The notes under the pieces are model-generated. The model made no database searches. It was not told the origin of the DNA and saw only the letters and a list, made by a program, of their open reading frames with translations. Of a stretch of 64,000 nucleotides of DNA, positions 1 to 64,000 are shown one piece after another (positions within the stretch are counted from its first letter, which is position 1; every line of letters starts with the position of its first letter). Source of the stretch: Lentisphaera profundi (GTDB taxonomy: Bacteria; Verrucomicrobiota; Lentisphaeria; Lentisphaerales; Lentisphaeraceae). The translations under genes and the position numbers were made by a program. The DNA lies in contig NZ_CP117812.1 in NCBI RefSeq assembly GCF_028728065.1, positions 1,302,001 through 1,366,000 on the forward strand, read 5' to 3'.

Positions 1-269
1 TTAATAATGTCGTAGGGGACTCGCATGTGGTAAATCTTACCGACACGCGCAGTGTACCAACCATTGTTTTTAAAGTGTTCCGCGAGGTTGGTTCCCATGG
101 AACCTCGGTAGCGACTATGCATAAAAGAAGTACGCGACGGACCGCAGACGACCCCCTGGCAATAGGCGCGGTCAAAGACCAGGCTTTGTTCAGCGAGTTT
201 ATCTATGTTTGGAGTTTTGCAGACTTTATCTCCGTAGGTACCGAGCACACTGGCTTTTAGGTCATCGGC
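1..269. repeat. Recently duplicated sulfatase segment, copy 1
   Basis: By hand alignment bases 1-269 match 9867-10135 with about 14 mismatches and no gaps (about 95% identity). Identity collapses abruptly at the signal-peptide end of the genes. Most differences are silent. This copy continues beyond the left edge. It indicates recent duplication or gene conversion between two sulfatase genes about 9.9 kb apart in the same orientation. Confidence 0.85.
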
Positions 270-359
270 AATGATGAATAAGATATTAGGTTTTTGACTT
301 GCGCTCAATAAGCTACAGAATAAGAAAAAAATCATCTCTATTAATCTTAATTTGTTCAT
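1..359 (-). CDS. Sulfatase, N-terminal part (runs off the window)
   Basis: The first 119 codons of a secreted sulfatase run off the left edge with no stop. An ATG at 359-357 is followed by a signal peptide (about residues 1-21). Next come the metal-binding segment FIIADDLKASVLG (Asp-Asp at about 31-33) and the formylglycine motif C-G-P-S-R starting at Cys72, so it is a Cys-type sulfatase that needs a maturase. The sequence GKIYHM supplies the conserved Lys and His. It is nearly identical to the N-terminus of the sulfatase at 8822-10255 and belongs to the same iduronate-2-sulfatase-like branch. It lies 61 bp downstream of the ThuA-DUF1080 gene and is probably the last visible member of that operon. 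The substrate cannot be told from this fragment. Confidence 0.9.
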   Translation of the reverse strand, partial: MNKLRLIEMIFFLFCSLLSASQKPNILFIIADDLKASVLGTYGDKVCKTPNIDKLAEQSLVFDRAYCQGVVCGPSRTSFMHSRYRGSMGTNLAEHFKNNGWYTARVGKIYHMRVPYDII

Positions 360-420
360 GTCTAGGTGCCTATTAATGGTTATTGTTATCGTGCTTGTAC
401 AAGTCGAGAATTTCTAAAGC

Positions 421-2014
421 TTACAATTGCTTTATCGCAATATTCGCAAATCGTACCTTGGAGCATTCGGACTGTAGTCTGATCGGGCCACTCTGTGAAG
501 CAGGAAAGCCATAGAGCGTTTGTTTTTTTATAAGAATTTTATCCTGTATGATTTTCCCGTTTAATGTGACAGTTAGGGTATTGTTAATACAGGTGATTTC
601 TAGGCTCTGCCATTGACCTGCTTTTTTTGAGGCCTCGACTATGGGTGCTGCTTGTCGGTAAAGCGCTCCATTAGTTCGTTTAGTAGGTTCTAATCCGAAG
701 CTATTGTGAATAGCAATTTCGAAAGAACCGTGAATGTAGACTCCGCTATTACCTTTCCATTCATTTTTGACCCACTCAGGTTCTTCAGGAACGAGGAAAT
801 TCAGGTGTAATTTATAGTTCTCATAGCTCTTGGTGGTCATGATATCACCATAGCCGGGTCGAGCAATCACAGCTGAATTCTCGATTTTCCAACGCGCACC
901 AGTCTTATTATAATCCTCGGCATTAGAAGAGGCCGCACGTGCATCAATACGAATGAGACCAGGTTTTTGATGTGAGGTAATCGTAGTGTTTCCACTGCTT
1001 TAAATCTTGGCCATTAAAAAGAGTCGTCCAGCCCTGTGGCAGGGAATAAGAGGGCGCTTCAGGATATTGAAGCTGAGGAACTAGGTAAGCTTTGGCTTCT
1101 TTCTCAATGCGAATATCTTTGCCTTTGGATAAAACACCACCCTCGGGGACTTCATAAGAGAGCGCCCAAAAGACTGAGTTATAAAAAATATTTTGGGCCC
1201 ATTTGGAATCTTGCGTACCAGCGCGATAACTCATGGGGGTGATCATGGCGCGTCGAGCACCCTTATCCTTGAAAGTCCATACAATCGGTGCCACCGGAGA
1301 ATCAAAACTATCCGAGCCGATGATTTTATCAAAAGCCTTATTTTTCTTTGAGGTACGTTTCTCACGGCTACCATAGGATAAAATTAAGGGCTCTGCACCT
1401 TCGGTTAGGGGAGTTGAAAGATAAGGGCCTTCATGCTCGGCAAACTTTCGATCAACACCCCTTAAAATGGGATGTCCTAAGTACTGAGGATTGACCTGAG
1501 CAACTGTTAAACGATGCTTGTGGGTTTTATAATGACCGCCAAAATGTACAGGAGCAAAAGTTCTGTCTTTCCAAAAGCCATGTGTCGTGGTACGAATTGC
1601 GAGTGCGGGTTTTCCTGAATTAAAATGATCCATAAAAAATTTTAATGATTTGGGCTCCCAGTTGCGAAAACGCATAAAGACAATGAGTAGATCGGCATCT
1701 TTTATTTGTGCCGCACCTTTTAAAATAGTCGGCTTTGGATCATGATCTTTGTCGCCATTAATACCAGGAGCATCATCGTGAATTAAAATGACCTTAAAGC
1801 CAAAATCATCTTCTAGTTTTTTGGCGAAAGGCTTCATGATCTCGCCGGAATTATATTCATCGCCTCCTGTGATAATGGCAATAGTCGCTTTTTTGTCAGA
1901 GCTAGAAGAAGGCGTATTCGCTGAGGCGGCAGAGAGCAAAGGGTAAGAGAGCCACAGTGTGGCGACAAGTATTTGCTGTAAATATTTCCGTGGAGTTCGT
2001 TTATTTAGATTCAT
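421..2014 (-). pseudogene. ThuA-like and DUF1080 two-domain protein, split by a frameshift
   Basis: One gene is read as two frames. From the ATG at 2014, a signal peptide is followed by a ThuA-like (trehalose-utilisation, class I glutamine amidotransferase fold) domain at about residues 40-300. The start of a DUF1080 (3-keto-disaccharide hydrolase/LamG-like) domain follows with LFNGQDLKQW, then a stop at 944. The rest of DUF1080 continues in another frame: GLIRIDARA, then YENYKLHLNF, then GPIRLQSE, ending at 421. Removing one A from the A5 run (T5 on the plus strand, 964-968) restores SKPGLIRIDARA and a single protein of about 530 residues. It overlaps the upstream sulfatase by 14 bp, which suggests translational coupling. 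Homopolymer sequencing error, real inactivation or slippage are all possible. ThuA-DUF1080 proteins are common in PVC glycan loci; the exact reaction here is unknown. Confidence 0.8.
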
Positions 2015-3623
2015 TTTTTGGCTTCTTTTTGCGGTTCGTTTTTGGTTTTTTTAATTGAACATCATATTGGGCTATTAAATCATCAAGCGAAGCTTTGAGC
2101 TGCTTTATCTTAGGCGCGAACTCTGGGTTAGCGTAAAGATTCTGCATTTCACCAGGATCTTTCTTTAAATCAAAGAACTCCCATTCATTTTTATCTTGAA
2201 AGTGAATGAGTTTATAGCGATCAGTGCGAATGCCGTAATGCGAAGCCACACGATGAGCGCCCCTACCATAGTAAGTGTACAAGATTCCCTTGCGCCACTC
2301 CTTGGGAGACTTTCCTTCGAGAATTGCTTTGAATGAGTCGCCCTGAACATCTTTAGGGATCTCTATGCCAGCACAATCTAATAAAGAGGGGGCGTAATCA
2401 ATATTTTGAATCATTTGTTGAACTCGTGATCCTGCTTTGGTTACACCGGGCCACTTGATGATGAAGGGGTTACGCAAGGATTCTTCATACATCCAGCGCT
2501 TGTCGTACCAACCATGCTCACCATTATAAAAGCCTTGGTCCGAGCTATAAATGACGATGGTGTTTTTATCTAAGCCGTTCTCTTTTAGGCAAGCCATTAA
2601 GCGACCAACATTTTCATCAAGGGCTTTGATACAGCGTAGGTAGTCTTTGAGGTAGTGCTGGTACTTCCAGCGGACGAGTTCTTTATCCTTGAGATTCTGT
2701 GAACGGAATTTCTCATTGCGCGGAACGTAGTGGGCATTCCAAGCTTGGCGTTGAGCTGGTGTCATTCGGGTGAATTCATTGATTGTTGAATTGTCTCGTG
2801 ATTGAGTCTTTGGGCTTTCCTTTTCAATCTTACTCAGATTTTCCTCCGTGACCTCAGCCGTTACCTTCAAATCATAGGCAATATTGAGGTGATCTTTTAC
2901 ACTCATGTGCTGACTCTTTAGGGATGAATTACGTCCACCTTCATAATTATCAAAGAGGCTAGCCGGTTCAGGTATTTCCACATCATCAAGATATTTGAAG
3001 TGACGAGGCGCAGGCATCCAGGTTCTATGAGGGGCTTTTTGCCAAGTACAAAGAAAGAAGGGCTTAGTATTATCGCGCTTGTTTTCAAGCCAATCCAAGG
3101 TCATATCGACGATGACGTCGGTGCAATAACCTTCTTTTTGAATTGTTTCTTTACCATCAATCGAGAAATCTGGATTGTAGTACTTACCCTGACCAGGCAA
3201 TACCCATGAGCTATCAAAGCCTGTGGGAGTTGTAGATAGGTGCCATTTACCGTAAACAACAGTCTCATAACCGGCTTTCTGAAAAGCCTTGGGCATGGTC
3301 CATTGCGCGCCATTGAACTTGTGGCCATTACTTAAAAAGCCATTGTGCGAGCTATGCTTTCCGCTTAAGATGGCGGCGCGGCTAGGGCCGCAAATGGAAT
3401 TGCATACAAAGCTATTTTCAAAATACATTCCTTCATTGGCCAAGCGATCGAGGTTTGGCGTTACCTTGTGCTCTTTCAAAAAGGCTTGCATACGCCCTTT
3501 ATGAGTGCCAAGAGTTTGGAGCGAATGATCATCAGAGAAGATAAATAAAATATTAGGTCTTTGCTTCTCGCTGAGGGCTGAAAGACAGGATAGCAAAATA
3601 AACAAGTAAAGAGTAAGTCTCAT
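2001..3623 (-). CDS. Secreted sulfatase (formylglycine type)
   Basis: 540 residues with a signal peptide (1-18). The metal-binding FIFSDDH comes early, and the formylglycine motif C-G-P-S-R starts at Cys78. YGKWHL and APHRTW give further active-site Lys and His, and SSDQGFYNGEHGWYDKRW is the C-terminal metal/sulfate-binding block. Length is normal for family S1. The Lys/Arg-rich tail (KKPKTNRKKKPK) is variable in such proteins. It probably removes sulfate esters from a glycan in the periplasm or outside the cell. It sits between the SGNH esterase (6 bp gap) and the ThuA-DUF1080 gene (14 bp overlap), so it is clearly in an operon. The block resembles that of the 7283-8815 sulfatase more than the iduronate-type copies. 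Sulfatase identity is firm; the substrate is unknown. Confidence 0.93.
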   Translation of the reverse strand: MRLTLYLFILLSCLSALSEKQRPNILFIFSDDHSLQTLGTHKGRMQAFLKEHKVTPNLDRLANEGMYFENSFVCNSICGPSRAAILSGKHSSHNGFLSNGHKFNGAQWTMPKAFQKAGYETVVYGKWHLSTTPTGFDSSWVLPGQGKYYNPDFSIDGKETIQKEGYCTDVIVDMTLDWLENKRDNTKPFFLCTWQKAPHRTWMPAPRHFKYLDDVEIPEPASLFDNYEGGRNSSLKSQHMSVKDHLNIAYDLKVTAEVTEENLSKIEKESPKTQSRDNSTINEFTRMTPAQRQAWNAHYVPRNEKFRSQNLKDKELVRWKYQHYLKDYLRCIKALDENVGRLMACLKENGLDKNTIVIYSSDQGFYNGEHGWYDKRWMYEESLRNPFIIKWPGVTKAGSRVQQMIQNIDYAPSLLDCAGIEIPKDVQGDSFKAILEGKSPKEWRKGILYTYYGRGAHRVASHYGIRTDRYKLIHFQDKNEWEFFDLKKDPGEMQNLYANPEFAPKIKQLKASLDDLIAQYDVQLKKPKTNRKKKPKNESK

Positions 3624-3629
3624 AAAGTG

Positions 3630-5198
3630 TTATTTATTTGGGATCAATGACCATGAGTCTGTACGGAAGGGGGAAGCAGGAAAACCCTCCTTAGAGTAGA
3701 GCTTACACTCAGCGGGGTTATCGGCCCAGGCGTAACGCACCGCAACGGGATTTTTGATAAGCGAGGAACTTACGACAAGACAATCAACTCCCTCTTTATT
3801 GATAATCTCAGCATCTGCCCACACAAATTTTTGATCTTTACCTGCAATGGCAAAAGCTTTGAGTTTTCCACCTTTGGCAAGTAAACCAGAGCCCGTGTAA
3901 TCAAATTGGATAATGATTTTGTTGCCATCTATTTCATAGGACTTCATGAAAGGCGTCGTGGGGGTTTTTTTACCATAAGTCTTGTTGAGAATAGTGGAGG
4001 CCATACGCTTGCCCACGTCTTGCTTATTTCTAGGGTGAATATCCTTAGCTTCGCCCAAGTCAATCATGGTAGATGTAAAAATATCTGGAGTTTTGCCATC
4101 GGCGAGGACATAGCTTTCGCGGATGGCTGGCCAGATATTATCACTTTCCACCGGCTTAGTTTGAGCTTGTTTGAAGTTGGGTAATTGTACAGAATAAAAG
4201 GGGAAATCGATGCCCCAAGCTTGGCGCCAGCTATTCACCATGCGAGCTAATTGGACTCGGTAATGAACAGCATCTCCCATGCTAGTTGCATTATTTTCTC
4301 CTTGGTACCAAATAGCGCCTTTAATGGCAAAAGATGTAAGCGGATGAATCATACCATTATATAAATTGGCGGGGTAGTTTTGATTGAGTTTTGGATCTTG
4401 AGCCAATGAAGGCTTACGTGGGCCGCGTTTCTTCGCTTGTTTAGCTTTCGCGGCCTTGTCTTTCCAACGTTCTAATTGCTTTTCATAATTGGCTTTTGCA
4501 CTTTCTGGCGTGTAGGACGCAGCTTTTTTGTCGAGAGGGATTTTACGCGACTGAGCAATGAGGTCATATTTTTGCACTTCCCATGGAGTCCAAGACTCAA
4601 TATAAGTTCCGCCCCAGTATGAGCCAATCAATCCGATAGGAACATTTAGATCTGTATGGAGATCGCGTCCTGTAAAGTAGCCCACCGCAGAAAATTTCTT
4701 AATAGACTGAGGAGTACAAACTTTCCATTCGCCACCGCAGTCATTTGTTTTTTTGTTAGTGGGATTGCGATCAATGACAAAGGTACGAATACCAGGATAA
4801 TTAGCTTTAGCAATAGCTGGTTTAGAGTTTGTGGTACTCGAAACAGTTACTTGCATATTCGATTGACCGGCACAGAGCCATACATCACCCGAGAGCACAT
4901 CCTTAATTTCGATTTTATTGTTTCCTTCGAGGTATAAGTTATGAGGCCCGCCGGCGTGGGGAGTTTGAAGTTTAACTGACCATTTACCTTCTTTATCAGC
5001 AAGCGTCTTCCCCGCGGCCCCCCAACTAGCCTTCACTGTGACTTTCTCATTCGGATCCGCAGTACCCCATATCGTTGCCTCAGTGTCACGTTGAATTACC
5101 ATATGATTGACAAAGAGTTCAGCGGGTTTTATATCAGCCAAGACAGGTGTAGAGATTATACCTGTAATTAGGGATAATTTATAGAAATGTGATTTCAT
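3630..5198 (-). CDS. Sialate O-acetylesterase-type SGNH hydrolase
   Basis: 522 residues with a signal peptide (about 1-21). The family hallmarks are an N-terminal beta-sandwich (LFVNHMVIQRD, DVLSGDVWLCAGQSNMQ), with the GQSNM nucleophile Ser113, and the conserved block KGAIWYQGENNA. A later DIHPRNKQDVGKRMA carries the conserved Asp-x-x-His. Members remove O-acetyl groups from sialic acids or plant and algal polysaccharides. A Lys-rich insertion (about residues 245-265) is not part of the core fold. It is the first gene of a minus-strand operon with the sulfatase and ThuA-DUF1080 genes, so deacetylation of a sulfated glycan is likely. A TGTTACA box lies about 70 bp upstream of the start. Confidence 0.88.
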   Translation of the reverse strand: MKSHFYKLSLITGIISTPVLADIKPAELFVNHMVIQRDTEATIWGTADPNEKVTVKASWGAAGKTLADKEGKWSVKLQTPHAGGPHNLYLEGNNKIEIKDVLSGDVWLCAGQSNMQVTVSSTTNSKPAIAKANYPGIRTFVIDRNPTNKKTNDCGGEWKVCTPQSIKKFSAVGYFTGRDLHTDLNVPIGLIGSYWGGTYIESWTPWEVQKYDLIAQSRKIPLDKKAASYTPESAKANYEKQLERWKDKAAKAKQAKKRGPRKPSLAQDPKLNQNYPANLYNGMIHPLTSFAIKGAIWYQGENNATSMGDAVHYRVQLARMVNSWRQAWGIDFPFYSVQLPNFKQAQTKPVESDNIWPAIRESYVLADGKTPDIFTSTMIDLGEAKDIHPRNKQDVGKRMASTILNKTYGKKTPTTPFMKSYEIDGNKIIIQFDYTGSGLLAKGGKLKAFAIAGKDQKFVWADAEIINKEGVDCLVVSSSLIKNPVAVRYAWADNPAECKLYSKEGFPASPFRTDSWSLIPNK

Positions 5199-5409
5199 AC
5201 TTATTTCCTTAGTGAATTTATGATTTGCCTCATAAGCTTGCCATAATAGACCATTTGAATGACTTGATGTTACATTTACTTAAACAAATCCTTAGTTTAA
5301 AGCACTTGGTTTCATTAATGAATGGCTTTTGGTATAGCGCAAGAATTTCAACAAATATGAGATGAACTTCTTAGGTGCTTCAAGGGAGTTTAGAGCTGGT
5401 TAAAAAAGC

Positions 5410-6954
5410 TTAATTACTTCTCCCACTTTTTTTGAATTGTTCGAGCTTGGCTTTTAATTCATTGACAAGTTCTGGATGCTCTTGATAGAGGTTGCTTGTT
5501 TCTTTTGGGTCAGAGTCAAGATTGTAGAGTTGAACTGGATCTTTAATGTTTATACCTTTTGGTACTAAGTGCTGGAGTCGTTTGCCTTTATAGTTATTTC
5601 CACCGGAACTAGGATGGTCAAGGTATTTCCAAGGACCTTTGCGAATAGCTAGATCCAAAGAAATAGTTTGGGTGAGCATATATTCTCTGATCCCTGTTTT
5701 TGTACCGAATAAAACAGGTGACATGTCGTGACTATCTTCTGCACTATTTTTCGGTAGCTTATAGTTTACTAGGCTTGCACTGGTGGCCATAATATCGCAA
5801 AGAGATATGAGTTCATTGCTTATAGTAGGTTTAATTTGTTGTGGCCAAGAGATGATGAGTGGTGTGCGGTGACCACCTTCCCATTGATCGCGTTTGAGTC
5901 CACGCCAAGGAGCGGCACCATCGTGTTGATAGCTTGAGCGCATTTTCAATGCTGTGGGTACTTCGGGACCATTATCACTACAGAAAATTATAAGTGTATT
6001 TTCGAGTACATGACAATCTTCCAAAGTCTTGATAAGTTCTCCAACGATGTGGTCCATTTGAAAGATGAAATCGCCATGGGGACCAGCTTGAGTTTTTCCT
6101 TGGAATTGTTTAGCTGGGAAAGAGGGCAGGTGGACGGCCTGCATGGAGTGAAAAAGAAAAAAAGGTTTTTTTGTTTTTGATTCGACGTGATTTTTGATAA
6201 AATTTTGACTTTTTTGCAGAAATACCATGTCGACTTCTTCATGATCAAAGTTATCGGCAATCATGCCGACTCGGCAATCGTGACTATAATCGTGCTTTGG
6301 AAGCTGGCTACGATTCAAGACCTTTGTTGGGGGTAGAGGGATGCTATCATTTTCTATGTAGGCATATAGGTAATCAGTTGTTGGGCAACTCACGGTGCCG
6401 TAGAAATAATCGAAACCACGATTAATGGGACCATCAGGAATAGGACGTGAGTAATCAATCTGCTGGATACCTTTCAGCCTTTGATCGGTAATACGCTTGC
6501 CATTCTTATCGTAAAAAGTCATACCTATATGCCATTTGCCGATACAGGCAGTTGAATAGCCTTTTTCTTTTAGCATTTGCGCTAGAGTTAAACGTTTTTC
6601 CTCTATGAGGCAGGGACCGCCAGCTCCAGTAAATACGCCCTTCATTCCAGTGCGAAACTGCATTCTACCCGTGAGTAGACTATAACGGCTAGGGGTGCAT
6701 ACTGTGGATGGACTATGGGCATCGGTAAAACGCATGCCTTGCTCAGCGAGTTTATTGAGGTTTGGGGTGGGAATGATTGACTTTGAGTTATAACACTGCA
6801 GGTCGCCATAACCCAAATCATCGGCTAAAATTAATACGATATTTGGATTTTCGCTGTTTGCCACAAGCGACTTCGTTAATCCAAAGATTAGAAATACGAC
6901 AATGCTTTGTATATGGAAAGCACTCGTACAATTTTTTTTAAAATTAGTAATCAT
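5410..6954 (-). CDS. Secreted arylsulfatase A-like sulfatase
   Basis: 514 residues. After a hydrophobic leader (about 15-33) come the metal site LILADDLGYGDLQCY, the formylglycine motif C-T-P-S-R at Cys86 with the extended SLLTGR, IGKWHIG, HSMQAVHLP, and the CSDNGPE metal site. The downstream GLKRDQWEGGHRTP is typical of the arylsulfatase A/N-acetylgalactosamine-6-sulfatase branch. That differs from the sulfatases on either side, so the locus covers several linkage types. It stands alone, with 211 bp and 328 bp of noncoding DNA beside it, and is probably a separate transcription unit. Whether the substrate is a galactosamine- or galactose-sulfate cannot be decided by eye. Confidence 0.93.
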   Translation of the reverse strand: MITNFKKNCTSAFHIQSIVVFLIFGLTKSLVANSENPNIVLILADDLGYGDLQCYNSKSIIPTPNLNKLAEQGMRFTDAHSPSTVCTPSRYSLLTGRMQFRTGMKGVFTGAGGPCLIEEKRLTLAQMLKEKGYSTACIGKWHIGMTFYDKNGKRITDQRLKGIQQIDYSRPIPDGPINRGFDYFYGTVSCPTTDYLYAYIENDSIPLPPTKVLNRSQLPKHDYSHDCRVGMIADNFDHEEVDMVFLQKSQNFIKNHVESKTKKPFFLFHSMQAVHLPSFPAKQFQGKTQAGPHGDFIFQMDHIVGELIKTLEDCHVLENTLIIFCSDNGPEVPTALKMRSSYQHDGAAPWRGLKRDQWEGGHRTPLIISWPQQIKPTISNELISLCDIMATSASLVNYKLPKNSAEDSHDMSPVLFGTKTGIREYMLTQTISLDLAIRKGPWKYLDHPSSGGNNYKGKRLQHLVPKGINIKDPVQLYNLDSDPKETSNLYQEHPELVNELKAKLEQFKKSGRSN

Positions 6955-7282
6955 TTTGTTTTTATTAAATCCCAGTAATTAGTGCGAAATGGAGAAGCTA
7001 GTTAGCCTGATTTTTTATTAGATATCATATTTAGTAGGTGCTATCCGCCAAAGATGTAAAAGCTAAACTTACTAAGCTTAGGCGATTTTGTAGTTAGGTG
7101 ATTTCATATTTGAAGTCCATTAAAAGTTAAATGGGCTCAAAATTATTGTATTATGTTTGAGAAAATGATTTGGCCCACATTTTAAATGTTAGACAATGAA
7201 CTTTTTGACTTGTTATAGGAAACTTAAATTTTTTTATGATAAGCTAAACATAATTGATGTCTAAATGCTTAAATTACAGCTC
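6955..7282. other. Intergenic, AT-rich, presumed promoter of the 5410-6954 sulfatase
   Basis: 328 bp without a credible gene on either strand. I see no strong hairpin, repeat or RNA gene. It must hold the terminator of the sulfatase operon that ends at 7283 and the promoter of the sulfatase that starts at 6954. Confidence 0.5.
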
Positions 7283-8815
7283 TTATTTATCCCAATGGGC
7301 GTCAATAATCTTTTGGATTTGTGGGTATTTTTCGTCAGTTTCCTTGAGCTCAATTCGTAAATCTTTTAACTGCGACTTCATTTTGCTGATGATCGATTGA
7401 TATTCAGGATTTGCATACTGATTAACCATTTCGCTTGGATCTGATTTTAAATCATAGAATTCCCAAGCCACAGGAGTGGGTTTTCCTCCGCGTTTTCCGT
7501 TTTTTAGCCCATAAAAAAAGATCAGCTTGTAGCGTTCGGAGCGAATGCCAAAATGTGCGGGAACCGCAAGGCGATGGGCCATATGCATCCAATAGCGGTA
7601 GTAAGTAAATTCACGCCAATTTTCTGGTTTCGCGCTTCCCGTAAAAGCGTCAAAAAAACTTTTTCCTTGCATGTATTCGGGAGGGTTATTGATACCAGCT
7701 AATTGTAACAGAGTAGGGGCGAAATCAGTGTTATTAATGAGCCAATGATTAACGGAGTTCTTTTTGATCAGCTTGGGGTAATAAGCAATAAATGGCATAG
7801 AAAAGGACTCTTCATACATCCAGCGTTTATCAATGAGGTTGTGTTCTCCAAGTAAAAAGCCTTGATCACTCGTGTAGATAATGATGGTATTTTCAATTTC
7901 GCCCGTTTCGGTTAAATAATCAATTAGCCTTTTGATCTTGTCGTCAATACCCTTAACACAACGCAAGTAACGCTTTAGGTAGAGCTGATAAGCTTTGTGG
8001 GTATATTCAGGTTCATTGAGCTCATCGCTGATGCCAAGTTTCTGTGGTAAACCCCAAGTATTGTGACTTTTACTAAGTCCGGAACCTAAGTCTTTACTAC
8101 CGGGGGAAGCCTTGGGCGCTTCAAAAAGATTATTTGGCCTTGGGATATCAATTTCTTCTAAGTAGGAATCGTAACGCTTGGCATTTTCGTACATATCATG
8201 AGGAGCTTTGAAGTGATGCATAAGAAAAAATGCTTGATTAGTTTTTCTTTTGTTTTTCAACCAATCGAGACTGATGTCCGTTATGGCATCACTTGAGTGC
8301 TTATTCGACTTTAAAATATTTTTACCCCAGGGTTTTGGCCCACGAACATAAAAATCGGGATTGTGATAAAGGCCTTGTCCGGGTAAAACGCAGTAAAAAT
8401 CAAAGGCAGCGGGCTCTTTCTTTAAGTGCCACTTGCCAATCATAGCTGTTTGGTAACCTGCTTTTTTCATTACTAGAGGCAGATATTGTTTGTCGGCACT
8501 AATGCTGCCATTGAGGTCAAGTACGCCATTGCTTTGCGGGTATTGACCGGTAATTATACTGGCACGACTCGGGGTGCAGATGGAGTTATTACAAAAAACT
8601 TGGTCAAATCTCATGCCGTTTTTAGCAAGGTAATCAATGTTTGGAGTGGGGTTGAGTTGAGCTAAGCGACTACCATAGGCACCGATAGCTTGCTTGGTAT
8701 GATCATCTGACATGATGAAAAGGATGTTTGGCTTTTGATTTTTTGCCAAGAGATCGCTTGCAATACCGAGGCAGAGAAGAGATAAAACTATATATGGACG
8801 TATTGATTTAAACAT
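7283..8815 (-). CDS. Secreted sulfatase (formylglycine type)
   Basis: 510 residues with a signal peptide (1-24). The motifs are FIMSDDHTKQAIGAYG, C-T-P-S-R at Cys80 followed by ASIITGQ, IGKWHLK, KAPHDMYE, and YTSDQGFLLGEHNLIDKRWMYEE. The arrangement is close to the 2001-3623 protein: same LGEH/KRWMYEES block and same IRSERYKLI end module. They are probably paralogues of one S1 branch. It lies 6 bp downstream of the 8822-10255 sulfatase and is the last gene of that operon. It likely acts in the periplasm on sulfated oligosaccharides. The family is certain; the substrate is not. Confidence 0.93.
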   Translation of the reverse strand: MFKSIRPYIVLSLLCLGIASDLLAKNQKPNILFIMSDDHTKQAIGAYGSRLAQLNPTPNIDYLAKNGMRFDQVFCNNSICTPSRASIITGQYPQSNGVLDLNGSISADKQYLPLVMKKAGYQTAMIGKWHLKKEPAAFDFYCVLPGQGLYHNPDFYVRGPKPWGKNILKSNKHSSDAITDISLDWLKNKRKTNQAFFLMHHFKAPHDMYENAKRYDSYLEEIDIPRPNNLFEAPKASPGSKDLGSGLSKSHNTWGLPQKLGISDELNEPEYTHKAYQLYLKRYLRCVKGIDDKIKRLIDYLTETGEIENTIIIYTSDQGFLLGEHNLIDKRWMYEESFSMPFIAYYPKLIKKNSVNHWLINNTDFAPTLLQLAGINNPPEYMQGKSFFDAFTGSAKPENWREFTYYRYWMHMAHRLAVPAHFGIRSERYKLIFFYGLKNGKRGGKPTPVAWEFYDLKSDPSEMVNQYANPEYQSIISKMKSQLKDLRIELKETDEKYPQIQKIIDAHWDK

Positions 8816-8821
8816 AATTTT

Positions 8822-10255
8822 TTATTTTTTCTTAGCGGGTTTATTTAAGCCTTCTTGTTTGAGGCGAAGATCAAATTGGATTCGGAGTTTTTCGAGTACT
8901 GGTCTGTACTCTGGGTTTTTGCTAAGGTTTTTAAATTGCTTCGGATCCTTATTCATATTATAGAGTTCCTCACTCATATCTTTATAACGTATATAAGTGT
9001 AAGTGTCGGTTCTAATGGAATAACCTTTAGCGCTAGAGAGTAGGGATAGCGCTTCATTGCGAATCGTTTTATTATTGTGCTCCAATAGCGGGAGGAAACT
9101 TTTTCCTTGAACTTCTTTTGGTGTCTCAATGCCTAGGAGCGTTGTTAAACTTGGATAAATATCGACTAACTCAGTTAGAGCTTGGGTGCGACCGGCTTTC
9201 ATCCCGGGGACGTAAATCATGAGGGGGACTCGAGTGACTTCTTCATGTAGATTTTGTTTTTGCCAAAAGCCGTGCTCACCTAGGTGGTAACCATGATCAC
9301 TTAAAAAGACGATAGCAGTACTCTCTCTCAGGCCGAGTCGTTCGAGTTCATCAAGAATACGCCCCACTTGTTCATCCATAAATTGTACTGTGGCATAGTA
9401 AGCAGACCACATGCGTTTTTGGTTGTCAATATATTTGCCAATGGGGTTACTCGAATTCATAGTCTTGGCACGTCCCATTTTGGGAATATCAGCTAAATCA
9501 TTTTTATAGATTTCTGGAAGTTCAATTTTTTCCCAGGGGTAGGGCTCAAAATATTGCTTGGGAGCAACATTGGGGTAATGGGGACGGACTAGACCCGTGG
9601 CGATAAAAAAGGGCTTATCTTTATGTTTATTGAGCAGTTCTATAGTCTTGCTGGCACTTTTATAATCGGGTTGATCGGAACCATCCCCCTCATAACTCAC
9701 TGAAACGAACATCCTGTTGGGCATCTTTGTAGATTCACGATGCTCTAACTTGTCGGTAAAAATATTTAAATTGAGACATGCGTAATCTCCTGGAGTATGA
9801 GCTTCCCGTCCCGAAGAATTAAAACGTTCGGTCCATGAACTCGCGATATCTTGGCCATCTGTTCCATTAATAATATCGTAGGGGACTCGCATGTGGTAAA
9901 TCTTACCTACACGCGCAGTATACCAAGCATTATTTTTAAAGTGCTCTGCGAGGTTGGTTCCCAGGGAACCTCGGTAGCGACTATGCATAAAAGAAGTACG
10001 CGACGGGCCGCAGACGACCCCTTGGCAATAGGCGCGGTCAAAGACTAGACTTTGTTCAGCAAGTTTATCTATGTTTGGAGTTTTGCAGACTTTATCTCCA
10101 TAGGTACCGAGCACACTGGCTTTTAGGTCATCGGCGACAATGAAAAGAATGTTTTTTATGTGTGCTTTCTTTGGCTCGGCTTCTAAAGAGAGACTCATCA
10201 CTAAAAAAGTTAACAGACTTATGTTTAACTTAAGTAATTTAATAGAGATATTCAT
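8822..10255 (-). CDS. Secreted iduronate-2-sulfatase-like sulfatase
   Basis: 477 residues with an N-terminal signal segment (about 5-26). The motifs are LFIVADDLKASVLGTYG, C-G-P-S-R at Cys82, VGKIYHM, LVRPHYPN and LSDHGYHLGEHGFWQKQN followed by HEEVTRVPL. Those last blocks are diagnostic of the iduronate-2-sulfatase-like branch (choline-sulfatase relatives are less similar). Its first third is almost identical in DNA to the partial gene at the left edge. Its ATG overlaps the stop of the truncated sulfatase upstream (ATGA at 10255-10252). A 6 bp gap leads to the next sulfatase, giving a three-gene unit. A Lys-rich tail ends the protein. Confidence 0.93.
   Translation of the reverse strand: MNISIKLLKLNISLLTFLVMSLSLEAEPKKAHIKNILFIVADDLKASVLGTYGDKVCKTPNIDKLAEQSLVFDRAYCQGVVCGPSRTSFMHSRYRGSLGTNLAEHFKNNAWYTARVGKIYHMRVPYDIINGTDGQDIASSWTERFNSSGREAHTPGDYACLNLNIFTDKLEHRESTKMPNRMFVSVSYEGDGSDQPDYKSASKTIELLNKHKDKPFFIATGLVRPHYPNVAPKQYFEPYPWEKIELPEIYKNDLADIPKMGRAKTMNSSNPIGKYIDNQKRMWSAYYATVQFMDEQVGRILDELERLGLRESTAIVFLSDHGYHLGEHGFWQKQNLHEEVTRVPLMIYVPGMKAGRTQALTELVDIYPSLTTLLGIETPKEVQGKSFLPLLEHNNKTIRNEALSLLSSAKGYSIRTDTYTYIRYKDMSEELYNMNKDPKQFKNLSKNPEYRPVLEKLRIQFDLRLKQEGLNKPAKKK
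9867..10135. repeat. Recently duplicated sulfatase segment, copy 2
   Basis: Partner of bases 1-269, about 95% identical by hand count and gap-free. It codes for roughly residues 40-130 of the 8822-10255 sulfatase, including the C-G-P-S-R active site. The match stops sharply where the two signal peptides begin, as expected for gene conversion or a partial duplication. Confidence 0.85.
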
Positions 10256-10683
10256 TTTCTAATGCTACCAGCTTTATTTGATAGAGTCATTTTTAGACTT
10301 TTAGATAAGCCTGTGACTATTTCTGGGGAGTTCGAATACCCCCTTTGATGTTTGTTGTTCGCTTCAATGTTATTTGAGGGAGTCATTGTGGCTTTGTCAC
10401 CATGGATATAAAAGCAGGAAGGAAGGACTAGAGAGGCATGCATAGCAAAAAATGAATCAAAGCCGCAGGTAGCGGGGCCAGCTCTGAGCTCTTGAGTGTG
10501 ATCAGCTGGATTATAAGAAGAGAGCTCGCCATAGCCCATGTCATCGGCAAGGATGAAAACGATATTGGGTTTATCCCTTGCAGCTGCGGAGGTCGCAAAG
10601 AGCGCAAGTATTAGGAAAAGAGCAGCCTTAAATCCTGCTGCGATTGATTCTTGACATCTGTGTAGTAAAAAAATACCTAGCAT
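10252..10683 (-). pseudogene. Internally deleted sulfatase remnant
   Basis: 143 codons with an ATG and stop, but not a functional sulfatase. A signal peptide is followed by the sulfatase start DKPNIVFILADDMGYGELSSYNP. The sequence then jumps to what looks like a mid-protein region (CGFDSFFAMHASL, SCFYIHGDKATMTP, RGYSNSPEIV) found well downstream of the active site in arylsulfatase-type enzymes. The C-x-P-S-R motif, GKWH block and C-terminal metal site are all missing, so a segment has been lost, and the C-terminus is absent. Its stop overlaps the next sulfatase's ATG (ATGA), so its translation may still serve to couple that gene. A TGTTACA box lies about 90 bp upstream. Confidence 0.8.
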
Positions 10684-11018
10684 GATAAGAGCCTTTACTT
10701 TTTAAATTTCGTTCTTTTTGATTAACAAGTCCTTAAGCTTTGTTACTCTATAAGACAAGAAATATAATGCTTTGTTACAGAACACTTGACGAACTCTAGA
10801 TATATATTTTCTACTCTGCGTTTAATTCTAATAGAGATTTTAATGGAGTTGTATGAGCTATCTATGCACTTGATCCATCGTGTAGATAGAAGGGTGTGGA
10901 TAAACGATCCTCGATGTAACAGAAAATTCACTGTTGGACAAAGGTCATTCTTTAGGGGAACTTGCTTAAGCGCTAAGAGTGAATAGTTTTTGTTTCAAAT
11001 ATTTGTTAGGAGGGAGTG
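10684..11018. other. Divergent intergenic region between sulfatase operon and RlaP-like genes
   Basis: About 335 bp with no credible gene; small open frames on both strands lack start sites and family features. It must contain two divergent promoters. A TGTTACA box lies at 10773-10779 and a related TGTTACT at 10741-10747, both ahead of the minus-strand sulfatase operon. A strong AGGAGGG ribosome-binding site at 11008-11014 serves the plus-strand gene. Confidence 0.5.
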
Positions 11019-12104
11019 ATGATTACAAAATTAGAAGATCTATATCAAGAGCGAGAGAAGTACCTGCTGTTTGAAACCCTTGTAGGCTCTCGAGCTTACG
11101 GAACTTTTCATGCGGAGAGTGACGAAGATATCAAAGGCATTTTCATTCTGCCTCCAAGTCATTACCTTATGGAGAAAACCCCGCTTGAACAAGTGTCGGA
11201 TGAGCGTAATGATAAGGTTTATTATACTCTTAAGAGATTCATAGAGTTGGCGTCTAATGCGAATCCAAATATCATCGAGATGCTCTTTATGCCAGAAGAT
11301 TGTATTCGCTTCCAGAGCGACTTATTGAAACCTTTGTTTGAGGCGCGACAAGTCTTTATTACCACGCAAGCTTATGCTTCGCATATTAACTACGCACAAG
11401 CTCAGATAAAAAAAGCTCGTGGCAAAAATAAATGGGTGAATAATCCTCAAGAAGTAAAAGTTCCTGAGCGACAAGATTTTTGCTGGTTTATCAAATCGGA
11501 TGATAAGGCTACGCCTTATCGACCGAAATCTTTGAAAGATACTGATATAGATCTTGCTCAATACCATGTGAGTTCAGTAGAGCATAGTCAGGGACTCTAT
11601 CGCCTCTATCATTATGGATCAGATGCTCGCGGTGTTTTTCGTGGGGGTGAACTTGTTTGCGAATCAATCCCTAAAGAAGAGGAAAAAACTCATTGCCGAG
11701 GCTTACTCTTATTTAATGAAGCGGCGTATGAATGTGCTAAGCGCGATCACACAAATTATTGGCAATGGCGTGATAATCGTAATGAAACTCGTTGGCAAGG
11801 TCAAGAACAGGGCAAGCGTGATTATGATGCTAAAAACATGATGCATACTTTTCGCTTATTATTTTCGGGCCAAAATATTTTAGAAAAAGGCGAACCTTTA
11901 GTACGTTTTGAAGGAGAAAATTTAGACTTCCTGAAAAAGGTTCGCGATGGTTTTTTTAACTACGATGAGCTCATCAAGAGAGTAGAAGATAAGTTAAACG
12001 ATTTTTCATTAGCCTATGGGAAATCTACTTTAGCCGATTCAATCGATGAGGAAAAACTCCAAAATTTATTAGTTGAAATAACAAAGTCTTGGGAAGGAAG
12101 ATGA
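11019..12104 (+). CDS. RlaP-type nucleotidyltransferase (Pol beta superfamily, COG3541-like)
   Basis: 361 residues starting at ATG 11019, 4 bp after an AGGAGGG ribosome-binding site; a GTG just before it is too close. The N-terminus carries the nucleotidyltransferase signature: LVGSRAYGTFHAESDEDIKG, with the Gly-Ser pair followed by an Asp-x-Asp metal site (about residues 24-43). NPNIIEMLF follows, as in the RlaP (RNA-repair-associated polymerase-beta-like) family. The rest is helical and family-typical, with CWFIKSDD and a later YWQWRDNRNETRW. Members are linked to RNA repair operons with RNA ligase, but no ligase is visible here. The biochemical substrate is not established. It overlaps the next gene by 4 bp (ATGA). 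Confidence 0.8.
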   Translation: MITKLEDLYQEREKYLLFETLVGSRAYGTFHAESDEDIKGIFILPPSHYLMEKTPLEQVSDERNDKVYYTLKRFIELASNANPNIIEMLFMPEDCIRFQSDLLKPLFEARQVFITTQAYASHINYAQAQIKKARGKNKWVNNPQEVKVPERQDFCWFIKSDDKATPYRPKSLKDTDIDLAQYHVSSVEHSQGLYRLYHYGSDARGVFRGGELVCESIPKEEEKTHCRGLLLFNEAAYECAKRDHTNYWQWRDNRNETRWQGQEQGKRDYDAKNMMHTFRLLFSGQNILEKGEPLVRFEGENLDFLKKVRDGFFNYDELIKRVEDKLNDFSLAYGKSTLADSIDEEKLQNLLVEITKSWEGR

Positions 12105-12862
12105 AAGAGCATATAAAACTAACACTTACAGAATTAGCGAAAGAACGACAAATTAATATTTTATACGCATGCGAGAGTGGCAGTAGGGCATGGGGGTTTG
12201 AATCACCTGATAGTGATTGGGACGTCCGCTTTATTTATGCACATTCACTCGAATGGTATTTGAGTCTCGAAAATAAAAAAGATACGATTGATGAAATGCT
12301 TCCTTTGGAACTTGACCTTGGTGGCTGGGAAATCCGTAAGACTTTACGTTTATTTGCGGATGGTAACCTGGCCTTATTCGAATGGATTAATAGTCCCGAA
12401 ATTTATTTTAAAAATGAAAGTTTCCACCAGTCATTAAAAGCATTAATTTCACAATACTTTAATCCCATCAAAGGTATGAATCATTACCTTTCAATGGCAC
12501 GTAAAAATGTAGAGAATCACATATTGGAAAACAGCGTAAAAATCAAAAAGCTCTTTTATATTTTACGCCCTCTATTAGCTTGTGAATGGATTGAGGATTT
12601 CTCATCTATGCCTCCTACAGAATTTTCTTTACTCATGCGAGAAAGCAAGTCTATGCCAGAGGATATTCAGCGACAAGTAAACGAATTTTTGAAGCAAAAA
12701 GAAACCGCAGCAGAAGGTCATCTAGTGGAACTAGAAATTAGCCTTGTTAATTGGTTTAATGAGCAAGTCACTCATTATGAGATACTTATGCCAAAACTAA
12801 AACCTAGGCCTAAATCTAACTGGCAAGAGTTAAATAAATTAATGGTAGATTTCGTGAAATAA
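12101..12862 (+). CDS. Second RlaP-type nucleotidyltransferase (YcgL-like)
   Basis: 253 residues. The ATG at 12101 overlaps the stop of the previous gene (ATGA) and follows GGAAGG at spacing 4; an upstream in-frame TTG at 12089 is less likely. The nucleotidyltransferase signature reads ACESGSRAWGFESPDSDWDVR (about residues 21-41), giving Gly-Ser and Asp-x-Asp. Then comes DLGGWEIRKTLRLFADGN, then LFEWINSPEIY, as in Bacillus YcgL-like proteins. It is only distantly similar to its upstream partner, so the pair looks like two different subfamilies, not a tandem copy. Coupled translation suggests they work together, perhaps adding or removing nucleotides on RNA ends; this is inference. Confidence 0.8.
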   Translation: MKEHIKLTLTELAKERQINILYACESGSRAWGFESPDSDWDVRFIYAHSLEWYLSLENKKDTIDEMLPLELDLGGWEIRKTLRLFADGNLALFEWINSPEIYFKNESFHQSLKALISQYFNPIKGMNHYLSMARKNVENHILENSVKIKKLFYILRPLLACEWIEDFSSMPPTEFSLLMRESKSMPEDIQRQVNEFLKQKETAAEGHLVELEISLVNWFNEQVTHYEILMPKLKPRPKSNWQELNKLMVDFVK

Positions 12863-12985
12863 TTTCACTAGCATCCCATAGAACTGTGTAATAAGTGATA
12901 AAATCTAATTTTCATTTTAGAGTTAAACTCATTAGCACGAGGACTCAATATCTCTAAATGGAGGGAACCCCAATTAATGTTTAGT

Positions 12986-13699
12986 TTACTGCCTATATTC
13001 TAACTCATTTTCTTGGAAGTAGTCATCAACAAACAAAGGGAATGCACTTAAAATTGAGACAGAATTTAATGGTTGAATAAAATTAATCACTTGTTGCTCA
13101 AATATTGAACTTTGTCCGATAGAATTTTTAGTGGTAAGGGCGTAATCCTTATTAACAATCCAATTAGCTTTTTTTAGATGTTTTAAGCACATTTCATTCC
13201 AGTCATCTTTCGATAATGACATCAAGTCATTATAAGTACCTAATTCACTCACGTAACTTTTGTATTTTTTATTTTTTGCGATTTCCCAAGTCTTATTTTG
13301 GAATAGGTCAGTTTCTTTAATGGCCTCGACCATAGGGTAATTTAAATAAAGACGACCATTTTCAGTTTCATTATCAAACATGGATAGTAGTTCTGAAATT
13401 TTTTGAATGTCGGCACGTGTGTCATGGCCATCATGATCAAAAAATAAATATATTTCACCAACATCATCACGATCTAAATCTTTTAGGTCGTCAGGTAGTA
13501 TATTTTGCTCTCTTAATATCTCAAATACATCTGCATGTTCATCTCGTTTTATCACATCGTAAAGAGAGTAGATATTACTCCCGAAAACATTGTGAATAAT
13601 ATTTGAAGTGTCATCAGGAAAGAAATGCTCTTGTAGGCAATTACTTATCTTTGGTTCAGTTTTTAAACCTTCAAAGATAAATAATATTTTATAACTCAT
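12986..13699 (-). CDS. RloB-like TOPRIM nuclease of a two-gene defence system
   Basis: 237 residues. The N-terminus ILFIFEGLKTEPKI matches the RloB pattern (hydrophobic strand, Glu-Gly, Thr-Glu-Pro) of TOPRIM-fold nucleases. The second acidic site is EIYLFFDHDGHDT, with Asp-x-Asp, and NYPMVEAIKE supplies a further conserved Glu. These are the metal ligands expected of the TOPRIM fold. The gene overlaps the upstream ATPase by 11 bp. ATPase followed by RloB/DUF4435-type nuclease is the layout of AbiL (AbiLi-AbiLii) and PARIS (AriA-AriB) phage-defence systems. At 237 residues it is close to RloB length. Base composition is visibly AT-richer than the sulfatase genes nearby, suggesting transfer. 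The defence role is inferred. Confidence 0.72.
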   Translation of the reverse strand: MSYKILFIFEGLKTEPKISNCLQEHFFPDDTSNIIHNVFGSNIYSLYDVIKRDEHADVFEILREQNILPDDLKDLDRDDVGEIYLFFDHDGHDTRADIQKISELLSMFDNETENGRLYLNYPMVEAIKETDLFQNKTWEIAKNKKYKSYVSELGTYNDLMSLSKDDWNEMCLKHLKKANWIVNKDYALTTKNSIGQSSIFEQQVINFIQPLNSVSILSAFPLFVDDYFQENELEYRQ

Positions 13700-14825
13700 T
13701 AAACATACCAGCTTTAAACATCTTCTGATTGTTATGAGCTTTTCGTAAATCTTTTTTAGTTAATTTATGGAAAGGATTAATTTCTTTTTCAGTCATGTTA
13801 AATAAACAATCGGGACGCATTAAATCATTGTTCATTAAGTCCGTATTATGAGTTGTGAATACAGCTTGAACACCATCTTCATTTTTTAATAAATCAATAA
13901 GTTTTTTAGCTAAAATATAATGATAGAAAGCATCAAATTCATCAATATAAATGAAAGTAGCGCCATATTCTTTAATATGTCTTTTTAGAATTAACAATGA
14001 TACATATAAATAGCCAAGTGATAATGTTCCTGTAGAAGCTACATCAAAAAAACTAATAGCTTTTGAATCATAGTCAAAGGCTATGTGTGGATCTTCTTCA
14101 CCTACATCAATGGTTGTTAATGAACATTTTATATTACATGAATTAAGAAAACTTTCGAATTTTTGTAGTCCATCGGTATCTTCAAGAATATATTTTGATG
14201 CTAAAGATGTTTTGTAGCTCATTGTTTTGTGCGTGTCGACAGTTTTTATCATTCTCATATAGTTGACAAAATTTATGAAACGATTAAAAGTTTTATTTTC
14301 TTGATTGTCATCATCTAATACAGTGTTGTTAAGAATAAACTTAACGAATGATAGCGATTTTCCTGCCATATCAGTTTTTAGACTTTCTGCACCTTTAAGT
14401 AGAACTTTCCCGTTTGGATCAGCTCTCTTATCTATGTGTATAACTTCTTTATTATTAATAAGGATTTTTTCCGCAATCACTTCATCAGCATTCTCTTTCC
14501 AATACTCGTAAATGAGAGTGTCACCATCAAAATAAAATTCGTATGAAAATTTAGCATATTTTTCATTAGATAATGCATTGATATAGTTTTTATATAAATC
14601 TCGTTTTTCATGAAGGTTCCAATCAGTTAAATGGAACTGGATATCCATTATAGCGCAGCCTAAATTCGATTTGCCACATCCATTTACGCCATATATAAGA
14701 GCTTTATAAATGGTGTCATCTTTTATACATTCTGGATTAAATTCAAAACTTTTAGAGTCTGTAAAGTCAAGTGTAAATTTATCTTTAAAACCTTTAAAGT
14801 TAGTAACTGAAAATTTTCGTAGCAT
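13689..14825 (-). CDS. AAA/ABC-type ATPase of a two-gene defence system (AbiLi/AriA-like)
   Basis: 378 residues. The N-terminal FSVTNFKGFKDKFTLDF is typical of OLD/RloA/SMC-like ATPases. Walker A is YGVNGCGKSN (about residues 46-55), the signature-like motif is ASTGTLSLGY, Walker B is TFIYIDEFDAFYH, and the switch His is in FTTHNTDLM. No nuclease domain is fused; that activity is in the overlapping downstream gene. PARIS AriA and AbiLi share this shape. The start lies 10 bp from a perfect 11-bp-arm inverted repeat, so expression is probably tightly controlled. AAGG precedes the ATG by 7 bp. Low GC sets it apart from its neighbours. Alternatives are a Septu- or Gabija-like ATPase, but the partner type argues for AbiL/PARIS. 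Confidence 0.78.
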   Translation of the reverse strand: MLRKFSVTNFKGFKDKFTLDFTDSKSFEFNPECIKDDTIYKALIYGVNGCGKSNLGCAIMDIQFHLTDWNLHEKRDLYKNYINALSNEKYAKFSYEFYFDGDTLIYEYWKENADEVIAEKILINNKEVIHIDKRADPNGKVLLKGAESLKTDMAGKSLSFVKFILNNTVLDDDNQENKTFNRFINFVNYMRMIKTVDTHKTMSYKTSLASKYILEDTDGLQKFESFLNSCNIKCSLTTIDVGEEDPHIAFDYDSKAISFFDVASTGTLSLGYLYVSLLILKRHIKEYGATFIYIDEFDAFYHYILAKKLIDLLKNEDGVQAVFTTHNTDLMNNDLMRPDCLFNMTEKEINPFHKLTKKDLRKAHNNQKMFKAGMFNEL

Positions 14826-14834
14826 CTATTTACC

Positions 14835-14859
14835 TTAGCAATTATGATATAATTGCTAA
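14835..14859. promoter_or_regulatory. Perfect inverted repeat (operator or RBS-sequestering hairpin) of the defence operon
   Basis: Arms TTAGCAATTAT (14835-14845) and ATAATTGCTAA (14849-14859) are perfectly complementary around a 3-base centre. It ends 10 bases before the ATG of the ATPase gene and abuts its ribosome-binding site. It could be a repressor operator or an RNA hairpin hiding the RBS. Confidence 0.75.
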
Positions 14860-14892
14860 GAACTTAGGTGTAAAATACAGCTTATCAAGGTT

Positions 14893-14913
14893 TGCCGTAA
14901 AAAAACTACGGCA
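14893..14913. repeat. Small inverted repeat between sulfatase and defence operon
   Basis: TGCCGTA (14893-14899) and TACGGCA (14907-14913) flank an A-rich 7-base loop. There is no run of T directly after it on either strand, so it is at best a weak terminator. Its role is unclear. Confidence 0.4.
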
Positions 14914-14986
14914 GAGTGTTTTTGAGGTGAGCCCAAGCTTATATTTAGAGGCTGATAAGGAGGGATGTTACATACGATGAAGTTTT

Positions 14987-16444
14987 TTATGGCAAAGTCA
15001 GTGGGCCGGGGTGATTGATTTGATCCGCGCTTTTTGATTGACCCGGCCATTCGGCATGGGGGTTTCTATTTTTGCTTGTGCCTGCAGGAAGAACTACACC
15101 ATCAATTATTTTGGGAGGCGCATGGCGGTTAGGTGTGGGATTAGTTGGGATGCTATCGCCGGTTTGTTCGGTCCATAACTGAATCATTTTTCGCGCTTGC
15201 ATTAGCTGTGTTTTGTATTCAGGGTTTGAAGCGAGGTTATTTAGCTGATTAGGATCTTGACTGAGTTTAAAGAGTTCTTCCTCGGGGCAGGGATTAGCAA
15301 AAACTTGACTCTGCTTATCGGTGGTTTTTCCCGCTGCATGTGCTTGCCAAAGTTCTAAGCCGGCGGGATATTTGGTGTCGGACTCATAGGCGAGGTTGGG
15401 CTGATTTGGGTAGTTATTTTTGATATAGACAAAATCGCCAAATCGCACCATGCGCTCGTGATTTTTGTAGACGTGCCAATTGTGTTCAGAAAAAATGACT
15501 TGGCGAACGACTTGCTGCGGGTCTTTGAGGATGGGGAGAAAGCTTTGCCCCTGTATATTTTGGGGTATGTCAATGCCAGCTAATTCGAGGCAGGTGGCAC
15601 TGAGATCGATTGAGCTTATTAAGCTTTTGCTGACAGCGGGTTTTTTGATTACTTTTGGGAAATGGATCACCCAAGGCGTTTTAATTCCGCTATCATAGAG
15701 GCGAGATTTGTCGCGAGGGAAAGGGCGGCCATTATCGGAAGCTACAATGATCATTGTATTGTCGAGTACTCCTTGTGTTTTAAGTTCTTCCACAACTAAG
15801 CCAATGAAATGATCGAAACGACTGACTTCGTGATAGTATTGCGCTAGATCCTTACGGGTCTCAGGGCCATCATACATGTAAGGGGGGACAATGACTTCGT
15901 TTTCTTGATAAGTGGGAGCATGGTCACTGATCTGCCAATCGCGGTGAGCATCGCTTGCAGCGTACCAAAAGAAAAAGGGCTTGTCTTTGGGACGATCTTT
16001 GAGGTTTTGAACCCAATCGGCTTCATTGCCAGGCCCACCACCTTTAGTGATCTTATCAAAAGCGCGGTCTTTTTTACCAAACATATGATTCTTGCCCGAA
16101 AGTATGGTGTAGTAACCCGCTTGGCGCAATAATTCGGGGAAGCGAATTTGGGAATTAGGTAGCTTCATATGAAGTTCTGGGGCACCAGTATTGTGTGGGT
16201 AGCGCCCAGTAATGATACTGCATCGACTGGGGCTACAACTACTGGTAGTTAAGTAGGCATTGTCAAAACGCATGCCTTTCGCTGCGAGCGCATCGACGGC
16301 TGGAGTTTTGATACTAGGGTGACCATAAGCCCCGAAGTCACTTTGGGAGATATCATCAGCAATAAAAAAGATAAAGTTGGGTTTGTCTTGTGCATGGGCA
16401 AAGAAGATAAAGCTAAAGAATAGGGTCAATCTAAGAGAAATCAT
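14987..16444 (-). CDS. Secreted N-sulfoglucosamine sulfohydrolase-like sulfatase
   Basis: 485 residues from the ATG at 16444, which gives a clean signal peptide ending FFAHA; an upstream in-frame start at 16480 would add 12 residues before it. The motifs are FFIADDISQSDFGAYG, C-S-P-S-R at Cys70 followed by CSIITGRYPHNTG, SGKNHMFG (Lys and His with Asn where others have Trp), and DAHRDW. Then ASDNGRPFPRDKSRLYDSG precedes the TPWVIHFP strand. This set is that of heparan N-sulfatase (sulfamidase) relatives. In marine PVC bacteria such enzymes act on sulfated polysaccharides; N- versus O-sulfate specificity cannot be assigned here. It is a single gene downstream of the glycosidase-like lipoprotein, 108 bp away. 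Confidence 0.9.
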   Translation of the reverse strand: MISLRLTLFFSFIFFAHAQDKPNFIFFIADDISQSDFGAYGHPSIKTPAVDALAAKGMRFDNAYLTTSSCSPSRCSIITGRYPHNTGAPELHMKLPNSQIRFPELLRQAGYYTILSGKNHMFGKKDRAFDKITKGGGPGNEADWVQNLKDRPKDKPFFFWYAASDAHRDWQISDHAPTYQENEVIVPPYMYDGPETRKDLAQYYHEVSRFDHFIGLVVEELKTQGVLDNTMIIVASDNGRPFPRDKSRLYDSGIKTPWVIHFPKVIKKPAVSKSLISSIDLSATCLELAGIDIPQNIQGQSFLPILKDPQQVVRQVIFSEHNWHVYKNHERMVRFGDFVYIKNNYPNQPNLAYESDTKYPAGLELWQAHAAGKTTDKQSQVFANPCPEEELFKLSQDPNQLNNLASNPEYKTQLMQARKMIQLWTEQTGDSIPTNPTPNRHAPPKIIDGVVLPAGTSKNRNPHAEWPGQSKSADQINHPGPLTLP

Positions 16445-16552
16445 AGGAGTAGTCCATAGTGTTTTTATACTATAATACACCGCACAGAATAGGGCTATGC
16501 CAAGCTAGCTTTATAATTTCTCTAATAATTTGATTGATTTGATCAATGATTT

Positions 16553-18334
16553 CTATTCGGAGCGATTAAATTCGATATGCGTGAACTTGTTGAGCACGGG
16601 GATACGAATTTTTAGCTGGCCATCTTTGACTTCTTGAACAGCTGTTTTGATGACTCTTTTATCAATATCGGAACCATCTTTTTTACTGATGTCTTTGGTG
16701 GTAATTGTGGCAATAAATTTTTCGCCATCCTTAAAGCCTTCTCCGCGGAAGTCCATTTTGGAACTCCCCGTATTACTATGGATGCCCGTTTGGATTGTGG
16801 CAGGAATCGTCAAATCATTCCAGAGTTTCCCAGTGGCGCCAGACGCATAGAGTAGCACGGAGAAAGATTGTTTACTGCGGTTATAGCTAGATATTCTGTA
16901 GCGTTCATTACCCGTGAAAGCAGGGCCAAGAAGGGTGATGTGATTTTGGTGTTCATGCGCCATGGCATGGCGAATGACTTCATCCTTTCCGGAACTCAAT
17001 TGGCTATACCACTTCCAAATGTAGTAGTGTAGGTGATTGGGATCACTAGGATTAATGTAATCATCGATAGTAAAAATATTGTTCTTGGCATCGATGATTT
17101 TGAATTTATCTTCGGGACCAGCAAGAATAACTTTTTTAGTGATAATGTCACTGCCACCATCATTTGCGGGTACAACTAAGCCGGGGTTTAATAATTTGAC
17201 ACGACCACTGAAATCGCGTCGCTTAGTTAAGCCCATGGACCAGCCGCTGGAGTTGTCTGACCAAGGTAGGTTGACTGTGTTGAGCCCACGCTCGAGGCAT
17301 TTACCTAAAATAGTGAGAGTTTTTTCATAGGCATCCACTTCATTTTTAAGGCCATCGCCATTGACGTCAAAGGCGTTGTCACCATCATCCCAAACAACCC
17401 AGGACTCAGAGGAAAGTACCTGTTTATCTTTATAGCCCGCAGCATCAAGTTTATGGCGCACTAAATCGAAGTTTCCCCAAGTTGAGTCAAGATATTTTCC
17501 ATCCATTTTACCATAACCATCAGAGTGATCTGTTACATTGAGATTGAGGGCGTCGACGAGTGACATGAGTTCTTCATTGGCAATGAGCTGATCGTAATAA
17601 TCGTCGACAGCAGCGCCACCTTTGCCTTTTAAACCGTTCAGTGGAGGGCAAGGTTCGCAGGGGGAACAGCCACTTGTGGAAATAAGCACTTCCTCACTTG
17701 GTTCAGCTTGGTAAACAGAACGAATGGCTTTGGCACCATCGATGAAAATTTCATTCATCAGGTAATCCATATCGCCCTCATTAATCATGTGCTCCAAGTT
17801 GGCTTCATGAGAAAGTTGATAGGCGTGAACACGTCCTTTGAAATGAGTGGCAAGACGAGTGACAAACTCTTTGTAAAGTCCCGGCTTTGATCTTTGGCTA
17901 CCCGCTTCACCATTCACAGAGGCCCAAGCGGGCGTATGCCAGTGAACAAATTCTACTTTCAGACCTTTGGCATTGCAGGCATCCACGGCTTGTTCAATAG
18001 TTTGTAAGTAGCCGGATAAATTGTTCTTATAATCGGTATTTTTTTCATCGGGTTCAGCCGCATGCCAATTTATCCAAAATTGAGCGTAGCTACTATTTTG
18101 AGCTATGACGGGGCGCTGGGCATCTGCAGCATTATATTTCGGGAATCCCCCAAAGGGTTGCCAGCGGACACCGACGTGAACATGATCGGTCGTCCATGTA
18201 TAACCTTTTTTGGCTTTAGTATCTTGTGAAGTCTTGGTCGCCTTATTACTAGCTGTTGATTGAAAAGAAGTACAACCTGCACTTAATAATATCAAGACGC
18301 CTAAATACGCGAGAGATTTGAAGGGTTTATTCAT
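16553..18334 (-). CDS. Glycoside-hydrolase-like lipoprotein (putative clan GH-A TIM barrel)
   Basis: 593 residues. A lipoprotein signal (LGVLILLSAGC, lipobox Cys21) and a Thr/Ser/Lys linker precede a TIM-barrel-like domain. Candidate catalytic Glu residues sit in YQLSHEANLE (about 175) and LSSESWVVWDD (about 308), spaced as acid/base and nucleophile in clan GH-A (compare GH39/GH5-type enzymes). Also barrel-like are VHWHTPAW and LNLNVTDHSDGYG. A calcium-like DVNGDGLKNEVD segment follows, and a C-terminal beta-rich domain (about 440-593) may bind carbohydrate or be structural. Location beside a sulfatase suggests cleavage of a sulfated polysaccharide at the outer membrane. I cannot place it in a numbered family with confidence. 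Confidence 0.65.
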   Translation of the reverse strand: MNKPFKSLAYLGVLILLSAGCTSFQSTASNKATKTSQDTKAKKGYTWTTDHVHVGVRWQPFGGFPKYNAADAQRPVIAQNSSYAQFWINWHAAEPDEKNTDYKNNLSGYLQTIEQAVDACNAKGLKVEFVHWHTPAWASVNGEAGSQRSKPGLYKEFVTRLATHFKGRVHAYQLSHEANLEHMINEGDMDYLMNEIFIDGAKAIRSVYQAEPSEEVLISTSGCSPCEPCPPLNGLKGKGGAAVDDYYDQLIANEELMSLVDALNLNVTDHSDGYGKMDGKYLDSTWGNFDLVRHKLDAAGYKDKQVLSSESWVVWDDGDNAFDVNGDGLKNEVDAYEKTLTILGKCLERGLNTVNLPWSDNSSGWSMGLTKRRDFSGRVKLLNPGLVVPANDGGSDIITKKVILAGPEDKFKIIDAKNNIFTIDDYINPSDPNHLHYYIWKWYSQLSSGKDEVIRHAMAHEHQNHITLLGPAFTGNERYRISSYNRSKQSFSVLLYASGATGKLWNDLTIPATIQTGIHSNTGSSKMDFRGEGFKDGEKFIATITTKDISKKDGSDIDKRVIKTAVQEVKDGQLKIRIPVLNKFTHIEFNRSE

Positions 18335-18448
18335 GTTTAGCCTTTATAAAATTCATTATTTAATCGTATAATAACTTAAACATGAGTAAAACTATTTTGA
18401 TACAGAAATTGAAATTAAAGTCCCAAAGATGTTTATGATTATTCAGAA

Positions 18449-18565
18449 GAGAGGGCATGATGCTGCGCATACGAGAAGGACGCTGTCCCTCTCGAGCTCT
18501 CCCTCTAAGGATTTGCCAATCCTTAAGCAGGCGAGTAGGGCTGGAACCCCTTATTACGGGTAATA
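18449..18565. repeat. Intergenic block with three inverted repeats (REP-like or structured RNA candidate)
   Basis: Three inverted repeats crowd into about 120 bp. GAGAGGG (18449-18455) pairs with CCCTCTC (18487-18493). TAAGGATT (18506-18513) pairs with AATCCTTA (18518-18525) around TGCC. TATTAC (18552-18557) pairs with GTAATA (18560-18565). The block is richer in G and C than the flanking spacer and has no open frame. No T-run follows any stem, so a plain terminator is unlikely. It may be a repeated extragenic element or a noncoding RNA. Confidence 0.45.
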
Positions 18566-18589
18566 GTGAAGATTTTTGTTAGTTCAGCA

Positions 18590-20089
18590 CTAGTTTTGAA
18601 TAAGCTCAATAAGGTTATAGCAAAAGAGTGAGCTAGCTAAAGGTTCTCCACTCGAACTTTTTAATTGAGGGGTTTCAAACTGATAAACATGACCTGGACT
18701 TAAAGCAGGTAGAGAAATATCTACGCTTAGGCCATCCTGTGCGACACGAATGGAGTTAGGGGTGACTTTCTTTTCGTTTTTTCTTGGGGAGCCGTATTTT
18801 GAATTGTAGTCAAAACTGTATTTTTTAATTGCGTAATTAGCAATGACTTTAGCAGACTTGAGGTCTACTTTTTTTGTAAAAAAGATGCGAAAGCCATTAG
18901 GTATTTGCTTAAGTTTAAGAATATCAAAATCAGTTTTTTCATCCCAGCTTATTTTTTTCAAGCCTTCATCGCCAGCCCAAGATAAATGAGTTTTTCCGAC
19001 CCATAAAGCACCATTCTTATCAAAGACTAAGCGATTGTTACCATTTCCAAGCTCGTTGCCGTCTAGAAAGGGAATCAGTGTTCCTTGAACCGTGTCATTC
19101 ACTTCTTCGGGAATAAAGCGCAGTAATCGCTTTAAATTCATATCTCCAATAAACATTTGATTACTAAATGGACCAAATTTTCCTTGAGTGGAATCGAGCA
19201 GGGGTTGAGTGGGACTATTAGCTAATATGCCATGGGAAAAGAGTGCGGCAGCAGGCTGACGCATGTCATCGAGTTCTTTAATTTTCATGGTCTTGGGATT
19301 TTGTTTCCAGCCTTTCTTCCAAATTAAAGAAGCCGGGTGGCCATGAAAAGCTCCTTCACGAATATGATGGAGTTTACTCGATCCAAGCCAATCGCCTTGA
19401 TTATCACTGACAAAGAGACGGCCCTTATGATCAAAACCCAGTCCATTGGGTGAACGTACACCAGAGGCATAGGGGGTGGCATTTCCTTGGGGATCAATTT
19501 TCATAATCCAACCACGGTAGGGAACACAGCTATACATACGAGTGACTTCTTTTTTTACCAACTTTTGATTGTAGTCACCTTCTAAATCTTTTTTATCAAT
19601 GTCGTAACTCAGGAATGTACCACGAGGTTCAGAGAGAATGCCACCATTATTTGAGGCGACATTGAGGCCAATGTAGAAATTTCCTTTAGTATCACGTACA
19701 GGACCAAAGGCAAATTCGTGATAGTTACCTGAGAGTCCAAAATCATCATAGAATTTGAGGTAAGAATCTGCATGGCCATTTTTATCGCGGTCAATGATTC
19801 TGGTGAGTTCGGGACGTTGCATCACCATGATCTCATGATTGCTGATCGCTAAAACTCCAAGGGGAAGGTGGAGTCCTTCAGCAAAGAGTTTCCATTGTTT
19901 TGATTGGGGATTATAGGTGAATATTTTCCCATAGTTAAAGGCGACGATTAAGCGGCCATCGGGCATAAAGTCAAGCCCGCCGATTTGAGCATCAATCCCC
20001 TTGGGAGTATCAATTCTTTCAATCTTGTATCCTGCCTGTAGAAAACCAGAAACTAGGAAGAGTAAACTTAAGCTTAAATTTCTCATCAT
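18590..20089 (-). CDS. Secreted beta-propeller dehydrogenase-like protein (glucose/sorbosone dehydrogenase type)
   Basis: 499 residues with a signal peptide (about 1-19). Propeller-type repeats include GGLDFMPDGRLIVAF, GPVRDTKGNFYIGLN, SPNGLGFDHKGRLFVSDNQGDW and NRLVFDKNGALWVGKT. These are characteristic of soluble PQQ-dependent sugar dehydrogenase-like proteins that are abundant in PVC bacteria. A C-terminal beta-sandwich-like domain (about 400-499) follows. It is the last gene of a three-gene operon: DUF1080 protein, cytochrome c, then this protein (stop and start share one base, TAATG at 20089). It presumably oxidises a sugar or glycan and passes electrons to the coupled cytochrome in the periplasm. 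PQQ binding is not proven from sequence. Confidence 0.75.
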   Translation of the reverse strand: MMRNLSLSLLFLVSGFLQAGYKIERIDTPKGIDAQIGGLDFMPDGRLIVAFNYGKIFTYNPQSKQWKLFAEGLHLPLGVLAISNHEIMVMQRPELTRIIDRDKNGHADSYLKFYDDFGLSGNYHEFAFGPVRDTKGNFYIGLNVASNNGGILSEPRGTFLSYDIDKKDLEGDYNQKLVKKEVTRMYSCVPYRGWIMKIDPQGNATPYASGVRSPNGLGFDHKGRLFVSDNQGDWLGSSKLHHIREGAFHGHPASLIWKKGWKQNPKTMKIKELDDMRQPAAALFSHGILANSPTQPLLDSTQGKFGPFSNQMFIGDMNLKRLLRFIPEEVNDTVQGTLIPFLDGNELGNGNNRLVFDKNGALWVGKTHLSWAGDEGLKKISWDEKTDFDILKLKQIPNGFRIFFTKKVDLKSAKVIANYAIKKYSFDYNSKYGSPRKNEKKVTPNSIRVAQDGLSVDISLPALSPGHVYQFETPQLKSSSGEPLASSLFCYNLIELIQN

Positions 20090-20979
20090 TACTTCTCCTC
20101 GGTGAAAGTTAGAGTGAATTGAGCCATTTCAGTTTTGCTCAAATGCAAAATTTGATTTTTAATTTGTCCCGTATTCGTAGAGACTTTAAAGCCAGCAATG
20201 CGTGGGAGACTATACTGAATCGAGCTTGGCCCGGAAACTCTATAAGTCCAAGACATGCGATCATTGGAGAAGATGAGGGTTTCACTAAATTGATAATCCC
20301 CGCGTTTGTAAAGGAATTCTGGAAGCCCCTGAGGACTTATATTGTAGCCTAAAAAATCCACCGGATCAGAAATTTTGAGAAAGGGCGATTGGTCTGATTT
20401 ATAAAGAGTTTCTCCGTTAATAGCTGGAATGGTTTTGCCATTGCTGATGAAATGGTTCTTGGGATCCATAGTGCCTCGCCAAATATAACGGGTGCTAGCC
20501 TTATCGGCATCCCAGCAGAGGGATAAGTTATCAGAGAATTTAATAGCAAAAGATACGACGCTAGAATTGGGCATGAAAGTTCGTTGAATTTTACCAAGTT
20601 CTTCTTTAAAGGTTTTTTTTCTATTACTTTTCTTAGGAGAAATTCGCGCACCAGCAAAAATCATGTAATCGGCAATGAGTTTGAGGTCTTTATCGGGGAG
20701 GTGAGCCATTGCGGGCATCGCAATGCCTTGGAGTCTTTTGCGGCCTGGTTTTTTAGCCCAAGTCACTATGCCTTGAGGGTTTTTTTCGTAGAGTTTGTGA
20801 ATCTCGTGTAGAGTGGGCCCCACAATAGTTTTAAGTGGATCATGGCAAGCTAAGCAATTGGCCTCGAAAAGTTTTTTGGCGATGGGGTCAGCTTTAGCAC
20901 CTTGGGATTTCTTTTTTGGCTTGGCATCTGCGGGCATCGCAAAAGCTAAGAATACGGCAAGAGCGATTAAAATCCTCAT
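20089..20979 (-). CDS. Periplasmic cytochrome c with C-terminal beta domain
   Basis: 296 residues from ATG 20979, which overlaps the upstream stop as ATGA; an in-frame TTG 18 bp earlier is unlikely. A signal peptide ends near FAMPADA. Then comes one class I cytochrome c domain (about 30-110): heme motif C-L-A-C-H at 42-46, and GIAMPAMAHLPDKDLKLIADYM with a candidate axial Met. The remaining 180 residues form a beta-rich domain (SLCWDADKASTRYIWRG, FLGYNISPQGLPEF) seen with PVC cytochromes and of unknown role. It lies between a DUF1080 protein and a beta-propeller dehydrogenase, and probably accepts electrons from the latter. Confidence 0.82.
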   Translation of the reverse strand: MRILIALAVFLAFAMPADAKPKKKSQGAKADPIAKKLFEANCLACHDPLKTIVGPTLHEIHKLYEKNPQGIVTWAKKPGRKRLQGIAMPAMAHLPDKDLKLIADYMIFAGARISPKKSNRKKTFKEELGKIQRTFMPNSSVVSFAIKFSDNLSLCWDADKASTRYIWRGTMDPKNHFISNGKTIPAINGETLYKSDQSPFLKISDPVDFLGYNISPQGLPEFLYKRGDYQFSETLIFSNDRMSWTYRVSGPSSIQYSLPRIAGFKVSTNTGQIKNQILHLSKTEMAQFTLTFTEEK

Positions 20980-21629
20980 TTGATTTCTTGTAGCCAAAAG
21001 TTTCTGAACTGAACTGGGTTACTGTGAGATTGCAGTCTTAGAGGTAAAACTTCAGGGCTTTCTTTCTTGCCGTGACCCGTTTTGTTCGGTATTTCCACGT
21101 TATCGTGAACTTTGACTCCGTTGTGAATGAGCGTAAGACGTGCATTGGCGATTTTCTTGTCGCCGTCCCATTTAGCACCGTGGAATTCTATGTCGTAGCT
21201 TTGCCATTCACCCGCGGGCTTACAAACGATGTGATCAGGTTTTTTGAACTTGTAAATGGAAGCACAATCATCTTTTTGATAATCATCGTCGTGACCATGA
21301 GAGTTTAAGATCTGAACTTCATAACGCTGCTGGATGTAAATGCCGCTATTGCCATCGTTAGCTCTCTTGTTATTTTTATTGGGTCGGCTATTAACCTTGA
21401 ACTCAATGTGGGCTTTAAAGTTATTGACGGGCATGCTGGTGACAACATGGCCTTTACCAACGGTTAAGACCCCCTCCTTGAAAGCCCAGCTTAAATCTTT
21501 GTTTGGCTCATTTTCATTGACTAAATTACTGACACCGTCGGGGCCGATAAATTGGATAGCGTCCTGCGGTTTATCATTTGCCAAGAGAGTAGAGAGACCT
21601 AGAGAAAAGAGAAGAAAGTACTTTTTCAT
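20976..21629 (-). CDS. Secreted DUF1080 (3-keto-disaccharide hydrolase-like) protein
   Basis: 217 residues with a signal peptide (1-17). A single DUF1080 domain with a LamG-like jelly roll is marked by FKVNSRPN, then DGNSGIYIQQRYEVQILNSHG, AGEWQSYDIEFHG and LRLQSHSNPVQFRNFWLQEI. The family is abundant in PVC bacteria and some members cleave 3-keto-glycosides. The presence of a dehydrogenase-like propeller and a cytochrome in the same operon fits a pathway in which a sugar is oxidised at C3 and then cleaved; this is inference. It is first in the operon, with a palindromic CCTGT-GTT-ACAGG site about 55 bp upstream. Confidence 0.85.
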   Translation of the reverse strand: MKKYFLLFSLGLSTLLANDKPQDAIQFIGPDGVSNLVNENEPNKDLSWAFKEGVLTVGKGHVVTSMPVNNFKAHIEFKVNSRPNKNNKRANDGNSGIYIQQRYEVQILNSHGHDDDYQKDDCASIYKFKKPDHIVCKPAGEWQSYDIEFHGAKWDGDKKIANARLTLIHNGVKVHDNVEIPNKTGHGKKESPEVLPLRLQSHSNPVQFRNFWLQEIK

Positions 21630-21683
21630 TGAATTGTTGCTCCGTGTTTATTGATTTAACATAAGTAAACACCACTAAAGATA

Positions 21684-21696
21684 CCTGTGTTACAGG
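21684..21696. promoter_or_regulatory. Short palindrome upstream of the DUF1080 operon
   Basis: CCTGT and ACAGG flank GTT, containing the TGTTACA core that recurs ahead of three other minus-strand units in this window. It sits 55-67 bp before the start codon, a plausible operator position. Confidence 0.35.
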
Positions 21697-21908
21697 CAAA
21701 GATCATAAAATAATAATAGAATTTGACTTATTTGCCTAAATGTAAATCTTCTCTTTTTAAAATAGGCCTCTGTTATTAGAGATTCCTCAGAAAAGACTTG
21801 TCACTTATGCTTACGTATAGAGTTCAAAACTACTTACATATTTTGTGAATCAGTAGTCGTATGATTGTTTAATAAGCAATACTGAAAGGATATAGTTAAG
21901 TGCTTTAA

Positions 21909-22853
21909 TCACTCCATAGATGGAGATAAATTAGCCGTGACAAGATTTAAACTACTGGGTTTATCTAGACCAGTGTCTTTATTACGACGGAGTTTCCAGA
22001 CAAGATTTTTTTCACGAGTGATTTCAAACATTGGATACTTGCTCTTATAAGCAGTGGCAATGATATTCCCATTATCTCTTACAATAAATCCACCGAGATA
22101 AACTAAGCCTAACTCCTCTTGATCTTGCTGTTTTAGAGACCAGGTGATTTCATCATTCTCATTGACTTCAATTAGACTAGCACCAAAGCCCGTAGAAATC
22201 ATGATTCGTCCATTTTTCAGAAGTTCGACATCATGAATGCGGTCAGTGACCACAGTGGCTTTAATTAAGTTTAGTTCAATAACTCTTTTTACCCAGCCTT
22301 TTTTATCGAGGCGATAGATTTTATTTGGTCCACAGGACGAAATCAGATAGCCACCATCAGCTAGTTTTTTAATCGACTTAATTTGAAGTCGAGATTCCTC
22401 TCTTAAAAAGTCAAGTTTGATGCTTTTTTTGATCTTCCCATTTGGCGATATTTCCAAGATAGATTTATTGGCCGCAACCAGCATATCACCATTGCTTAAG
22501 GGTTCACAAGAATGGATTTCTAATATGCGTAATTGTGGTTCAAAATAAATTTCTCGAGTGTTAGTCTGATCATATTTCCAAATCCCTAAGCTACCACAGA
22601 CAATAGTGGACTCAGGTGTTTGCCAGGCTTCTTGGCATTTCCCATAAGAAGCAAAACGCTTGATGACTTTACCCTTTTGAATTAATTTAGCTTGTTGTTT
22701 AAGGTGTTCAGTAACAATCATATTCGGAACTTGACTTGCATCATATTGGGTTCCATCAGCTTTGAGAAAATCGAGTTCTTGTGCGCCTAGGTTCATTGAT
22801 AGGCTGATATAAATACAGAGTGCAAGTGTTTTTATTGTATATTTAGTACTCAT
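21909..22853 (-). CDS. Secreted beta-propeller (PQQ-like/NHL-type) protein
   Basis: 314 residues starting at ATG 22853 after an AAGGAGAG ribosome-binding site. A signal peptide ends near NLGAQ. Repeats such as CEPLSNGDMLVAANKSILEIS, IKKLADGGYLISSCGPNKIYRLD, HDVELLKNGRIMISTG and FIVRDNGNIIATAYKSKYPMFEIT have the Asn-Gly turn pattern of propeller blades. This is the fold of PQQ-like repeat proteins, often found in PVC secreted proteins. No catalytic motif is recognisable and the function is unknown. It is a single gene; a TTTGT-T-ACAAA palindrome lies 62-72 bp upstream. Confidence 0.7.
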   Translation of the reverse strand: MSTKYTIKTLALCIYISLSMNLGAQELDFLKADGTQYDASQVPNMIVTEHLKQQAKLIQKGKVIKRFASYGKCQEAWQTPESTIVCGSLGIWKYDQTNTREIYFEPQLRILEIHSCEPLSNGDMLVAANKSILEISPNGKIKKSIKLDFLREESRLQIKSIKKLADGGYLISSCGPNKIYRLDKKGWVKRVIELNLIKATVVTDRIHDVELLKNGRIMISTGFGASLIEVNENDEITWSLKQQDQEELGLVYLGGFIVRDNGNIIATAYKSKYPMFEITREKNLVWKLRRNKDTGLDKPSSLNLVTANLSPSME

Positions 22854-22914
22854 TTGATTCTCTCCTTAATAATTCATTAGTAGTGACGAGAAAGGTAGAC
22901 AGAGTAAAATTAGC

Positions 22915-22925
22915 TTTGTTACAAA
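22915..22925. promoter_or_regulatory. Short palindrome upstream of the propeller gene
   Basis: TTTGT, T, ACAAA is a perfect odd palindrome containing TGTTACA. It lies 62-72 bp before the start at 22853. It matches the core seen upstream of the esterase, sulfatase and DUF1080 operons. Confidence 0.35.
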
Positions 22926-23078
22926 CTTTTATTTTTTATGTAGAATCTGAGGTTAAATGCAGTTCATGTTCCCGTGTAGACCTTTGAAGAATTCACCGTA
23001 CTTAAATAAATAGGGAAGTTTGAGGGGGAGTTTTCTGAAATGAGGTGTTTTTTATTGTGAGATAATGAATGGATTAGT

Positions 23079-24818
23079 TTAGTAATCGATTTTTTTTACT
23101 TGACCCCAGTTACGAACTGAGTTGCCCATAAAAATATTTTTTGCCTGATGAAGGTCTTTTAAGGTGAGCACTTTCTCAATGGCTTCGCCACTATCAAGAA
23201 GTACTTGTCGTATTATGCTTGGGAGTAAGCCAGATTTGAGTTTAGGAACAATTTTTTGACCCTCTTGATCCATGATCATTAAAGTACTTATTGAACCTTC
23301 GCAAACATGGCCCTTTTTATTGAGAAGTATGACTTCATCATAATTATTATCTTGAGCGTATTGATAAGCCTTGGTATAGATTTCTCTACGATCAGTTTTG
23401 TGATATATGTAGGGATCTTTTGAGTTTATCTTGTCGCCTTTGTAGATACCAATAGATAAATCTTTCCAAACTGGGTTTTGGATATCATGATGATTGATAG
23501 TATGCAGACCATCAAAGTTTATGGCTATACGGACTTTGCTAAACTGACTACTTGAGTTGATTAATTTTTGCTCGAGTTCATTTAATTCTCGTTGACATTG
23601 TTTCTTGTCGAAATCCCGTAATAACCACTGGCAGCTTTGCTCTAAGCGAATGAGGTGACGCTCCAAGTAGTTGAAACTATTATCACGTGACCACAAAAGT
23701 GTGGTGAATACTTCTGATGGGGGAGGAGGGAAATTGAGAAATGAACTTTTGAGTAAACACTCATCCCATTCAGGGCCAGAGCCAGAATCGGCAACAATAC
23801 CGCTACCAATTCCAAGCAAGGTCTGATTTTGGTGGCATTCAATTGTTCTAATACAGACATTAAAGTCAAAATCCCCATTGGGGTTCAGATGAAAGATAGA
23901 GCCGGTATAGATGCCTCTAGGTGAGCTTTCGAGGTCTTTGATTATTTCCATAGCCCGGATTTTTGGTGCACCAGTAATTGATCCTGGAGGATAAGTTGCA
24001 TCTAAGATATTAAATAGACTTAGATCGGGGCTTAATTTCCCTTGTACTGTACCGGTCATTTGATGGAGTGAGGGGTAGCGGGTAACTTCAAATAGGTCTT
24101 TTGTTGTAACGGTTTGGCAGATTCTAGATAAATCATTGCGCATAAGGTCGACAATCATAATATTTTCAGCCTTACCTTTAGGACATTTACTTAGATCTTG
24201 TCGACGTTTTTCATCTTGCTTCCATCTACCAGAGCGTTTGGATGTGCCTTTCATGGGTTTGGTGGTGAGGGTATTTGCCCTTCGACTTAAAAATAGTTCC
24301 GGAGATAGTGATATAATTTGGTAATCATCAGTCTCAATATATGAAGCGTAAGGGACAGGATGATTTTTTATTAAGTGTAGAAAAAACTGTTCAGGAGAGT
24401 TTTTTAGTTCGAGTTCACACCTGAAAGTATAGTTGATTTGGTATGTATCGCCATTTTTAATATAATCGAGAGCTTTCTCAATTGAGTCGCAGTACTCGGC
24501 TTTGTTAATCAGTGGCTTAATGGAAACTTTGTTTAAGACTTCCTTGGCTTCAGGGATATGATCTAATTCCTCAATGGAGTCAAAAGTCATGGCCATGGCC
24601 ATAGGAAGCTTATTATTTTGGATAATTTGGTGCTTTTCGTCAAAGGCTAAAGAGGCTTCATAGGAAAGAAAGCCTAGGACATGATGTCCCTGAGAGGCAC
24701 TTGATTCAGCGTCAGTGATAAAATCTTTAATTTTCTCTTTTTTATTACAGCTCTTAACTGATCGTATTTGATCAGAAAAAAACAGTTTTCCTTCGTTTAA
24801 AAAGTAAGCTTTATTCAT
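23079..24818 (-). CDS. pabB: PabB-PabC fusion: aminodeoxychorismate synthase component I and lyase
   Basis: About 579 residues. The N-terminal two thirds is a chorismate-binding enzyme: GDTYQINYTFRCEL, TKPMKGTSKRSGR, VDLMRNDLSRIC, PPGSITGAPKIRAMEII and GIGSGIVADSGSGPEWDE. The C-terminal part (about 360-579) is a class IV PLP enzyme like PabC: YHKTDRREIY with the probable PLP-binding Lys, and DEVILLNKKGHVCEGSISTLMI. Together they convert chorismate to 4-amino-4-deoxychorismate (with a PabA glutaminase, not seen here) and then to p-aminobenzoate for folate. This fusion is known in several phyla. Two in-frame ATGs (24839 and 24818) overlap the upstream lipoprotein gene; the inner one gives the usual N-terminus. 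Translational coupling with that gene is likely. Confidence 0.9.
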   Translation of the reverse strand: MNKAYFLNEGKLFFSDQIRSVKSCNKKEKIKDFITDAESSASQGHHVLGFLSYEASLAFDEKHQIIQNNKLPMAMAMTFDSIEELDHIPEAKEVLNKVSIKPLINKAEYCDSIEKALDYIKNGDTYQINYTFRCELELKNSPEQFFLHLIKNHPVPYASYIETDDYQIISLSPELFLSRRANTLTTKPMKGTSKRSGRWKQDEKRRQDLSKCPKGKAENIMIVDLMRNDLSRICQTVTTKDLFEVTRYPSLHQMTGTVQGKLSPDLSLFNILDATYPPGSITGAPKIRAMEIIKDLESSPRGIYTGSIFHLNPNGDFDFNVCIRTIECHQNQTLLGIGSGIVADSGSGPEWDECLLKSSFLNFPPPPSEVFTTLLWSRDNSFNYLERHLIRLEQSCQWLLRDFDKKQCQRELNELEQKLINSSSQFSKVRIAINFDGLHTINHHDIQNPVWKDLSIGIYKGDKINSKDPYIYHKTDRREIYTKAYQYAQDNNYDEVILLNKKGHVCEGSISTLMIMDQEGQKIVPKLKSGLLPSIIRQVLLDSGEAIEKVLTLKDLHQAKNIFMGNSVRNWGQVKKIDY

Positions 24819-25473
24819 TTTTACGAATGATGATATCATCCACGTGTACGGGGATACTACGAACTGGGTATGTTAAAATACTGACTTGGCCTTTTAAGTC
24901 TAAATCTCTAAAGTCGCCACTGATCATCCAGTTTTTTGGAGAGCTACCTTCTTCATAAGCCACACATTTCAAAACGGAGTTTTTACCTACAGTGGTGAAG
25001 TCTACCCGTATTTTATACCAAGTATCAGGAAGCATTTTCATTGCAACCTCATCATAAATTCTATTATTATAGATTAATCTTAATACACCCTTCATCTGCC
25101 CGGTTGGGTACAAATGAACTTTAAACCCAGAAATACCACCGCCTCCAATACCTGCAGCAATAGTATTATTAGCCGTTGATAAGTAAAAAAAGCTTGTTTC
25201 TAAACTGTAGTTGGTCAGTTTTTCAGGACCAAATAATAAAGCATTCTCAGTATTGCCATTAAAAGTACTGGTTAAGGCATTGCGGTCACCAAGGGGATCA
25301 ATCGTATAATTCCCTGAAAGTATAAAGAAATCCTCTTTAAAATCATCTACATTTGGATGGGTAAAGTTTTCACTAAATATAATATCATTATTATTTGAGC
25401 TTATTGAAGAGTTCTTCATGTTATTGCAAGAAGCAAAAGATAAAGCAATGAGGCTTAGCAAAATAAATTTCAT
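24811..25473 (-). CDS. Lipoprotein with a LamG-like beta-sandwich, function unknown
   Basis: 220 residues from ATG 25473, which places a lipobox (LSFASC) right after the signal; an upstream in-frame start at 25527 would bury it. The body is beta-rich: SENFTHPNVDDFKEDF, TWYKIRVDFTTVG, VHVDDIIIRKNE, which resembles DUF1080/LamG-type laminin-G-like sandwiches. No catalytic motif is visible. It overlaps the pabB-pabC fusion by a few bases, an odd partner. It may simply be co-transcribed. Low GC like its neighbours. Confidence 0.6.
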   Translation of the reverse strand: MKFILLSLIALSFASCNNMKNSSISSNNNDIIFSENFTHPNVDDFKEDFFILSGNYTIDPLGDRNALTSTFNGNTENALLFGPEKLTNYSLETSFFYLSTANNTIAAGIGGGGISGFKVHLYPTGQMKGVLRLIYNNRIYDEVAMKMLPDTWYKIRVDFTTVGKNSVLKCVAYEEGSSPKNWMISGDFRDLDLKGQVSILTYPVRSIPVHVDDIIIRKNE

Positions 25474-25543
25474 TGAACGTGTTCCTTTTTGTATTGGCGC
25501 TGAACTTATCACCATTGAGAGGAACATAAAATCGTACTTGTGC

Positions 25544-26572
25544 TTAAAGTGCTGAAAAAGTATTTATTTTCATGGTGGCAGTTTTTGTGAAGTTTTTATT
25601 AAAGCTTGGACGAACGTTTAAGTTTTCAGCACTACTCAAGGTTACTCGAAGAAGTTTAATGACCTCCGACCAAGTTTGAGGCCTGTCATCAATATTAAAC
25701 GCCATAAGCTTATGAACAGCTTTTCTGACAACAGAAGGTAGGCCAGGCTGGATTTGTCCGATGGGGATAGCGTCAGTTTCAAGTTTTTGTACCAGTACTT
25801 CCATCGCTTTATAATCCTCGTATGGAGCAACACCGCTCAAGCAGTTATATAGCGTAGCACCTAGGCCATAGATATCACATCTATGATCCAATTCTTTTCC
25901 AGCCGCTTGTTCTGGGCTCATAAAGTGTGGAGATCCTAAAATCATATCTTTTTGAGTGATGTCACTAGGCTCTTCTAGGCATCTAGCGATACCCAGATCA
26001 GTCAAGTAGGCGTGTTTAGTGCTTTGATCAATGAGTATATTTGATGGTTTTATATCTCGATGAATGAGCAAATTCTGCGACCATGCATATTGCATGGCTT
26101 CGGCAATTTGTAGAGTGTAGGTTAAAGCTTCTGTCAATTCTAGAGGACCACCAATTTGAATGAGATTTTTACAGGTTTTTCCATTAACCATATCCATAGC
26201 AAGGTAATAATCATCATTAAATTCTCCGGCATAAAAGACGTGTATGAAGTGTGGATGACGGTAACTAGATAAAAGTTCTATTTCTCTTCGAAAACGCAAG
26301 TGTTCTTCATGATCTAGTTTATCATGACGTATTATTTTTATGGCACTAGTTCGGTTCATAAGTTCGTGCTTCGCAGAATAAACTTCAGCGGTACTGCCCG
26401 TACCAATGAGGGCATCTATTTTAAAATCGCCAATACGACTTCCACTGGCGTAATCGGGAGAGGGTGCGAAAAAATCACATGTACATTTAGGGCAGGTTAT
26501 TTCAGCCCCCCTAAGGTGTTCATTTACAGAGAGCTTAAGTCCGCATACATGACAGTAAAATTTGTATTCCAT
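25544..26572 (-). CDS. Ser/Thr protein kinase with N-terminal zinc ribbon
   Basis: 342 residues from ATG 26572; a TTG 12 bp earlier is unlikely. A zinc ribbon (Cys7-His-Val-Cys10 and Cys27-Pro-Lys-Cys30) precedes a full Hanks-type kinase: GTGSTAEVY P-loop, SAIKII with the ATP-binding Lys, HRDIKPSN catalytic loop (about 169), DLG in place of DFG, and GSPHFMSPEQAAG activation segment. No transmembrane segment is visible, so it is probably cytoplasmic. Zinc-ribbon kinases of this kind are typical of Lentisphaerae and planctomycetes. Target unknown. It is a single gene between the lipoprotein gene and the xyl locus. Confidence 0.85.
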   Translation of the reverse strand: MEYKFYCHVCGLKLSVNEHLRGAEITCPKCTCDFFAPSPDYASGSRIGDFKIDALIGTGSTAEVYSAKHELMNRTSAIKIIRHDKLDHEEHLRFRREIELLSSYRHPHFIHVFYAGEFNDDYYLAMDMVNGKTCKNLIQIGGPLELTEALTYTLQIAEAMQYAWSQNLLIHRDIKPSNILIDQSTKHAYLTDLGIARCLEEPSDITQKDMILGSPHFMSPEQAAGKELDHRCDIYGLGATLYNCLSGVAPYEDYKAMEVLVQKLETDAIPIGQIQPGLPSVVRKAVHKLMAFNIDDRPQTWSEVIKLLRVTLSSAENLNVRPSFNKNFTKTATMKINTFSAL

Positions 26573-26658
26573 AAAAATGGCCAATTGAAGTTATTATTTA
26601 TATAATAAATTTTGCATCAAAATATAATATCTTGCAATAGTATGCGGGAATATAGGGA

Positions 26659-26691
26659 AGCATGAATACACAAATAGTGTGTATTCATGCT
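26659..26691. terminator. Long perfect hairpin downstream of xylB
   Basis: Arms AGCATGAATACACA (26659-26672) and TGTGTATTCATGCT (26678-26691) pair perfectly over 14 bp around AATAG. It lies 20 bp after the xylB stop. There is no T-run on either strand, so it may be a transcript-stabilising hairpin or a protein-binding site and not a classic terminator. Confidence 0.6.
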
Positions 26692-26711
26692 AGAGATCGT
26701 GCTATAGGAAA

Positions 26712-28226
26712 CTAAAGTTGATTTATTAGTTCGCGATACTGAATTAATTTGTCATCATAAATCGTGGCGTTTTGCGTATTTGGAAGCAGTTGACTTTCTG
26801 CACCGGTGAAGAGTTCGTTAAGTTCTTTCCAGTCTTGTTTAGAGGAGGCATTAGCCGCACGCATTGCAGCGCCTAAAGCGGCTGAATTACTGATCTCAAT
26901 ACGTTCAACCTTAGCTTGAAAAACATCGGCAATCATTTGAGTAATAGCGGTGTTGTTCGAAGCTCCACCAGTTAAGCGAATTGTAGAGATAGACTTGGCA
27001 TGTTTTTCAGCATAAAGACGTAGATTCAGTATTTGGCTCTCAATTAAACCTACTAATGCTTTGGTAGGAGAAAAAGATGAGAGTTGTTCTTTGCTGAGTT
27101 GTGCCGAGCAGTGGGGGTACATTTCATCTACAATAAAGGGGAGATAATTACTGTCAGGATAAGGGGTGTTATTTGCAATAAGCTCTTCGCCTTCTTGCCA
27201 GTTAAGTCCTGTGGAAAGCAGTGCGGCCTCACGACTCAAAGAGCCATTTCTAAAACAAATTAAACTCATATAACCACCTGCGGGATTACCGAAGATATGG
27301 CCTACACCCTTGGTGTCTATCATTTCATAACCAATAGCGCCAAAGAAAGTATCAGAAGTTCCCATGCTGATAACAACAGTTCCAGGCTCCGCAGCTCCGC
27401 AGCCAATTAAACTATTGGGATTATCGCCAGAAGATAGGCAAATATCACAATCGGCTGAAAGGGCATATCTTTCTACGAAATATTTGGATACCTTAGCCGC
27501 GGCAGTAGAGGCAGGCTCTATAGAAGGGAGTTTATTGATGAGATTCGGGGCACAAGCATCGAGTAGGTTTTGATCCCATTGACTATTAGCCAGGTTCATT
27601 AAATTCATGCCAGCAGCATCAGAGCTATCGATAGAAAGGTTTTTTCCAGCGAAGATAGAGGCGCAAAAAGAACTAATGAGATGTATCGTTTGGGTTTCTT
27701 GATAGGCTTCAGGAGATTTTTTATAAAATTTTCTAATTTGGGCAGCAGTGAAGCGTTCGCAGTAAAGGGATCCCGAGAGTTCACTTACAGAGCCCTTTAA
27801 AATTCGATCCATTTCTTTACATTCTTCACTGGTTGAATTATCCATCCAGATGGGGACAATAGGGCGACTGAAGCAAGGGATTAAAACTTCACTTAGTGGC
27901 TCAGTACTTTTGATCTCGGCCAAGATTTGCGTAAACTTATCATTAAGGTAAACCGATGCATGCTGGTGACCAGATATAGAAATTGATTCTATTTGAGGTG
28001 TATAATCCTTTAAGGCAAACATCATTTTATCGATAGCTTTTAGATAGAGCTGAGGGTAAGAATAAAATTCTTGATTATTTCCTCTGATGAAACCATTTTC
28101 AGTTTCAAATTCAGGAAAATTTTCAGCAAAATTAATCGTATGCTCTTTAATGATCTTTCCTGCAGTACTATCGATGAGTACTGCAGAAAGGCTTTGTGTA
28201 CTTAAATCAAGGCCGAGAGAAATCAT
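26712..28226 (-). CDS. xylB: Xylulokinase
   Basis: 504 residues of the FGGY carbohydrate kinase family, slightly longer than the E. coli enzyme (484). The ATPase fold signatures are LGLDLSTQSLSAVLID at the start, ISISGHQHASVYLN with the substrate region, VISMGTSDTFFGA and IRLTGGASNNTAITQMIADVF near the C-terminus. It phosphorylates D-xylulose to xylulose 5-phosphate for the pentose phosphate pathway. It lies 3 bp after xylA, so the two are one operon. Control is probably by the divergent LacI regulator through ATGTTAA boxes upstream of xylA. Gene order xylA then xylB supports xylose over other pentuloses. Confidence 0.92.
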   Translation of the reverse strand: MISLGLDLSTQSLSAVLIDSTAGKIIKEHTINFAENFPEFETENGFIRGNNQEFYSYPQLYLKAIDKMMFALKDYTPQIESISISGHQHASVYLNDKFTQILAEIKSTEPLSEVLIPCFSRPIVPIWMDNSTSEECKEMDRILKGSVSELSGSLYCERFTAAQIRKFYKKSPEAYQETQTIHLISSFCASIFAGKNLSIDSSDAAGMNLMNLANSQWDQNLLDACAPNLINKLPSIEPASTAAAKVSKYFVERYALSADCDICLSSGDNPNSLIGCGAAEPGTVVISMGTSDTFFGAIGYEMIDTKGVGHIFGNPAGGYMSLICFRNGSLSREAALLSTGLNWQEGEELIANNTPYPDSNYLPFIVDEMYPHCSAQLSKEQLSSFSPTKALVGLIESQILNLRLYAEKHAKSISTIRLTGGASNNTAITQMIADVFQAKVERIEISNSAALGAAMRAANASSKQDWKELNELFTGAESQLLPNTQNATIYDDKLIQYRELINQL

Positions 28227-28229
28227 CTG

Positions 28230-29543
28230 TTAACCAATGTGGATGTTATAGATGTTTTCATAAAGCTCTTGTTGACCAGAAATCTGCGTAGGCTCGCCCT
28301 TAGTAGCCGCAAGGTCACGTAGGTCAGAAAGACTTAGTTTACCAGCTTCAAATGCGGATCCTTGACCAGCGTCAAAAGATGAGTAACGCTGTTTAAGCAT
28401 TTTTGGGATTTCACTGTTGTTGTTTACGTCGTCTGCAATCACGAGTGCTCTTGCAAAGTTATCCATAGCACCAATGTGACCGTAAAAAATATCTTCTAAG
28501 TCAGTTGAGTTACGACGCGTTTTTGCATCGAAGTTCAAACCACCAGGAGCAAGGCCGCCTTGCTGAAGAACAATGCGCATGATATCTACAGCGGAGTTAA
28601 GGTTTGTAGGGAATTGATCGGTATCCCAACCATTTTGTGCGTCGCCACGGTTAGCGTCGATAGAACCAAGCATCCCTGCATCAGCAGCAACTTGAATATC
28701 GTGTGCTGGATCGTGACCAGCAAGTGTACCGTGATTAGGTTCATGATTGATTTTGAAGTGCTTCTCTAATCCATTTTCACGTAAGAAGCCGATAACAGTA
28801 GCTGAGTCAACATCATATTGATGTTTCGTAGGCTCCATCGGTTTAGGTTCGATTAGAAATTGTCCAGTGAAACCAGTTTCTTCTGCATAGTTAACACACT
28901 GACGAAGAAATTCTGCGAAATGAGCTTTTTCACGTTTCATATTCGTGTTGAGTAGAGAGTCATAACCTTCACGACCACCCCAGAAAACATAGTTTTCGCC
29001 ACCGAGGAACTTCGTTGCATCAATAGCCGCTTTAACTTGTGCTGCACCCTGACAAACGACGTCAAAGTTTGAGTTTGTAGCGCCGCCATTCATATAACGT
29101 GGGTGAGAGAAGAGATTCGCTGTACCCCAAAGAAGTTTTACGCCAGATTCGGCTTGTTTATCTTTTGCACGTTTAACGAGTTCCCAGAGGTTGGCTTCAG
29201 ATTCTTCTACTGAATTTCCTTCTGGAGCCATATCACGGTCGTGAAAACAGTAAAAAGGTACGCCAAGCTTAGTAAAAAATTCGAATGCGGCATCCATTTT
29301 TTGGTGTGCTTGTTCCATTGGGTTAGAAGCATTTAACCAAGGGAGTTGTTGTGGGCCAGGGCCAAAGGGATCTGCACCAGTACCACAGAAAGTATGCCAG
29401 TAACAAACAGCGTAACGAAGATGTTCTTTCATCGTTTTTCCAGCTACGATTCTGTTTTCATCGTAGTAACGGAACGCTAAAGGATTACGGCTAGATTCAC
29501 CTTCGAATTGGATTTTTTCAGTGTTTGGGAAGTAAGTTTTCAT
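28230..29543 (-). CDS. xylA: Xylose isomerase
   Basis: 437 residues, the normal length for class II xylose isomerase. It shows [25 protein letters not shown] with the catalytic His and Asp pair, [29 protein letters not shown] with a metal-binding Glu and Lys, and [13 protein letters not shown] with further metal ligands. It converts D-xylose to D-xylulose in the cytoplasm. It is first in the xylAB operon. The 189-bp region upstream holds repeated ATGTTAA boxes shared with the divergent regulator. Glucose isomerase activity is common in the family. Confidence 0.95.
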
Positions 29544-29629
29544 TATTCGTGTCCTTGGTTATTTATTATCAACTGTAATCATCATAACACTCCATTTTAT
29601 CTAAGTCAATAGCAAAATGATATAAATCA

Positions 29630-29715
29630 TGTTAAAACATAAGTGAAGTTAACATATAGTCATGTACCGCTTGTAATAATTGTTTAAGTTATTAACTATG
29701 TTAAACTATGTTAAA
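29630..29715. promoter_or_regulatory. xylA/regulator operator region with four ATGTTAA boxes
   Basis: The core ATGTTAA occurs at 29630-29636, inverted (TTAACAT) at 29650-29656, and twice in an exact 10-bp tandem repeat of CTATGTTAAA at 29696-29715. The first box is part of an inverted repeat, ATGTT-AA-AACAT (29630-29641). The spacing by one helical turn and the position between xylA and a LacI-type regulator suggest a binding array. Confidence 0.6.
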
Positions 29716-29732
29716 ATAATCGAGACTATATA

Positions 29733-30763
29733 ATGAATAAGAGGGTTAGCTTACAAGATGTAGCAAAGGCTGCAGGTGTATCCGCAATGACGGTTTCTAG
29801 AGTTATTAATAATCATCCAAGAGTACTAGAGAAAACAGCCGCAAAAGTTCAGGCAGTTATCAAAGAACTTGGTTATTCAGCGGTACCTTCCTTACGTAAA
29901 AGAGGGCGAAGAAGTCGAGCACATACAGGGATTCATACAGGCCAGATAGCTTTGGTGCTTTTAGGGATGGATGAAAGTTTCGCAAATAATCCAGTTATCG
30001 GAAAAACCTTTCACGGAATTAGAAGTCATCTATCAGCCAATGAGATTTCTACTGTATTAGTTCCTGTGCAAGATCAGAGAAATTTACCTGATATATTAGA
30101 TAGAAGAAGTATTGATGGCATGATTGTAACGGGTGAATTTCCCAAAGAATCATTTAAAAAACACTTTGAAGGTATGCCATTAGTTTATATATATTGCTTG
30201 AGTAATGAGCAAGAGATTAATTATGACCAGGTTTTACCGGATAATAAAAAAGTTGCGCAACTCGCAGCAAAGAATTTTTTAGAGGCAGGAATTAAGCATT
30301 GTGCCTTTTTTGATCCTTCACCGAATCATCCCGAATTTCATATTCGTGGACTTGAGTTTTCGAAGCAAATTGAAAGTGCAGGCGGAAGGGTTGATATGTA
30401 TTTGGATAAAGCCTTAAGCGAATCGCCAGAATCAGCTGAGCAGGATGTAGATCGCAATAAATTCAACAAAATGATAGATGTTTTTTGAATAATGAAAAAA
30501 GAGCCAAAGCCGTATTTTTGCCTTCGGATTCCGTTACCGCTATTTTTTACAGGCTAATGAGAGAGAAGGGAGAAGATCCTGCGAATTACCAAGTCGTTTC
30601 CTGTAATAAGGAAAAACCTTATCTAGAAGGTTTATATCCTTCGCCAAAATCGATAGACATTCAATCGAGTCTAATAGGGACAAAAGCAGCCGCCAGGTTA
30701 TTAGAGCGTTTGGGGGATCCTAGTTTGCTAAGAGAAACGATATTAATCAGTCCTCGTTTCTAG
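29733..30763 (+). pseudogene. LacI-family xylose regulator, split by a frameshift
   Basis: The N-terminal helix-turn-helix is intact: VSLQDVAKAAGVSAMTVSRV followed by NNHPRVLEKT. A periplasmic-binding-type effector domain follows (IALVLLGMDES, GMIVTGEFP). The frame ends with TGA at 30488 after 251 residues. The rest of a normal LacI protein continues in the next frame: KRAKAVFLPSDSVTAIFY, then SIDIQSSLIGTKAAARLLERL, ending at 30763. The break lies on a T6 run (30481-30486); one more T restores DVFLNNEKRAKAVF and a typical protein of about 343 residues. The cause may be assembly error, real loss or -1 slippage. Divergent from xylAB, so it is probably a xylose repressor. It ends directly against the stop of the next, converging gene with no gap. 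Confidence 0.8.
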
Positions 30764-32593
30764 TTAAATACGTCTAATATTGTAAGTTTCATAATCCATA
30801 GGTGTGTGTTCGAGAAATTTTATTCTCTCGAATTCGTTCTCTGTCAGTTGTAGGATATCCATGGCTTCTGATTTATGTTGTGATCTCTCACGACTATTCA
30901 AGAGTTTGAAGTAAAAAAGATAGGCATCTTGTGCTTCTTTTGTTCGACCAAGTTGATCTCGCATCGCAAAAAGCATATACCAACAATCTTGATTAGTAGG
31001 TGAGTAATGAGCGGCTGTTCGAAAACATTTCTCAGAGAAATCCATGCGTAAAAAATCATCCTGGTCTTTTTCGAGGATTTTCAAACCTAGAAAGAACCAT
31101 TGGTGCCATACTACAGGTGCGTAAGTGATATTTTCACTTATTTGGTTAGCATTGCTACTTATCGTATGGTTTATAGAAGTGCCATGCTTAAGTTCTTTGT
31201 TGAATTTCAGCCATATCATAGCGCTTAATAAAACAAAAAATAAAGGAAATATAATTATTACCTTAGAAGTAAATAGCTGTGCCTTAGAGTATTTTTCTTT
31301 CGTGTAAATACTGCCTTTACAGAGCATTAATCCATAAAAAATGGCGATATGAAAAGCGTATATAGGGATATGGAGACCGTAGTCATAACTTGCATGACAG
31401 ATAAAAATAATAATTGCTACGGTTGAAAAAGCAGCAAGGTTTTTGCTGATTTTCTTTTTATGAAGGTTTTCAAAAACTTGTTGTAAATAAAAGCCATTTA
31501 AGATTATTAATAAGATAAAGAAAATAATCCCAAATTCTTGAATAATATTAAAATAAGTATTTTCACTGTGATGAAAATGATTAGTTTTATTTATTGCACC
31601 AGTGTAGGAAGGGGAGATGCTACCATAGGATCCTGGGCCTATACCTAAAGGAAAATCTTGGATAACTTTAGGTACAGTCGCAAAAAGATCTTTTCGAACA
31701 TCATCATTAATGCCTCGCTCGTTTAATTCACCTTCAAGTTCTAAGGGAGTTAATATAGAGAAAGCAATAACCACCATAAGTATGAAGAAAGTTTTTGTAG
31801 GGCTAGAGCTTTTTTGTTTAGAACAAAATAAATATGAACAGGTCAAGGAAATCATACCAAGTAAGTAGGCTCCCATAGAGCCAGATAGCATAATCCCAAT
31901 GATTAGGGCGATAGATAGACTTGCGAGTACCGCGAGGTATTTATATTCTTTTTTTTGTGATTTAGTTAAAAATTGACAAGTAGGTATACTTAGAAGAGCA
32001 GCGCAATAAGCACCAAAATGATTGGGGTTGACGAAAGAAGCAAAACTTTTTCCTGTACGGCTATCCCAAAACCACCATATATAACCAGCGGTATCGCGAA
32101 TTTGTTGTTGATACAGAACCGCTAGTATATTAAAAATGCCCATGATAACTACTACGTAGGCTAGGTATAATTTATGCTTTCTCTCCAAGTTGGCAGTGAG
32201 ATATATCAAGGGGATCAAATTTATAATAAGTATGAGGATGCTTAGGGAATTTATAAAATGCAGGGTGTTCCTAAATGAGAAATCAGGTAGATCAAAGAAA
32301 CCCATAACACTTCCTTCAGTCAATAAATTTTGAGCTTGGTAGTAGTAGCTTGCGTTATTCTGGTTTGTATTAAAGAGCGGGAGAAAAAAGAAAGCTATTG
32401 AGAAAATTAAGCATAGGCTACAGATAGTGAGGGGTAATCTGTTGACCCTTTGTTGTTTATGATTATTTACGGATTGGTGTAGAGCGGAAAGATTTAAAAT
32501 GAAGGAACTCGCAAATAAACTTTCTACCATTAAACCACCACCACATATGTGGATGATTAAAACAGAAAGGATAATGGCGAGTAAAGAAATCAT
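30764..32593 (-). CDS. O-antigen ligase/polymerase-like membrane protein with TPR-like tail
   Basis: 609 residues from ATG 32593, which overlaps the uppP stop as ATGA; an upstream in-frame start is less likely. About 10-12 hydrophobic segments are visible, e.g. LLAIILSVLIIHICGG and ILFILLIILNGFYL. A conserved periplasmic loop holds GIGPGSYGS and SENTYFNIIQEFG, as in Wzy/WaaL-type O-antigen ligases. The C-terminal soluble part (about 500-609) looks like tetratricopeptide helices (CFRTAAHYSPTNQDCWYML). It likely polymerises or ligates glycan repeats in the membrane. Operon context with UppP and a Wzz/BY-kinase points to exopolysaccharide or surface polysaccharide. Confidence 0.75.
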   Translation of the reverse strand: MISLLAIILSVLIIHICGGGLMVESLFASSFILNLSALHQSVNNHKQQRVNRLPLTICSLCLIFSIAFFFLPLFNTNQNNASYYYQAQNLLTEGSVMGFFDLPDFSFRNTLHFINSLSILILIINLIPLIYLTANLERKHKLYLAYVVVIMGIFNILAVLYQQQIRDTAGYIWWFWDSRTGKSFASFVNPNHFGAYCAALLSIPTCQFLTKSQKKEYKYLAVLASLSIALIIGIMLSGSMGAYLLGMISLTCSYLFCSKQKSSSPTKTFFILMVVIAFSILTPLELEGELNERGINDDVRKDLFATVPKVIQDFPLGIGPGSYGSISPSYTGAINKTNHFHHSENTYFNIIQEFGIIFFILLIILNGFYLQQVFENLHKKKISKNLAAFSTVAIIIFICHASYDYGLHIPIYAFHIAIFYGLMLCKGSIYTKEKYSKAQLFTSKVIIIFPLFFVLLSAMIWLKFNKELKHGTSINHTISSNANQISENITYAPVVWHQWFFLGLKILEKDQDDFLRMDFSEKCFRTAAHYSPTNQDCWYMLFAMRDQLGRTKEAQDAYLFYFKLLNSRERSQHKSEAMDILQLTENEFERIKFLEHTPMDYETYNIRRI

Positions 32594-33420
32594 TTTTGTA
32601 AGTTTAAAACAAGACCAACTATTGCAGCAAGAAAGCAATAGTAAGCAAAGTATTCCATACGCTGTTTACGAATTATGATCATTAAGAATTTAATAGCAAA
32701 GAAGCCGGATATGGCAGCGCTTGTCATTGCTATGGCGTAGTTAATTAATTCTGCTTGAGTGACTTGTTGTTGCACTAAATCTTTAAGCTCTAAAATAGTA
32801 ATACCAGCAATGACGGGAATAGACATCAAAAAAGAGAATTTAGCGGCTAATGCAGATTTTATGCCCAAGGCTTCGGCAATGGAAATAGTCGTTCCAGAAC
32901 GTGATATACCAGGAAGTATAGCAATAGCCTGACCTATGCCGATGAGTAGACTATCCTTGGCATTCATGAAGGGCTTTTTTTTGCGCTTTTTTGACCATTT
33001 AAGAGAAAGTAAAATGAATCCAGTAACCATTAAGCAAGAAAATACCAAGTAGAGGTTGTGGTAGAATTTTTCTAAATAGTCTTTAAAAAAAACACCAATG
33101 ATACCTGCAGGAATCATAGATATTAATATATATATGTTCATTGAACGGTATTGTTCATCTTCACTATCATTTGGCATTTTATTTGCTATGTGAGTATGCA
33201 ACCTTGGTAGTTCTTTTATGAGTCGTATAATATCTTTATAGAAACATGTACAAACAGCTAATAAAGTGCCGAAGTGGACAAAAACTTCTAAGGCAATGCC
33301 GTTTTGTTTTAAACCCAATAGATCACCGAAAATAACGAGGTGGCCAGAACTGGAAACGGGTAAGAATTCAGTTAAACCTTGGACGATGCCAATGATAAGC
33401 ATGTTGAAAAAATCATTCAT
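32590..33420 (-). CDS. uppP: Undecaprenyl-diphosphatase
   Basis: 276 residues, typical UppP/BacA length, with about eight membrane segments. The diagnostic motifs are IGIVQGLTEFLPVSSSGHL near the N-terminus and the second block LPGISRSGTTIS (about residues 165-180). It dephosphorylates undecaprenyl diphosphate to recycle the lipid carrier for peptidoglycan and polysaccharide synthesis. It starts 11 bp after the Wzz/BY-kinase gene and overlaps the following O-antigen-ligase-like gene, so here it probably supplies the carrier for polysaccharide export. Confidence 0.95.
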   Translation of the reverse strand: MNDFFNMLIIGIVQGLTEFLPVSSSGHLVIFGDLLGLKQNGIALEVFVHFGTLLAVCTCFYKDIIRLIKELPRLHTHIANKMPNDSEDEQYRSMNIYILISMIPAGIIGVFFKDYLEKFYHNLYLVFSCLMVTGFILLSLKWSKKRKKKPFMNAKDSLLIGIGQAIAILPGISRSGTTISIAEALGIKSALAAKFSFLMSIPVIAGITILELKDLVQQQVTQAELINYAIAMTSAAISGFFAIKFLMIIIRKQRMEYFAYYCFLAAIVGLVLNLQK

Positions 33421-33431
33421 GAATAGTTACT

Positions 33432-35600
33432 CTAGTACTCTTTGTTATAGTTATAGGTATAACCGTATCCATGAGTCGCTTGATCTGAGCCTGTGAATTT
33501 GATGTCATTGCTTTTAAAGTCGTTTACTACAAAGCCTAATAGTTTGTCTTTAGGTAGCCGCTTGACGGTAGCAGATACGTTAGGTGCTAAGGTTTTTCCT
33601 GCACGCACAACAATGACGGTTGAATCTGTAATCTCGGCTAAATGAACGGTATCAATAACCCTGACAGCAGGTGCGGTATCTATTATGATTAAGTCATAAA
33701 CTTCTCTGAGTTGCATGAATGATTCCTTGATTTTTTTACCATCAATTAATTCAGTAATAAACTCGTCAGCGGAACCTGCGGGTAGATAGTCTAAAGCGCC
33801 AATTGCGTTTTTAATTATATATTCATCAATAGCTTTGCCACTTGATTTTAAATGATCCATCAGGCCTTCTTTTGAAGCATTTTCAAAAACCTTACGGAGT
33901 GTTGCACGTCTAAAGTCACCATCAATTAAAAGTGTTTTTTTATCGGTCCATGAGCAGCATAAAGCCGTGTTTAAAGAAGTAGATGTTTTTCCTTCGCTCG
34001 GTCCAAAAGAGGTGAAAATAACTATTTTACCAGTCATGTTCTTTTCCATAAAGAGGCGTAAGCTTCGATAGGATTCTGCTAGGACTGAGCTTTTTGGTAC
34101 TTCATTAAGAAAAAATGGATTTTTTTTAGTTAGTTTAGCGGGAAAATGTGGAATGGTAGCTAAGCAAGGTAATTGGTTTTCTCGTGATATTCTAGAGAAA
34201 TTAAAGCGTTTGATTTTAAGAAAGAAATTAAGTAAGATTAAAGCAGATGAAATACTGAAGCAAACTAAAAACCCTTTAATTATATATTTTGATTGCTGTG
34301 GCCAAACAGCACCTCCAATCATAAAGGGTTCACGCATCATTCTAGTAAAGTACTTATCACCACCACTTCCAGATAGAGCAACAATGGTTTCATGAAGACT
34401 ATTTCTAAGATCACTTAGGCGTTGCTGTTGCTTCACATAACTTTCTAATTGAGAGATAACACCAGCGTTTTGTCCAAAAGTATCTTCTATTTGATCTGCC
34501 CGTATTAGGTAGTTCTTATTTTGGGCTTCAAGAGTTTTGATTCTGCCTTTGAGTGAACTAAAGATGTTTTTCCGAAAAACATCTTGTTCAACTTCAACAA
34601 TTTCAAGCTGATCAGTTAGAGATGTGACTTTTGGATGTGACAGTTTATATTTTTTCAGCATTATTTTAAGCTGAGCTTCAATTCTATATTTTGATAACTG
34701 CCTATCTTTCCATTGTTGGATATCTTGTTCCAAGCCTGTTTGTGTCATTGAATAGCGACTATTATTTTGACTGACAATCTCTATGAGTTGGTCAAACACT
34801 TCATTGGCAAGTTCTGGATTGTCTTTTAATCTGTCTAGCTCAGGTTTTAGGATGTCTAGGGCAAATTGATTTTTGTTGGCATTCTCTAGTAGCTCAGCAA
34901 TATATTTTTGATCAAATTCAATTTTTGTAGAAACAAATACAAAATTGTTGCGCGTTTTAAAGGCTACGATTTCTTTTTCGACTGTATTTATTTGTGTATC
35001 TAAATCTTCTACTTTACTTTGCATACTATTTTTGGTTGTTTCTACTTCACTACTATTGCTACTAATTCTTAATTTTTCATAGCCAGCAATCAGTAGTTTT
35101 AGGTATTGTAAAGAGGCTTCTTTAGAATATGAATCAATGGAGATGTCAATAATATCGTCATCGGCTCCTTCGACAGGGTCAAGATTTATAGTGAAGGAGG
35201 TAAGATTTATATTTTTCAGTCCTGGAAATTGATTTAGAACTTCTTCACGTATAACTCCATTAAGCTTTGAACTACGGAGCATGATCATGTGCTTATCCAT
35301 TGGGTTTTTATCCCAATAGTTATAATTACTATTATTTATATCACCAGCAATTTGAATTGCTTGATTCTCAAAAATCTCAAAACGACATTCAGCACGGTAC
35401 TTTTTGGGAAGAGTCATGCTATAGACCATCATGACGCCTGCACCAATTAATGAAATAGGACCTATAAACCACCAGTAATGAAGTAAGACTTTTGCATATT
35501 GAAGTAACTCGATTTCCTGAGAAAACTCATTTTTATTGGGGTCTTGATTCATGATATACCCATTCCTATTTTCTCCGATACTTTTAGATTTGCTTAGCAT
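33432..35600 (-). CDS. Polysaccharide co-polymerase with bacterial tyrosine kinase domain
   Basis: About 722 residues, starting at ATG 35600 after GGGA; other in-frame ATGs lie at 35618 and 35552. A Wzz-like domain has membrane segments at both ends (YWWFIGPISLIGAGVMMVYS and YIIKGFLVCFSISSALILL), with long coiled-coil periplasmic helices between. The cytoplasmic BY-kinase domain carries Walker A FGPSEGKTSTSLNTA (about 532), Walker A' LLIDGDFRR and Walker B LIIIDTAP. The tail HGYGYTYNYNKEY is the autophosphorylated Tyr cluster. It is the Wzc/GumC-type regulator of chain length and export, and is first in an operon with uppP and the ligase-like gene. Confidence 0.9.
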   Translation of the reverse strand: MLSKSKSIGENRNGYIMNQDPNKNEFSQEIELLQYAKVLLHYWWFIGPISLIGAGVMMVYSMTLPKKYRAECRFEIFENQAIQIAGDINNSNYNYWDKNPMDKHMIMLRSSKLNGVIREEVLNQFPGLKNINLTSFTINLDPVEGADDDIIDISIDSYSKEASLQYLKLLIAGYEKLRISSNSSEVETTKNSMQSKVEDLDTQINTVEKEIVAFKTRNNFVFVSTKIEFDQKYIAELLENANKNQFALDILKPELDRLKDNPELANEVFDQLIEIVSQNNSRYSMTQTGLEQDIQQWKDRQLSKYRIEAQLKIMLKKYKLSHPKVTSLTDQLEIVEVEQDVFRKNIFSSLKGRIKTLEAQNKNYLIRADQIEDTFGQNAGVISQLESYVKQQQRLSDLRNSLHETIVALSGSGGDKYFTRMMREPFMIGGAVWPQQSKYIIKGFLVCFSISSALILLNFFLKIKRFNFSRISRENQLPCLATIPHFPAKLTKKNPFFLNEVPKSSVLAESYRSLRLFMEKNMTGKIVIFTSFGPSEGKTSTSLNTALCCSWTDKKTLLIDGDFRRATLRKVFENASKEGLMDHLKSSGKAIDEYIIKNAIGALDYLPAGSADEFITELIDGKKIKESFMQLREVYDLIIIDTAPAVRVIDTVHLAEITDSTVIVVRAGKTLAPNVSATVKRLPKDKLLGFVVNDFKSNDIKFTGSDQATHGYGYTYNYNKEY

Positions 35601-35829
35601 AAATTTTTCCCACATCATTATGCAATAAAAATAAAATAGCGTACTTTAAAAAAAATACTGACTTAGAATGCCTGGAATTTAGTGAGGATTGAGTTAAAAA
35701 GTAGTTTTTTTTTACATAGTTATTGTTCCGGGCAAGAAATAATTGTTTGCTCAGGTGATTAAACAACGTTAAGCTTGACTTTTCTATCAACACTGAAATC
35801 TTCTGCTCTAATTTAAAAAGGAACTATAT

Positions 35830-36483
35830 ATGAGTAAAATTGAAGTCTTTTACGATATCATCTCACCATATTCATTTTTAGCACTAGAGCTTATAGAGAA
35901 GCAAGGCTTGAAAGCAAAGCATGAGATTATTTTAACACCAGTGGTCTTAGGTTCACTATTGCAATCTACAGGCAACCCTGGGCCTGCAGGTATTGAGATA
36001 AAAAGAGGAGAAGCTTTACGTGATTGCTGTATGCAAGCTCAACTCCAGGGTGTTAAACTTATGGGACCTCCATCTCATCCTTTTAATAATTTAACTCTAT
36101 TGCGCTTTATTAATTGTATAGAAGATTTAGATGAGCGTTATAAGGTGGCGATAGCACTGAACCGTGCATGCTGGAGCGAAAGTAAAGACCTTAGTACTGA
36201 TGAGCATATTCAATCGGTATTAAAGGACTTGGGTATGATGAAAGCAGAATGGGAAGATATCTATCTTTTTATCAAAGAAAACAAAGGTCGACAAGTGCTA
36301 AAGCAGGCCACCGCGAGAGCCTTGGAATTAAAAGTATTTGGTGTTCCCACATTTCGAATTGATGATGAAATTAATTTTTGGGGCTCAGATAGGTTTGATT
36401 TGATTAATGACTATATTGAGAAACCGGAGTATTATCGCTTCGATGCTTATAAAAGAATGTTAAATATAGAATCAGGAATGTAG
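35830..36483 (+). CDS. DsbA-family 2-hydroxychromene-2-carboxylate isomerase-like protein
   Basis: 217 residues, starting after an AAAAGGA ribosome-binding site. The thioredoxin-like fold of the GST-kappa/HCCA isomerase family is indicated by VFYDIISPYSFLALELIE at the start and FGVPTFRIDDEINFWGSDRFDLI near the end. There is no CxxC, so it is not an oxidoreductase of DsbA type. Members isomerise aromatic degradation intermediates with glutathione, but many have unknown substrates. It is first in a tight plus-strand run with an unknown gene, PHP, RluA and the ebo genes. Divergent from the BY-kinase gene across about 230 bp. Confidence 0.8.
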   Translation: MSKIEVFYDIISPYSFLALELIEKQGLKAKHEIILTPVVLGSLLQSTGNPGPAGIEIKRGEALRDCCMQAQLQGVKLMGPPSHPFNNLTLLRFINCIEDLDERYKVAIALNRACWSESKDLSTDEHIQSVLKDLGMMKAEWEDIYLFIKENKGRQVLKQATARALELKVFGVPTFRIDDEINFWGSDRFDLINDYIEKPEYYRFDAYKRMLNIESGM

Positions 36484-36485
36484 AA

Positions 36486-37031
36486 ATGGATTACGAAGAT
36501 TGTGCCTTATATATATATGCACAGGACTCAGCGTGGGTTCCCGAAGCAAAGCTAATGAATTTTCTATTGAAAATGAATGAGGCATATGATTTTTCCGGCA
36601 ATAAAAAAGCTGTTTTTTATAATGGTTTAGTTAAGAATGATGATGAAACATTCATGGATTTTGAAGTTGAGGAAAAACAATTAAGAGAATTACTCGCCTT
36701 ATATAAACACTCTAGTGTAGGTTTACTCGATTGGTTAGGGGATGAATTGCTCAAATCAGTAGCAGATGATTTTGATGATGTCGCTCACCAAGATGGATTA
36801 AGTGTCGATGGGATATCTTTTCTGATTGGAGATCATGAGATTATGAGTATAGAAAATAAACGGATTGTTAAAACAGGCTTTTCTTTTTCCTTTTATTGTC
36901 CAGACGCTCCAGGAAATGACCTATCTCGACTTAATAAGGCCTTGAAATCAGATGATGACTTCATGGAACATTTTACTCAGCTTCAAGACATAATTGGAAC
37001 TGAATGTGATTTTATCATAGGACCTGCATAA
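36486..37031 (+). CDS. Conserved-looking cytoplasmic protein, function unknown
   Basis: 181 residues, acidic, with no signal peptide, membrane segment or recognised motif. It starts 3 bp after the HCCA-isomerase-like gene and ends just before the PHP gene, so the run is an operon. Notable segments are YIYAQDSAWVPEAKLMNFLL and TECDFIIGPA. The body is Asp/Glu-rich (e.g. DDFDDVAHQDGLSVDG). I do not recognise a family. Confidence 0.7.
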   Translation: MDYEDCALYIYAQDSAWVPEAKLMNFLLKMNEAYDFSGNKKAVFYNGLVKNDDETFMDFEVEEKQLRELLALYKHSSVGLLDWLGDELLKSVADDFDDVAHQDGLSVDGISFLIGDHEIMSIENKRIVKTGFSFSFYCPDAPGNDLSRLNKALKSDDDFMEHFTQLQDIIGTECDFIIGPA

Positions 37032-37032
37032 T

Positions 37033-37884
37033 TTGAACTTGAAACAGCCAGTTGATTTACATTGTCATTCAAATGTGTCTGATGGGGTTTTAACACCGAC
37101 AGAACTAAGCAACCTTATGCATGCGCAAGGAGTGAAATTATTTTCCTTAACTGATCATGATACCACCGCAGGTTGTGAAGAAGCAGCGACGAGAGCAGAG
37201 TTTTTAGGGATGCAGTTTCTCCCTGGCGTTGAGGTTTCTAGTGATTTTAATGACAAGTCACTTCATATTTTGGGTTTAGGGATTGATTTGGAAAATGAAG
37301 ATTTCCAGTCTTTTTTATCTAATAACAGGCATTTAAGACGTGAGCGGGCTGAGCAGATTCTATCCAGGCTTGAGCATTTTAATATTCATATACGAGATGA
37401 GTTATCACACTTTTCAGATGATGAATCTCCAGGACGGACTCATTTTGCCGCAGCATTAGTGAAGAAAAATTATGCAAAAGATAAAGGTGAAGCGTTTCGT
37501 CGTTATCTACTTAAAGGTGGAGCCGCGTACGTGAAATGTCCTTGGCCAGGGATGAAAAAAACTATTGATATGATTCATGTAGCCGGAGGGAAAGCCATTT
37601 TAGCACATCCTGGAAAGTATGGTTATTCACTTCCTGGATTACGTGGTTTATTTCGTCAGTTTCGTGATGCGGGTGGAGATGGTGCCGAGGTTTCTAGTGG
37701 ACCACAAGCGCTAGGAGTCGTTCAACGCTTATCTCAACTTTGTTCTAAGTTTAGCCTTATGGTTTCTGCGGGTTCGGATTTTCATGACCCCAATTCGAAG
37801 TGGGTGCGAGCAGGAGAATATCAACAAATCCCCAAAAGATTAACTCGTATTTGGCAAGAAATGGAGTGGTTAATTGAAGAGTGA
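37033..37884 (+). CDS. PHP-domain phosphoesterase (RNase AM/YciV-like)
   Basis: 283 residues starting with TTG at 37033; no ATG fits before the first motif. The PHP metal sites are visible in order: DLHCHSNVSDG (His-x-His), LTDHDTT, PGVEVSSD, the later His block AILAHPGKYG, and SAGSDFHDP. These match 3',5'-nucleotide phosphatase/RNase AM enzymes, which hydrolyse pAp-type nucleotides or short RNA 5' ends. It is cytoplasmic. It overlaps the next gene by 11 bp. Its place in an operon with a pseudouridine synthase suggests RNA metabolism. Confidence 0.85.
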   Translation: MNLKQPVDLHCHSNVSDGVLTPTELSNLMHAQGVKLFSLTDHDTTAGCEEAATRAEFLGMQFLPGVEVSSDFNDKSLHILGLGIDLENEDFQSFLSNNRHLRRERAEQILSRLEHFNIHIRDELSHFSDDESPGRTHFAAALVKKNYAKDKGEAFRRYLLKGGAAYVKCPWPGMKKTIDMIHVAGGKAILAHPGKYGYSLPGLRGLFRQFRDAGGDGAEVSSGPQALGVVQRLSQLCSKFSLMVSAGSDFHDPNSKWVRAGEYQQIPKRLTRIWQEMEWLIEE

Positions 37885-38566
37885 TCCAGAGATCGTTTTT
37901 GATCATGAAGATTTCATGGTTGTCCATAAGAGAGCAGGGGACAATTTTCATAGCGATGATGGGGAATTAGGCTTCTTTCATAAACTCAAGCAGCAGCATG
38001 GTGAAATTTACCCTGTTCATCGATTAGATAAAGTTACGAGTGGCTTACTAATAGTCGCTAAAAACATTGAATCCTGCAGGGAGATCAACGAACTCTTTAA
38101 ATCAAAAAAAATTGAGAAGTATTACCTCGCTATATCAGATAGGAAACCCAAGAAAAAACAGGGGTGGATAATTGGTGATATGGAAAGATCTAGGCGAGCT
38201 ACGTGGAAACTTTGCGAAAGCCGCAAAAACCCTGCCGTTACGCAGTTTTTCAGTAAGTCTATTGGTACTGGCCAGAGAATTTTTTTACTGAAACCACAGA
38301 CAGGTAAAACACATCAATTACGTGTAGCAATGAAAGCCATTGGATCTCCAATCAGCGGTGACCCACTTTATTGCCCAAAAAGCCAAGAGGTCGAAGAGCG
38401 CTGTTATCTGCACGCTTATGCAATGAACTTCAATTTTAGAGGTGAAGATATTCATATCATAAAAAAACCTTCACTTGTGGGACGATTTTCTTCCAAAGTC
38501 TTTCTTGAAGTTTTAGAGGAAAGTTATTTAAAACCATGGGAATTAGTTTGGCCTAAACGAAAATAA
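37874..38566 (+). CDS. RluA-family pseudouridine synthase
   Basis: 230 residues starting with TTG inside the PHP gene; no better start exists. The catalytic motif VHRLDKVTSGLLIVAK contains the essential Asp, and the C-terminal RIFLLKPQTGKTHQLRVAMKAIGSPISGDPLY block is the RNA-binding signature of RluA/TruC relatives. No S4 domain precedes it. It probably makes pseudouridine in rRNA or tRNA, but the target site cannot be told. It is followed by eboC after 9 bp. Confidence 0.9.
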   Translation: MKSDPEIVFDHEDFMVVHKRAGDNFHSDDGELGFFHKLKQQHGEIYPVHRLDKVTSGLLIVAKNIESCREINELFKSKKIEKYYLAISDRKPKKKQGWIIGDMERSRRATWKLCESRKNPAVTQFFSKSIGTGQRIFLLKPQTGKTHQLRVAMKAIGSPISGDPLYCPKSQEVEERCYLHAYAMNFNFRGEDIHIIKKPSLVGRFSSKVFLEVLEESYLKPWELVWPKRK

Positions 38567-38575
38567 AATGAGTTA

Positions 38576-39460
38576 ATGATGAATAAGAATAGAATAAAAG
38601 ATTGGGCTGAACTGGTACGTTTGCCAAATTTATTTACGGTCCCGGGAGATATACTTTTGGGTATGTGCGCCGTATCGAGTTTTACTCAGTTAAATTTGAC
38701 TAGTTATTTATACGCTCTTTTCATTTCCTTACTACTTTACTCTGGCGGAATGATTCTTAATGATATTATGGATTATAAAGAAGATAAAGAAGCTCGTCCG
38801 CAAAGAGTTTTACCCTCTGGTAGGATATCATTAAAATGGGCAAAAGCTGCTACGGTATCTTGTTTTTCAACAGCGATAATACTAAGTCATTTTCATAGTC
38901 AAAAACTCTTTATTATTTCACTTGTATTGGTGCTGGTTATTTATTTGTATGATGGACCTAGTCGAAAAATCCCTCAAATGGGATTTGTGACAATGGGAAT
39001 GTGTCGCTCATTAAATATTTTATTAGGGGCACTCGCTATTAGTGACATTAACTTTGTAGTAATTTTAGTGGCTTTCTGTGAAGGTGCCTACATTTACGCT
39101 GTCTGTATCATTGCTCACAATGAAACCAAATGTCTACCAAAAAATATTTGGTGCAAACTCCCACTCATAATTATTTTGATAAGTGTTTCATACTTGGTTT
39201 TCTATAGTGACTTTTCATGGCTAAGTATTTCGGCCGCTTTGTTTATTTTATGGTCAACATTTAATATCGTTAAAGATCTGAATGACTTGTTGCCAGTATC
39301 AAAAATCCCTATGTATATTGGGAAATTGATTAGGAATTTAATACCTTTACAATTCTGCTTGGCTTTATGTGTAGCCCCTAAGTACTGGTATCTCTGTTTA
39401 GTTTTAATGCTATGTCTTCCACTATGTGCGAAACTCGCAAAAAAAGTAACAATGAGTTAG
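38576..39460 (+). CDS. eboC: EboC-like UbiA prenyltransferase
   Basis: 294 residues with about eight membrane helices. The aspartate-rich motif YKEDKEARPQRVLPSGRIS follows NDIMD, giving the N-D-x-x-D-x-x-x-D pattern of UbiA prenyltransferases. ALDC-like prenyl acceptors are unknown. The next two genes are EboD- and EboE-like, so this is best read as EboC of the ebo cluster, which is reported to act in precursor transport for scytonemin in cyanobacteria. Its role in other bacteria is unknown. It ends with a GU-containing hairpin 20 bp downstream, and a 248-bp gap separates it from eboD. Alternatively a stand-alone UbiA enzyme of quinone or lipid metabolism. Confidence 0.8.
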   Translation: MMNKNRIKDWAELVRLPNLFTVPGDILLGMCAVSSFTQLNLTSYLYALFISLLLYSGGMILNDIMDYKEDKEARPQRVLPSGRISLKWAKAATVSCFSTAIILSHFHSQKLFIISLVLVLVIYLYDGPSRKIPQMGFVTMGMCRSLNILLGALAISDINFVVILVAFCEGAYIYAVCIIAHNETKCLPKNIWCKLPLIIILISVSYLVFYSDFSWLSISAALFILWSTFNIVKDLNDLLPVSKIPMYIGKLIRNLIPLQFCLALCVAPKYWYLCLVLMLCLPLCAKLAKKVTMS

Positions 39461-39481
39461 TGTACAAGTCTGTTTTGTAAT

Positions 39482-39505
39482 GGCGGTATTTGACTAAATA
39501 TTGCC
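39482..39505 (+). terminator. Hairpin downstream of eboC
   Basis: GGCGGTATTT (39482-39491) pairs with AAATATTGCC (39496-39505) over 10 bp including two G-U pairs, with a 4-base loop. It lies in the 248-bp gap before eboD. No clear T-run follows, so it may be an attenuator or weak terminator. Confidence 0.45.
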
Positions 39506-39708
39506 GATATCATCCTATCTTTATAAATTGTCGATAAGTAATGTATCTACAGAATAATAAATATAAACTTAGACAAATTATACATACTTTCCACGTAAAG
39601 ACACGCAACAAGGCTTAGATTATAGTGTTGAGATAGAGTATAGAGTAGATAAATAAAGAATTGGGAATAGAATTATTCCATGAATAGAAGATTTAAAGAG
39701 CGTAAACT

Positions 39709-40863
39709 ATGAAATATAAACAAAGCTTTCAAGTAGATTATACCTACGAGGTACACTTTACTCACAACGTATTTTGTTCTGATAACCAAACTTTATCTGA
39801 AGTCCTAGGTAAGGATGCAGTGAAAGCGATGTTTTTCATAGATGAAAACGTCTATAAATCGTTTCCAACATTAAAAAAAGATATTCAGCATTGGTGTGAA
39901 GAACATCCAGAAAATATTAACCCAAGTTTACCGATACACGTGGTTCCTGGTGGCGAAAAAATTAAAAATGATTTTTCTGTAATTGAGAAATTAATTTCGG
40001 CAATGCTTGAAGGCGGTATCTGTCGACATTCATACGTCATCATTATTGGTGGCGGCGCAGTATTAGATGCCGTTGGTTTTGCCGCTGCTATATTTCACAG
40101 AGGTGTTCGCCAAGTACGTATTCCTACAACTATTCTCGCCCAAGATGATTCTGGCGTAGGGGTTAAAAATGCTGTGAATTTCTTAGGTGCAAAAAACCTT
40201 TTGGGGACTTTTGCCCCAGCAGAAGCCGTGATTAATGATTCTCTATTCATTAGTTCATTAAGTGAACGAGATCGATTAGCTGGAATTGCAGAAGCTTTTA
40301 AAGTTGCATTAATTAAAGACGAACACTTCTTTGATTATCTAAAAAGTAATACCGCTGGAATTAAGTCTGGTGACCCATTAGTCATAGAGCACTTAATTAA
40401 GCGTTCAGCTAAATTACACATGGATCATATCTGTCAAAATGGAGATCCTTTTGAAAAAGGATCCTCACGTCCTTTAGATTTTGGGCATTGGTCTGCCCAC
40501 AAACTTGAGGGTTTAACTAACCATGCATTATCCCATGGAGAGGCCGTCGCAATAGGTATTTGCATCGATATGCTCATAGCATCTTTATTGGGCATGGTTG
40601 AATTGAAAACGAGCTTAGAAGTCATTGGGACCTTTCAAAAAACAGGTTATGCCATTTGGCATTCAGCACTTGAACAGAAGAACTCTAAAGGTGAACTTTC
40701 TATTGTACGTGGACTTACAGAGTTCAAAGAACACTTAGGTGGCCGTTTAACTATCCCCATGCCAACTCGTATAGGTCAAATGACTGACATCCACGAATTG
40801 CCATCATCCATCGTTAAAGAAGCTTTAATTCAATTGAAAGAATTAGCAGGAATATGCAAGTAA
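39709..40863 (+). CDS. eboD: EboD-like 3-dehydroquinate synthase family protein
   Basis: 384 residues. The fold and motifs are those of sugar-phosphate cyclases: NAD-binding VIIIGGGAVLDAVGFAAAIFHRG, PTTILAQDDSGVGVKNAVN, GIAEAFKVALI with a metal-binding Glu, DFGHWSAHKLE and LSHGEAVAIGI with metal His residues. The genes on either side (UbiA-type and EboE-type) mark it as EboD, not the shikimate-pathway AroB. EboD-like proteins are reported as a 3-dehydroquinate synthase-like cyclase of unknown product. It overlaps eboE by 10 bp. It lies 248 bp after eboC, so it may also have its own promoter. Confidence 0.85.
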   Translation: MKYKQSFQVDYTYEVHFTHNVFCSDNQTLSEVLGKDAVKAMFFIDENVYKSFPTLKKDIQHWCEEHPENINPSLPIHVVPGGEKIKNDFSVIEKLISAMLEGGICRHSYVIIIGGGAVLDAVGFAAAIFHRGVRQVRIPTTILAQDDSGVGVKNAVNFLGAKNLLGTFAPAEAVINDSLFISSLSERDRLAGIAEAFKVALIKDEHFFDYLKSNTAGIKSGDPLVIEHLIKRSAKLHMDHICQNGDPFEKGSSRPLDFGHWSAHKLEGLTNHALSHGEAVAIGICIDMLIASLLGMVELKTSLEVIGTFQKTGYAIWHSALEQKNSKGELSIVRGLTEFKEHLGGRLTIPMPTRIGQMTDIHELPSSIVKEALIQLKELAGICK

Positions 40864-41954
40864 AACCAGGCAGGCATTTATCCTTTTGCCTAAATGTATT
40901 TGCCTTAGATACATTGGAGAAAATTTTAATTGTCTTAGCCAATGAATGTAGGGACATAAAAAAAAGCTTTAGTTCACAGCAGGATATGGGGCTAGGATTA
41001 TGGCTAAGTGCTCAAGTGGTAGAAGAGTTACAAGCAGAAGATAAATTATCCACCTTAAAAAGTACTTTGAAAAATTTTGGTTTTTATGTCTTCACATTAA
41101 ATATCTTTCCCTATGGGAACTTCCATCAAAGTCCCGTTAAAGAAAACGTTTATTATCCCGATTGGGGTGAACAGAAACGCTTAGACTATACTTGTAAAGC
41201 AGCAGATGTTTTATCTGAACTTTGTCCAGATAATTATGGTACCATGAGTACTGTGCCCGTTGGCTATGGAAAAGTTTTACCAAGTCACGCCATTCATAAT
41301 ATTGCTCACTGTGCGACCTATTTAAATGATCTTCATGAGAGAACGGGTGTAAAAATAGATTTGGCTTTTGAGCCTGAACCAGATTGTTATTTAGAGACTT
41401 GCGATGAAGCGATTATCTTTTTTGAACTATTAAAACAAAAACTCCCTAATAAGCAATTAAGCTTTTTAGGGATTTGTTTAGATACTTGTCATTCGTCCTT
41501 GCAGTTCGAATTGCCTTACGAGAATATAAAAAAATATCTTAGTGCAAAGATTAACATAGCTAAAGTTCAAGTTTCCGCAGCGGTTATCTTGGATTGTAAA
41601 AGTGACTTAGATAAACAAGTATTATTACCTTTTTCTGAACCGGTATATCTTCATCAAACACGCATTCTCAAACAAAATGGCGAAGTAGAACACTATCAAG
41701 ATTTACCACAGGCATTAGTTGACGGTAGCCATGGAGAATGGAGATGCCATTTTCATATTCCATTATATTTTAATGGTGAGGGCTCGCTGAGTTCCAGTAA
41801 TAAAGATTTAACTAGAGAATTTTTTGAATTAGCTCAAAAACATTGTAAACATTTTGAAACAGAAACATATACGTATTTTGTTCTACCTGAGCCCAAAGAA
41901 AAACTAAGTGCATCAATCAGTAAAGAATTAATGTGGACAAAAGATAAGTTTTAA
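40854..41954 (+). CDS. eboE: EboE-like sugar isomerase/metabolite traffic protein
   Basis: 366 residues of a TIM-barrel xylose-isomerase-like fold. EboE hallmarks are RHLSFCLNVFALDTLEKIL at the start, the block NIFPYGNFHQSPVKENVYYPDW, DLAFEPEPDC with a metal-binding Glu, and GICLDTCHSSLQFE. The family is named metabolite traffic protein EboE in the ebo cluster and its chemistry is unknown. It overlaps eboD by 10 bp and is the last gene visible of the cluster. It converges on the next gene with a 4-base overlap. No eboA, eboB or eboF is seen in this window. Confidence 0.88.
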   Translation: MQVKPGRHLSFCLNVFALDTLEKILIVLANECRDIKKSFSSQQDMGLGLWLSAQVVEELQAEDKLSTLKSTLKNFGFYVFTLNIFPYGNFHQSPVKENVYYPDWGEQKRLDYTCKAADVLSELCPDNYGTMSTVPVGYGKVLPSHAIHNIAHCATYLNDLHERTGVKIDLAFEPEPDCYLETCDEAIIFFELLKQKLPNKQLSFLGICLDTCHSSLQFELPYENIKKYLSAKINIAKVQVSAAVILDCKSDLDKQVLLPFSEPVYLHQTRILKQNGEVEHYQDLPQALVDGSHGEWRCHFHIPLYFNGEGSLSSSNKDLTREFFELAQKHCKHFETETYTYFVLPEPKEKLSASISKELMWTKDKF

Positions 41955-42442
41955 CTAAACTCCTTTCTTTTTACACGCTTGCGTGACCCTGAACTACATT
42001 GATCTAGAGAATTTAAGAGCTCGTGGACATAGCTACTTTCCGTTTGAGAGTTGTGCATCCAATCGCTAAAGTTTTTAGCCGTTTTTTGAACGCTCATCGA
42101 CTCAGTGAAAAGAATCCAGATACTTTCATTGTCACCCATATCAATATAGAGAAATTCTTTATGACTTCTTCCTATTATTATACTATTCAATAAACGTTTA
42201 GGATGAATAAATCCTAAATCAGAAATAATAATATTGTCTTCGGATGTTTCTATGCAGGCATTTATATGTTGATTCATAATGACTTGCATATCAAAGAAAT
42301 CAGAAAGCTTTTTTGGAGAAGAAAATAAAGTCCAAGTTCTCAACGTGGTTTTCGAGTTACTTGTATAACGGGGGAATATATATATATCCGTGTGATCACT
42401 ACTTTTAATAAATTCTGAATACTTCGATGTGCTTGCTCTCAT
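41951..42442 (-). CDS. Hypothetical protein
   Basis: 163 residues, no signal or membrane segment, no recognised motif. It is mixed hydrophilic with hydrophobic strands (SIIIGRSHKEFLYIDMGDN, SIWILFTESM) and a basic tail (GSRKRVKRKEF). It converges on eboE with a 4-base overlap. A short single-gene unit is preceded by 384 bp of noncoding DNA. Length and codon use look real, but no family is recognised. Confidence 0.6.
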   Translation of the reverse strand: MRASTSKYSEFIKSSDHTDIYIFPRYTSNSKTTLRTWTLFSSPKKLSDFFDMQVIMNQHINACIETSEDNIIISDLGFIHPKRLLNSIIIGRSHKEFLYIDMGDNESIWILFTESMSVQKTAKNFSDWMHNSQTESSYVHELLNSLDQCSSGSRKRVKRKEFS

Positions 42443-42826
42443 ATACCTTTCCTTTTCATTTTAACAACCATCCATTGGTCCTAGTAAATTACTAAATGAC
42501 AAGAAAAAAATAAAAGCAAGAGCCTATAATATTAATTTTGTATGAGTAAAATAATTTCTTACTTAAAAACATTTTCCTTAATAATAATTTCACAAAATTA
42601 TTGACTCTCATTGACTTTTTCTTGCATATTAACTGGTTTTTCTTCAATTCAAAAATCATCACTTTTATAAATCGCCATAGTTATATATTTTCTGCGAGTA
42701 AATAAACACAGTCGTGAAGAGAGTGAAAAAAAACAGATACTTTAACCAGTGCTAGACTGGTTAAATCACTTATTTTCATATAGAATTTATTTTAGTATCT
42801 CTAACTTAATATCTTAGGTGTTAATA
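42443..42826. other. Intergenic with a strong hairpin, ahead of the ROK kinase
   Basis: About 384 bp between divergent genes with no credible gene. It must hold promoters for the minus-strand hypothetical gene and the plus-strand ROK kinase. The only clear structure is the inverted repeat at 42741-42765. Confidence 0.5.
42741..42765. promoter_or_regulatory. Perfect inverted repeat upstream of the ROK kinase
   Basis: TTTAACCAGT (42741-42750) and ACTGGTTAAA (42756-42765) pair perfectly over 10 bp around GCTAG. It lies about 60 bp before the ATG at 42827. No T-run follows, so an operator or leader hairpin is more likely than a terminator. Confidence 0.6.
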
Positions 42827-43789
42827 ATGAATAAAATTTTAGGTTTTGATTTAGGAGGAACAAAAGTTCTAGCGGCCGTTTTGGATAAGGATTTCAATAT
42901 CCTTTCTCGAGTTAAAATGAAGGCCAATGCTGACTTAGGTCTAAACTCAGTATATAAAGTTATTTGTTCAGTTATAAATGATGCATGTGATGAAGCAGGG
43001 ATAAAAACATCCGACTTATCAGCTATCGGTGGATGTGCGCCTGGTTTGGTGGAACCCAAAACTGGCTTAGTTTATGATTCACCCAATCTGGGTTTTAAGG
43101 ATTTCCCATTACAAGAGAATTTGTCCAAAGATTTTAATCTCCCTGTGAAAATTGAAAATGATGTAAATGCCGGACTTTATGGTGAACTTCACTTTGGCGC
43201 TGCTAAGGGGATGAAAAATGTATTGGCCTTATCTCCTGGAACAGGGGTTGGAGGTGCAATAGTTATTGACGGCGATCTTTATCGTGGTGCGAGAGGCGGA
43301 GCAGGGGAGTTTGGACATATAGTCGTACAGCCGGATGGACCTCTTTGTGCTTGTGGCCAAAGAGGTTGCTTAGAGGCTATAGCTAGCAGAACAGCACTCT
43401 CTCAGCAAATATTATCCTTTGCCGTACGTGGTCGTATTCCTATGGTGATAGAAGAGGCTAAGGCTAATCTGAAAAAAGTAAAAAGTGGTTTGATTGCTAG
43501 GGCCTATAATTCAGGAGACCCAGATGTGAAAGCTATTATTGATTATGCAGCTCGATATCTCGGTGTAGGCATGTCTAACTTAGTAAACTCTTTTAATCCG
43601 GAAGCCATTATTTTGGGGGGAGGCTTAATCGAAGCTTTGCCAGAACCATTTCTAGAGATATCAACTAGAGTAATGCGTGAGCAGGCAATGAGGATTAATG
43701 GTGAAGAAGTCAAAGTTTTAGCGGCTGAATTAGGTGATGATGCAGTGATTAAGGGCGCTGCAAAATTGGCAAGTCAATTAATAGCTTAA
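42827..43789 (+). CDS. ROK-family glucokinase-like sugar kinase
   Basis: 320 residues starting at ATG 42827; an upstream in-frame GTG at 42818 is less likely. The ROK hallmarks are ILGFDLGGTKVLAAV (phosphate-binding), GCAPGLVEP, KIENDVNAGLYGE with the catalytic Asp, and LSPGTGVGGAIVIDG. The zinc-binding EFGHIVVQPDGPLCACGQRGCLEAIAS contains His and three Cys, the ROK signature. It likely phosphorylates glucose or an N-acetylhexosamine; no DNA-binding domain is present. The hairpin about 60 bp upstream may control it. Confidence 0.9.
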   Translation: MNKILGFDLGGTKVLAAVLDKDFNILSRVKMKANADLGLNSVYKVICSVINDACDEAGIKTSDLSAIGGCAPGLVEPKTGLVYDSPNLGFKDFPLQENLSKDFNLPVKIENDVNAGLYGELHFGAAKGMKNVLALSPGTGVGGAIVIDGDLYRGARGGAGEFGHIVVQPDGPLCACGQRGCLEAIASRTALSQQILSFAVRGRIPMVIEEAKANLKKVKSGLIARAYNSGDPDVKAIIDYAARYLGVGMSNLVNSFNPEAIILGGGLIEALPEPFLEISTRVMREQAMRINGEEVKVLAAELGDDAVIKGAAKLASQLIA

Positions 43790-43956
43790 TTTTTACTCTG
43801 CAAATTATACAATATTAAAATGATCCAAAGCAATAGATGGATAAGTGCAATACAGCTATAGAAAGTTCTTTGCTCATTATGTGCTAAGTAAGCAGCAGTA
43901 AACCAAATCACGGTACTGATAAAAAATATCTTACTCGGTAAAACTGTCTTTTTCAT
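43786..43956 (-). CDS. Small membrane protein, two transmembrane segments
   Basis: About 56 residues (an upstream start at 44001 would add 15). Two hydrophobic segments, KIFFISTVIWFTAAYLA and CIALIHLLLWIILILYNL, flank a short polar loop (HNEQRT). No family is recognised. It converges on the ROK kinase with a 4-base overlap at the stop codons. Possibly a real small membrane protein; it could be chance. Confidence 0.4.
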   Translation of the reverse strand: MKKTVLPSKIFFISTVIWFTAAYLAHNEQRTFYSCIALIHLLLWIILILYNLQSKN

Positions 43957-44076
43957 TATACTCCAGAATTGACTTTCGATAAAATATAATTTGATTCGCA
44001 TAAAATCAAGATTTCGTCAGTATCAAAACAATCTCCGGAAGATAAGTTAAGTGACGTCGTTACTGAAAAGCCATGT

Positions 44077-44114
44077 AAAAAAAAAGCCTTTGCGAAGATC
44101 GCAAAGGCTTTTTT
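44077..44114 (-). terminator. Rho-independent terminator after the glutamate synthase gene
   Basis: AGCCTTTGCGA and TCGCAAAGGCT (44085-44109) form an 11-bp stem with AGA loop. It is flanked by nine A on the plus strand (nine U on the minus transcript) and by a T6 run, so it can work in both directions. It lies 21 bp after the stop of the minus-strand gene. Confidence 0.9.
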
Positions 44115-44134
44115 AGGTGTCGTACTAGTCAATA

Positions 44135-47100
44135 CTAGTAAACGTCACGAACGTAGCGTTTGTCAGCTTTGAGTTTCTCTACATACTCTATAGCTTCTGT
44201 ATCACTTACTTTACCGTGTTCACTAATAATTTGGTGAAGCGCCTTGTCGACATCTTTCGCCATGCGGAAAGCGTCACCACAGACGAAGAAATAGCCACCT
44301 TCTTCTAACCATTGGAAGAGTTCTGCACCATTTTCACGCATGCGATCTTGAACGTAAATTTTTTCTTCTTGATCACGTGAAAAAGCTAGGGATAGATTCT
44401 CCAAGTAATTATTTTCCTGAAGATCTTTTAATTGATCTTTATAAAAGAAATCATTAGCTTCGTTTCTATCGCCAAAGAATAACCAGTTTTTACCTTTTGC
44501 TTGACGCATTTCACGTTCCTCTAGAAAAGCTCTAAAAGGAGCGATGCCTGTGCCAGGACCAACCATAATCATCGGTAAAGTGTCATCATCTGGTACAGCA
44601 AAAGCTTTATTCGCATGCATATAGCAGAGGATGTCAGTTTCATCTTCTTGAACTCTATCAGCTAGGAAGGTAGAAGCAACACCATGACGTGTACGGCCGT
44701 GGCTATTATAACGAACGCTACCAATAGTTAAATGAACTTCACCAGGGTGTTTCTTAGGGCTAGATGAAATCGAATAGGCTCGAGCTTGGATTTTTTTCAA
44801 CAAAGGTATGAGTGTCTGAGTATTGAGTCCATGTTCATAATGAGCGAGGAAATCAATTAAATCACGACCCCATAAGAATTTATTAAGAGCCTCTTTATCA
44901 TCTAAAAGTGCAATCAATTCCTTATCTTGAGAGTTGTGTGCAACAGTCTGTACAAGCTCTTTAGTCGGAGTTTTAATTTCAGATTTGTGTAATAGGGCTT
45001 CTCTAAAACTAATTTCGCCATCTTTGGCTAAATCTACTATCTCGTCACCATTGGCTGCAAGGACTTCTATAATGTCATCAACTAAAGATTCTTCATTTAC
45101 AGGAATGACATTCAGTGCATCACCAGCTTTGTAATCATAATCAGAGCCCTCTAAGCTTATTTCATAATGAACGACTTCTTTTGTCGAATCATCAGAGGTC
45201 AAAATGACTTTTTTGAGGAGTTTTGCGGGGAAAGGCTTCTTTTTACCAAAGCTATTATTATCCTTTTTAACGACAGTCTGTGTGCCAGTGATATCGCCTG
45301 CGGATTGATCGCCTAAAGCGGAAATAGCAGGGAGAGATTCATTTACCCATTCTTCGAATGCCTCTTCGAAGTCGACATCACAATCAATACGATCGTAAGC
45401 TCGAGTAGCACCTTGCTGTTCTAGGACAGCGTCCCATTGTTTACCTGCTTCACAGAAAAGGTCGTAGGAGCTGTCTCCTAAAGAACAGATAGAGAAGTTA
45501 AGTCCTTCAAGTTGAGGCGCATCACTGGCTGTCATAGCCGTATAGAGTGCTTGAGCATTATCGGGTTGTTCGCCTTCTCCATAAGTGGAAGTGATAATGA
45601 TTAGCCTTTCCATTGCTTTTAAATCATCAGTGGAAACATTTCCCATGTCATGGACTTGAGCTAACATACCAAATTGAGCCGCGAGAGCCGTACAATCATT
45701 GGCAAGAGATTCTGAATTACCTGTTTGAGTGCCGAAAAGAATATGAAGTTCTTTGCCTTTAGGGGAAGAGTCTGCTGAGCTTGAAACTCCAAAACTTAAA
45801 CCATTAAAATAACCATTGAGCCATTTTAATTGTCCTTCACTGAAAGGAACGTTTTCAGGTATAAGTGGAAGCCCCGTTTCTTTATTGAGAGCATCTTTTA
45901 CGAGTGCTAAAGAAATCTGAGCGGCAAAATCTTTGAGGAAGCTCATTCGAGCGGCAATAGCTTCTTGGTTTTTAAGGTCCTGTTCCATAATCCAGGAGTA
46001 GGAGCCAAGAGAATTATTTTCTAAAACATCGCGTAGGTAAAGAGCTTTTTTGTAGTCATAAACTCGTTTATCAGCGAGACTTTTAGCCAATAACTCATCA
46101 TCAAACTGAGCTAGGGAATCACGGGAAACTTTGAGTAATAATTCCATGAGGCCTTTATCTTCGGTAAAAATGATATTTTTGATGTATTTAGCTAGAGTTT
46201 CATCTTTGAGTGCTAAATCAAATTTATTCATTTTCTCTAAAGTAAGAGCAGAAGCTTTACAGAAGATAGAATAACGAGATATCAATCTAAAAATTAATGA
46301 GGTGTTATAATCTCCTAAAGAAGGTGTCTCTCCATTGAAGAGACGAGTTTCTTTTTTATACGCATCTTTAATTTGTTCGATCTGAATATGGGTATAGTTA
46401 CTGGCAAGCTCTTCTAACATCTCTTTACGAGAGGTGTTTTTGATGAGACATTCCCAAGTCTGAGTCTCAAACAATGCGAGCGGGATAGCATAGAAGAAAT
46501 TCTTTTTCTCTTGTTCCCAGTTATTGAGTATAGCTTGAGCTATTTCAGATTGGTTAAATTTTATTTGTTCTTGTAATAAATAGTAAACAATTTTTTCATG
46601 TACATCTGATTCTTGACTTCCATTAAATCTATTGATAACAACAGAGTCTTTGTTATAGAGCATAGGGAGTTTGTTTTCTGGATCATACTGATAAGCATTA
46701 CCACCAGACATACCATTGCCCCAACCTTTGCCAAAGGAGCCTAAGTTAAGAATGGTACCGGATGTCATGTATTCACAAAAGAAATCTCCGACGCCTTCAA
46801 CTACGGCCATGGCACCTGAATTCCGCACGGCAAAACGATCGCCAGCTTCACCATTGATATAGCAACGTCCACCAGTAGCCCCAAAGAGGGCAAAATTACC
46901 GATTAAAACGTTTTCGCCAGCTTTAGAAGAACCACCACCAGGAGATTTTACGGTTATAATGCCACCTGACTGAAGTTTACCAACGCCATCATTACATGTA
47001 CCAAAATGCTGTAGTAGCATGCCATTGTTGAGTAAGGCACCATAAGATTGGCCAGCAGAACCATTGGTTTGGATTGTTAAGGCCTCGGGACTGAGGTAGC

Positions 47101-50100
47101 GTCGTCCGGTATCATTTTCAACAACGGATGGGGCGCGCTCAAAATCGCTATCTTTGAAACGGTAATTAAGAATTCTTTCAATATCGACAGAGAGTTGACC
47201 ACCGACTGATTTGTTGCGATTATTAAGCTTATACTCAGAACCTTTAAGTAATAAAATTTTTTCTTTTCCGTAGAGTAATTCTTTTTCAACTTTGCCCAAG
47301 ATTTTGTCATCAATCGAGAAATCAGCCTCGAGATAAATGGGGTCTTCAATTTTAAGAATATCTACTTCTGCAAGTAAGCCACCAAAGTTTAGCTGTCCAA
47401 TAATCTTATCGTGCTTAACTAAGTGAAGTAATTCAGTCTTACCACAGACGTCAGCTAATTTCTCATAACCCAAGTAAGCTAAAAGTTCACGAACTTCATG
47501 AGCTACATTGAGGAAATATTGAGCTAAAGCACGCGCATCACCTTGGAAGAGTTCTGGGTTAGTGGTGATACCTGCAGGACATTTTATATTACAGTTTTTC
47601 GCCATGACACATTTGAGCATCATTAAAGCAGAAGTACCAAATTCAAATGAATCAGCACCTAAGATAGCCGATTTTAGAACATCCATGCCTGTTTGGTGAG
47701 CATTAGAAGAACGTAAAATAACTTTATCACGAAGGCCGTTGAGAGCCAAGGCTTGATGAACTTCTGCAATTCCTAATTCGGCAGAGCGACCTGTGTTTTT
47801 CAGTGATGTAACGGCAGCGGCACCAGTTCCACCAGTATTACCAGCGACATTAATCACATCAGCACCAGCTTTGGCGACACCGACCGCAATAGTTCCGATA
47901 CCTTCTGATGAAACGAGCTTAACGATAACTTTGGCTCTGGAGGCTTTACAGTCGTGAATAAGCTGACCTAAATCTTCAATAGAATAGGTATCGTGATGAG
48001 GAGGAGGAGAGACGAGCTCGATCTTGGGTGTACCACCACGGCTAGAAGCAATCATGACGGTCACTTTAAAGGAAGGTAATTGTCCACCTTCACCAGGTTT
48101 AGCACCTTGAGCAATTTTAATCTCGACTTGTTCGAGTGAAGGATCGGCAAAATAGCCAGCCCAGACACCAAAGCGGCCAGAGGCAACTTGCTTAATAGAA
48201 CTTGCTTTAATGGTATCGTAACGCACACGTTTTTCTCCACCTTCACCAGAGTTAGAGAGTGCACCCGCAATATTAGCACCTTGTGAAACTGCTTCATGAG
48301 CTTCAGCAACTAAAGCACCGTGAGACATAGCAGCAGATGAAAAACTTGCCGTAACTTCATGTGCCGCTTGGACTCTAGATTTATCAATAGAATCATTCGC
48401 AGTACGAATATTATTCAGGTAAAAAGTAATATCTTGATCTGAGCTTTCTATTGTCAGTGAATTGGGATTTATCTTAGCACTTATTAGTGAGCCAAAACGT
48501 TCCTCGAAATAGTCTTTAAGCCATGAGATTCTATCATCTGAGCTGAGGCTCATAGTGATTTCAAATTGTGTTTCACTTAGTTTTGTAAGTGAGAGGCCTT
48601 TGATGAGGAAACAATTATTTCCTTTCAGAGCCTGTTTATTTAAAATGGCTTTCAATTTATTTGCATCTTTAGCTTTGTTGATATCTGCAGGGAAATACAT
48701 GATATCTCTAAGTGCTGCTGGACGGACTTTACGTTCTGTATAGACATTCGTTACAAATTGACGATAGGCCTGCGTTATACGATGAGAATCAATTTCGTCA
48801 CTTGTACGTTGGCGTTCACCATACTTTTGATAGGTCAGATGGCCCAAAGGATCATCTTCTGGATGGGGGACTTCAGCAAGGAATTCGTCTATGTCGGCAG
48901 TATAATTTTCGGCATCCTTAATTTTACTATCACGAATTAAATTGCGGTCAAGGATACTGGCAATCGAACGCATGGCCGCTTGATGTATAGAGAGTTCTAC
49001 ATCCGCAAAAATATCGGACAGTGCTGCAATGAGGTCACTCTCATGCATAATGTCTTTGCCGATGCGTTTATAAACTAACTTGAGTTGACTGAGTGCCTGA
49101 GGGAAAACTTCATGAAGTTCAAAACGGGTAAATATATCTTCTAATTCTTCGTCGATTGAGTAAAGAACTTCTTCTTCAGTCATGTTGATGTATTCACGTA
49201 CAGCGACTAAGCCGAAAGAGTGACCTGCACCGCCTTGACGTTCTTTAAAAAGGCCGAGGTGAGGGATATCACTTTCGTCTTTTATACCGAAAGCTTTAAA
49301 GTGCCACTCGCTTGCGGAGGCCGCAATCTCAGAGTAACCAACGCCACCAACGGGTGAAGTAATGTTAGGGAAATGTTTTTTGAGCTGAGGGTCATCAGTG
49401 TTGAGATAATTGGATTCAAAGATTTCACCACCTATATAAGATTCCGCAGTACATAAACCGAATTTACCCATAATTTTCATCAAGGATTTAGCAATAGCCT
49501 GGCGGTAGTTGTTTAAAGCAGTCTCAACATCATTGGGCATTAAGGTTTGGGCACGATCGTGAATAGTTAAAGGGCATACCGCAGATGCACCAAAACCTAA
49601 AGCCGTTGCGACATCATGTGATGAGGCGATTTGTCCAGTTTCAACAATAAGTGAGGAGTTAAAACGCAAGCCTTTTTCGATCAGATGTTGATTGCTTGAT
49701 GCAATAGCTAATAAAAGTGGAATGGCTGCTTTGCTTTTAGAAATCCCTTTATCAGAAAGGATGATGATTCCTGTCTTTGCGGAGGCCGCAAGTTCAACTT
49801 GAAGGCAGACTTCGTCAATGGATTTATTGAGATTAGCTTCGTTTATATCATGATCTTTTGAAGGAGTGAAGAGTATATCAATAGTTTTAGTCGATACTTC
49901 TTTGTGACTACGGATAGAAGTTAACTCGGACTTTTTAATAAATGGATTTTGAATGACAATTTGCTTGGAATTAGATTCAGAAAAATTGGGTTTAGCACCT
50001 AATGAAACACGTAAAGTCATGCCATCTTTTTCACGAATTGAATCTAAGGGAGGGTTGGTTACTTGTGCAAAACGTTGTGAAAAATAACGCGACATGCCAC

Positions 50101-51577
50101 CTTCGTCGGCATTTAAGACGTTTAGTGAAACACCATAGCCCATTGCAGATATCTTTTCAGCGGCACCTTGAATCATAGGGTCGAGTAAAAAGCGGAATGA
50201 TTCTTGATTCATGCCATAAGCAACGGCACGTTCATAAAGTTCGAGTTCGTTCTGTTCGACCTCTTCAGCACCTGCGTCAAAGTCACTAAGATCAAGTTTA
50301 CGTTGCTTCAATAATGTTTTGTAGTCTTCTTGTGTCGCTAATGAATGTTCAATACTCTCGGTAGTGTATGATTGACCAGTTTCATGATCGAAATACAACA
50401 TTCCACCTGCTTCAATACGACCACGTGTAATGACTTCTTCAGGGGGGAAGTCAATTTGGCCAGCTTCTGACATGACACAAACATACTCAGTTGTTTCAAT
50501 AGTCCTTAAGGGGCGTAGACCTAAACGGTCAAGTCTAGCACCGACTTTGGTCCCGTCAGAAAATAATAGCGCAGCTGGGCCATCATTTTTTTCTTCATAA
50601 AGAGAGAAGTATTCGTACATGTCTCTAATTAAGGGATCAATATCATGCTTATTTTCCCAAGCGGGAGGCATCATCGCTAATACAGCGGTTGCAATATCCA
50701 TATCATCTTCAATCACGCGTCTTTGTAAGGTCTGATCTAAGCGAGCTGAATCTGATTGTCCTTTTGGGAAAATGATTTTTTTGTTTTTCTGTTTAGCAAT
50801 AGCATCTTCTGATAAACGATTTTTTTTGTCTGTATTGAGTTCGCCATTATGAGCCATGCGACGGAAGGGTTGAGCCATAAAAGTAGCAGGGGCCGTATTT
50901 GTCGAAAATCTTGTATGAAACAAAAAGACGCGTATAGCCATGTCTAAATCAGTAAGGTCCCTGAAGTAGGGGACAACTTCACCTGAATTTAAACGGCCTT
51001 TATAAACAATAGTTTTTGAGCTCATTGAAAGAGGATAAAATCCATTGAGGCTAGGGTCAGAATAGCCTGTAGATTCTATTTCGGTGAGTGCTTCATTAAT
51101 AAGGTTTTCAAATGAAAATGCAGTATTACAACTTTCAGGTTTACCAAAGATAAGTTGATATATAGGCAGTTGAGCTTTAACTGCAGCATCATTCAAGGCT
51201 TTATGATTTACGGGAACATCACGCCATTTCAAAATGGGGATTTGATACTTTTTTAGCACATCTTCGATGAGTGTTCGAACTTTAGGATTTTGTTGTGCGT
51301 CTTTCGGAAAGAAAAAATTGGCGACACCAAAGTTTCCAAGTTGGATATTGTCATCTTCAAGAACTTTTCTAAAAAAGTTGAGAGATAAATCAATGTTGAC
51401 TCCTGCGCCATCGCCAATGCCTTCTGCACTCATACCACCACGGTGAGGGATAACGCAAAGTGCTTCGTGGCCTTTTAATAATACATCGTGACTCTGTTGA
51501 CCGTCTTTACGAGTTATAAAACCAACGCCACAGTTGTCGTGATATTTATCTTCATCATATAATAATTGTTTTTTCAT
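44135..51577 (-). CDS. Glutamate synthase large subunit fused to a CysJ-like diflavin NADPH reductase
   Basis: 2480 residues in one uninterrupted frame. Residues 1-about 450 are a class II glutaminase; the propeptide is 15 residues and Cys16 (DNCGVGF) is the nucleophile. The FMN/synthase domain (about 1080-1400) has AMSHGALVAEAHEAVSQGAN, AQGAKPGEGGQLP, AGNTGGTGAA and the 3Fe-4S cluster motif C-VMAKN-C-NIK-C (about 1321), one residue shorter than the usual C-x5-C-x4-C. The GXGXG domain follows (about 1490-1700). A helical linker ends in PENVPFSEGQLKWLNGYFNGL, which is CysJ-like. Next come a flavodoxin domain (about 1943-2095: FGTQTGNSES, STYGEGEQPDNA) and an FAD/NADPH module (about 2115-2480: RAYSISSSPKK, VGPGTGIAPFRAF, VCGDAFRMAKDV, ending RYVRDVY). 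It makes glutamate from glutamine and 2-oxoglutarate; the fused reductase would replace GltD. Confidence 0.92.
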   Translation of the reverse strand: MKKQLLYDEDKYHDNCGVGFITRKDGQQSHDVLLKGHEALCVIPHRGGMSAEGIGDGAGVNIDLSLNFFRKVLEDDNIQLGNFGVANFFFPKDAQQNPKVRTLIEDVLKKYQIPILKWRDVPVNHKALNDAAVKAQLPIYQLIFGKPESCNTAFSFENLINEALTEIESTGYSDPSLNGFYPLSMSSKTIVYKGRLNSGEVVPYFRDLTDLDMAIRVFLFHTRFSTNTAPATFMAQPFRRMAHNGELNTDKKNRLSEDAIAKQKNKKIIFPKGQSDSARLDQTLQRRVIEDDMDIATAVLAMMPPAWENKHDIDPLIRDMYEYFSLYEEKNDGPAALLFSDGTKVGARLDRLGLRPLRTIETTEYVCVMSEAGQIDFPPEEVITRGRIEAGGMLYFDHETGQSYTTESIEHSLATQEDYKTLLKQRKLDLSDFDAGAEEVEQNELELYERAVAYGMNQESFRFLLDPMIQGAAEKISAMGYGVSLNVLNADEGGMSRYFSQRFAQVTNPPLDSIREKDGMTLRVSLGAKPNFSESNSKQIVIQNPFIKKSELTSIRSHKEVSTKTIDILFTPSKDHDINEANLNKSIDEVCLQVELAASAKTGIIILSDKGISKSKAAIPLLLAIASSNQHLIEKGLRFNSSLIVETGQIASSHDVATALGFGASAVCPLTIHDRAQTLMPNDVETALNNYRQAIAKSLMKIMGKFGLCTAESYIGGEIFESNYLNTDDPQLKKHFPNITSPVGGVGYSEIAASASEWHFKAFGIKDESDIPHLGLFKERQGGAGHSFGLVAVREYINMTEEEVLYSIDEELEDIFTRFELHEVFPQALSQLKLVYKRIGKDIMHESDLIAALSDIFADVELSIHQAAMRSIASILDRNLIRDSKIKDAENYTADIDEFLAEVPHPEDDPLGHLTYQKYGERQRTSDEIDSHRITQAYRQFVTNVYTERKVRPAALRDIMYFPADINKAKDANKLKAILNKQALKGNNCFLIKGLSLTKLSETQFEITMSLSSDDRISWLKDYFEERFGSLISAKINPNSLTIESSDQDITFYLNNIRTANDSIDKSRVQAAHEVTASFSSAAMSHGALVAEAHEAVSQGANIAGALSNSGEGGEKRVRYDTIKASSIKQVASGRFGVWAGYFADPSLEQVEIKIAQGAKPGEGGQLPSFKVTVMIASSRGGTPKIELVSPPPHHDTYSIEDLGQLIHDCKASRAKVIVKLVSSEGIGTIAVGVAKAGADVINVAGNTGGTGAAAVTSLKNTGRSAELGIAEVHQALALNGLRDKVILRSSNAHQTGMDVLKSAILGADSFEFGTSALMMLKCVMAKNCNIKCPAGITTNPELFQGDARALAQYFLNVAHEVRELLAYLGYEKLADVCGKTELLHLVKHDKIIGQLNFGGLLAEVDILKIEDPIYLEADFSIDDKILGKVEKELLYGKEKILLLKGSEYKLNNRNKSVGGQLSVDIERILNYRFKDSDFERAPSVVENDTGRRYLSPEALTIQTNGSAGQSYGALLNNGMLLQHFGTCNDGVGKLQSGGIITVKSPGGGSSKAGENVLIGNFALFGATGGRCYINGEAGDRFAVRNSGAMAVVEGVGDFFCEYMTSGTILNLGSFGKGWGNGMSGGNAYQYDPENKLPMLYNKDSVVINRFNGSQESDVHEKIVYYLLQEQIKFNQSEIAQAILNNWEQEKKNFFYAIPLALFETQTWECLIKNTSRKEMLEELASNYTHIQIEQIKDAYKKETRLFNGETPSLGDYNTSLIFRLISRYSIFCKASALTLEKMNKFDLALKDETLAKYIKNIIFTEDKGLMELLLKVSRDSLAQFDDELLAKSLADKRVYDYKKALYLRDVLENNSLGSYSWIMEQDLKNQEAIAARMSFLKDFAAQISLALVKDALNKETGLPLIPENVPFSEGQLKWLNGYFNGLSFGVSSSADSSPKGKELHILFGTQTGNSESLANDCTALAAQFGMLAQVHDMGNVSTDDLKAMERLIIITSTYGEGEQPDNAQALYTAMTASDAPQLEGLNFSICSLGDSSYDLFCEAGKQWDAVLEQQGATRAYDRIDCDVDFEEAFEEWVNESLPAISALGDQSAGDITGTQTVVKKDNNSFGKKKPFPAKLLKKVILTSDDSTKEVVHYEISLEGSDYDYKAGDALNVIPVNEESLVDDIIEVLAANGDEIVDLAKDGEISFREALLHKSEIKTPTKELVQTVAHNSQDKELIALLDDKEALNKFLWGRDLIDFLAHYEHGLNTQTLIPLLKKIQARAYSISSSPKKHPGEVHLTIGSVRYNSHGRTRHGVASTFLADRVQEDETDILCYMHANKAFAVPDDDTLPMIMVGPGTGIAPFRAFLEEREMRQAKGKNWLFFGDRNEANDFFYKDQLKDLQENNYLENLSLAFSRDQEEKIYVQDRMRENGAELFQWLEEGGYFFVCGDAFRMAKDVDKALHQIISEHGKVSDTEAIEYVEKLKADKRYVRDVY

Positions 51578-51962
51578 TAATCTTAGACCTTATCAATTTT
51601 ATCTGCCCACGGCAGAGTTACCTCTAATTATATATAAAGGTTTAGTTAAATTTATAAGTCCAATAAGTCTATGAATTCTGATATTACAATATTGTTCTAT
51701 TTATTTTTGATAAAAAATAAATTAAAACACCATTATTATATAGTGTATCTTGCTGTTTTTAAGTAGTTTACATATATTTAAAGAGAGTCCCTATGAGCGT
51801 CTTTAAGCTTTGATGATTACATTTTAGGTATGACTTTTAATGTATTTTAATGGGCATTGATTACGTTTATGTAAAATTACAAAGATCACAATACATAAAT
51901 AGCTTCATGTGATGGTTTTTGTCTTTATGGGGGATTGATGTAGTTAAAAACTACGATTGGAA
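51578..51962. other. Intergenic, presumed promoter of the glutamate synthase gene
   Basis: 385 AT-rich bp, no credible gene. A small inverted repeat GTAGTT-AAA-AACTAC (51940-51954) follows the cyclase gene and could weakly terminate it. No riboswitch or NtrC/sigma-54 site was recognisable by eye. Confidence 0.45.
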
Positions 51963-52892
51963 CTAAGGTCGAAAAGGATTGGGATTAGTCTTTAACCAAT
52001 TCTCTAATTCTTCAAAAGAGAGAGAAGAAACCATCAGGCGGCGGCTTTTCCCTTTTACAGCAATTTTGTATTCGCGTTTTAGTATGTCGGAATCATTGAG
52101 TGATGAAAAACAATGGTTCATCACAATATTACCGTGAAGAGTTTTTGAAGCTTCTTCCAAGCGAAATGCAGTATTGACAACATCTCCTAAAATAGTATTT
52201 TCACTCATCGCCACGGATCCCATGTTAATACCACAACCTATATCGATATTATCAGGTACTTCGGGATGGATTTTTGGCAGGGTTTTAGTTAAGCGATGTA
52301 TATCGTATGCGGCATCTAGAATTAATGGGACAGCAGCAGGGTCGGGGTGTTTAAGTTCCCATTTAGCTAAAACACAATCGCCAATAAATTTATCAACGAC
52401 CCCGAAGTTTCTTTCAATGATATTTCTTGTTGCTTTAAACCAGTAAGTCATTGCGTTAGTTAAAGTCTCTATGGGCAGAGTTTCAGACATTTGAGTGAAA
52501 TTCCGGATATCTGCAACCAAAATAATAACAGAACGAATCTCGGGGCTAACTTGAACGTCACTATGTTGATATGATTTAAGCCCACTTACGGGAGAATTTT
52601 CATGCTTATGAAAAATCATTTTGGTTGTGCCAATTGTTAGACTGTCTCGATCAGAAAGAAGCATGGGGTTATTTATACGTTGATTGTTTAAATAAACACC
52701 ATTGCGACTGCCCATATCTATTAAATAGTATTTGTCTTTACCCACATAATTAATAACGGCATGATTACGAGAGCAGAGAGGATCTGATAGCTGAACGACA
52801 TTTGTAGAATCTCTTCCTATGGGAGTGATAGGAAGACAATGAACCTGTTGTGTGGATTTATCCTTGTTTACAATTTCAACAAAAGAAGTCAT
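51963..52892 (-). CDS. FHA domain and class III adenylate/guanylate cyclase
   Basis: 309 residues. An FHA domain (about 20-90) shows PIGRDSTNVVQLSDPLCSRNHAVI and DMGSRNGVYLNN, a phosphothreonine-binding module. A class III cyclase domain follows (about 115-280): ILVADIRNFTQMSE and VDKFIGDCVLAKW supply the two metal-binding Asp residues, and LGDVVNTAFRLEEAS carries the transition-state Asn and Arg. The second-messenger product may be cAMP or cGMP; the Lys in DKFIG and Asp in LGDVVN favour ATP. No membrane segment. An FHA-cyclase could be controlled by a Ser/Thr kinase; several kinases are encoded in this window. Confidence 0.88.
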   Translation of the reverse strand: MTSFVEIVNKDKSTQQVHCLPITPIGRDSTNVVQLSDPLCSRNHAVINYVGKDKYYLIDMGSRNGVYLNNQRINNPMLLSDRDSLTIGTTKMIFHKHENSPVSGLKSYQHSDVQVSPEIRSVIILVADIRNFTQMSETLPIETLTNAMTYWFKATRNIIERNFGVVDKFIGDCVLAKWELKHPDPAAVPLILDAAYDIHRLTKTLPKIHPEVPDNIDIGCGINMGSVAMSENTILGDVVNTAFRLEEASKTLHGNIVMNHCFSSLNDSDILKREYKIAVKGKSRRLMVSSLSFEELENWLKTNPNPFRP

Positions 52893-53340
52893 TAAGCATA
52901 GCCATGTTTTTATTATTATACCTCAAGATAGACAATCTCATTTTCATGAGCCCATAACTTACAATGAAGTTCTTAAGCTAGTGAAACAATGCTAAGCAGA
53001 GCCTCAAGCTATTTCTTTACTGTTTATTAATTGTTTTTTAAATATACGAAGGGTTAAACATACTTTAATTATTAATTTAGACCGAAAATGGCCCTCGTTT
53101 AGTCTGTTTCACATTTTAGAGAGGGGAGGATTAAATCTTTTCAGAGAAAAGATAGGTGCTTTCACACTTGATTATCAATCATCTTATATCAAGGGCCTAA
53201 AGAAGTAAGCTAAAGTATAAAACCACATGGGTTTAGATACTTTTTAAAAATATTGTAAAAAAAATGTTTTTAGGCAAGACGCATAAATATATGGCTTTAT
53301 AGTCGACAAAAATATATTATTTAATTTATAAGGTATAGAA
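52893..53340. other. Long leader of the nhaD antiporter gene
   Basis: 448 bp without a credible gene. It carries an imperfect hairpin followed by T5 at 53212-53245 and several G-rich and A-rich tracts. Length and hairpin suggest regulatory RNA, but I cannot match it to a known riboswitch by eye. The other end must hold the promoter of the minus-strand FHA-cyclase gene. Confidence 0.5.
53212..53245 (+). terminator. Leader hairpin with T-run (attenuator candidate) upstream of nhaD
   Basis: AAAGTAT (53212-53218) pairs with ATACTTT (53237-53243), and AAACC (53220-53224) pairs with GGTTT (53230-53234), with a small internal bulge and ACATG loop. The stem runs directly into T5 (53241-53245). It lies about 100 bp before the nhaD start, the position of an attenuator. 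Confidence 0.5.
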
Positions 53341-54903
53341 ATGATTAATTCATTATTGTTCGCTAGTTCCTCAGGACTGAACGCGACGGATCATCCCCTG
53401 GGCTATTTGGCACTCGCGGTTTTCGTCTTATCATATTTGTGTGTAATTTTCGAAGAAATGCTTCATATGAAGAAGTCTAAACCTGTAATGCTAGCGGCTG
53501 GTTTAATTTGGATAATTGTAGGTATGATTATCTATAGTAAAACAGATGATACCCCCATCAAACAAGTGAGCGTTGAACATGTTCAAGTTATAGATAGTCA
53601 TACAGTAGTTAGTGACTCAAAGACGCTTAATTCTAATCATGATGATGCCCATAGAATAGAAGATGGATTAAAAGATTCAGTTCATGGTGATAATGAAGTT
53701 AAAGATTCAATTCATGGTGATAATGAAGTTAAAGGTTCAATTCATGGTGATGAAGTGGTGAAAACCGAACGAGAAGAGGCTTTCCATCATTATAACTTAG
53801 AAATAAAACATCTTTTGGTAGAGTTTTCCGAATTATTCTTTTTCTTATTTGTCGCAATGACTTTTATTCTCACGATGGAAGATCGAGGTGTTTTCCGAAT
53901 GTTACGTGCCTTTCTAGTCGGTAAAGGTTATAGCTATAGACAGTTGTTTTGGATTACCGGAGTGATTTCTTTTTTCCTTTCACCAATAGCAGATAACTTA
54001 ACAACAGCATTAATAATGGGTACAGTGGTATCTCGTATGGCTGATGGTAATAAAAAGTTTTTAATCCCAGCCTTTGTCAATATAGTTGTAGCCGCCAACT
54101 CAGGTGGAGCATTTTCTCCCTTCGGTGATATCACAACCTTAATGGTTTGGCAGGCAGGAAAAGTGACTTTCTTTGAGTTCTTTGCTTTATTTCTTCCTTC
54201 TGTAGTTAATTTCATTGTACCCGCAACTATTCTTTATTTCTTTGTTCCCAAAGAAAAACCTGCTCCACTTAAAGAAGAAGTTAAAGTTTACTATGGCGCA
54301 AAAACTGTCAGTATCTTATTTGTTGTGACCGTAATACTTTCTGTTACACTTCATAATTTTTTTCATATGCCTCCATTCTTGGGGATGATGACAGGTATGT
54401 CTTTCCTTCTGATTTATAATTACACTCAAATTATCCAGAATCGTGAAAAGCATAATGGTCAACCAGAAATCAACGTCTTTAAATATATTGAGAAAACAGA
54501 ATTCGATACATTATTTTTCTTTTTCGGAGTCATCTTCTGTATTGGTGGTTTAGCCTATATAGGTTATATCGATAAATTGGCATCTGTAATGTATGCAGCT
54601 GAAGATAAAACGGCTGCCAATGTTATTGCAGGACTTTTATCCGCAGTCATTGACAATATTCCTATGATGTTTGGCGTTCTTAAAATGGATCCCACAATGA
54701 GTCATTATCAATGGTTAATGATTACTTTAACTGCTGGTGTAGGTGGTTCAGTATTAGCCTTAGGTTCAGCAGCAGGAGTAGGCTTAATGGGAGTTGCCCG
54801 CGGTCAGTACACTTTCATGGCCCACTTAAAATACTCTTGGGTTGTAGTCATCGGCTACGCAGCGGCTGTTTATACACATTATTTAATAAATAGCGGCATG
54901 TAA
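53341..54903 (+). CDS. nhaD: NhaD-family Na+/H+ antiporter with a repeat-bearing loop
   Basis: 520 residues with about 12 membrane segments. NhaD signatures are VAANSGGAFSPFGDITTLMVWQAG (Asp in the transport site), ISFFLSPIADNLTTALIMG and LSAVIDNIPMMFGVL. The first two helices (about 15-65) are followed by a roughly 90-residue hydrophilic loop rich in His, Asp and Glu, with 10-residue repeats (about 111-140). It exchanges Na+ for H+ across the inner membrane, which fits a marine bacterium. The loop is unusual. It starts after AAGG, 448 bp from the previous gene, and is followed by a strong terminator. Confidence 0.88.
   Translation: MINSLLFASSSGLNATDHPLGYLALAVFVLSYLCVIFEEMLHMKKSKPVMLAAGLIWIIVGMIIYSKTDDTPIKQVSVEHVQVIDSHTVVSDSKTLNSNHDDAHRIEDGLKDSVHGDNEVKDSIHGDNEVKGSIHGDEVVKTEREEAFHHYNLEIKHLLVEFSELFFFLFVAMTFILTMEDRGVFRMLRAFLVGKGYSYRQLFWITGVISFFLSPIADNLTTALIMGTVVSRMADGNKKFLIPAFVNIVVAANSGGAFSPFGDITTLMVWQAGKVTFFEFFALFLPSVVNFIVPATILYFFVPKEKPAPLKEEVKVYYGAKTVSILFVVTVILSVTLHNFFHMPPFLGMMTGMSFLLIYNYTQIIQNREKHNGQPEINVFKYIEKTEFDTLFFFFGVIFCIGGLAYIGYIDKLASVMYAAEDKTAANVIAGLLSAVIDNIPMMFGVLKMDPTMSHYQWLMITLTAGVGGSVLALGSAAGVGLMGVARGQYTFMAHLKYSWVVVIGYAAAVYTHYLINSGM
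53671..53757 (+). repeat. 30-bp tandem repeat inside nhaD
   Basis: Nearly three in-frame 30-bp units (53671-53700, 53701-53730, 53731-53757) encode KDSVHGDNEV, KDSIHGDNEV and KGSIHGDEVV. The first two differ at one base; the third lacks one codon. Recent expansion in the hydrophilic loop is likely. Confidence 0.9.
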
Positions 54904-54916
54904 AACTTATCATTTC

Positions 54917-54953
54917 AAAAAAGCCCTGAGCAATATTGCTCAGGGCTTTTTTT
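54917..54953 (+). terminator. Rho-independent terminator after nhaD
   Basis: GCCCTGAGCAAT and ATTGCTCAGGGC (54923-54946) form a perfect 24-base palindrome with A6 before and T7 after. It lies 19 bp after the nhaD stop and can work in both directions. Confidence 0.92.
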
Positions 54954-55112
54954 GGATATGATTAGTCGTACAAGATCAAGTATTGAATTAACCTTGATTA
55001 AAGCTTTTAGAACCTTAGATATCTAAAATCAGTGTGTCTGGGAATAATGATATACCTAATCTTATGTTCTAAATTGAAGTATCTAAGTAGATCTTGTTTT
55101 TTAGGGACCCGT

Positions 55113-55406
55113 TTACGGTTTGTTTTGTTCCTCAGCTTTCATTTGGCGCTTCAAGTCATCCATTTTTCTATTGTGATTGATGACTTTTGAATCTTCATAT
55201 GTTTGCAAGTATTCTTCAGAAGGTGCCTTGTGAGGAGGATTCAATTCTTTATCGAGTTTTTGTCGCTCAATAGATCGAGCCGTTTTCTCAGCACGTTTTT
55301 CTTTTTCCTGTTGATACTTTGTGTGCGAAGAGTGATGACCACCACAACTGGAGATGACGATAAAAACTATAAAAGTACTAATGAGGGAAAGATCGATGAG
55401 TTTCAT
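55113..55406 (-). CDS. Small lipoprotein, charged helical body
   Basis: 97 residues starting after an AAGGAG ribosome-binding site. The signal ends with a lipobox-like FIVISSC, followed by a His/Ser-rich spacer (GGHHSSHTKY) and a Lys/Glu-rich helical body (EKEKRAEKTARSIERQK). No family recognised. It probably sits on the periplasmic face of a membrane. Single gene. Confidence 0.7.
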   Translation of the reverse strand: MKLIDLSLISTFIVFIVISSCGGHHSSHTKYQQEKEKRAEKTARSIERQKLDKELNPPHKAPSEEYLQTYEDSKVINHNRKMDDLKRQMKAEEQNKP

Positions 55407-55647
55407 AATAGACTCCTTTTTACTTTTGCTAACAATATGCTAAAGAATATTTGTTTCCTAGAATAAAATAAAGTTTATAGCTGTATTTAACTAATTATAA
55501 ACCTTGAGATTTCAGCTACTTTCTATGGGAGATATAAGTGGATTTTATCTATGAAAGGAAATATCGAGAAGTTTTTATATACGTATCGGTTTAAAAGTTT
55601 CTTTTTTCTTCTACTTTATAAAAATCAAAGTCAGATTATAAGTAAAT

Positions 55648-56220
55648 ATGAATGAGAATACACGATTAACTCTGCTAGAAAAAGTCCGCAATCAACACGA
55701 TGAAAAATCGTGGGGTGATTTCGTTGACACATATCGCCCCTTTATTTATTCTGTATGTAGAAAAATGAATGTAGCTCACTATGAAGCAGAAGAGCTAACT
55801 CAGGATATTTTATTGAAACTATGGGGAAAGCTACCTGAATTTCAATATGAAAAAAATGGTCGTTTTAGAGCTTGGTTATGCACTGTAACAGGCAATCAAG
55901 TTAAGAACTTTTTTCGTAGTCATCAGCGCCGCAATGAGCGTGATAAAAAATATTTTGACGAAAGTATTACAGATCCTGAAATAGAAAGTATCACAGAAGA
56001 GAGCTGGAAGAAGTATGCAGTATTGCGAGCGTTAGAGAATATACGTCCTTTATTTTCCGAAAAAGTTTTCGATATCTTTAACTTACTTCAGCAGGGAAAA
56101 ACTCGACCACAAGTGGCTGAATTAATGGATGTAAGCCCCAATCAAGTATCAGTCTACAAAGAGCGCGTTTTACGACGCTTGACTTCAGAAATCAGACGCT
56201 TAGATCAGGAATGGGGTTGA
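55648..56220 (+). CDS. ECF-type RNA polymerase sigma factor
   Basis: 190 residues. Region 2 has WGDFVDTYRPFIYSVCRKMN, EAEELTQDILLKLW and RFRAWLCTVTGNQVKNFFR; region 4 is VLRALENIRPLFSEKVFDIF followed by the helix-turn-helix TRPQVAELMDVSPNQVSVYK. No anti-sigma gene is adjacent. A Ser/Thr kinase gene converges on it 8 bp away, and kinase-linked ECF groups are known in PVC bacteria. It may respond to a signal relayed by that kinase or the MscS-containing operon; this is inference. Confidence 0.88.
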   Translation: MNENTRLTLLEKVRNQHDEKSWGDFVDTYRPFIYSVCRKMNVAHYEAEELTQDILLKLWGKLPEFQYEKNGRFRAWLCTVTGNQVKNFFRSHQRRNERDKKYFDESITDPEIESITEESWKKYAVLRALENIRPLFSEKVFDIFNLLQQGKTRPQVAELMDVSPNQVSVYKERVLRRLTSEIRRLDQEWG

Positions 56221-56228
56221 GTACTCTT

Positions 56229-58073
56229 TTAGTCGATTACCTTTAATGTGAAACCTAATTCCTTTTGTAAGTCGATGAGGCTTTGTTTTTGTGCTGTTTT
56301 TGAATCAATAGTTAGAGTTTTTAAATACTTCAATTCATTTAAGAAATCAAATTTAGAGATTTTACAGTGAGCAATATTTAAAGTCTCTAAAGGCATATTA
56401 TACAAAACATAAAAATGAGTTCTTACAGGTGAATAAGAAAGATCTAAACTCGTGAGTTTCATTTCTCTAGTGGGTTCCCATCTTCTCATTAGCTTATTGT
56501 GGGATAAGTCTAAGTGATGTTTTTCGTCAATTATTTCAAATTTTATATCTACTGAATCAATGGAGTTGTTGAGCATAATCATTTTTTGAATAATGGGTAT
56601 TTGTCCTTCATAATCTTTTATTTGTAAAACCTGTTCGCGAAAAAAACAATGCACTTGATGAAGGTCGATAGTAAATAAAGAATTAATTATTTTTATAGTT
56701 TCCACAGTGTCTAATTTATTTTGGTCCGAGTTCTTTATATCGACAAAATGTTGAGCTATTTCTAAAAGTTTATTATCTTTGTAGACTTCTCCTTTTTGTA
56801 GATATGTAATAGCTTTATTAAATTCTTGCCGGTAAAAATAAATCCGTCCATATGATGTGTAAATAGATTTTAATTGTTTTTTATTGAGTTTATTATGAGG
56901 AATCGAATCAAGTAGTTCTAGTGCGAGTGTACTCGTATGGGAACTAATGAGTTGGTTAGCTTGTCGAATAAAGTAATCAGCCCCCATAGAAGCAATTTTC
57001 ATACGGCTAGACTTTTCAATATCGTAAAGCTCTAGTGCATTCTCGGCTCTATCTCGTTCTGATGCAGTTTGTTTTTCTTTATTTTTAAGTGAATATACAT
57101 AGAAAATAGAGAGTACGGAAATGAGTATTAGACAGAGTAAAGAAGTAAAACTCAGTGCTTTATGTCTGATTAAAAAGAGTGTTATTTGTTTATTAATCGA
57201 AGCTGCTTCAGCTTTGGGTGCAAAGCCAGATAAATAAGCGCGAACATCATTGATTAATTCCGCACAATTATGATAGCGATGTTGATGATTGTGAGCCATC
57301 GCTTTAAGGCATATAGCCTCTAGTCCTAAAGGGGTCTGGTGATTGATTTCACGGGGTGCAGGAGCATCCTGAGTAGGGTTTTTTTGAGTGAGTATTTTAT
57401 AGAGCAGGGCGCCTAAGGAATAAATATCTTGACTAATACTGATCTCATCGCCAGCATGCTGTTCAGGTGACATGAAACCTGATGTTCCCTTACTAATGGG
57501 AGAAGTAAATTGTCCCAATTCTTGCTCGAGTAAGGAATTACTTAGTATTTGTGCTGAGCCCCAGTCTGAAACAAAAACTTCACCAAAGTCACCTAAAAGA
57601 ATATTGTCATCTTTGAGGTCCCTGTGTATAGCACCCTTTGAATGAGCGTAGTCCATCGCCTCGCAAATCTTAAGAAAAATTTCGATCAAAGTAAAAAGGT
57701 TATTCGCGGAGTCCGCAAGTAAATGACTAAGTTTTTTATGGGTGCAGAGCTTCATTGTGAAAAATGGAGTGCCATCTTGGCGATAGCCCAAATTATAGAC
57801 TTGAATAATATTAGGGTGCTGAAGCGAAGCATTTAGCCGTGCTTCTTCGAGAAAACTGCGCACTTGTTCTTTTGTCAAGTTTTCATTTGGCAGAGCGAGG
57901 GCAATAGAGCGCCCGCTACTTAAATCTAGTGCTTTGCGAATTGTTTTACTTGAGCCACAGCCGATATCTTCCATCTCGGTATAGCGATCTTCTGAGCTTT
58001 CATGACCGAGAGCAACATCAAATAAATCCGATGAGGTAGATTCTAGTTGTTTATAAAATTCTTCTGGGTTCAT
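56229..58073 (-). CDS. Membrane Ser/Thr kinase-like protein with TPR/LRR-like tail
   Basis: 614 residues. An N-terminal Hanks-type kinase domain (about 30-290): DIGCGSSKTIRKA P-loop region, HRDLKDDNILLG catalytic loop (about 146), DWG in place of DFG, GTSGFMSPEQHAG. The ATP-anchoring Lys of the VAIK strand is not seen (SIALALP), so activity is uncertain. One membrane helix (about 305-325) follows, then helical repeats (about 340-470) and leucine-rich-like repeats (LTSLDLSYS, LETLNIAHC, LKTLTID). Kinase inside, sensor-like tail outside is the usual topology. It is the third gene of an ATPase/MscS operon, 7 bp after MscS. Confidence 0.85.
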   Translation of the reverse strand: MNPEEFYKQLESTSSDLFDVALGHESSEDRYTEMEDIGCGSSKTIRKALDLSSGRSIALALPNENLTKEQVRSFLEEARLNASLQHPNIIQVYNLGYRQDGTPFFTMKLCTHKKLSHLLADSANNLFTLIEIFLKICEAMDYAHSKGAIHRDLKDDNILLGDFGEVFVSDWGSAQILSNSLLEQELGQFTSPISKGTSGFMSPEQHAGDEISISQDIYSLGALLYKILTQKNPTQDAPAPREINHQTPLGLEAICLKAMAHNHQHRYHNCAELINDVRAYLSGFAPKAEAASINKQITLFLIRHKALSFTSLLCLILISVLSIFYVYSLKNKEKQTASERDRAENALELYDIEKSSRMKIASMGADYFIRQANQLISSHTSTLALELLDSIPHNKLNKKQLKSIYTSYGRIYFYRQEFNKAITYLQKGEVYKDNKLLEIAQHFVDIKNSDQNKLDTVETIKIINSLFTIDLHQVHCFFREQVLQIKDYEGQIPIIQKMIMLNNSIDSVDIKFEIIDEKHHLDLSHNKLMRRWEPTREMKLTSLDLSYSPVRTHFYVLYNMPLETLNIAHCKISKFDFLNELKYLKTLTIDSKTAQKQSLIDLQKELGFTLKVID

Positions 58074-58080
58074 TTTGACT

Positions 58081-59166
58081 TTATTGGTTTCGGTGAAGAA
58101 TAGAAGGAGGCTGAATCTGCTGATCTTTGAAGGCTTTCATTATTCGTAAATTGAGATCGGTTTCAAATGCAGCTTCATATTGAGTATCCAAAACGTAAGC
58201 TTTGACGCGAACTCGGTAAGCCATATAACTCTCTATAATTACTTGTTTAACCAAGACGACTATAGGTTTTGGCAAGCATACATAATGACTACTAGAGGTC
58301 GCTTCATTAGCAATATTACATGCCGTTTCAATATCCTGATCTAGACCAATGTAAAAGTCGATAGTCATTTGCATGGATAGCTCACCATAGTTCCCGCAGA
58401 CGGTGACATCACTAAGGAATTTATTATTTGGAATCGTCACGGTATCATCAGTTAAAGTTTGCATACGTACAGAACGTAAACCGATGGCGGTTATATCACC
58501 ATACTGACCATCGAAAGTTATACGGTCACCGACCTGGAAGGGGCGATCAACCATGATCATTAAGCCCGCGATAAATGACGCTATTAAATCTTTTATAGCA
58601 AAGCCAAATGAAACCGCTAAAGTACCTCCAATAATGCTTAATAACTGCTCATTAATTCTGAAGCTTAGTAAAAACACAGTAATGGCGACGCCAACGTAAA
58701 TAAAGAACTGTGCAATTGTTTCGATTTTATGAAAGAGCATTCGTTTTTGAGGTATTTGGAGACTGAAGCGTTCAACTAATCGATGCATTAAGCGAAGAAT
58801 CATAATCGTCAAAATAATTAGCGTTAAAGAAAAAATAACTCCACTGATTCTCACAAAGCGGGTAACTTTACTTAAGCTCAATTCACTGGCTTCATCAGCG
58901 CTGGCGGCTATCGTTTTCTTGATTATTTCTGAAGATTCATTTAATGCTTTTATTGGTTGAGAAGACTCAGAGTCAAGATCTGAATCTTTGATCTCCTTAT
59001 TTTCAATACTTGAGGTTGTGGATGATGACTTTACTTGATCTTTTTTTAGTTCTGAAGAAGCTTCTTCAGCTTGAGAAAAACCATCCTTTTGAACGGGTAC
59101 TTGAGCTTTAAGATCAGAAAGAGAAAAAAAGAGAAAAATAGTGCTGAGAAATAAAATATATCGCAT
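58081..59166 (-). CDS. MscS-family mechanosensitive channel
   Basis: 361 residues. A signal peptide (about 1-22) and an acidic Ser-rich stretch precede three membrane segments, ending in the pore helix LLSIIGGTLAVSFGFAIKDLIASF. The conserved MscS domain follows: IAGLMIMVDRPFQVGDRITFDGQYGDI and LTDDTVTIPNNKFL, then the cytoplasmic cage. It releases osmolytes on membrane tension. It lies between an ATPase-containing membrane protein (5 bp gap) and a kinase-like protein (7 bp gap), an unusual operon partner set. Confidence 0.9.
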   Translation of the reverse strand: MRYILFLSTIFLFFSLSDLKAQVPVQKDGFSQAEEASSELKKDQVKSSSTTSSIENKEIKDSDLDSESSQPIKALNESSEIIKKTIAASADEASELSLSKVTRFVRISGVIFSLTLIILTIMILRLMHRLVERFSLQIPQKRMLFHKIETIAQFFIYVGVAITVFLLSFRINEQLLSIIGGTLAVSFGFAIKDLIASFIAGLMIMVDRPFQVGDRITFDGQYGDITAIGLRSVRMQTLTDDTVTIPNNKFLSDVTVCGNYGELSMQMTIDFYIGLDQDIETACNIANEATSSSHYVCLPKPIVVLVKQVIIESYMAYRVRVKAYVLDTQYEAAFETDLNLRIMKAFKDQQIQPPSILHRNQ

Positions 59167-59171
59167 AATGA

Positions 59172-61583
59172 TTATTTAGATAAAAGGTGTTGACGTTGAA
59201 GGATGGTGATAATGGGTCTGAACCAACGAATTGAAATGTGATAAAATTCATTGTGTTCTTCGATAAAACCATGAAACAGTAAAAGGTGAATACAGTCATC
59301 GACGAGAGATTTTTTTTCTGCAGATGAGAGCCTTAGATCTTCTTTATTAGTAGAGCCCATTTGAACAATACTGCGTAACACAAAGTAAGTTAAGGCTGGC
59401 ATGGATTCTAGCTCAGCCAAAGAAGGCGGATTAAATAAGCGAACTTCTATTTTGTCGGAGTTTTTTTGCTTGTATAGTGATAAGTTAAAACAATAAAGCG
59501 CAACACTAGGGTTACCCTCAGAGTAATCATTAAGTATACGATAGTAACTGAGGTCCTTTTTTCTACGGCCGTCAATCTGTGGACCATCAAGATGACGTGG
59601 AATAACTAAGCCTTGAAAAGAGATGCTATGACCTTGCTCCTTAATCCTGGATGAAATCATTGTTTTTAATTGATGTATTTCCCACTTAGGAAGCTTTGTA
59701 ACTGATTCAAAAAGTATTTTTTTAGCTCGGACTCTTTTTAAAAACTGCCAGGCTTCACTGTCAATAGAGACAATCCACCTAATAGATTCTTGTTCTTTTC
59801 TAATTAATTTGATAAAATCATCGATGACTTCTATGCCGCCAATCTGAGCTTTTTGCACTAAATGGATGTCATCAATGAAAATCACTGCTTTTTGGATCTT
59901 ATTTTCTTTAGATTCTTTGATGAAGCTCTTCATGTTATCAATAAAATCATTGTTATTGGATCTGGTGCATGAGTAGAATTTTGATTGATAACCTTCGTTC
60001 AATTTTTTTTGTAAACGTTGCAGAAAAATAGTTTTTCCTAAGCCGCGTTCACCGCAAATTAGGTTCAAGCCCGTAGGGATTTCCTTTTCGCTAAATTGTT
60101 TCAGTTCATCTAAAGCATATTCTTCAATAATAGAAGAATGATTTGTGGAGCTATACATTTGATGGTCGATGAGGGTTAGCCCTTTTTCCTCTTCCATAAC
60201 AGTCGTTTTTAAAGAAAGAAAAGAAGCCATCATTGGACGAAATATACTGATACTGGAAACGAGAATCAATAGCCACTGGAAGGATCCCTTGATAAAGAAG
60301 TAAATAACCCCGATTGCTACTGTTAGCTCAGTATTTATTTTTCCTTGGCTTCTTGCTTTGAGTTTTTTAATAAAAAAGGTTTCATCCTGAATATCATCAA
60401 GCATTTTAAGAATACTGAGTTTCCATGCACGTAAAACAAAATAGAAGGCGGCTACTAAGAGGCTTACCAAAAACCAATAAAGCCATGATTGAATCACCCA
60501 ACAACCAGTCAATGAATTCTCCGCAAGTCTTTTGATAATCAGCGTAAAGGCTATATAAAAAGCAAATATACGTAAAGTTTTCTCTCTTAATTCGGGATGA
60601 TCTTCTTGATTAAAAACATAGTTCCTTCTATATGCCATCGCGTGACAGACTTGCACTGCTAAACGTGTGAATACATAGACGTAAAATATATTGATGTACA
60701 TTTTTATGTCAGGGTAGGTGAAGACCGTATATATCGGAGATGATATGACATATACCATTAGGATTCGTTTAATCGCTGGACTCAATCTATTTGAGTACCA
60801 TAATAAAGCAGATGGATGTTTTTGTTCTTTATTTCCAATCCATTTCAACCATGATTTTAATAGATAAATTAAAAAAAGTGATTTTAAAATGGCTCCAATG
60901 AGAGGCAATGGAGAAGTTGTTAAGTCTGTAATAGATTTTTTGAAACGCTTTTTTAAAGTGAGGTAATAAAACTTTAGTTCGAGAGCCAGTTCATTTAATT
61001 CACTACGTAATTTTAGAATTGAATAAGCATTAAAATTGTTTAGTGAATGGATATTGATTTTCTTAGTTTCCTGGAAGCAGTAATCACGTGAGGATTGAGC
61101 TTGATTGAGTGCAACCACTAAACTATGAAAGACCTCTTGGTATTTTATAGCTGTCTCATCAAAGTTCTGATTGAGCTCTTTAGCTTGTTTGCGCTCATCT
61201 TGATAGGATGAATGGACTTGTTTTGATAGTTTTAAGATTTGTACAATGGCATCTTCAATTTTAGGTAGAGTTTGTTCCGCCACTTCTAAGGAGGCATTAT
61301 TGAGTAATTGTAGTTTTTTAAGTGCTGAAATCTGAGCTTCTAGCTCAAAAGTTAAAACCTTTAATTGTTTAGATTGAGAATGAAAAATCTCCAGCTTCGT
61401 TATTTTTGGTGTAGGTTCTTTTTTTTCTATAGATGTATCAATTTCATTCTCGTCTGAAGTGACTTCATCAGGATTTACATTCTCCACTATATTATTAGTG
61501 GGCGCATCCGATGAGGGATTGAGCTCTTGGCTTAAAGGTGAGAATGTTATAAAAAAAAGAATAAAACTAAACAGTACTTTCAC
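59172..61583 (-). CDS. Large membrane protein with coiled coil and C-terminal P-loop ATPase
   Basis: 803 residues starting with GTG at 61583 after AGGAG. A signal peptide is followed by a long coiled-coil region (about 50-200), several membrane segments (about 215-460; e.g. LIGAILKSLFLIYLL, WLYWFLVSLLVAAFYFVL) and a C-terminal AAA-like domain (about 490-800). Walker A is CGERGLGKTIFLQ (about 510) and Walker B is KAVIFIDDIHLV (about 563). A winged-helix-like tail follows (ADDCIHLLLFHGFIEE-like segment). It resembles NTPases of the STAND/KAP type, but membrane anchoring with an N-terminal coiled coil is unusual. It is first in an operon with MscS and a kinase-like gene. Confidence 0.75.
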   Translation of the reverse strand: MKVLFSFILFFITFSPLSQELNPSSDAPTNNIVENVNPDEVTSDENEIDTSIEKKEPTPKITKLEIFHSQSKQLKVLTFELEAQISALKKLQLLNNASLEVAEQTLPKIEDAIVQILKLSKQVHSSYQDERKQAKELNQNFDETAIKYQEVFHSLVVALNQAQSSRDYCFQETKKINIHSLNNFNAYSILKLRSELNELALELKFYYLTLKKRFKKSITDLTTSPLPLIGAILKSLFLIYLLKSWLKWIGNKEQKHPSALLWYSNRLSPAIKRILMVYVISSPIYTVFTYPDIKMYINIFYVYVFTRLAVQVCHAMAYRRNYVFNQEDHPELREKTLRIFAFYIAFTLIIKRLAENSLTGCWVIQSWLYWFLVSLLVAAFYFVLRAWKLSILKMLDDIQDETFFIKKLKARSQGKINTELTVAIGVIYFFIKGSFQWLLILVSSISIFRPMMASFLSLKTTVMEEEKGLTLIDHQMYSSTNHSSIIEEYALDELKQFSEKEIPTGLNLICGERGLGKTIFLQRLQKKLNEGYQSKFYSCTRSNNNDFIDNMKSFIKESKENKIQKAVIFIDDIHLVQKAQIGGIEVIDDFIKLIRKEQESIRWIVSIDSEAWQFLKRVRAKKILFESVTKLPKWEIHQLKTMISSRIKEQGHSISFQGLVIPRHLDGPQIDGRRKKDLSYYRILNDYSEGNPSVALYCFNLSLYKQKNSDKIEVRLFNPPSLAELESMPALTYFVLRSIVQMGSTNKEDLRLSSAEKKSLVDDCIHLLLFHGFIEEHNEFYHISIRWFRPIITILQRQHLLSK

Positions 61584-61669
61584 GTCAGCTCCTATCAGGC
61601 TGTTTAAAATATATATAATAAATTAGTGTTAGATTTAAAGACTCACTTAAGTGAAACTCGATTGTTACG

Positions 61670-63181
61670 TTAATTTCTCGTGAATAATCTGCACGCAGGG
61701 TTCTGATCTTCAGGGAAATAAGGGTAGGCAATCTTTTTTAGCTGATCTTCAATATACTGACTGTCATGGTGTTGGATGCCTAGGAAGACACGACCATGAG
61801 CGGAAGCGTGATTTCTATAATGAAAGAGTGATATATTGAATTCGGACCCTAAGTCGTTTAAAAATCTGAGTAGGGCACCCGGCTTTTCAGGGAACTGAAC
61901 ACGATAAAAGTGCTCGTCCTCAACTTTTACTTGCCCACCAAGCATGTGACGTAAGTGAAGCTTGGCAATCTCATTATGACTTAAGTCGATATAATCAATC
62001 TCCGATTTTTTGAAGTTATTGATGATACCCAAGCGACTTTCGTCACCATTCTTTAATTCTATACCGACAAATAGTTGTGCTTTTTTGGGATTGTTATAGC
62101 GATAATTAAACTCAGTGATACTTGAATCCTCCAAAAGCTGGCAGAAACGTCGAAAGCTACCCTTTTCTTCAGGTATAGAAATGGCAAATAAAGCTTCTTT
62201 CTCAGATCCTAATTCAGTTCGTTCGGAGATATGTCTAAGGCGACCAAAGCTAGTGTTAGCCCCACTTATTATAGTAACGATACGTTTGTTTTGTAAGTTA
62301 TTTTCTTTGATGTATTTAACGACTCCTGCAAGGGCCGTAGCGCCTGCTGGTTCCGCAACAACACGAGTTTCTTCAAAAATGGTTTTGATTGACGAGCAAA
62401 TTTCATCTGTACTTACGGTGATAGCTTCATCGATATTGTCTTTCATTAGTTCGAAAGTTTTGTTACCAATTTTACCAACGGCAATGCCATCGGCAAAAAT
62501 CCCAACTTCGGATAATTGTACGGGTTCACCTTTTTGGAAAGCTGCTTGGAAACAAGCAGAGTCTTCGCATTCAACAGCAATGATTTTAGTATGTGGACTC
62601 AAGTATTTAGTGAAAGTGGCAATGCCTGCGGCAATACCACCACCACCTACGGGAATAAAAATGAAATCAGGTTCATCATTTAATTGCTTGAGGATTTCAA
62701 CTCCAATAGTTCCTTGGCCGGCAATGACATCCCAATCATCATAGGGATGGATGAAGCTAAGGCCGCGTGATTTCTGGATTTCAAAAGCTTTGAGGCAGGC
62801 TTGGTCAAAATTATCTCCATAAAGTATAACTTCGGCTCCTTTCTCAATCACAGAATCGATTTTTATTTGTGGCGTCGTTGTCGGCATGACAATTGTTGCA
62901 GGAATATTTAAATGTTTTGCCGATTGGGCAACACCTTGTGCATGATTGCCCGCAGAGGCTGCGATAACTCCTCGCTGAAGCGTGCCTTTATCGAGTTTGC
63001 GCATTTTGTTATACGCCCCACGGATCTTAAATGAAAAAACTCCCTGGAGGTCTTCGCGTTTGAGATAAATATGATTGTTAGTTGACTTAGATATCTTAAA
63101 GGCTTTATTGAGAGGTGTTTCTACTGCGAGATCGTAGATTTTTGCAGAGAGGATATCTTTAATTATCGAGGAAGGTTTCAT
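61670..63181 (-). CDS. ilvA: Biosynthetic threonine ammonia-lyase
   Basis: 503 residues from ATG 63181, matching the usual length; an in-frame start at 63286 would add 35 odd residues. The PLP Lys is in GVFSFKIRGAYNKM, and the phosphate-binding glycine loop is IPVGGGGIAAG. AASAGNHAQGVA is the substrate loop. Two C-terminal ACT-like regulatory repeats (about 325-503; ALFAISIPEEKGSFRRFCQLL and RVQFPEKPGALLRFLNDL) mark the isoleucine-sensitive enzyme. It makes 2-oxobutanoate from threonine. Divergent from the 2-oxoacid oxidoreductase gene. Confidence 0.94.
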   Translation of the reverse strand: MKPSSIIKDILSAKIYDLAVETPLNKAFKISKSTNNHIYLKREDLQGVFSFKIRGAYNKMRKLDKGTLQRGVIAASAGNHAQGVAQSAKHLNIPATIVMPTTTPQIKIDSVIEKGAEVILYGDNFDQACLKAFEIQKSRGLSFIHPYDDWDVIAGQGTIGVEILKQLNDEPDFIFIPVGGGGIAAGIATFTKYLSPHTKIIAVECEDSACFQAAFQKGEPVQLSEVGIFADGIAVGKIGNKTFELMKDNIDEAITVSTDEICSSIKTIFEETRVVAEPAGATALAGVVKYIKENNLQNKRIVTIISGANTSFGRLRHISERTELGSEKEALFAISIPEEKGSFRRFCQLLEDSSITEFNYRYNNPKKAQLFVGIELKNGDESRLGIINNFKKSEIDYIDLSHNEIAKLHLRHMLGGQVKVEDEHFYRVQFPEKPGALLRFLNDLGSEFNISLFHYRNHASAHGRVFLGIQHHDSQYIEDQLKKIAYPYFPEDQNPACRLFTRN

Positions 63182-63344
63182 AGTTGATTTTGGGCTTAAT
63201 ATCTGCTTGCACAGTTCTTTCTTTGTTAGAGGGAATAATTTATGAATATTTATTATTAAAACTTCTTTATAAAGAATAGAAGTCATGTTACTGTCAGCGC
63301 AATCATTTAATAAAAATTTTATACATTTTGCAGGATATTTTAAT

Positions 63345-64000
63345 ATGTCAGAAAATAAGACAAATATTTTAGAAATTGAAAGTGCCGTTGTACGCTTCGT
63401 AGGCGATTCAGGCGATGGTATGCAGTTGACAGGTAATCAATTTACCGATACATCAGCAGTCTCTGGGAACGATGTTGTTACATTTCCAGATTTCCCTGCG
63501 GAGATTCGCGCTCCTGCTGGTACAGTTGGTGGCGTATCGGGTTTTCAAGTTAATTTCAGTTCAAACCCCGTTACATCTCACGGCGATGCTCCAGATGCTT
63601 TAGTAGCCATGAATCCAGCAGCATTAATCACTAATGTAAAAGATCTCAAGCACGGCGGACTTTTAGTAGTCAACTCAGATTCATTTGGCCCTATTGATTT
63701 ACGTAAAGCTGGTATAGAGAGCAACCCCTTAGATAAAGACACCGTACTTCACGAAACTTATCAAGTTGTTGAAGTCGGAATGACAAAATTAGTGCAGACA
63801 GCTTTAGAGAATGTTGATCTCAAAGCTTCAGAGAAAAAACGTTGTAAAAACTTTTTTGCACTGGGCCTTATGTACTGGGTTTATGATCGTTCTTTAGATT
63901 TCTCTAGGAACTGGATCAAAAAGAAATTCGCTAAAAAACCAATTTTAATTGACGCCAATACAATTGCTCTCGAAGCTGGTTATGCTTATGGTGAAACGAT
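63345..64000 (+). CDS. 2-oxoacid:ferredoxin oxidoreductase alpha subunit, N-terminal part
   Basis: Starts at ATG 63345 after an AGGA ribosome-binding site and runs off the window after 218 codons with no stop. VVRFVGDSGDGMQLTGNQF at the start, FPDFPAEIRAPAGTVGGVSGF and DAPDALVAMNPAAL are typical of KorA-type alpha subunits, whose gamma domain comes first. It would oxidise 2-oxoglutarate (or a related acid) to an acyl-CoA using ferredoxin; 2-oxoglutarate is likely but not certain. The upstream intergenic region holds divergent promoters for it and ilvA. Confidence 0.9.
   Translation, partial: MSENKTNILEIESAVVRFVGDSGDGMQLTGNQFTDTSAVSGNDVVTFPDFPAEIRAPAGTVGGVSGFQVNFSSNPVTSHGDAPDALVAMNPAALITNVKDLKHGGLLVVNSDSFGPIDLRKAGIESNPLDKDTVLHETYQVVEVGMTKLVQTALENVDLKASEKKRCKNFFALGLMYWVYDRSLDFSRNWIKKKFAKKPILIDANTIALEAGYAYGET

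Follow-up and report, generated by a model that had tools for sequence, protein, structure and literature searches.

A candidate defence operon encoding an ATPase and a nuclease

Within the window, by which we mean the whole stretch of 64,000 nucleotides of the Lentisphaera profundi genome analysed here, two minus-strand genes, A and B, overlap by 11 nt, and two different inverted repeats lie upstream of them (Table 1). The product of A matches the PADLOC profile PDC-M12A (PDLC04426) across residues 1-377 (E 1e-127) and that of B matches the profile PDC-M12B (PDLC04432) across residues 1-235 (E 3e-82); the same profiles match every one of the aligned relatives, 49 for A and 47 for B. Both proteins match full-length, gene order and overlap are identical, and membership of the PADLOC candidate defence system PDC-M12 is, on these profile matches, near certain. 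A profile check proposed in the first-pass annotation of this DNA thus returned defence families and not a housekeeping ATPase. The conserved inverted repeat that we describe below belongs to no profile, and a literature search found no publication on PDC-M12, its function or its operator, nor any experiment on its anti-phage activity. No RNA families or tRNAs were found within the window.

Table 1. Features of the locus, in window coordinates
Feature	Position	Strand	Description
Gene A	13689-14825	-	378 aa; PDC-M12A, SMC/Rad50-like ABC ATPase (AAA_21), probable sensor/controller
Gene B	12986-13699	-	237 aa; PDC-M12B, RloB-like TOPRIM nuclease, probable effector
Operator-like element CCGTA-GTTTTTT-TACGG	14895-14911	-	17 bp; conserved in relatives
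Element with full 7-bp arms, TGCCGTAGTTTTTTTACGGCA	14893-14913		about 67 nt upstream of ATG
Perfect palindrome CTTAGCAATTAT-GAT-ATAATTGCTAAG	14834-14860	.	probably in 5' UTR; lineage-specific
Possible -10 (TATTTT)	14872-14877	-	17 nt downstream of element; from relatives' spacing and sequence
Alternative boxes TTGATA / TAAGTT	14883-14888 / 14861-14866	-	from relatives' spacing and sequence
Apparent sulfatase remnant	10252-10683	-	143-aa ORF
Two overlapping RlaP-type nucleotidyltransferase genes	11016-12862	+	PF10127

In A we recognise a Walker A motif (G46-VNGCGKS), an ABC-signature-like S264-TGT, a Walker B motif (FIYIDEFDA, with E296) and a His-switch (H326). These motifs had been named before, and in an alignment of 49 relatives their key residues proved to be invariant or nearly so. 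The protein matches Pfam AAA_21 (E 3e-15; 57.5 bits, against a cut-off of 27), and its AlphaFold model (pLDDT 90) finds Rad50/SMC heads and retron PtuA by Foldseek at E 1e-10 to 1e-11. The source genome also encodes a second, distant ATPase of the superfamily of A (L032, G000:C2:287798-288943; E 4e-12), where the conserved repeat is absent.

The motifs of B (E10-G11...E15, D88-x-D90 and Y121-P122-M123-x-E125) are conserved among 47 relatives, so that a lack of shared active-site acids, named in the first-pass annotation as a ground for refutation, is not seen. Its model (pLDDT 91) has the beta-alpha order of a TOPRIM fold, and no homologue of solved structure was found by fold at E < 0.09. Pfam RloB (PF13707) is matched by 15 of the 47 relatives (best 6e-6), but the window's own B falls below the cut-off and no match occurs in its genome; in an hhalign comparison EGxKTE, DxD and YPMVEA line up with the TOPRIM acids and the SNPxFE-like motif of RloB with E 3e-4, at a probability of only 39%. 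In alignments of relatives the mean column identity is 52% for A against 35% for B. Profile and structure searches recognised no DNA-binding domain, HTH included, in either protein, and among extra domains that might reveal a DNA binder we saw only DUF6965, as an extension at the C-terminus of one nuclease homologue (the B gene of L059, at 6106-7188).

Relation to known defence systems

The pair had been called AbiL/PARIS-like, and of this description the AbiL part, together with the assignment to defence (as a catalogued candidate), stands, whereas the PARIS part does not. A matches the AbiLi profile (PDLC02335) over its length, as do all 49 relatives, with an E of 1e-35 that is much weaker than for PDC-M12A, and AbiL has the same arrangement of an ATPase followed by an RloB-type nuclease; the AbiLii profile, however, has no match in the window's B, and nine of the 47 relatives match it (best 2e-5). 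PARIS is likewise a tandem of SMC-like ATPase and TOPRIM nuclease, A falls within its ATPase definition (AAA_15/AAA_21), and one Vibrio phage copy of PDC-M12 is annotated as Paris_II__AAA_21. But the AriA profile matches A far more weakly (E 3e-16) than does PDC-M12A, and PARIS detection is defined by a DUF4435 nuclease (PMC9122126); DUF4435 (PF14491) is absent from B, from its own genome and among the matches listed for the 47 relatives. We therefore reject membership of PARIS and consider that the pair probably works like AbiL/PARIS, yet is not PARIS. With RloA/RloB the apparent likeness lies in motifs of B (EGxxTE, DxD, [SN]xPxxE), although its score stays below the RloB cut-off; with the retron/Septu protein PtuA it lies in the fold that A shares with PtuA and Rad50, but neither a reverse transcriptase nor an HNH partner is present here.

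A conserved inverted repeat upstream of gene A

We fetched 105 loci by protein similarity only and then compared their upstream regions, so that the element was not selected for. The inverted repeat CCGTA-(A/T)7-TACGG stands in exact form before PDC-M12A in 81 of them, and at least nine of its ten half-site bases are present in 93 of the 105 loci, against none of 483 control windows, and in 57 of 64 clusters formed at 70% A identity; a good site is missing in 12 loci. All 81 exact loci have a spacer of 7 (spacers of 0-14 were tested, and a spacer of 6 was seen in one locus only), and the spacer nearly always consists of a run of A or of T, A-rich or T-rich interchangeably. The element lies at a median of 57 nt from the start codon, and 900 kb of the same loci held only one further copy, a chance match. 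It is found in many phyla, on plasmids and in phages, with the same half-sites and 7-bp spacer in Bacteroidota, Bacillota, Pseudomonadota and Verrucomicrobiota; that a 17-bp element should be near-invariant across phyla, while the proteins drop to only about 30-45% identity, points to built-in regulation. The existence of a conserved cis element upstream of PDC-M12A is very well supported by this comparison of upstream regions.

The genome of origin holds a single perfect copy, the one at this locus, which argues against a host regulon. In 388 genomes of the phylum the pattern in loose form was met about 24 times, and its homopolymer-tract versions are nearly all at PDC-M12 promoters; as only scattered mixed-A/T matches were seen elsewhere in the phylum, we rejected a host regulon for the element. 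We also searched viral sequences, where 92 stretches with CCGTANTTTTTTTACGG were found and 80 loci analysed. Eleven of these 80 precede M12A and the rest resemble scattered phage coding sequence, and an association of the element with other viral genes was rejected too.

The flanks of the element prefer TTG/CAA on either side independently. At the first flank position, pairing (0.41) hardly differs from expectation (0.40), and the excess at the second to fourth is modest, so that hairpin covariation in the flanks is little or none. Flanks that pair no more than independence predicts suggest that a dimer reads the element as double-stranded DNA and that it does not act as a hairpin. In Bacillota-type loci the element is followed by a second site, which is degenerate and displaced downstream by exactly 22 bp, or two helical turns (z 4.6, n=8); outside these loci no such tandem site was seen. 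In a few single lineages (L040, L075, L076, L077) the element has been extended, perhaps by template switching, into perfect palindromes with arms of 13-24 bp and unrelated flanks.

A private palindrome close to the start codon

The first-pass annotation had singled out another repeat, a perfect inverted repeat shortly before the ATG of gene A, as operator-like. This repeat exists and is perfect, but its arms are of 12 bp and not 11, around a loop of 3 nt, and it is separated from the ATG by 8 nt and not 10. No second copy was found in the 5.46-Mb genome, allowing up to 3 mismatches, and 100 shuffles of the window produced no comparable repeat; as RNA it would form a hairpin of -14.7 kcal/mol (z = -3.45) with AAGG at the 3' foot. 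Being genome-unique, unmatched in shuffles and of such a fold score, the palindrome is not due to chance. It is, however, absent from the same-genus copy (L002, 68% identical) and from the other relatives, and we rejected it as a conserved operator because it is private to this genome. The operator-like element that is conserved is a different inverted repeat, CCGTA-(A/T)7-TACGG, which the first-pass annotation had not listed, and this element, not the palindrome, is the more important feature of the locus.

Promoter context

In Bacteroidota-type promoters the -7 box TANNTTTG begins 14-19 nt past the element, and the -10-like boxes of Gammaproteobacteria are spaced similarly; the TATAAT-like boxes of Bacillota-type loci begin 29 nt past it, with TTGA at 6 nt. 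These fixed distances place the element over the -35/-33 region or immediately upstream of it, where it would not be transcribed from that promoter. The main site of Bacillota-type loci is upstream of -35, a location that would suit activation as well. A consensus promoter scan of the window's own promoter gave no match, and this promoter is weak by consensus.

Acquisition and mobility of the gene pair

Across 102 loci no genes recur but A (in all 102) and B (in 96); no third conserved gene or regulator was found among them, in keeping with the earlier remark that no separate regulator is visible. The pair had also been judged AT-rich and inserted, and both judgements hold: GC is 0.29-0.31 at 13-15 kb, against about 0.35-0.47 around it, and the neighbouring sulfatase region matches that of G209, the closest genome of the genus, at 93% identity as far as window position 14991, beyond which the similarity is lost. 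PDC-M12 was not found in G209, and other sulfatase genes occupy its place. Together these observations lead us to conclude that the pair was probably acquired next to a sulfatase gene, a conclusion well supported by the genome comparison. The 143-aa ORF at 10252-10683 looks like a decayed sulfatase, intact (484 aa) in G209 (L361 8787-10241), and may be a scar left when the island came in by gene replacement. The two RlaP-type genes converge on the defence pair; they have no match in G209 and are 68% identical to genes on another contig of G315, and so may represent a second mobile module.

The pair also travels on small replicons. E. coli plasmids of 4.0-4.4 kb carry it (nine E. coli records), and mob/rep/rop functions are all that is annotated next to it there; these plasmids have a recognisable site with a second partial site 19 bp downstream, overlapping the -10; a Pectobacterium plasmid and a 10-kb Vibrio filamentous phage carry it with perfect sites. 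In related phages (L121, L123-L126) it lies between HNH-like and terminase-like genes (names judged from sequence), as a moron in the packaging region.

A putative self-regulating defence operon

The locus bears on how defence systems made of an ATPase and a nuclease escape self-toxicity when they encode no regulator. Our best reading is that the conserved element is the cis operator of PDC-M12, putatively bound by its own A and/or B proteins, and that its role is most likely negative autoregulation. An element nearly unchanged across phyla, with no regulator gene travelling along, suggests that expression of the defence proteins may be under their own control. As only A and B are recurrent, the binder would be A, B, their complex or, less likely, a host factor of one specificity in all phyla; autoregulation by A/B is likely from these comparisons, and A, being the more conserved, would be the better candidate.

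We propose that A is translationally coupled to B and that the pair works much as AbiL and PARIS do. A would restrain or load B until infection is sensed, when B would be licensed to cut nucleic acid (perhaps RNA, by analogy with AriB) and the phage would be stopped, as homologues suggest. A dimeric A or an A-B complex may occupy both half-sites and repress the promoter, which would keep the toxic effector low without a separate regulator. Towards this whole explanation, of an anti-phage PDC-M12 system whose operator is repressed by an A dimer or by A-B, we lean with modest conviction. More speculative, and to us doubtful, is a version in which the SMC/Rad50-like A is itself both sequence-specific operator repressor and infection sensor: a trigger taking it off the DNA, such as a DNA-mimic phage protein, would free the nuclease and derepress the operon, and AbiL-like relatives would do likewise with their own diverged palindromes.

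There are precedents for such control in other defence operons. In the AbiE and RptR operons, inverted or direct repeats in the promoter are bound dimerically and a toxic defence operon is repressed, for AbiE by negative autoregulation (PMC7319586) and for RptR with an overlap of the -10 (PMC12255303). Both have a recognisable DNA-binding protein, whereas PDC-M12 encodes none beyond its ATPase and nuclease; the promoter inverted repeat of AbiE-like autoregulated operons is, however, a feature conserved in PDC-M12 too.

Other readings of the upstream repeats

The absence of a recognised DNA-binding domain from A and B would be accounted for if a widespread host protein, such as a nucleoid protein or global regulator, bound the element and silenced incoming defence genes, with A and B taking no regulatory part. 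Architectural proteins favour A/T tracts, and the centre of the element is such a tract. We nevertheless consider this unlikely, since the same half-sites and spacer recur in four phyla that share few regulators of one specificity, and the element is single-copy in its own genome with no regulon in the phylum. The element could also be an activator site, at which, once infection has occurred, the promoter would be switched on from a class-II-like position by an A-B complex or by a signal derived from the phage: relative to the inferred start site its centre falls at about -36 to -50, and several Gammaproteobacteria have weak -35 boxes with an extended -10 (TGnTATAGT). In most phyla, though, the element and the -35/-33 overlap, and a protein bound there usually obstructs polymerase; toxin-type operons are usually under negative autoregulation (AbiE, PMC7319586; RptR, PMC12255303), which makes activation decidedly unlikely.

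Very long perfect arms in a few loci (16 bp in L040, 20 in L075 and 24 in L076), and a terminator-like pattern scored on the plus strand, might suggest that the element acts as a nucleic-acid structure (RNA hairpin, cruciform or terminator) and is a substrate or trigger of the nuclease. Rad50-like ATPases are able to recognise DNA hairpins, so that such recognition is conceivable here. This reading is nonetheless very improbable: in most flanks pairing does not exceed what the columns predict, A-rich and T-rich tracts stand in for each other, and a position upstream of the inferred start site means that the element would not be transcribed from there. Least credible to us is that the 27-bp palindrome is the operator, or an RNA hairpin hiding the ribosome-binding site of A. 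Its arms are too perfect for chance and its predicted hairpin ends in AAGG, but as relatives, even the copy within the genus, do not have it, it can be at most a local addition.

Returning to autoregulation through the conserved element, this reading names the exact DNA to test, for which a 4-kb E. coli plasmid such as NZ_CP023904 offers a compact handle, and the element is a DNA signature by which PDC-M12 systems can be found or correctly delimited.

Palindromes of sister AbiL-like operons

CCGTA..TACGG was seen upstream of none of 61 sister AbiL-like ATPase-RloB operons. Other perfect palindromes occur there instead, with arms of at least 10 in 9 of the 61 against 0.3 expected, and control stretches inside a gene of these operons had no palindromes with arms of at least 10. 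Some may instead terminate transcription from genes upstream. The pattern still agrees with operators that each system makes for itself and that drift apart, and hints that the whole AbiL-like group may be self-regulated with diverging operators. Upstream of the ATPase gene in L014-L018, L021, L023, L027 and L270-L349 we also observed, in AbiL-like ATPase-RloB operons, other recurrent elements, among them TTTGCAAA repeats and TTTTTGGNNNNNNNCCAAAAA-type palindromes.

Follow-up and report, generated by a model that had tools for sequence, protein, structure and literature searches.

What is the gene of an MscS-type channel doing between the genes of a membrane ATPase and a kinase, with a sigma factor gene facing all three? 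In the usual description, MscS channels open by themselves in response to membrane tension, and the question is raised by four adjoining genes (Table 1) of the marine bacterium Lentisphaera profundi, located in the window, i.e. the whole 64,000-nucleotide stretch of DNA that was analyzed. A preliminary description reported three genes with gaps of 5–7 bp and a sigma factor gene converging on them 8 bp away. Its coordinates proved to be exact: on the minus strand the ATPase and MscS genes are separated by 5 bp and the MscS and kinase genes by 7 bp, while the sigma factor gene lies tail to tail with the kinase gene, with 8 bp between them. In Lentisphaera the ATPase, MscS and kinase genes are probably co-transcribed. 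Alignments of the upstream regions reveal a conserved AGGAG ribosome-binding site in front of the ATPase gene, and a promoter is possible within the intergenic gap that precedes it; inspection of these alignments by eye revealed no clear ECF promoter, and matches to consensus promoters and terminators at the locus showed no excess over shuffled sequences. A foreign base composition of the region was considered and rejected, as its GC content (0.35–0.36) falls inside the spread of the window samples (0.32–0.44).

Table 1. Features of the locus in the window and ATPase-MscS junctions in plasmids
Feature	Position	Strand	Remarks
ATPase gene	59172-61583	minus	803 aa; GTG start behind AGGAG box
MscS gene	58081-59166	minus	361 aa; MscS-type channel, distinct subfamily
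Kinase gene	56229-58073	minus	614 aa; Hanks-type
Sigma factor gene	55648-56220	plus	190 aa; ECF-type
Gap upstream of ATPase gene	61584-61669	minus	86 bp, behind threonine-dehydratase-like gene (named by sequence reading)
Caulobacter NIBR2454 plasmid			ATPase then MscS, 4 bp overlap
Novosphingobium US6-1 plasmid			ATPase then MscS, 2 bp gap
Novosphingobium PP1Y plasmid			MscS begins 2 bp past ATPase stop codon

The families assigned earlier to the four proteins (P-loop ATPase, MscS, kinase and sigma factor) were each recovered with a match above the Pfam cut-off: PF13173 (28.9 bits vs. a cut-off of 27) and PF00004 (25.1 vs. 21.2) for the ATPase, the MscS beta domain PF00924 (64.2 vs. 20.2) for the channel, PF00069 (117.8 vs. 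31.7) for the kinase and PF04542 (64.6 vs. 24) for the sigma factor, which also matches TIGR02937 (88.1 bits vs. 42.9). The C-terminal domain of MscS (PF21082) scored 20.4 bits against a cut-off of 21, and the channel end of the same protein matches the MscS and MscK models of NCBIfam below their curated cut-offs. The ATPase carries the Walker A motif GERGLGKT at residues 511–518, and this motif is present in all five membrane-type ATPases that were read (PP1Y left out). In its acidic stretch similar to Walker B, its conserved GNP motif and its helical C-terminus, the protein resembles AAA/STAND-type P-loop ATPases, from which it differs by an N-terminal membrane region and by the genetic pairing with MscS; NACHT/STAND models remained below cut-off (PF05729: 16.8 vs. 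26.7, PF25199: 16 vs. 34). Its N-terminus is hydrophobic and presumably represents a signal peptide, and hydrophobic segments follow at 221–239, 366–384 and 424–442, with more of them in the relatives. Residues from about 62 to 220 form a helical region, with long helices in a low-confidence model, which may be an extracytoplasmic coiled coil, and the helical C-terminal end may be a winged helix. The structure models of two proteins are poor (mean pLDDT 42.2 and 39.9) and support nothing. MscK possesses a signal peptide, an extracytoplasmic helical domain and extra transmembrane helices, a layout that resembles the ATPase and the MscS protein combined; in contrast to MscK/KefA, the helical domain and the channel are encoded here by separate genes, and the locus includes a P-loop ATPase. 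The possibility that the two genes are an MscK split in two was rejected: MscK profiles found no match in the ATPase (at E 1 for Pfam and 0.1 for NCBIfam), so the split remains an analogy.

Of 72,556 plasmid records, 3 contain homologs of the ATPase, and in all three the next gene encodes an MscS channel of the same subfamily. The search with the MscS protein of the window placed the same three records from Caulobacter and Novosphingobium at the top of 252, with 47–51% identity, while the remaining 37 of the best 40 of these 252 MscS-matching records show 35% or less. The comparison shows the pairing of the two genes, and there is good support for the prediction that the ATPase and the channel belong to one system. 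A profile built from five membrane ATPases gave no match at E 1 or less at four other plasmid MscS loci taken as controls, and no ATPase was seen at 27 short MscS loci in the phylum (nothing better than E 0.28). The fourth-ranked MscS record comes from the haloarchaeon Salinirubellus, where a 331-aa hypothetical protein is encoded upstream with a 4 bp overlap and aligns with the ATPase profile across 243 columns; in Halomonas PA16-9 the MscS gene is preceded by a frameshifted ORF that aligns across 191–221 columns. These two relatives are less certain. Their hmmsearch E-values (0.0056 for Salinirubellus and 0.0018 for Halomonas) compare with 0.013 for an unrelated AAA ATPase, and hhalign gave 88.7% and 68.7%, respectively, vs. 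85.5% for the unrelated ATPase, but the latter across 89 columns only; in a control with 151 ORFs the haloarchaeal and Halomonas links barely outscored the unrelated AAA ATPase, apart from the length of their alignments. A BLAST comparison of the Salinirubellus protein with the ATPase found nothing (E 0.85), and the MscS proteins of Salinirubellus and Halomonas, with 30% and 23% identity to that of the window, are no closer to it than some controls. Both ATPase relatives are shorter and degenerate, and in the sequence read they have no intact Walker A lysine; ATP hydrolysis can thus not be essential in all members.

Within the searchable material, a 387-genome sample of the phylum, the plasmid records, 50,697 phage records and viral contigs, the module is rare. 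Full-length relatives of the ATPase occur in three of the 387 genomes, all of them Lentisphaera (scoring was confined to the few best candidates of each genome). Weak AAA matches in two other genomes of the phylum (G276 and G155) look on reading like another type of ATPase, and no MscS gene was seen in the short loci read there. A phage or viral origin was likewise rejected: no viral contig encodes a relative, and no phage record matches the Caulobacter homolog. In all three Lentisphaera genomes compared, the four genes have identical order and orientation, and the threonine-dehydratase-like neighbor is kept at the locus. The neighborhood is therefore conserved, with the four-gene set in all three members of the genus and the ATPase-MscS pair in another phylum, so that the objection of the preliminary description, lack of conservation in any other genome, fails, and the recurrence of the same order argues that the arrangement is not due to chance.

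The sigma factor retains an acidic motif in region 2.2 (EAEE in all three orthologs). Its gene adjoins a kinase gene, as in the kinase-regulated ECF groups (ECF43 with EcfP-PknT and EcfK-PknS, ECF59, ECF61, ECF62 and ECF217), from which the locus differs in that the genes are convergent and the kinase has no beta-3 lysine. A further difference concerns ECF43, whose members are described in a section of PMC8999054 as having no DAED motif. In the L. profundi genome, 52 of the 86 sigma factor genes have a kinase gene no more than 3 kb away (convergent in 11 of the 52), compared with a mean of 10.6 and a maximum of 21 in 500 trials of random placement. The kinase-sigma half of the locus is a member of a large paralogous set, and since kinase-ECF neighbors are common in this genome, a sigma factor gene opposite the operon is no particular mark of mechanosensing. 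Two independent, functionally unlinked units could simply adjoin here: a channel for osmotic release together with the partner ATPase, and one of many ECF-kinase pairs. The excess of kinase-sigma neighbors is in keeping with this, as are the different genes, named by sequence reading, that flank the ten other convergent pairs (pseudopilin-like in 8 of 10, sulfatase-like in 3 of 10) and the three stretches outside Lentisphaera that have gene tables (Caulobacter, US6-1 and Salinirubellus), in which no Ser/Thr kinase or sigma factor gene is annotated, so that the kinase-sigma link is specific to the genus here. We nevertheless find this explanation rather unlikely: the MscS and kinase genes are 7, 1 and 1 bp apart in the three Lentisphaera species although their ATPases, at just 54–56% identity, differ at nearly half of their positions, and only one of the ten other convergent kinases (L209, at 3 bp) is equally close to an upstream ORF of at least 120 aa on the same strand.

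The preliminary description had also proposed a kinase-like protein with an LRR-like tail. The kinase stands, with the motif residues H150, R151 and D152, the metal-binding aspartate D170 and a single hydrophobic segment (300–318); the tail is weak, as PF13516, PF12799 and PF00560 all scored below their cut-offs. The beta-3 lysine is absent, its place being taken in all three orthologs by A60, which aligns without a gap with the lysine of PAK, and a lysine (K43) sits instead in the glycine-rich loop, at the position of the third glycine. According to passages of PMC1821047, WNK kinases have lost the beta-3 lysine, carry a lysine at the same place in the loop and require it for catalysis. The swap is widespread in this genome, having been found in 45 of the 71 kinases read. 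In an alignment of 73 rows, all distinct, the lysine at position 43 occurs in all 47 rows that lack the beta-3 lysine and in none of the 26 that have it. In sequence comparisons bacterial PknB (E 1.4e-29) proved closer to the kinase than WNK1 (E 2e-15), and when the glycine-rich-loop segment was searched by itself, the hits were PAK and CDK4 rather than WNK; convergence with WNK is therefore likelier than common descent. The kinase could also be a pseudokinase scaffold with no phosphorylation step, which would fit both views of the channel. The replacement of the beta-3 lysine by alanine in all orthologs fits such a scaffold, and a 2025 review (PMC12599244) takes the loss of this lysine as evidence for a pseudokinase when activity is untested. 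We consider it improbable, given the strict complementarity of the two lysines, the fact that the WNK relocation is one on which catalysis depends, and the retention in all 47 swapped rows of the HxD aspartate, the catalytic-loop lysine and asparagine, the alpha-C glutamate and the DWG aspartate. A role in anti-phage defense or abortive infection, with the P-loop ATPase sensing infection and MscS as a membrane-damaging effector, would suit the patchy distribution, the proximity of the Caulobacter plasmid copy to another AAA-family ATPase and a DEAD/DEAH helicase, and the PADLOC match to PDC-M49A across the Walker A region of the ATPase (E 2.2e-6), but is very improbable, given that this match spans residues 486–558 only and is missing from the Caulobacter and Novosphingobium US6-1 ATPases, that the threonine-dehydratase-like neighbor is the same in all three Lentisphaera genomes, and that none of the 50,697 phage records matches the Caulobacter protein.

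Our main reading, to which we give an even chance, is that a partner ATPase controls the MscS channel and that the kinase-ECF pair reports the state of the channel. The core would be a two-gene cassette, with the P-loop ATPase dedicated to the channel of one MscS subfamily. Anchored in the membrane with its helical domain outside, the ATPase would dock on the channel, and its binding or hydrolysis of ATP would set channel opening, so that the release of ions or osmolytes would depend on a sensed signal or on the energy state besides tension. In Lentisphaera the cassette is probably transcribed together with the gene of an ECF-associated, lysine-swapped kinase, which might sense what state the membrane complex is in and control the convergent ECF sigma factor, thereby reporting channel state to transcription. 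Gating, kinase activity and signaling are what we infer. Of the mechanosensing-to-transcription system proposed earlier, the ATPase-channel unit is upheld, and the position of the genes suggests a possible link to transcription. WNK kinases sense chloride in their active site. A broader reading, which we regard as doubtful, is that MscS channels of one class, in bacteria as well as archaea, are under the control of a dedicated ATPase, and that in Lentisphaera this class has been wired to ECF sigma factors via a large family of kinases that evolved the WNK lysine swap anew, in parallel to the WNK osmotic pathway.

Among the open-licence papers that our searches brought up we recognized no account of the ATPase-MscS pair or of WNK-like kinases in Lentisphaera, and the locus may represent an undescribed way of controlling an MscS-type channel. 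If the swapped kinases, most of which are encoded next to sigma factor genes, are active, the 2007 statement, made in a passage of PMC1821047, that among functional ePK families WNKs alone lack the beta-3 lysine would need to be revised. Genes of the ATPase adjoin those of one MscS subfamily in two phyla of bacteria and, perhaps, as a degenerate version in an archaeon; if the ATPase is indeed a dedicated partner, some MscS channels would be switched by ATP-dependent signaling.

The three minus-strand genes and the sigma factor gene facing them lie where the preliminary description had placed them, on contig 2 of the 5.46-Mb genome, and coordinates and gaps agree (5 bp between the ATPase and MscS genes, 7 bp between the MscS and kinase genes, 8 bp between the kinase and sigma genes). 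All four family assignments are backed by Pfam and NCBIfam, including that of the kinase, whose proposed LRR-like tail is only weak: three LRR models match it, every one below cut-off.

Genes of the four-gene locus
Gene	Position	Strand	Remark
Membrane ATPase	59172-61583	minus	
MscS channel	58081-59166	minus	
Kinase	56229-58073	minus	
ECF sigma factor	55648-56220	plus	convergent with the kinase gene

The ATPase was found in three of the 59 genomes searched (its own included), all from one genus, and a search within Lentisphaera found it in all three genomes. The preliminary description counted absence of the gene set from every other genome as grounds for discarding its proposal; on checking, both relatives retain the ATPase-MscS-kinase order together with the convergent sigma gene. 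At the ATPase-MscS junction the relatives have overlaps of 4 bp and 55 bp, the latter if the start codon chosen in ORF calling is used; their MscS-kinase distance is 1 bp in each case, and their sigma and kinase genes overlap at the ends by 4 and 16 bp. A gene that reads as threonine dehydratase-like from its sequence lies 86–87 bp upstream of the ATPase in all three genomes. Compared with the window proteins, identity in the relatives is 54–56% for the ATPase, 64–66% for the kinase, 74–78% for MscS and 88% for the sigma factor. Gene order is maintained in the genus despite strong divergence of the ATPase.

Our strongest claim concerns the first two genes: in two bacterial phyla, a single family of membrane ATPases is paired with a single MscS subfamily. 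Such pairs, for which a conserved-neighbourhood search had been proposed, lie on three plasmids that were reached from the side of the ATPase and from that of the channel. A tblastn search with the ATPase matched three of 72,556 plasmid records, namely those of Caulobacter sp. NIBR2454 (25% identity over residues 325–803) and of Novosphingobium US6-1 and PP1Y (28% over residues 502–800), and in all three MscS is the next downstream gene (4-bp overlap in Caulobacter, 2-bp gap in US6-1; in PP1Y, according to the coordinates, MscS begins 2 bp past the ATPase stop codon). The window MscS as query matched 252 plasmid records, of which the top three are the same ATPase-bearing plasmids, at 47–51% identity; among the best 40 of the 252, the remaining 37 show at most 35%. 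The simplest reading of these arrangements is that the ATPase would be a partner of the channel. The Caulobacter plasmid also carries a second, distinct MscS gene (locus L016:10360-11298), 14 bp after the first.

The ATPase profile gave no match at E <=1 in four control plasmid MscS loci chosen from match lists (Azospirillum, Chroococcidiopsis, Hymenobacter, Haladaptatus). Profile searches of 387 Verrucomicrobiota genomes, in which the best few candidates per genome were scored, gave 475–479 bits for the MscS subfamily in the three Lentisphaera genomes, and no more than 139 bits in any of the others. Thirty MscS loci were returned from this sample; the ATPase is present in exactly the three from Lentisphaera and was not found in the other 27, which are short loci of a few kb (best E 0.28). 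The ATPase core profile matches in 86 of the 387 genomes, at full length only in the three genus members and elsewhere partially, with at most 27 bits. In Hymenobacter monticola (L031:3054-6154), a gene of the sigma-70 family starts 20 bp after an MscS-domain gene that lacks the ATPase, both being read in the same direction.

The MscS ranked fourth comes from a plasmid of the haloarchaeon Salinirubellus, and its gene overlaps by 4 bp that of a 331-aa "hypothetical protein" (L027:4880-5875). Single-sequence BLAST detected no similarity of this protein to the ATPase; against a profile of five membrane ATPases, hhalign gave 91.8% over 243 columns. In Halomonas PA16-9 a frameshifted gene (L028:3744-4921) precedes the MscS gene, and its C-terminal frame aligned over 221 columns (91.7%) with a profile that already included the Salinirubellus protein. 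Among 641 ORFs taken from nine loci and scored with the five-ATPase profile, those of Halomonas (E 0.0018) and Salinirubellus (E 0.0056) ranked directly after the three membrane ATPases, followed by a generic AAA ATPase (E 0.013). In an hhalign control with the 151 ORFs that reach 200 aa, the fourth place went to Salinirubellus (88.7%, 243 columns) and the seventh to Halomonas (68.7%, 191 columns); the places between went, among others, to a generic AAA ATPase with 85.5% over 89 columns and an ORF with 54.3% over 21 columns, so that the two ORFs are distinguished by length and position only. An intact Walker A lysine was not seen in the parts of either protein that were read, and the adjoining MscS proteins are 30% (Salinirubellus) and 23% (Halomonas) identical to that of the window. 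These data are suggestive of soluble, degenerate ATPase relatives adjoining MscS genes. Carriers whose source is on record, or follows from the organism itself, come from marine or saline settings (Ulsan Bay mud, flounder, a haloarchaeon, Lentisphaera marina), a tally without PP1Y and Halomonas, for which no source is on record; this fits osmotic control, of which it is no test.

The kinase and sigma factor are an addition at the genus level, drawn from a large local family. In the window's genome there are 105 matches for the kinase and 86 for sigma region 2; 52 of these 86 sigma genes have a kinase no more than 3 kb away, against a mean of 10.6 and a maximum of 21 in 500 random trials. Eleven of the 52 pairs, the window pair included, are convergent. 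Tight upstream coupling like that of the window kinase, scored against same-strand ORFs of at least 120 aa, recurs in one of the ten other convergent kinases (L209, 3 bp). Near these ten pairs, sequence reading identified pseudopilin-like genes (FTLIE...VV start) in eight cases (L202-L208, L210) and sulfatase-like genes in three, a hint that each gene cluster may have a regulator pair of its own.

In the window kinase, alanine (A60) occupies the beta-3 lysine position, and a lysine (K43) stands in for the third glycine in the glycine-rich loop, both positions being fixed by ungapped alignment with PAK3. We compared 73 distinct kinases, 71 of the 105 from the window's genome and two orthologues: the beta-3 lysine is absent in 47 (45 from the window's genome), all of which have the loop lysine, and present in 26, none of which has it. 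The swapped type accounts for 42 of the 44 sigma-paired kinases read (51 are paired in the genome, "paired" meaning that no other kinase is closer to the sigma gene and that the distance is at most 3 kb) and for three of the 27 unpaired ones read, in a biased sample: paired kinases were chosen deliberately, unpaired ones mainly by top Pkinase score, and 34 kinases were left out. In nearly all swapped kinases of the window's genome (L101-L137, L139, L084-L086, L090-L092 and the window's) HLD replaces the HRD motif, which the window kinase, unlike them, keeps. Among 40 other chosen genomes of the phylum, 29 have a kinase match at E <=1e-40, and 10 of the 30 best kinase loci read, from nine genomes, are of the swapped type. 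Three kinases of related genomes (L149, L150, L151) combine HLDLKP with a normal beta-3 lysine, and are possible intermediates before the swap.

The same relocation of the lysine into the glycine-rich loop is described for WNK kinases by Kannan et al. 2007 (PMC1821047), who present WNK as the sole functional ePK family without the beta-3 lysine. The window kinase is closer in sequence to PknB than to WNK1, and its loop segment as sole query retrieves PAK and CDK4 rather than WNK; for these reasons the swap looks convergent with that of WNK.

All three orthologues of the sigma factor have retained an acidic motif, EAEE, in region 2.2, and acidic residues are mostly kept there in the sigma genes of the ten other convergent loci. 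ECF43 factors, in contrast, are described in PMC8999054 as lacking the DAED motif and acquiring charge through phosphorylation. If the kinase controls the sigma factor, it probably relies on a different mechanism or a different site.

The observation of the preliminary description is confirmed, and its interpretation, a mechanosensing system that would couple membrane tension, an ATP switch and transcription, is partly supported, with a mechanism that we infer throughout. Both the pairing of ATPase with MscS and the family of lysine-swapped kinases merit follow-up.
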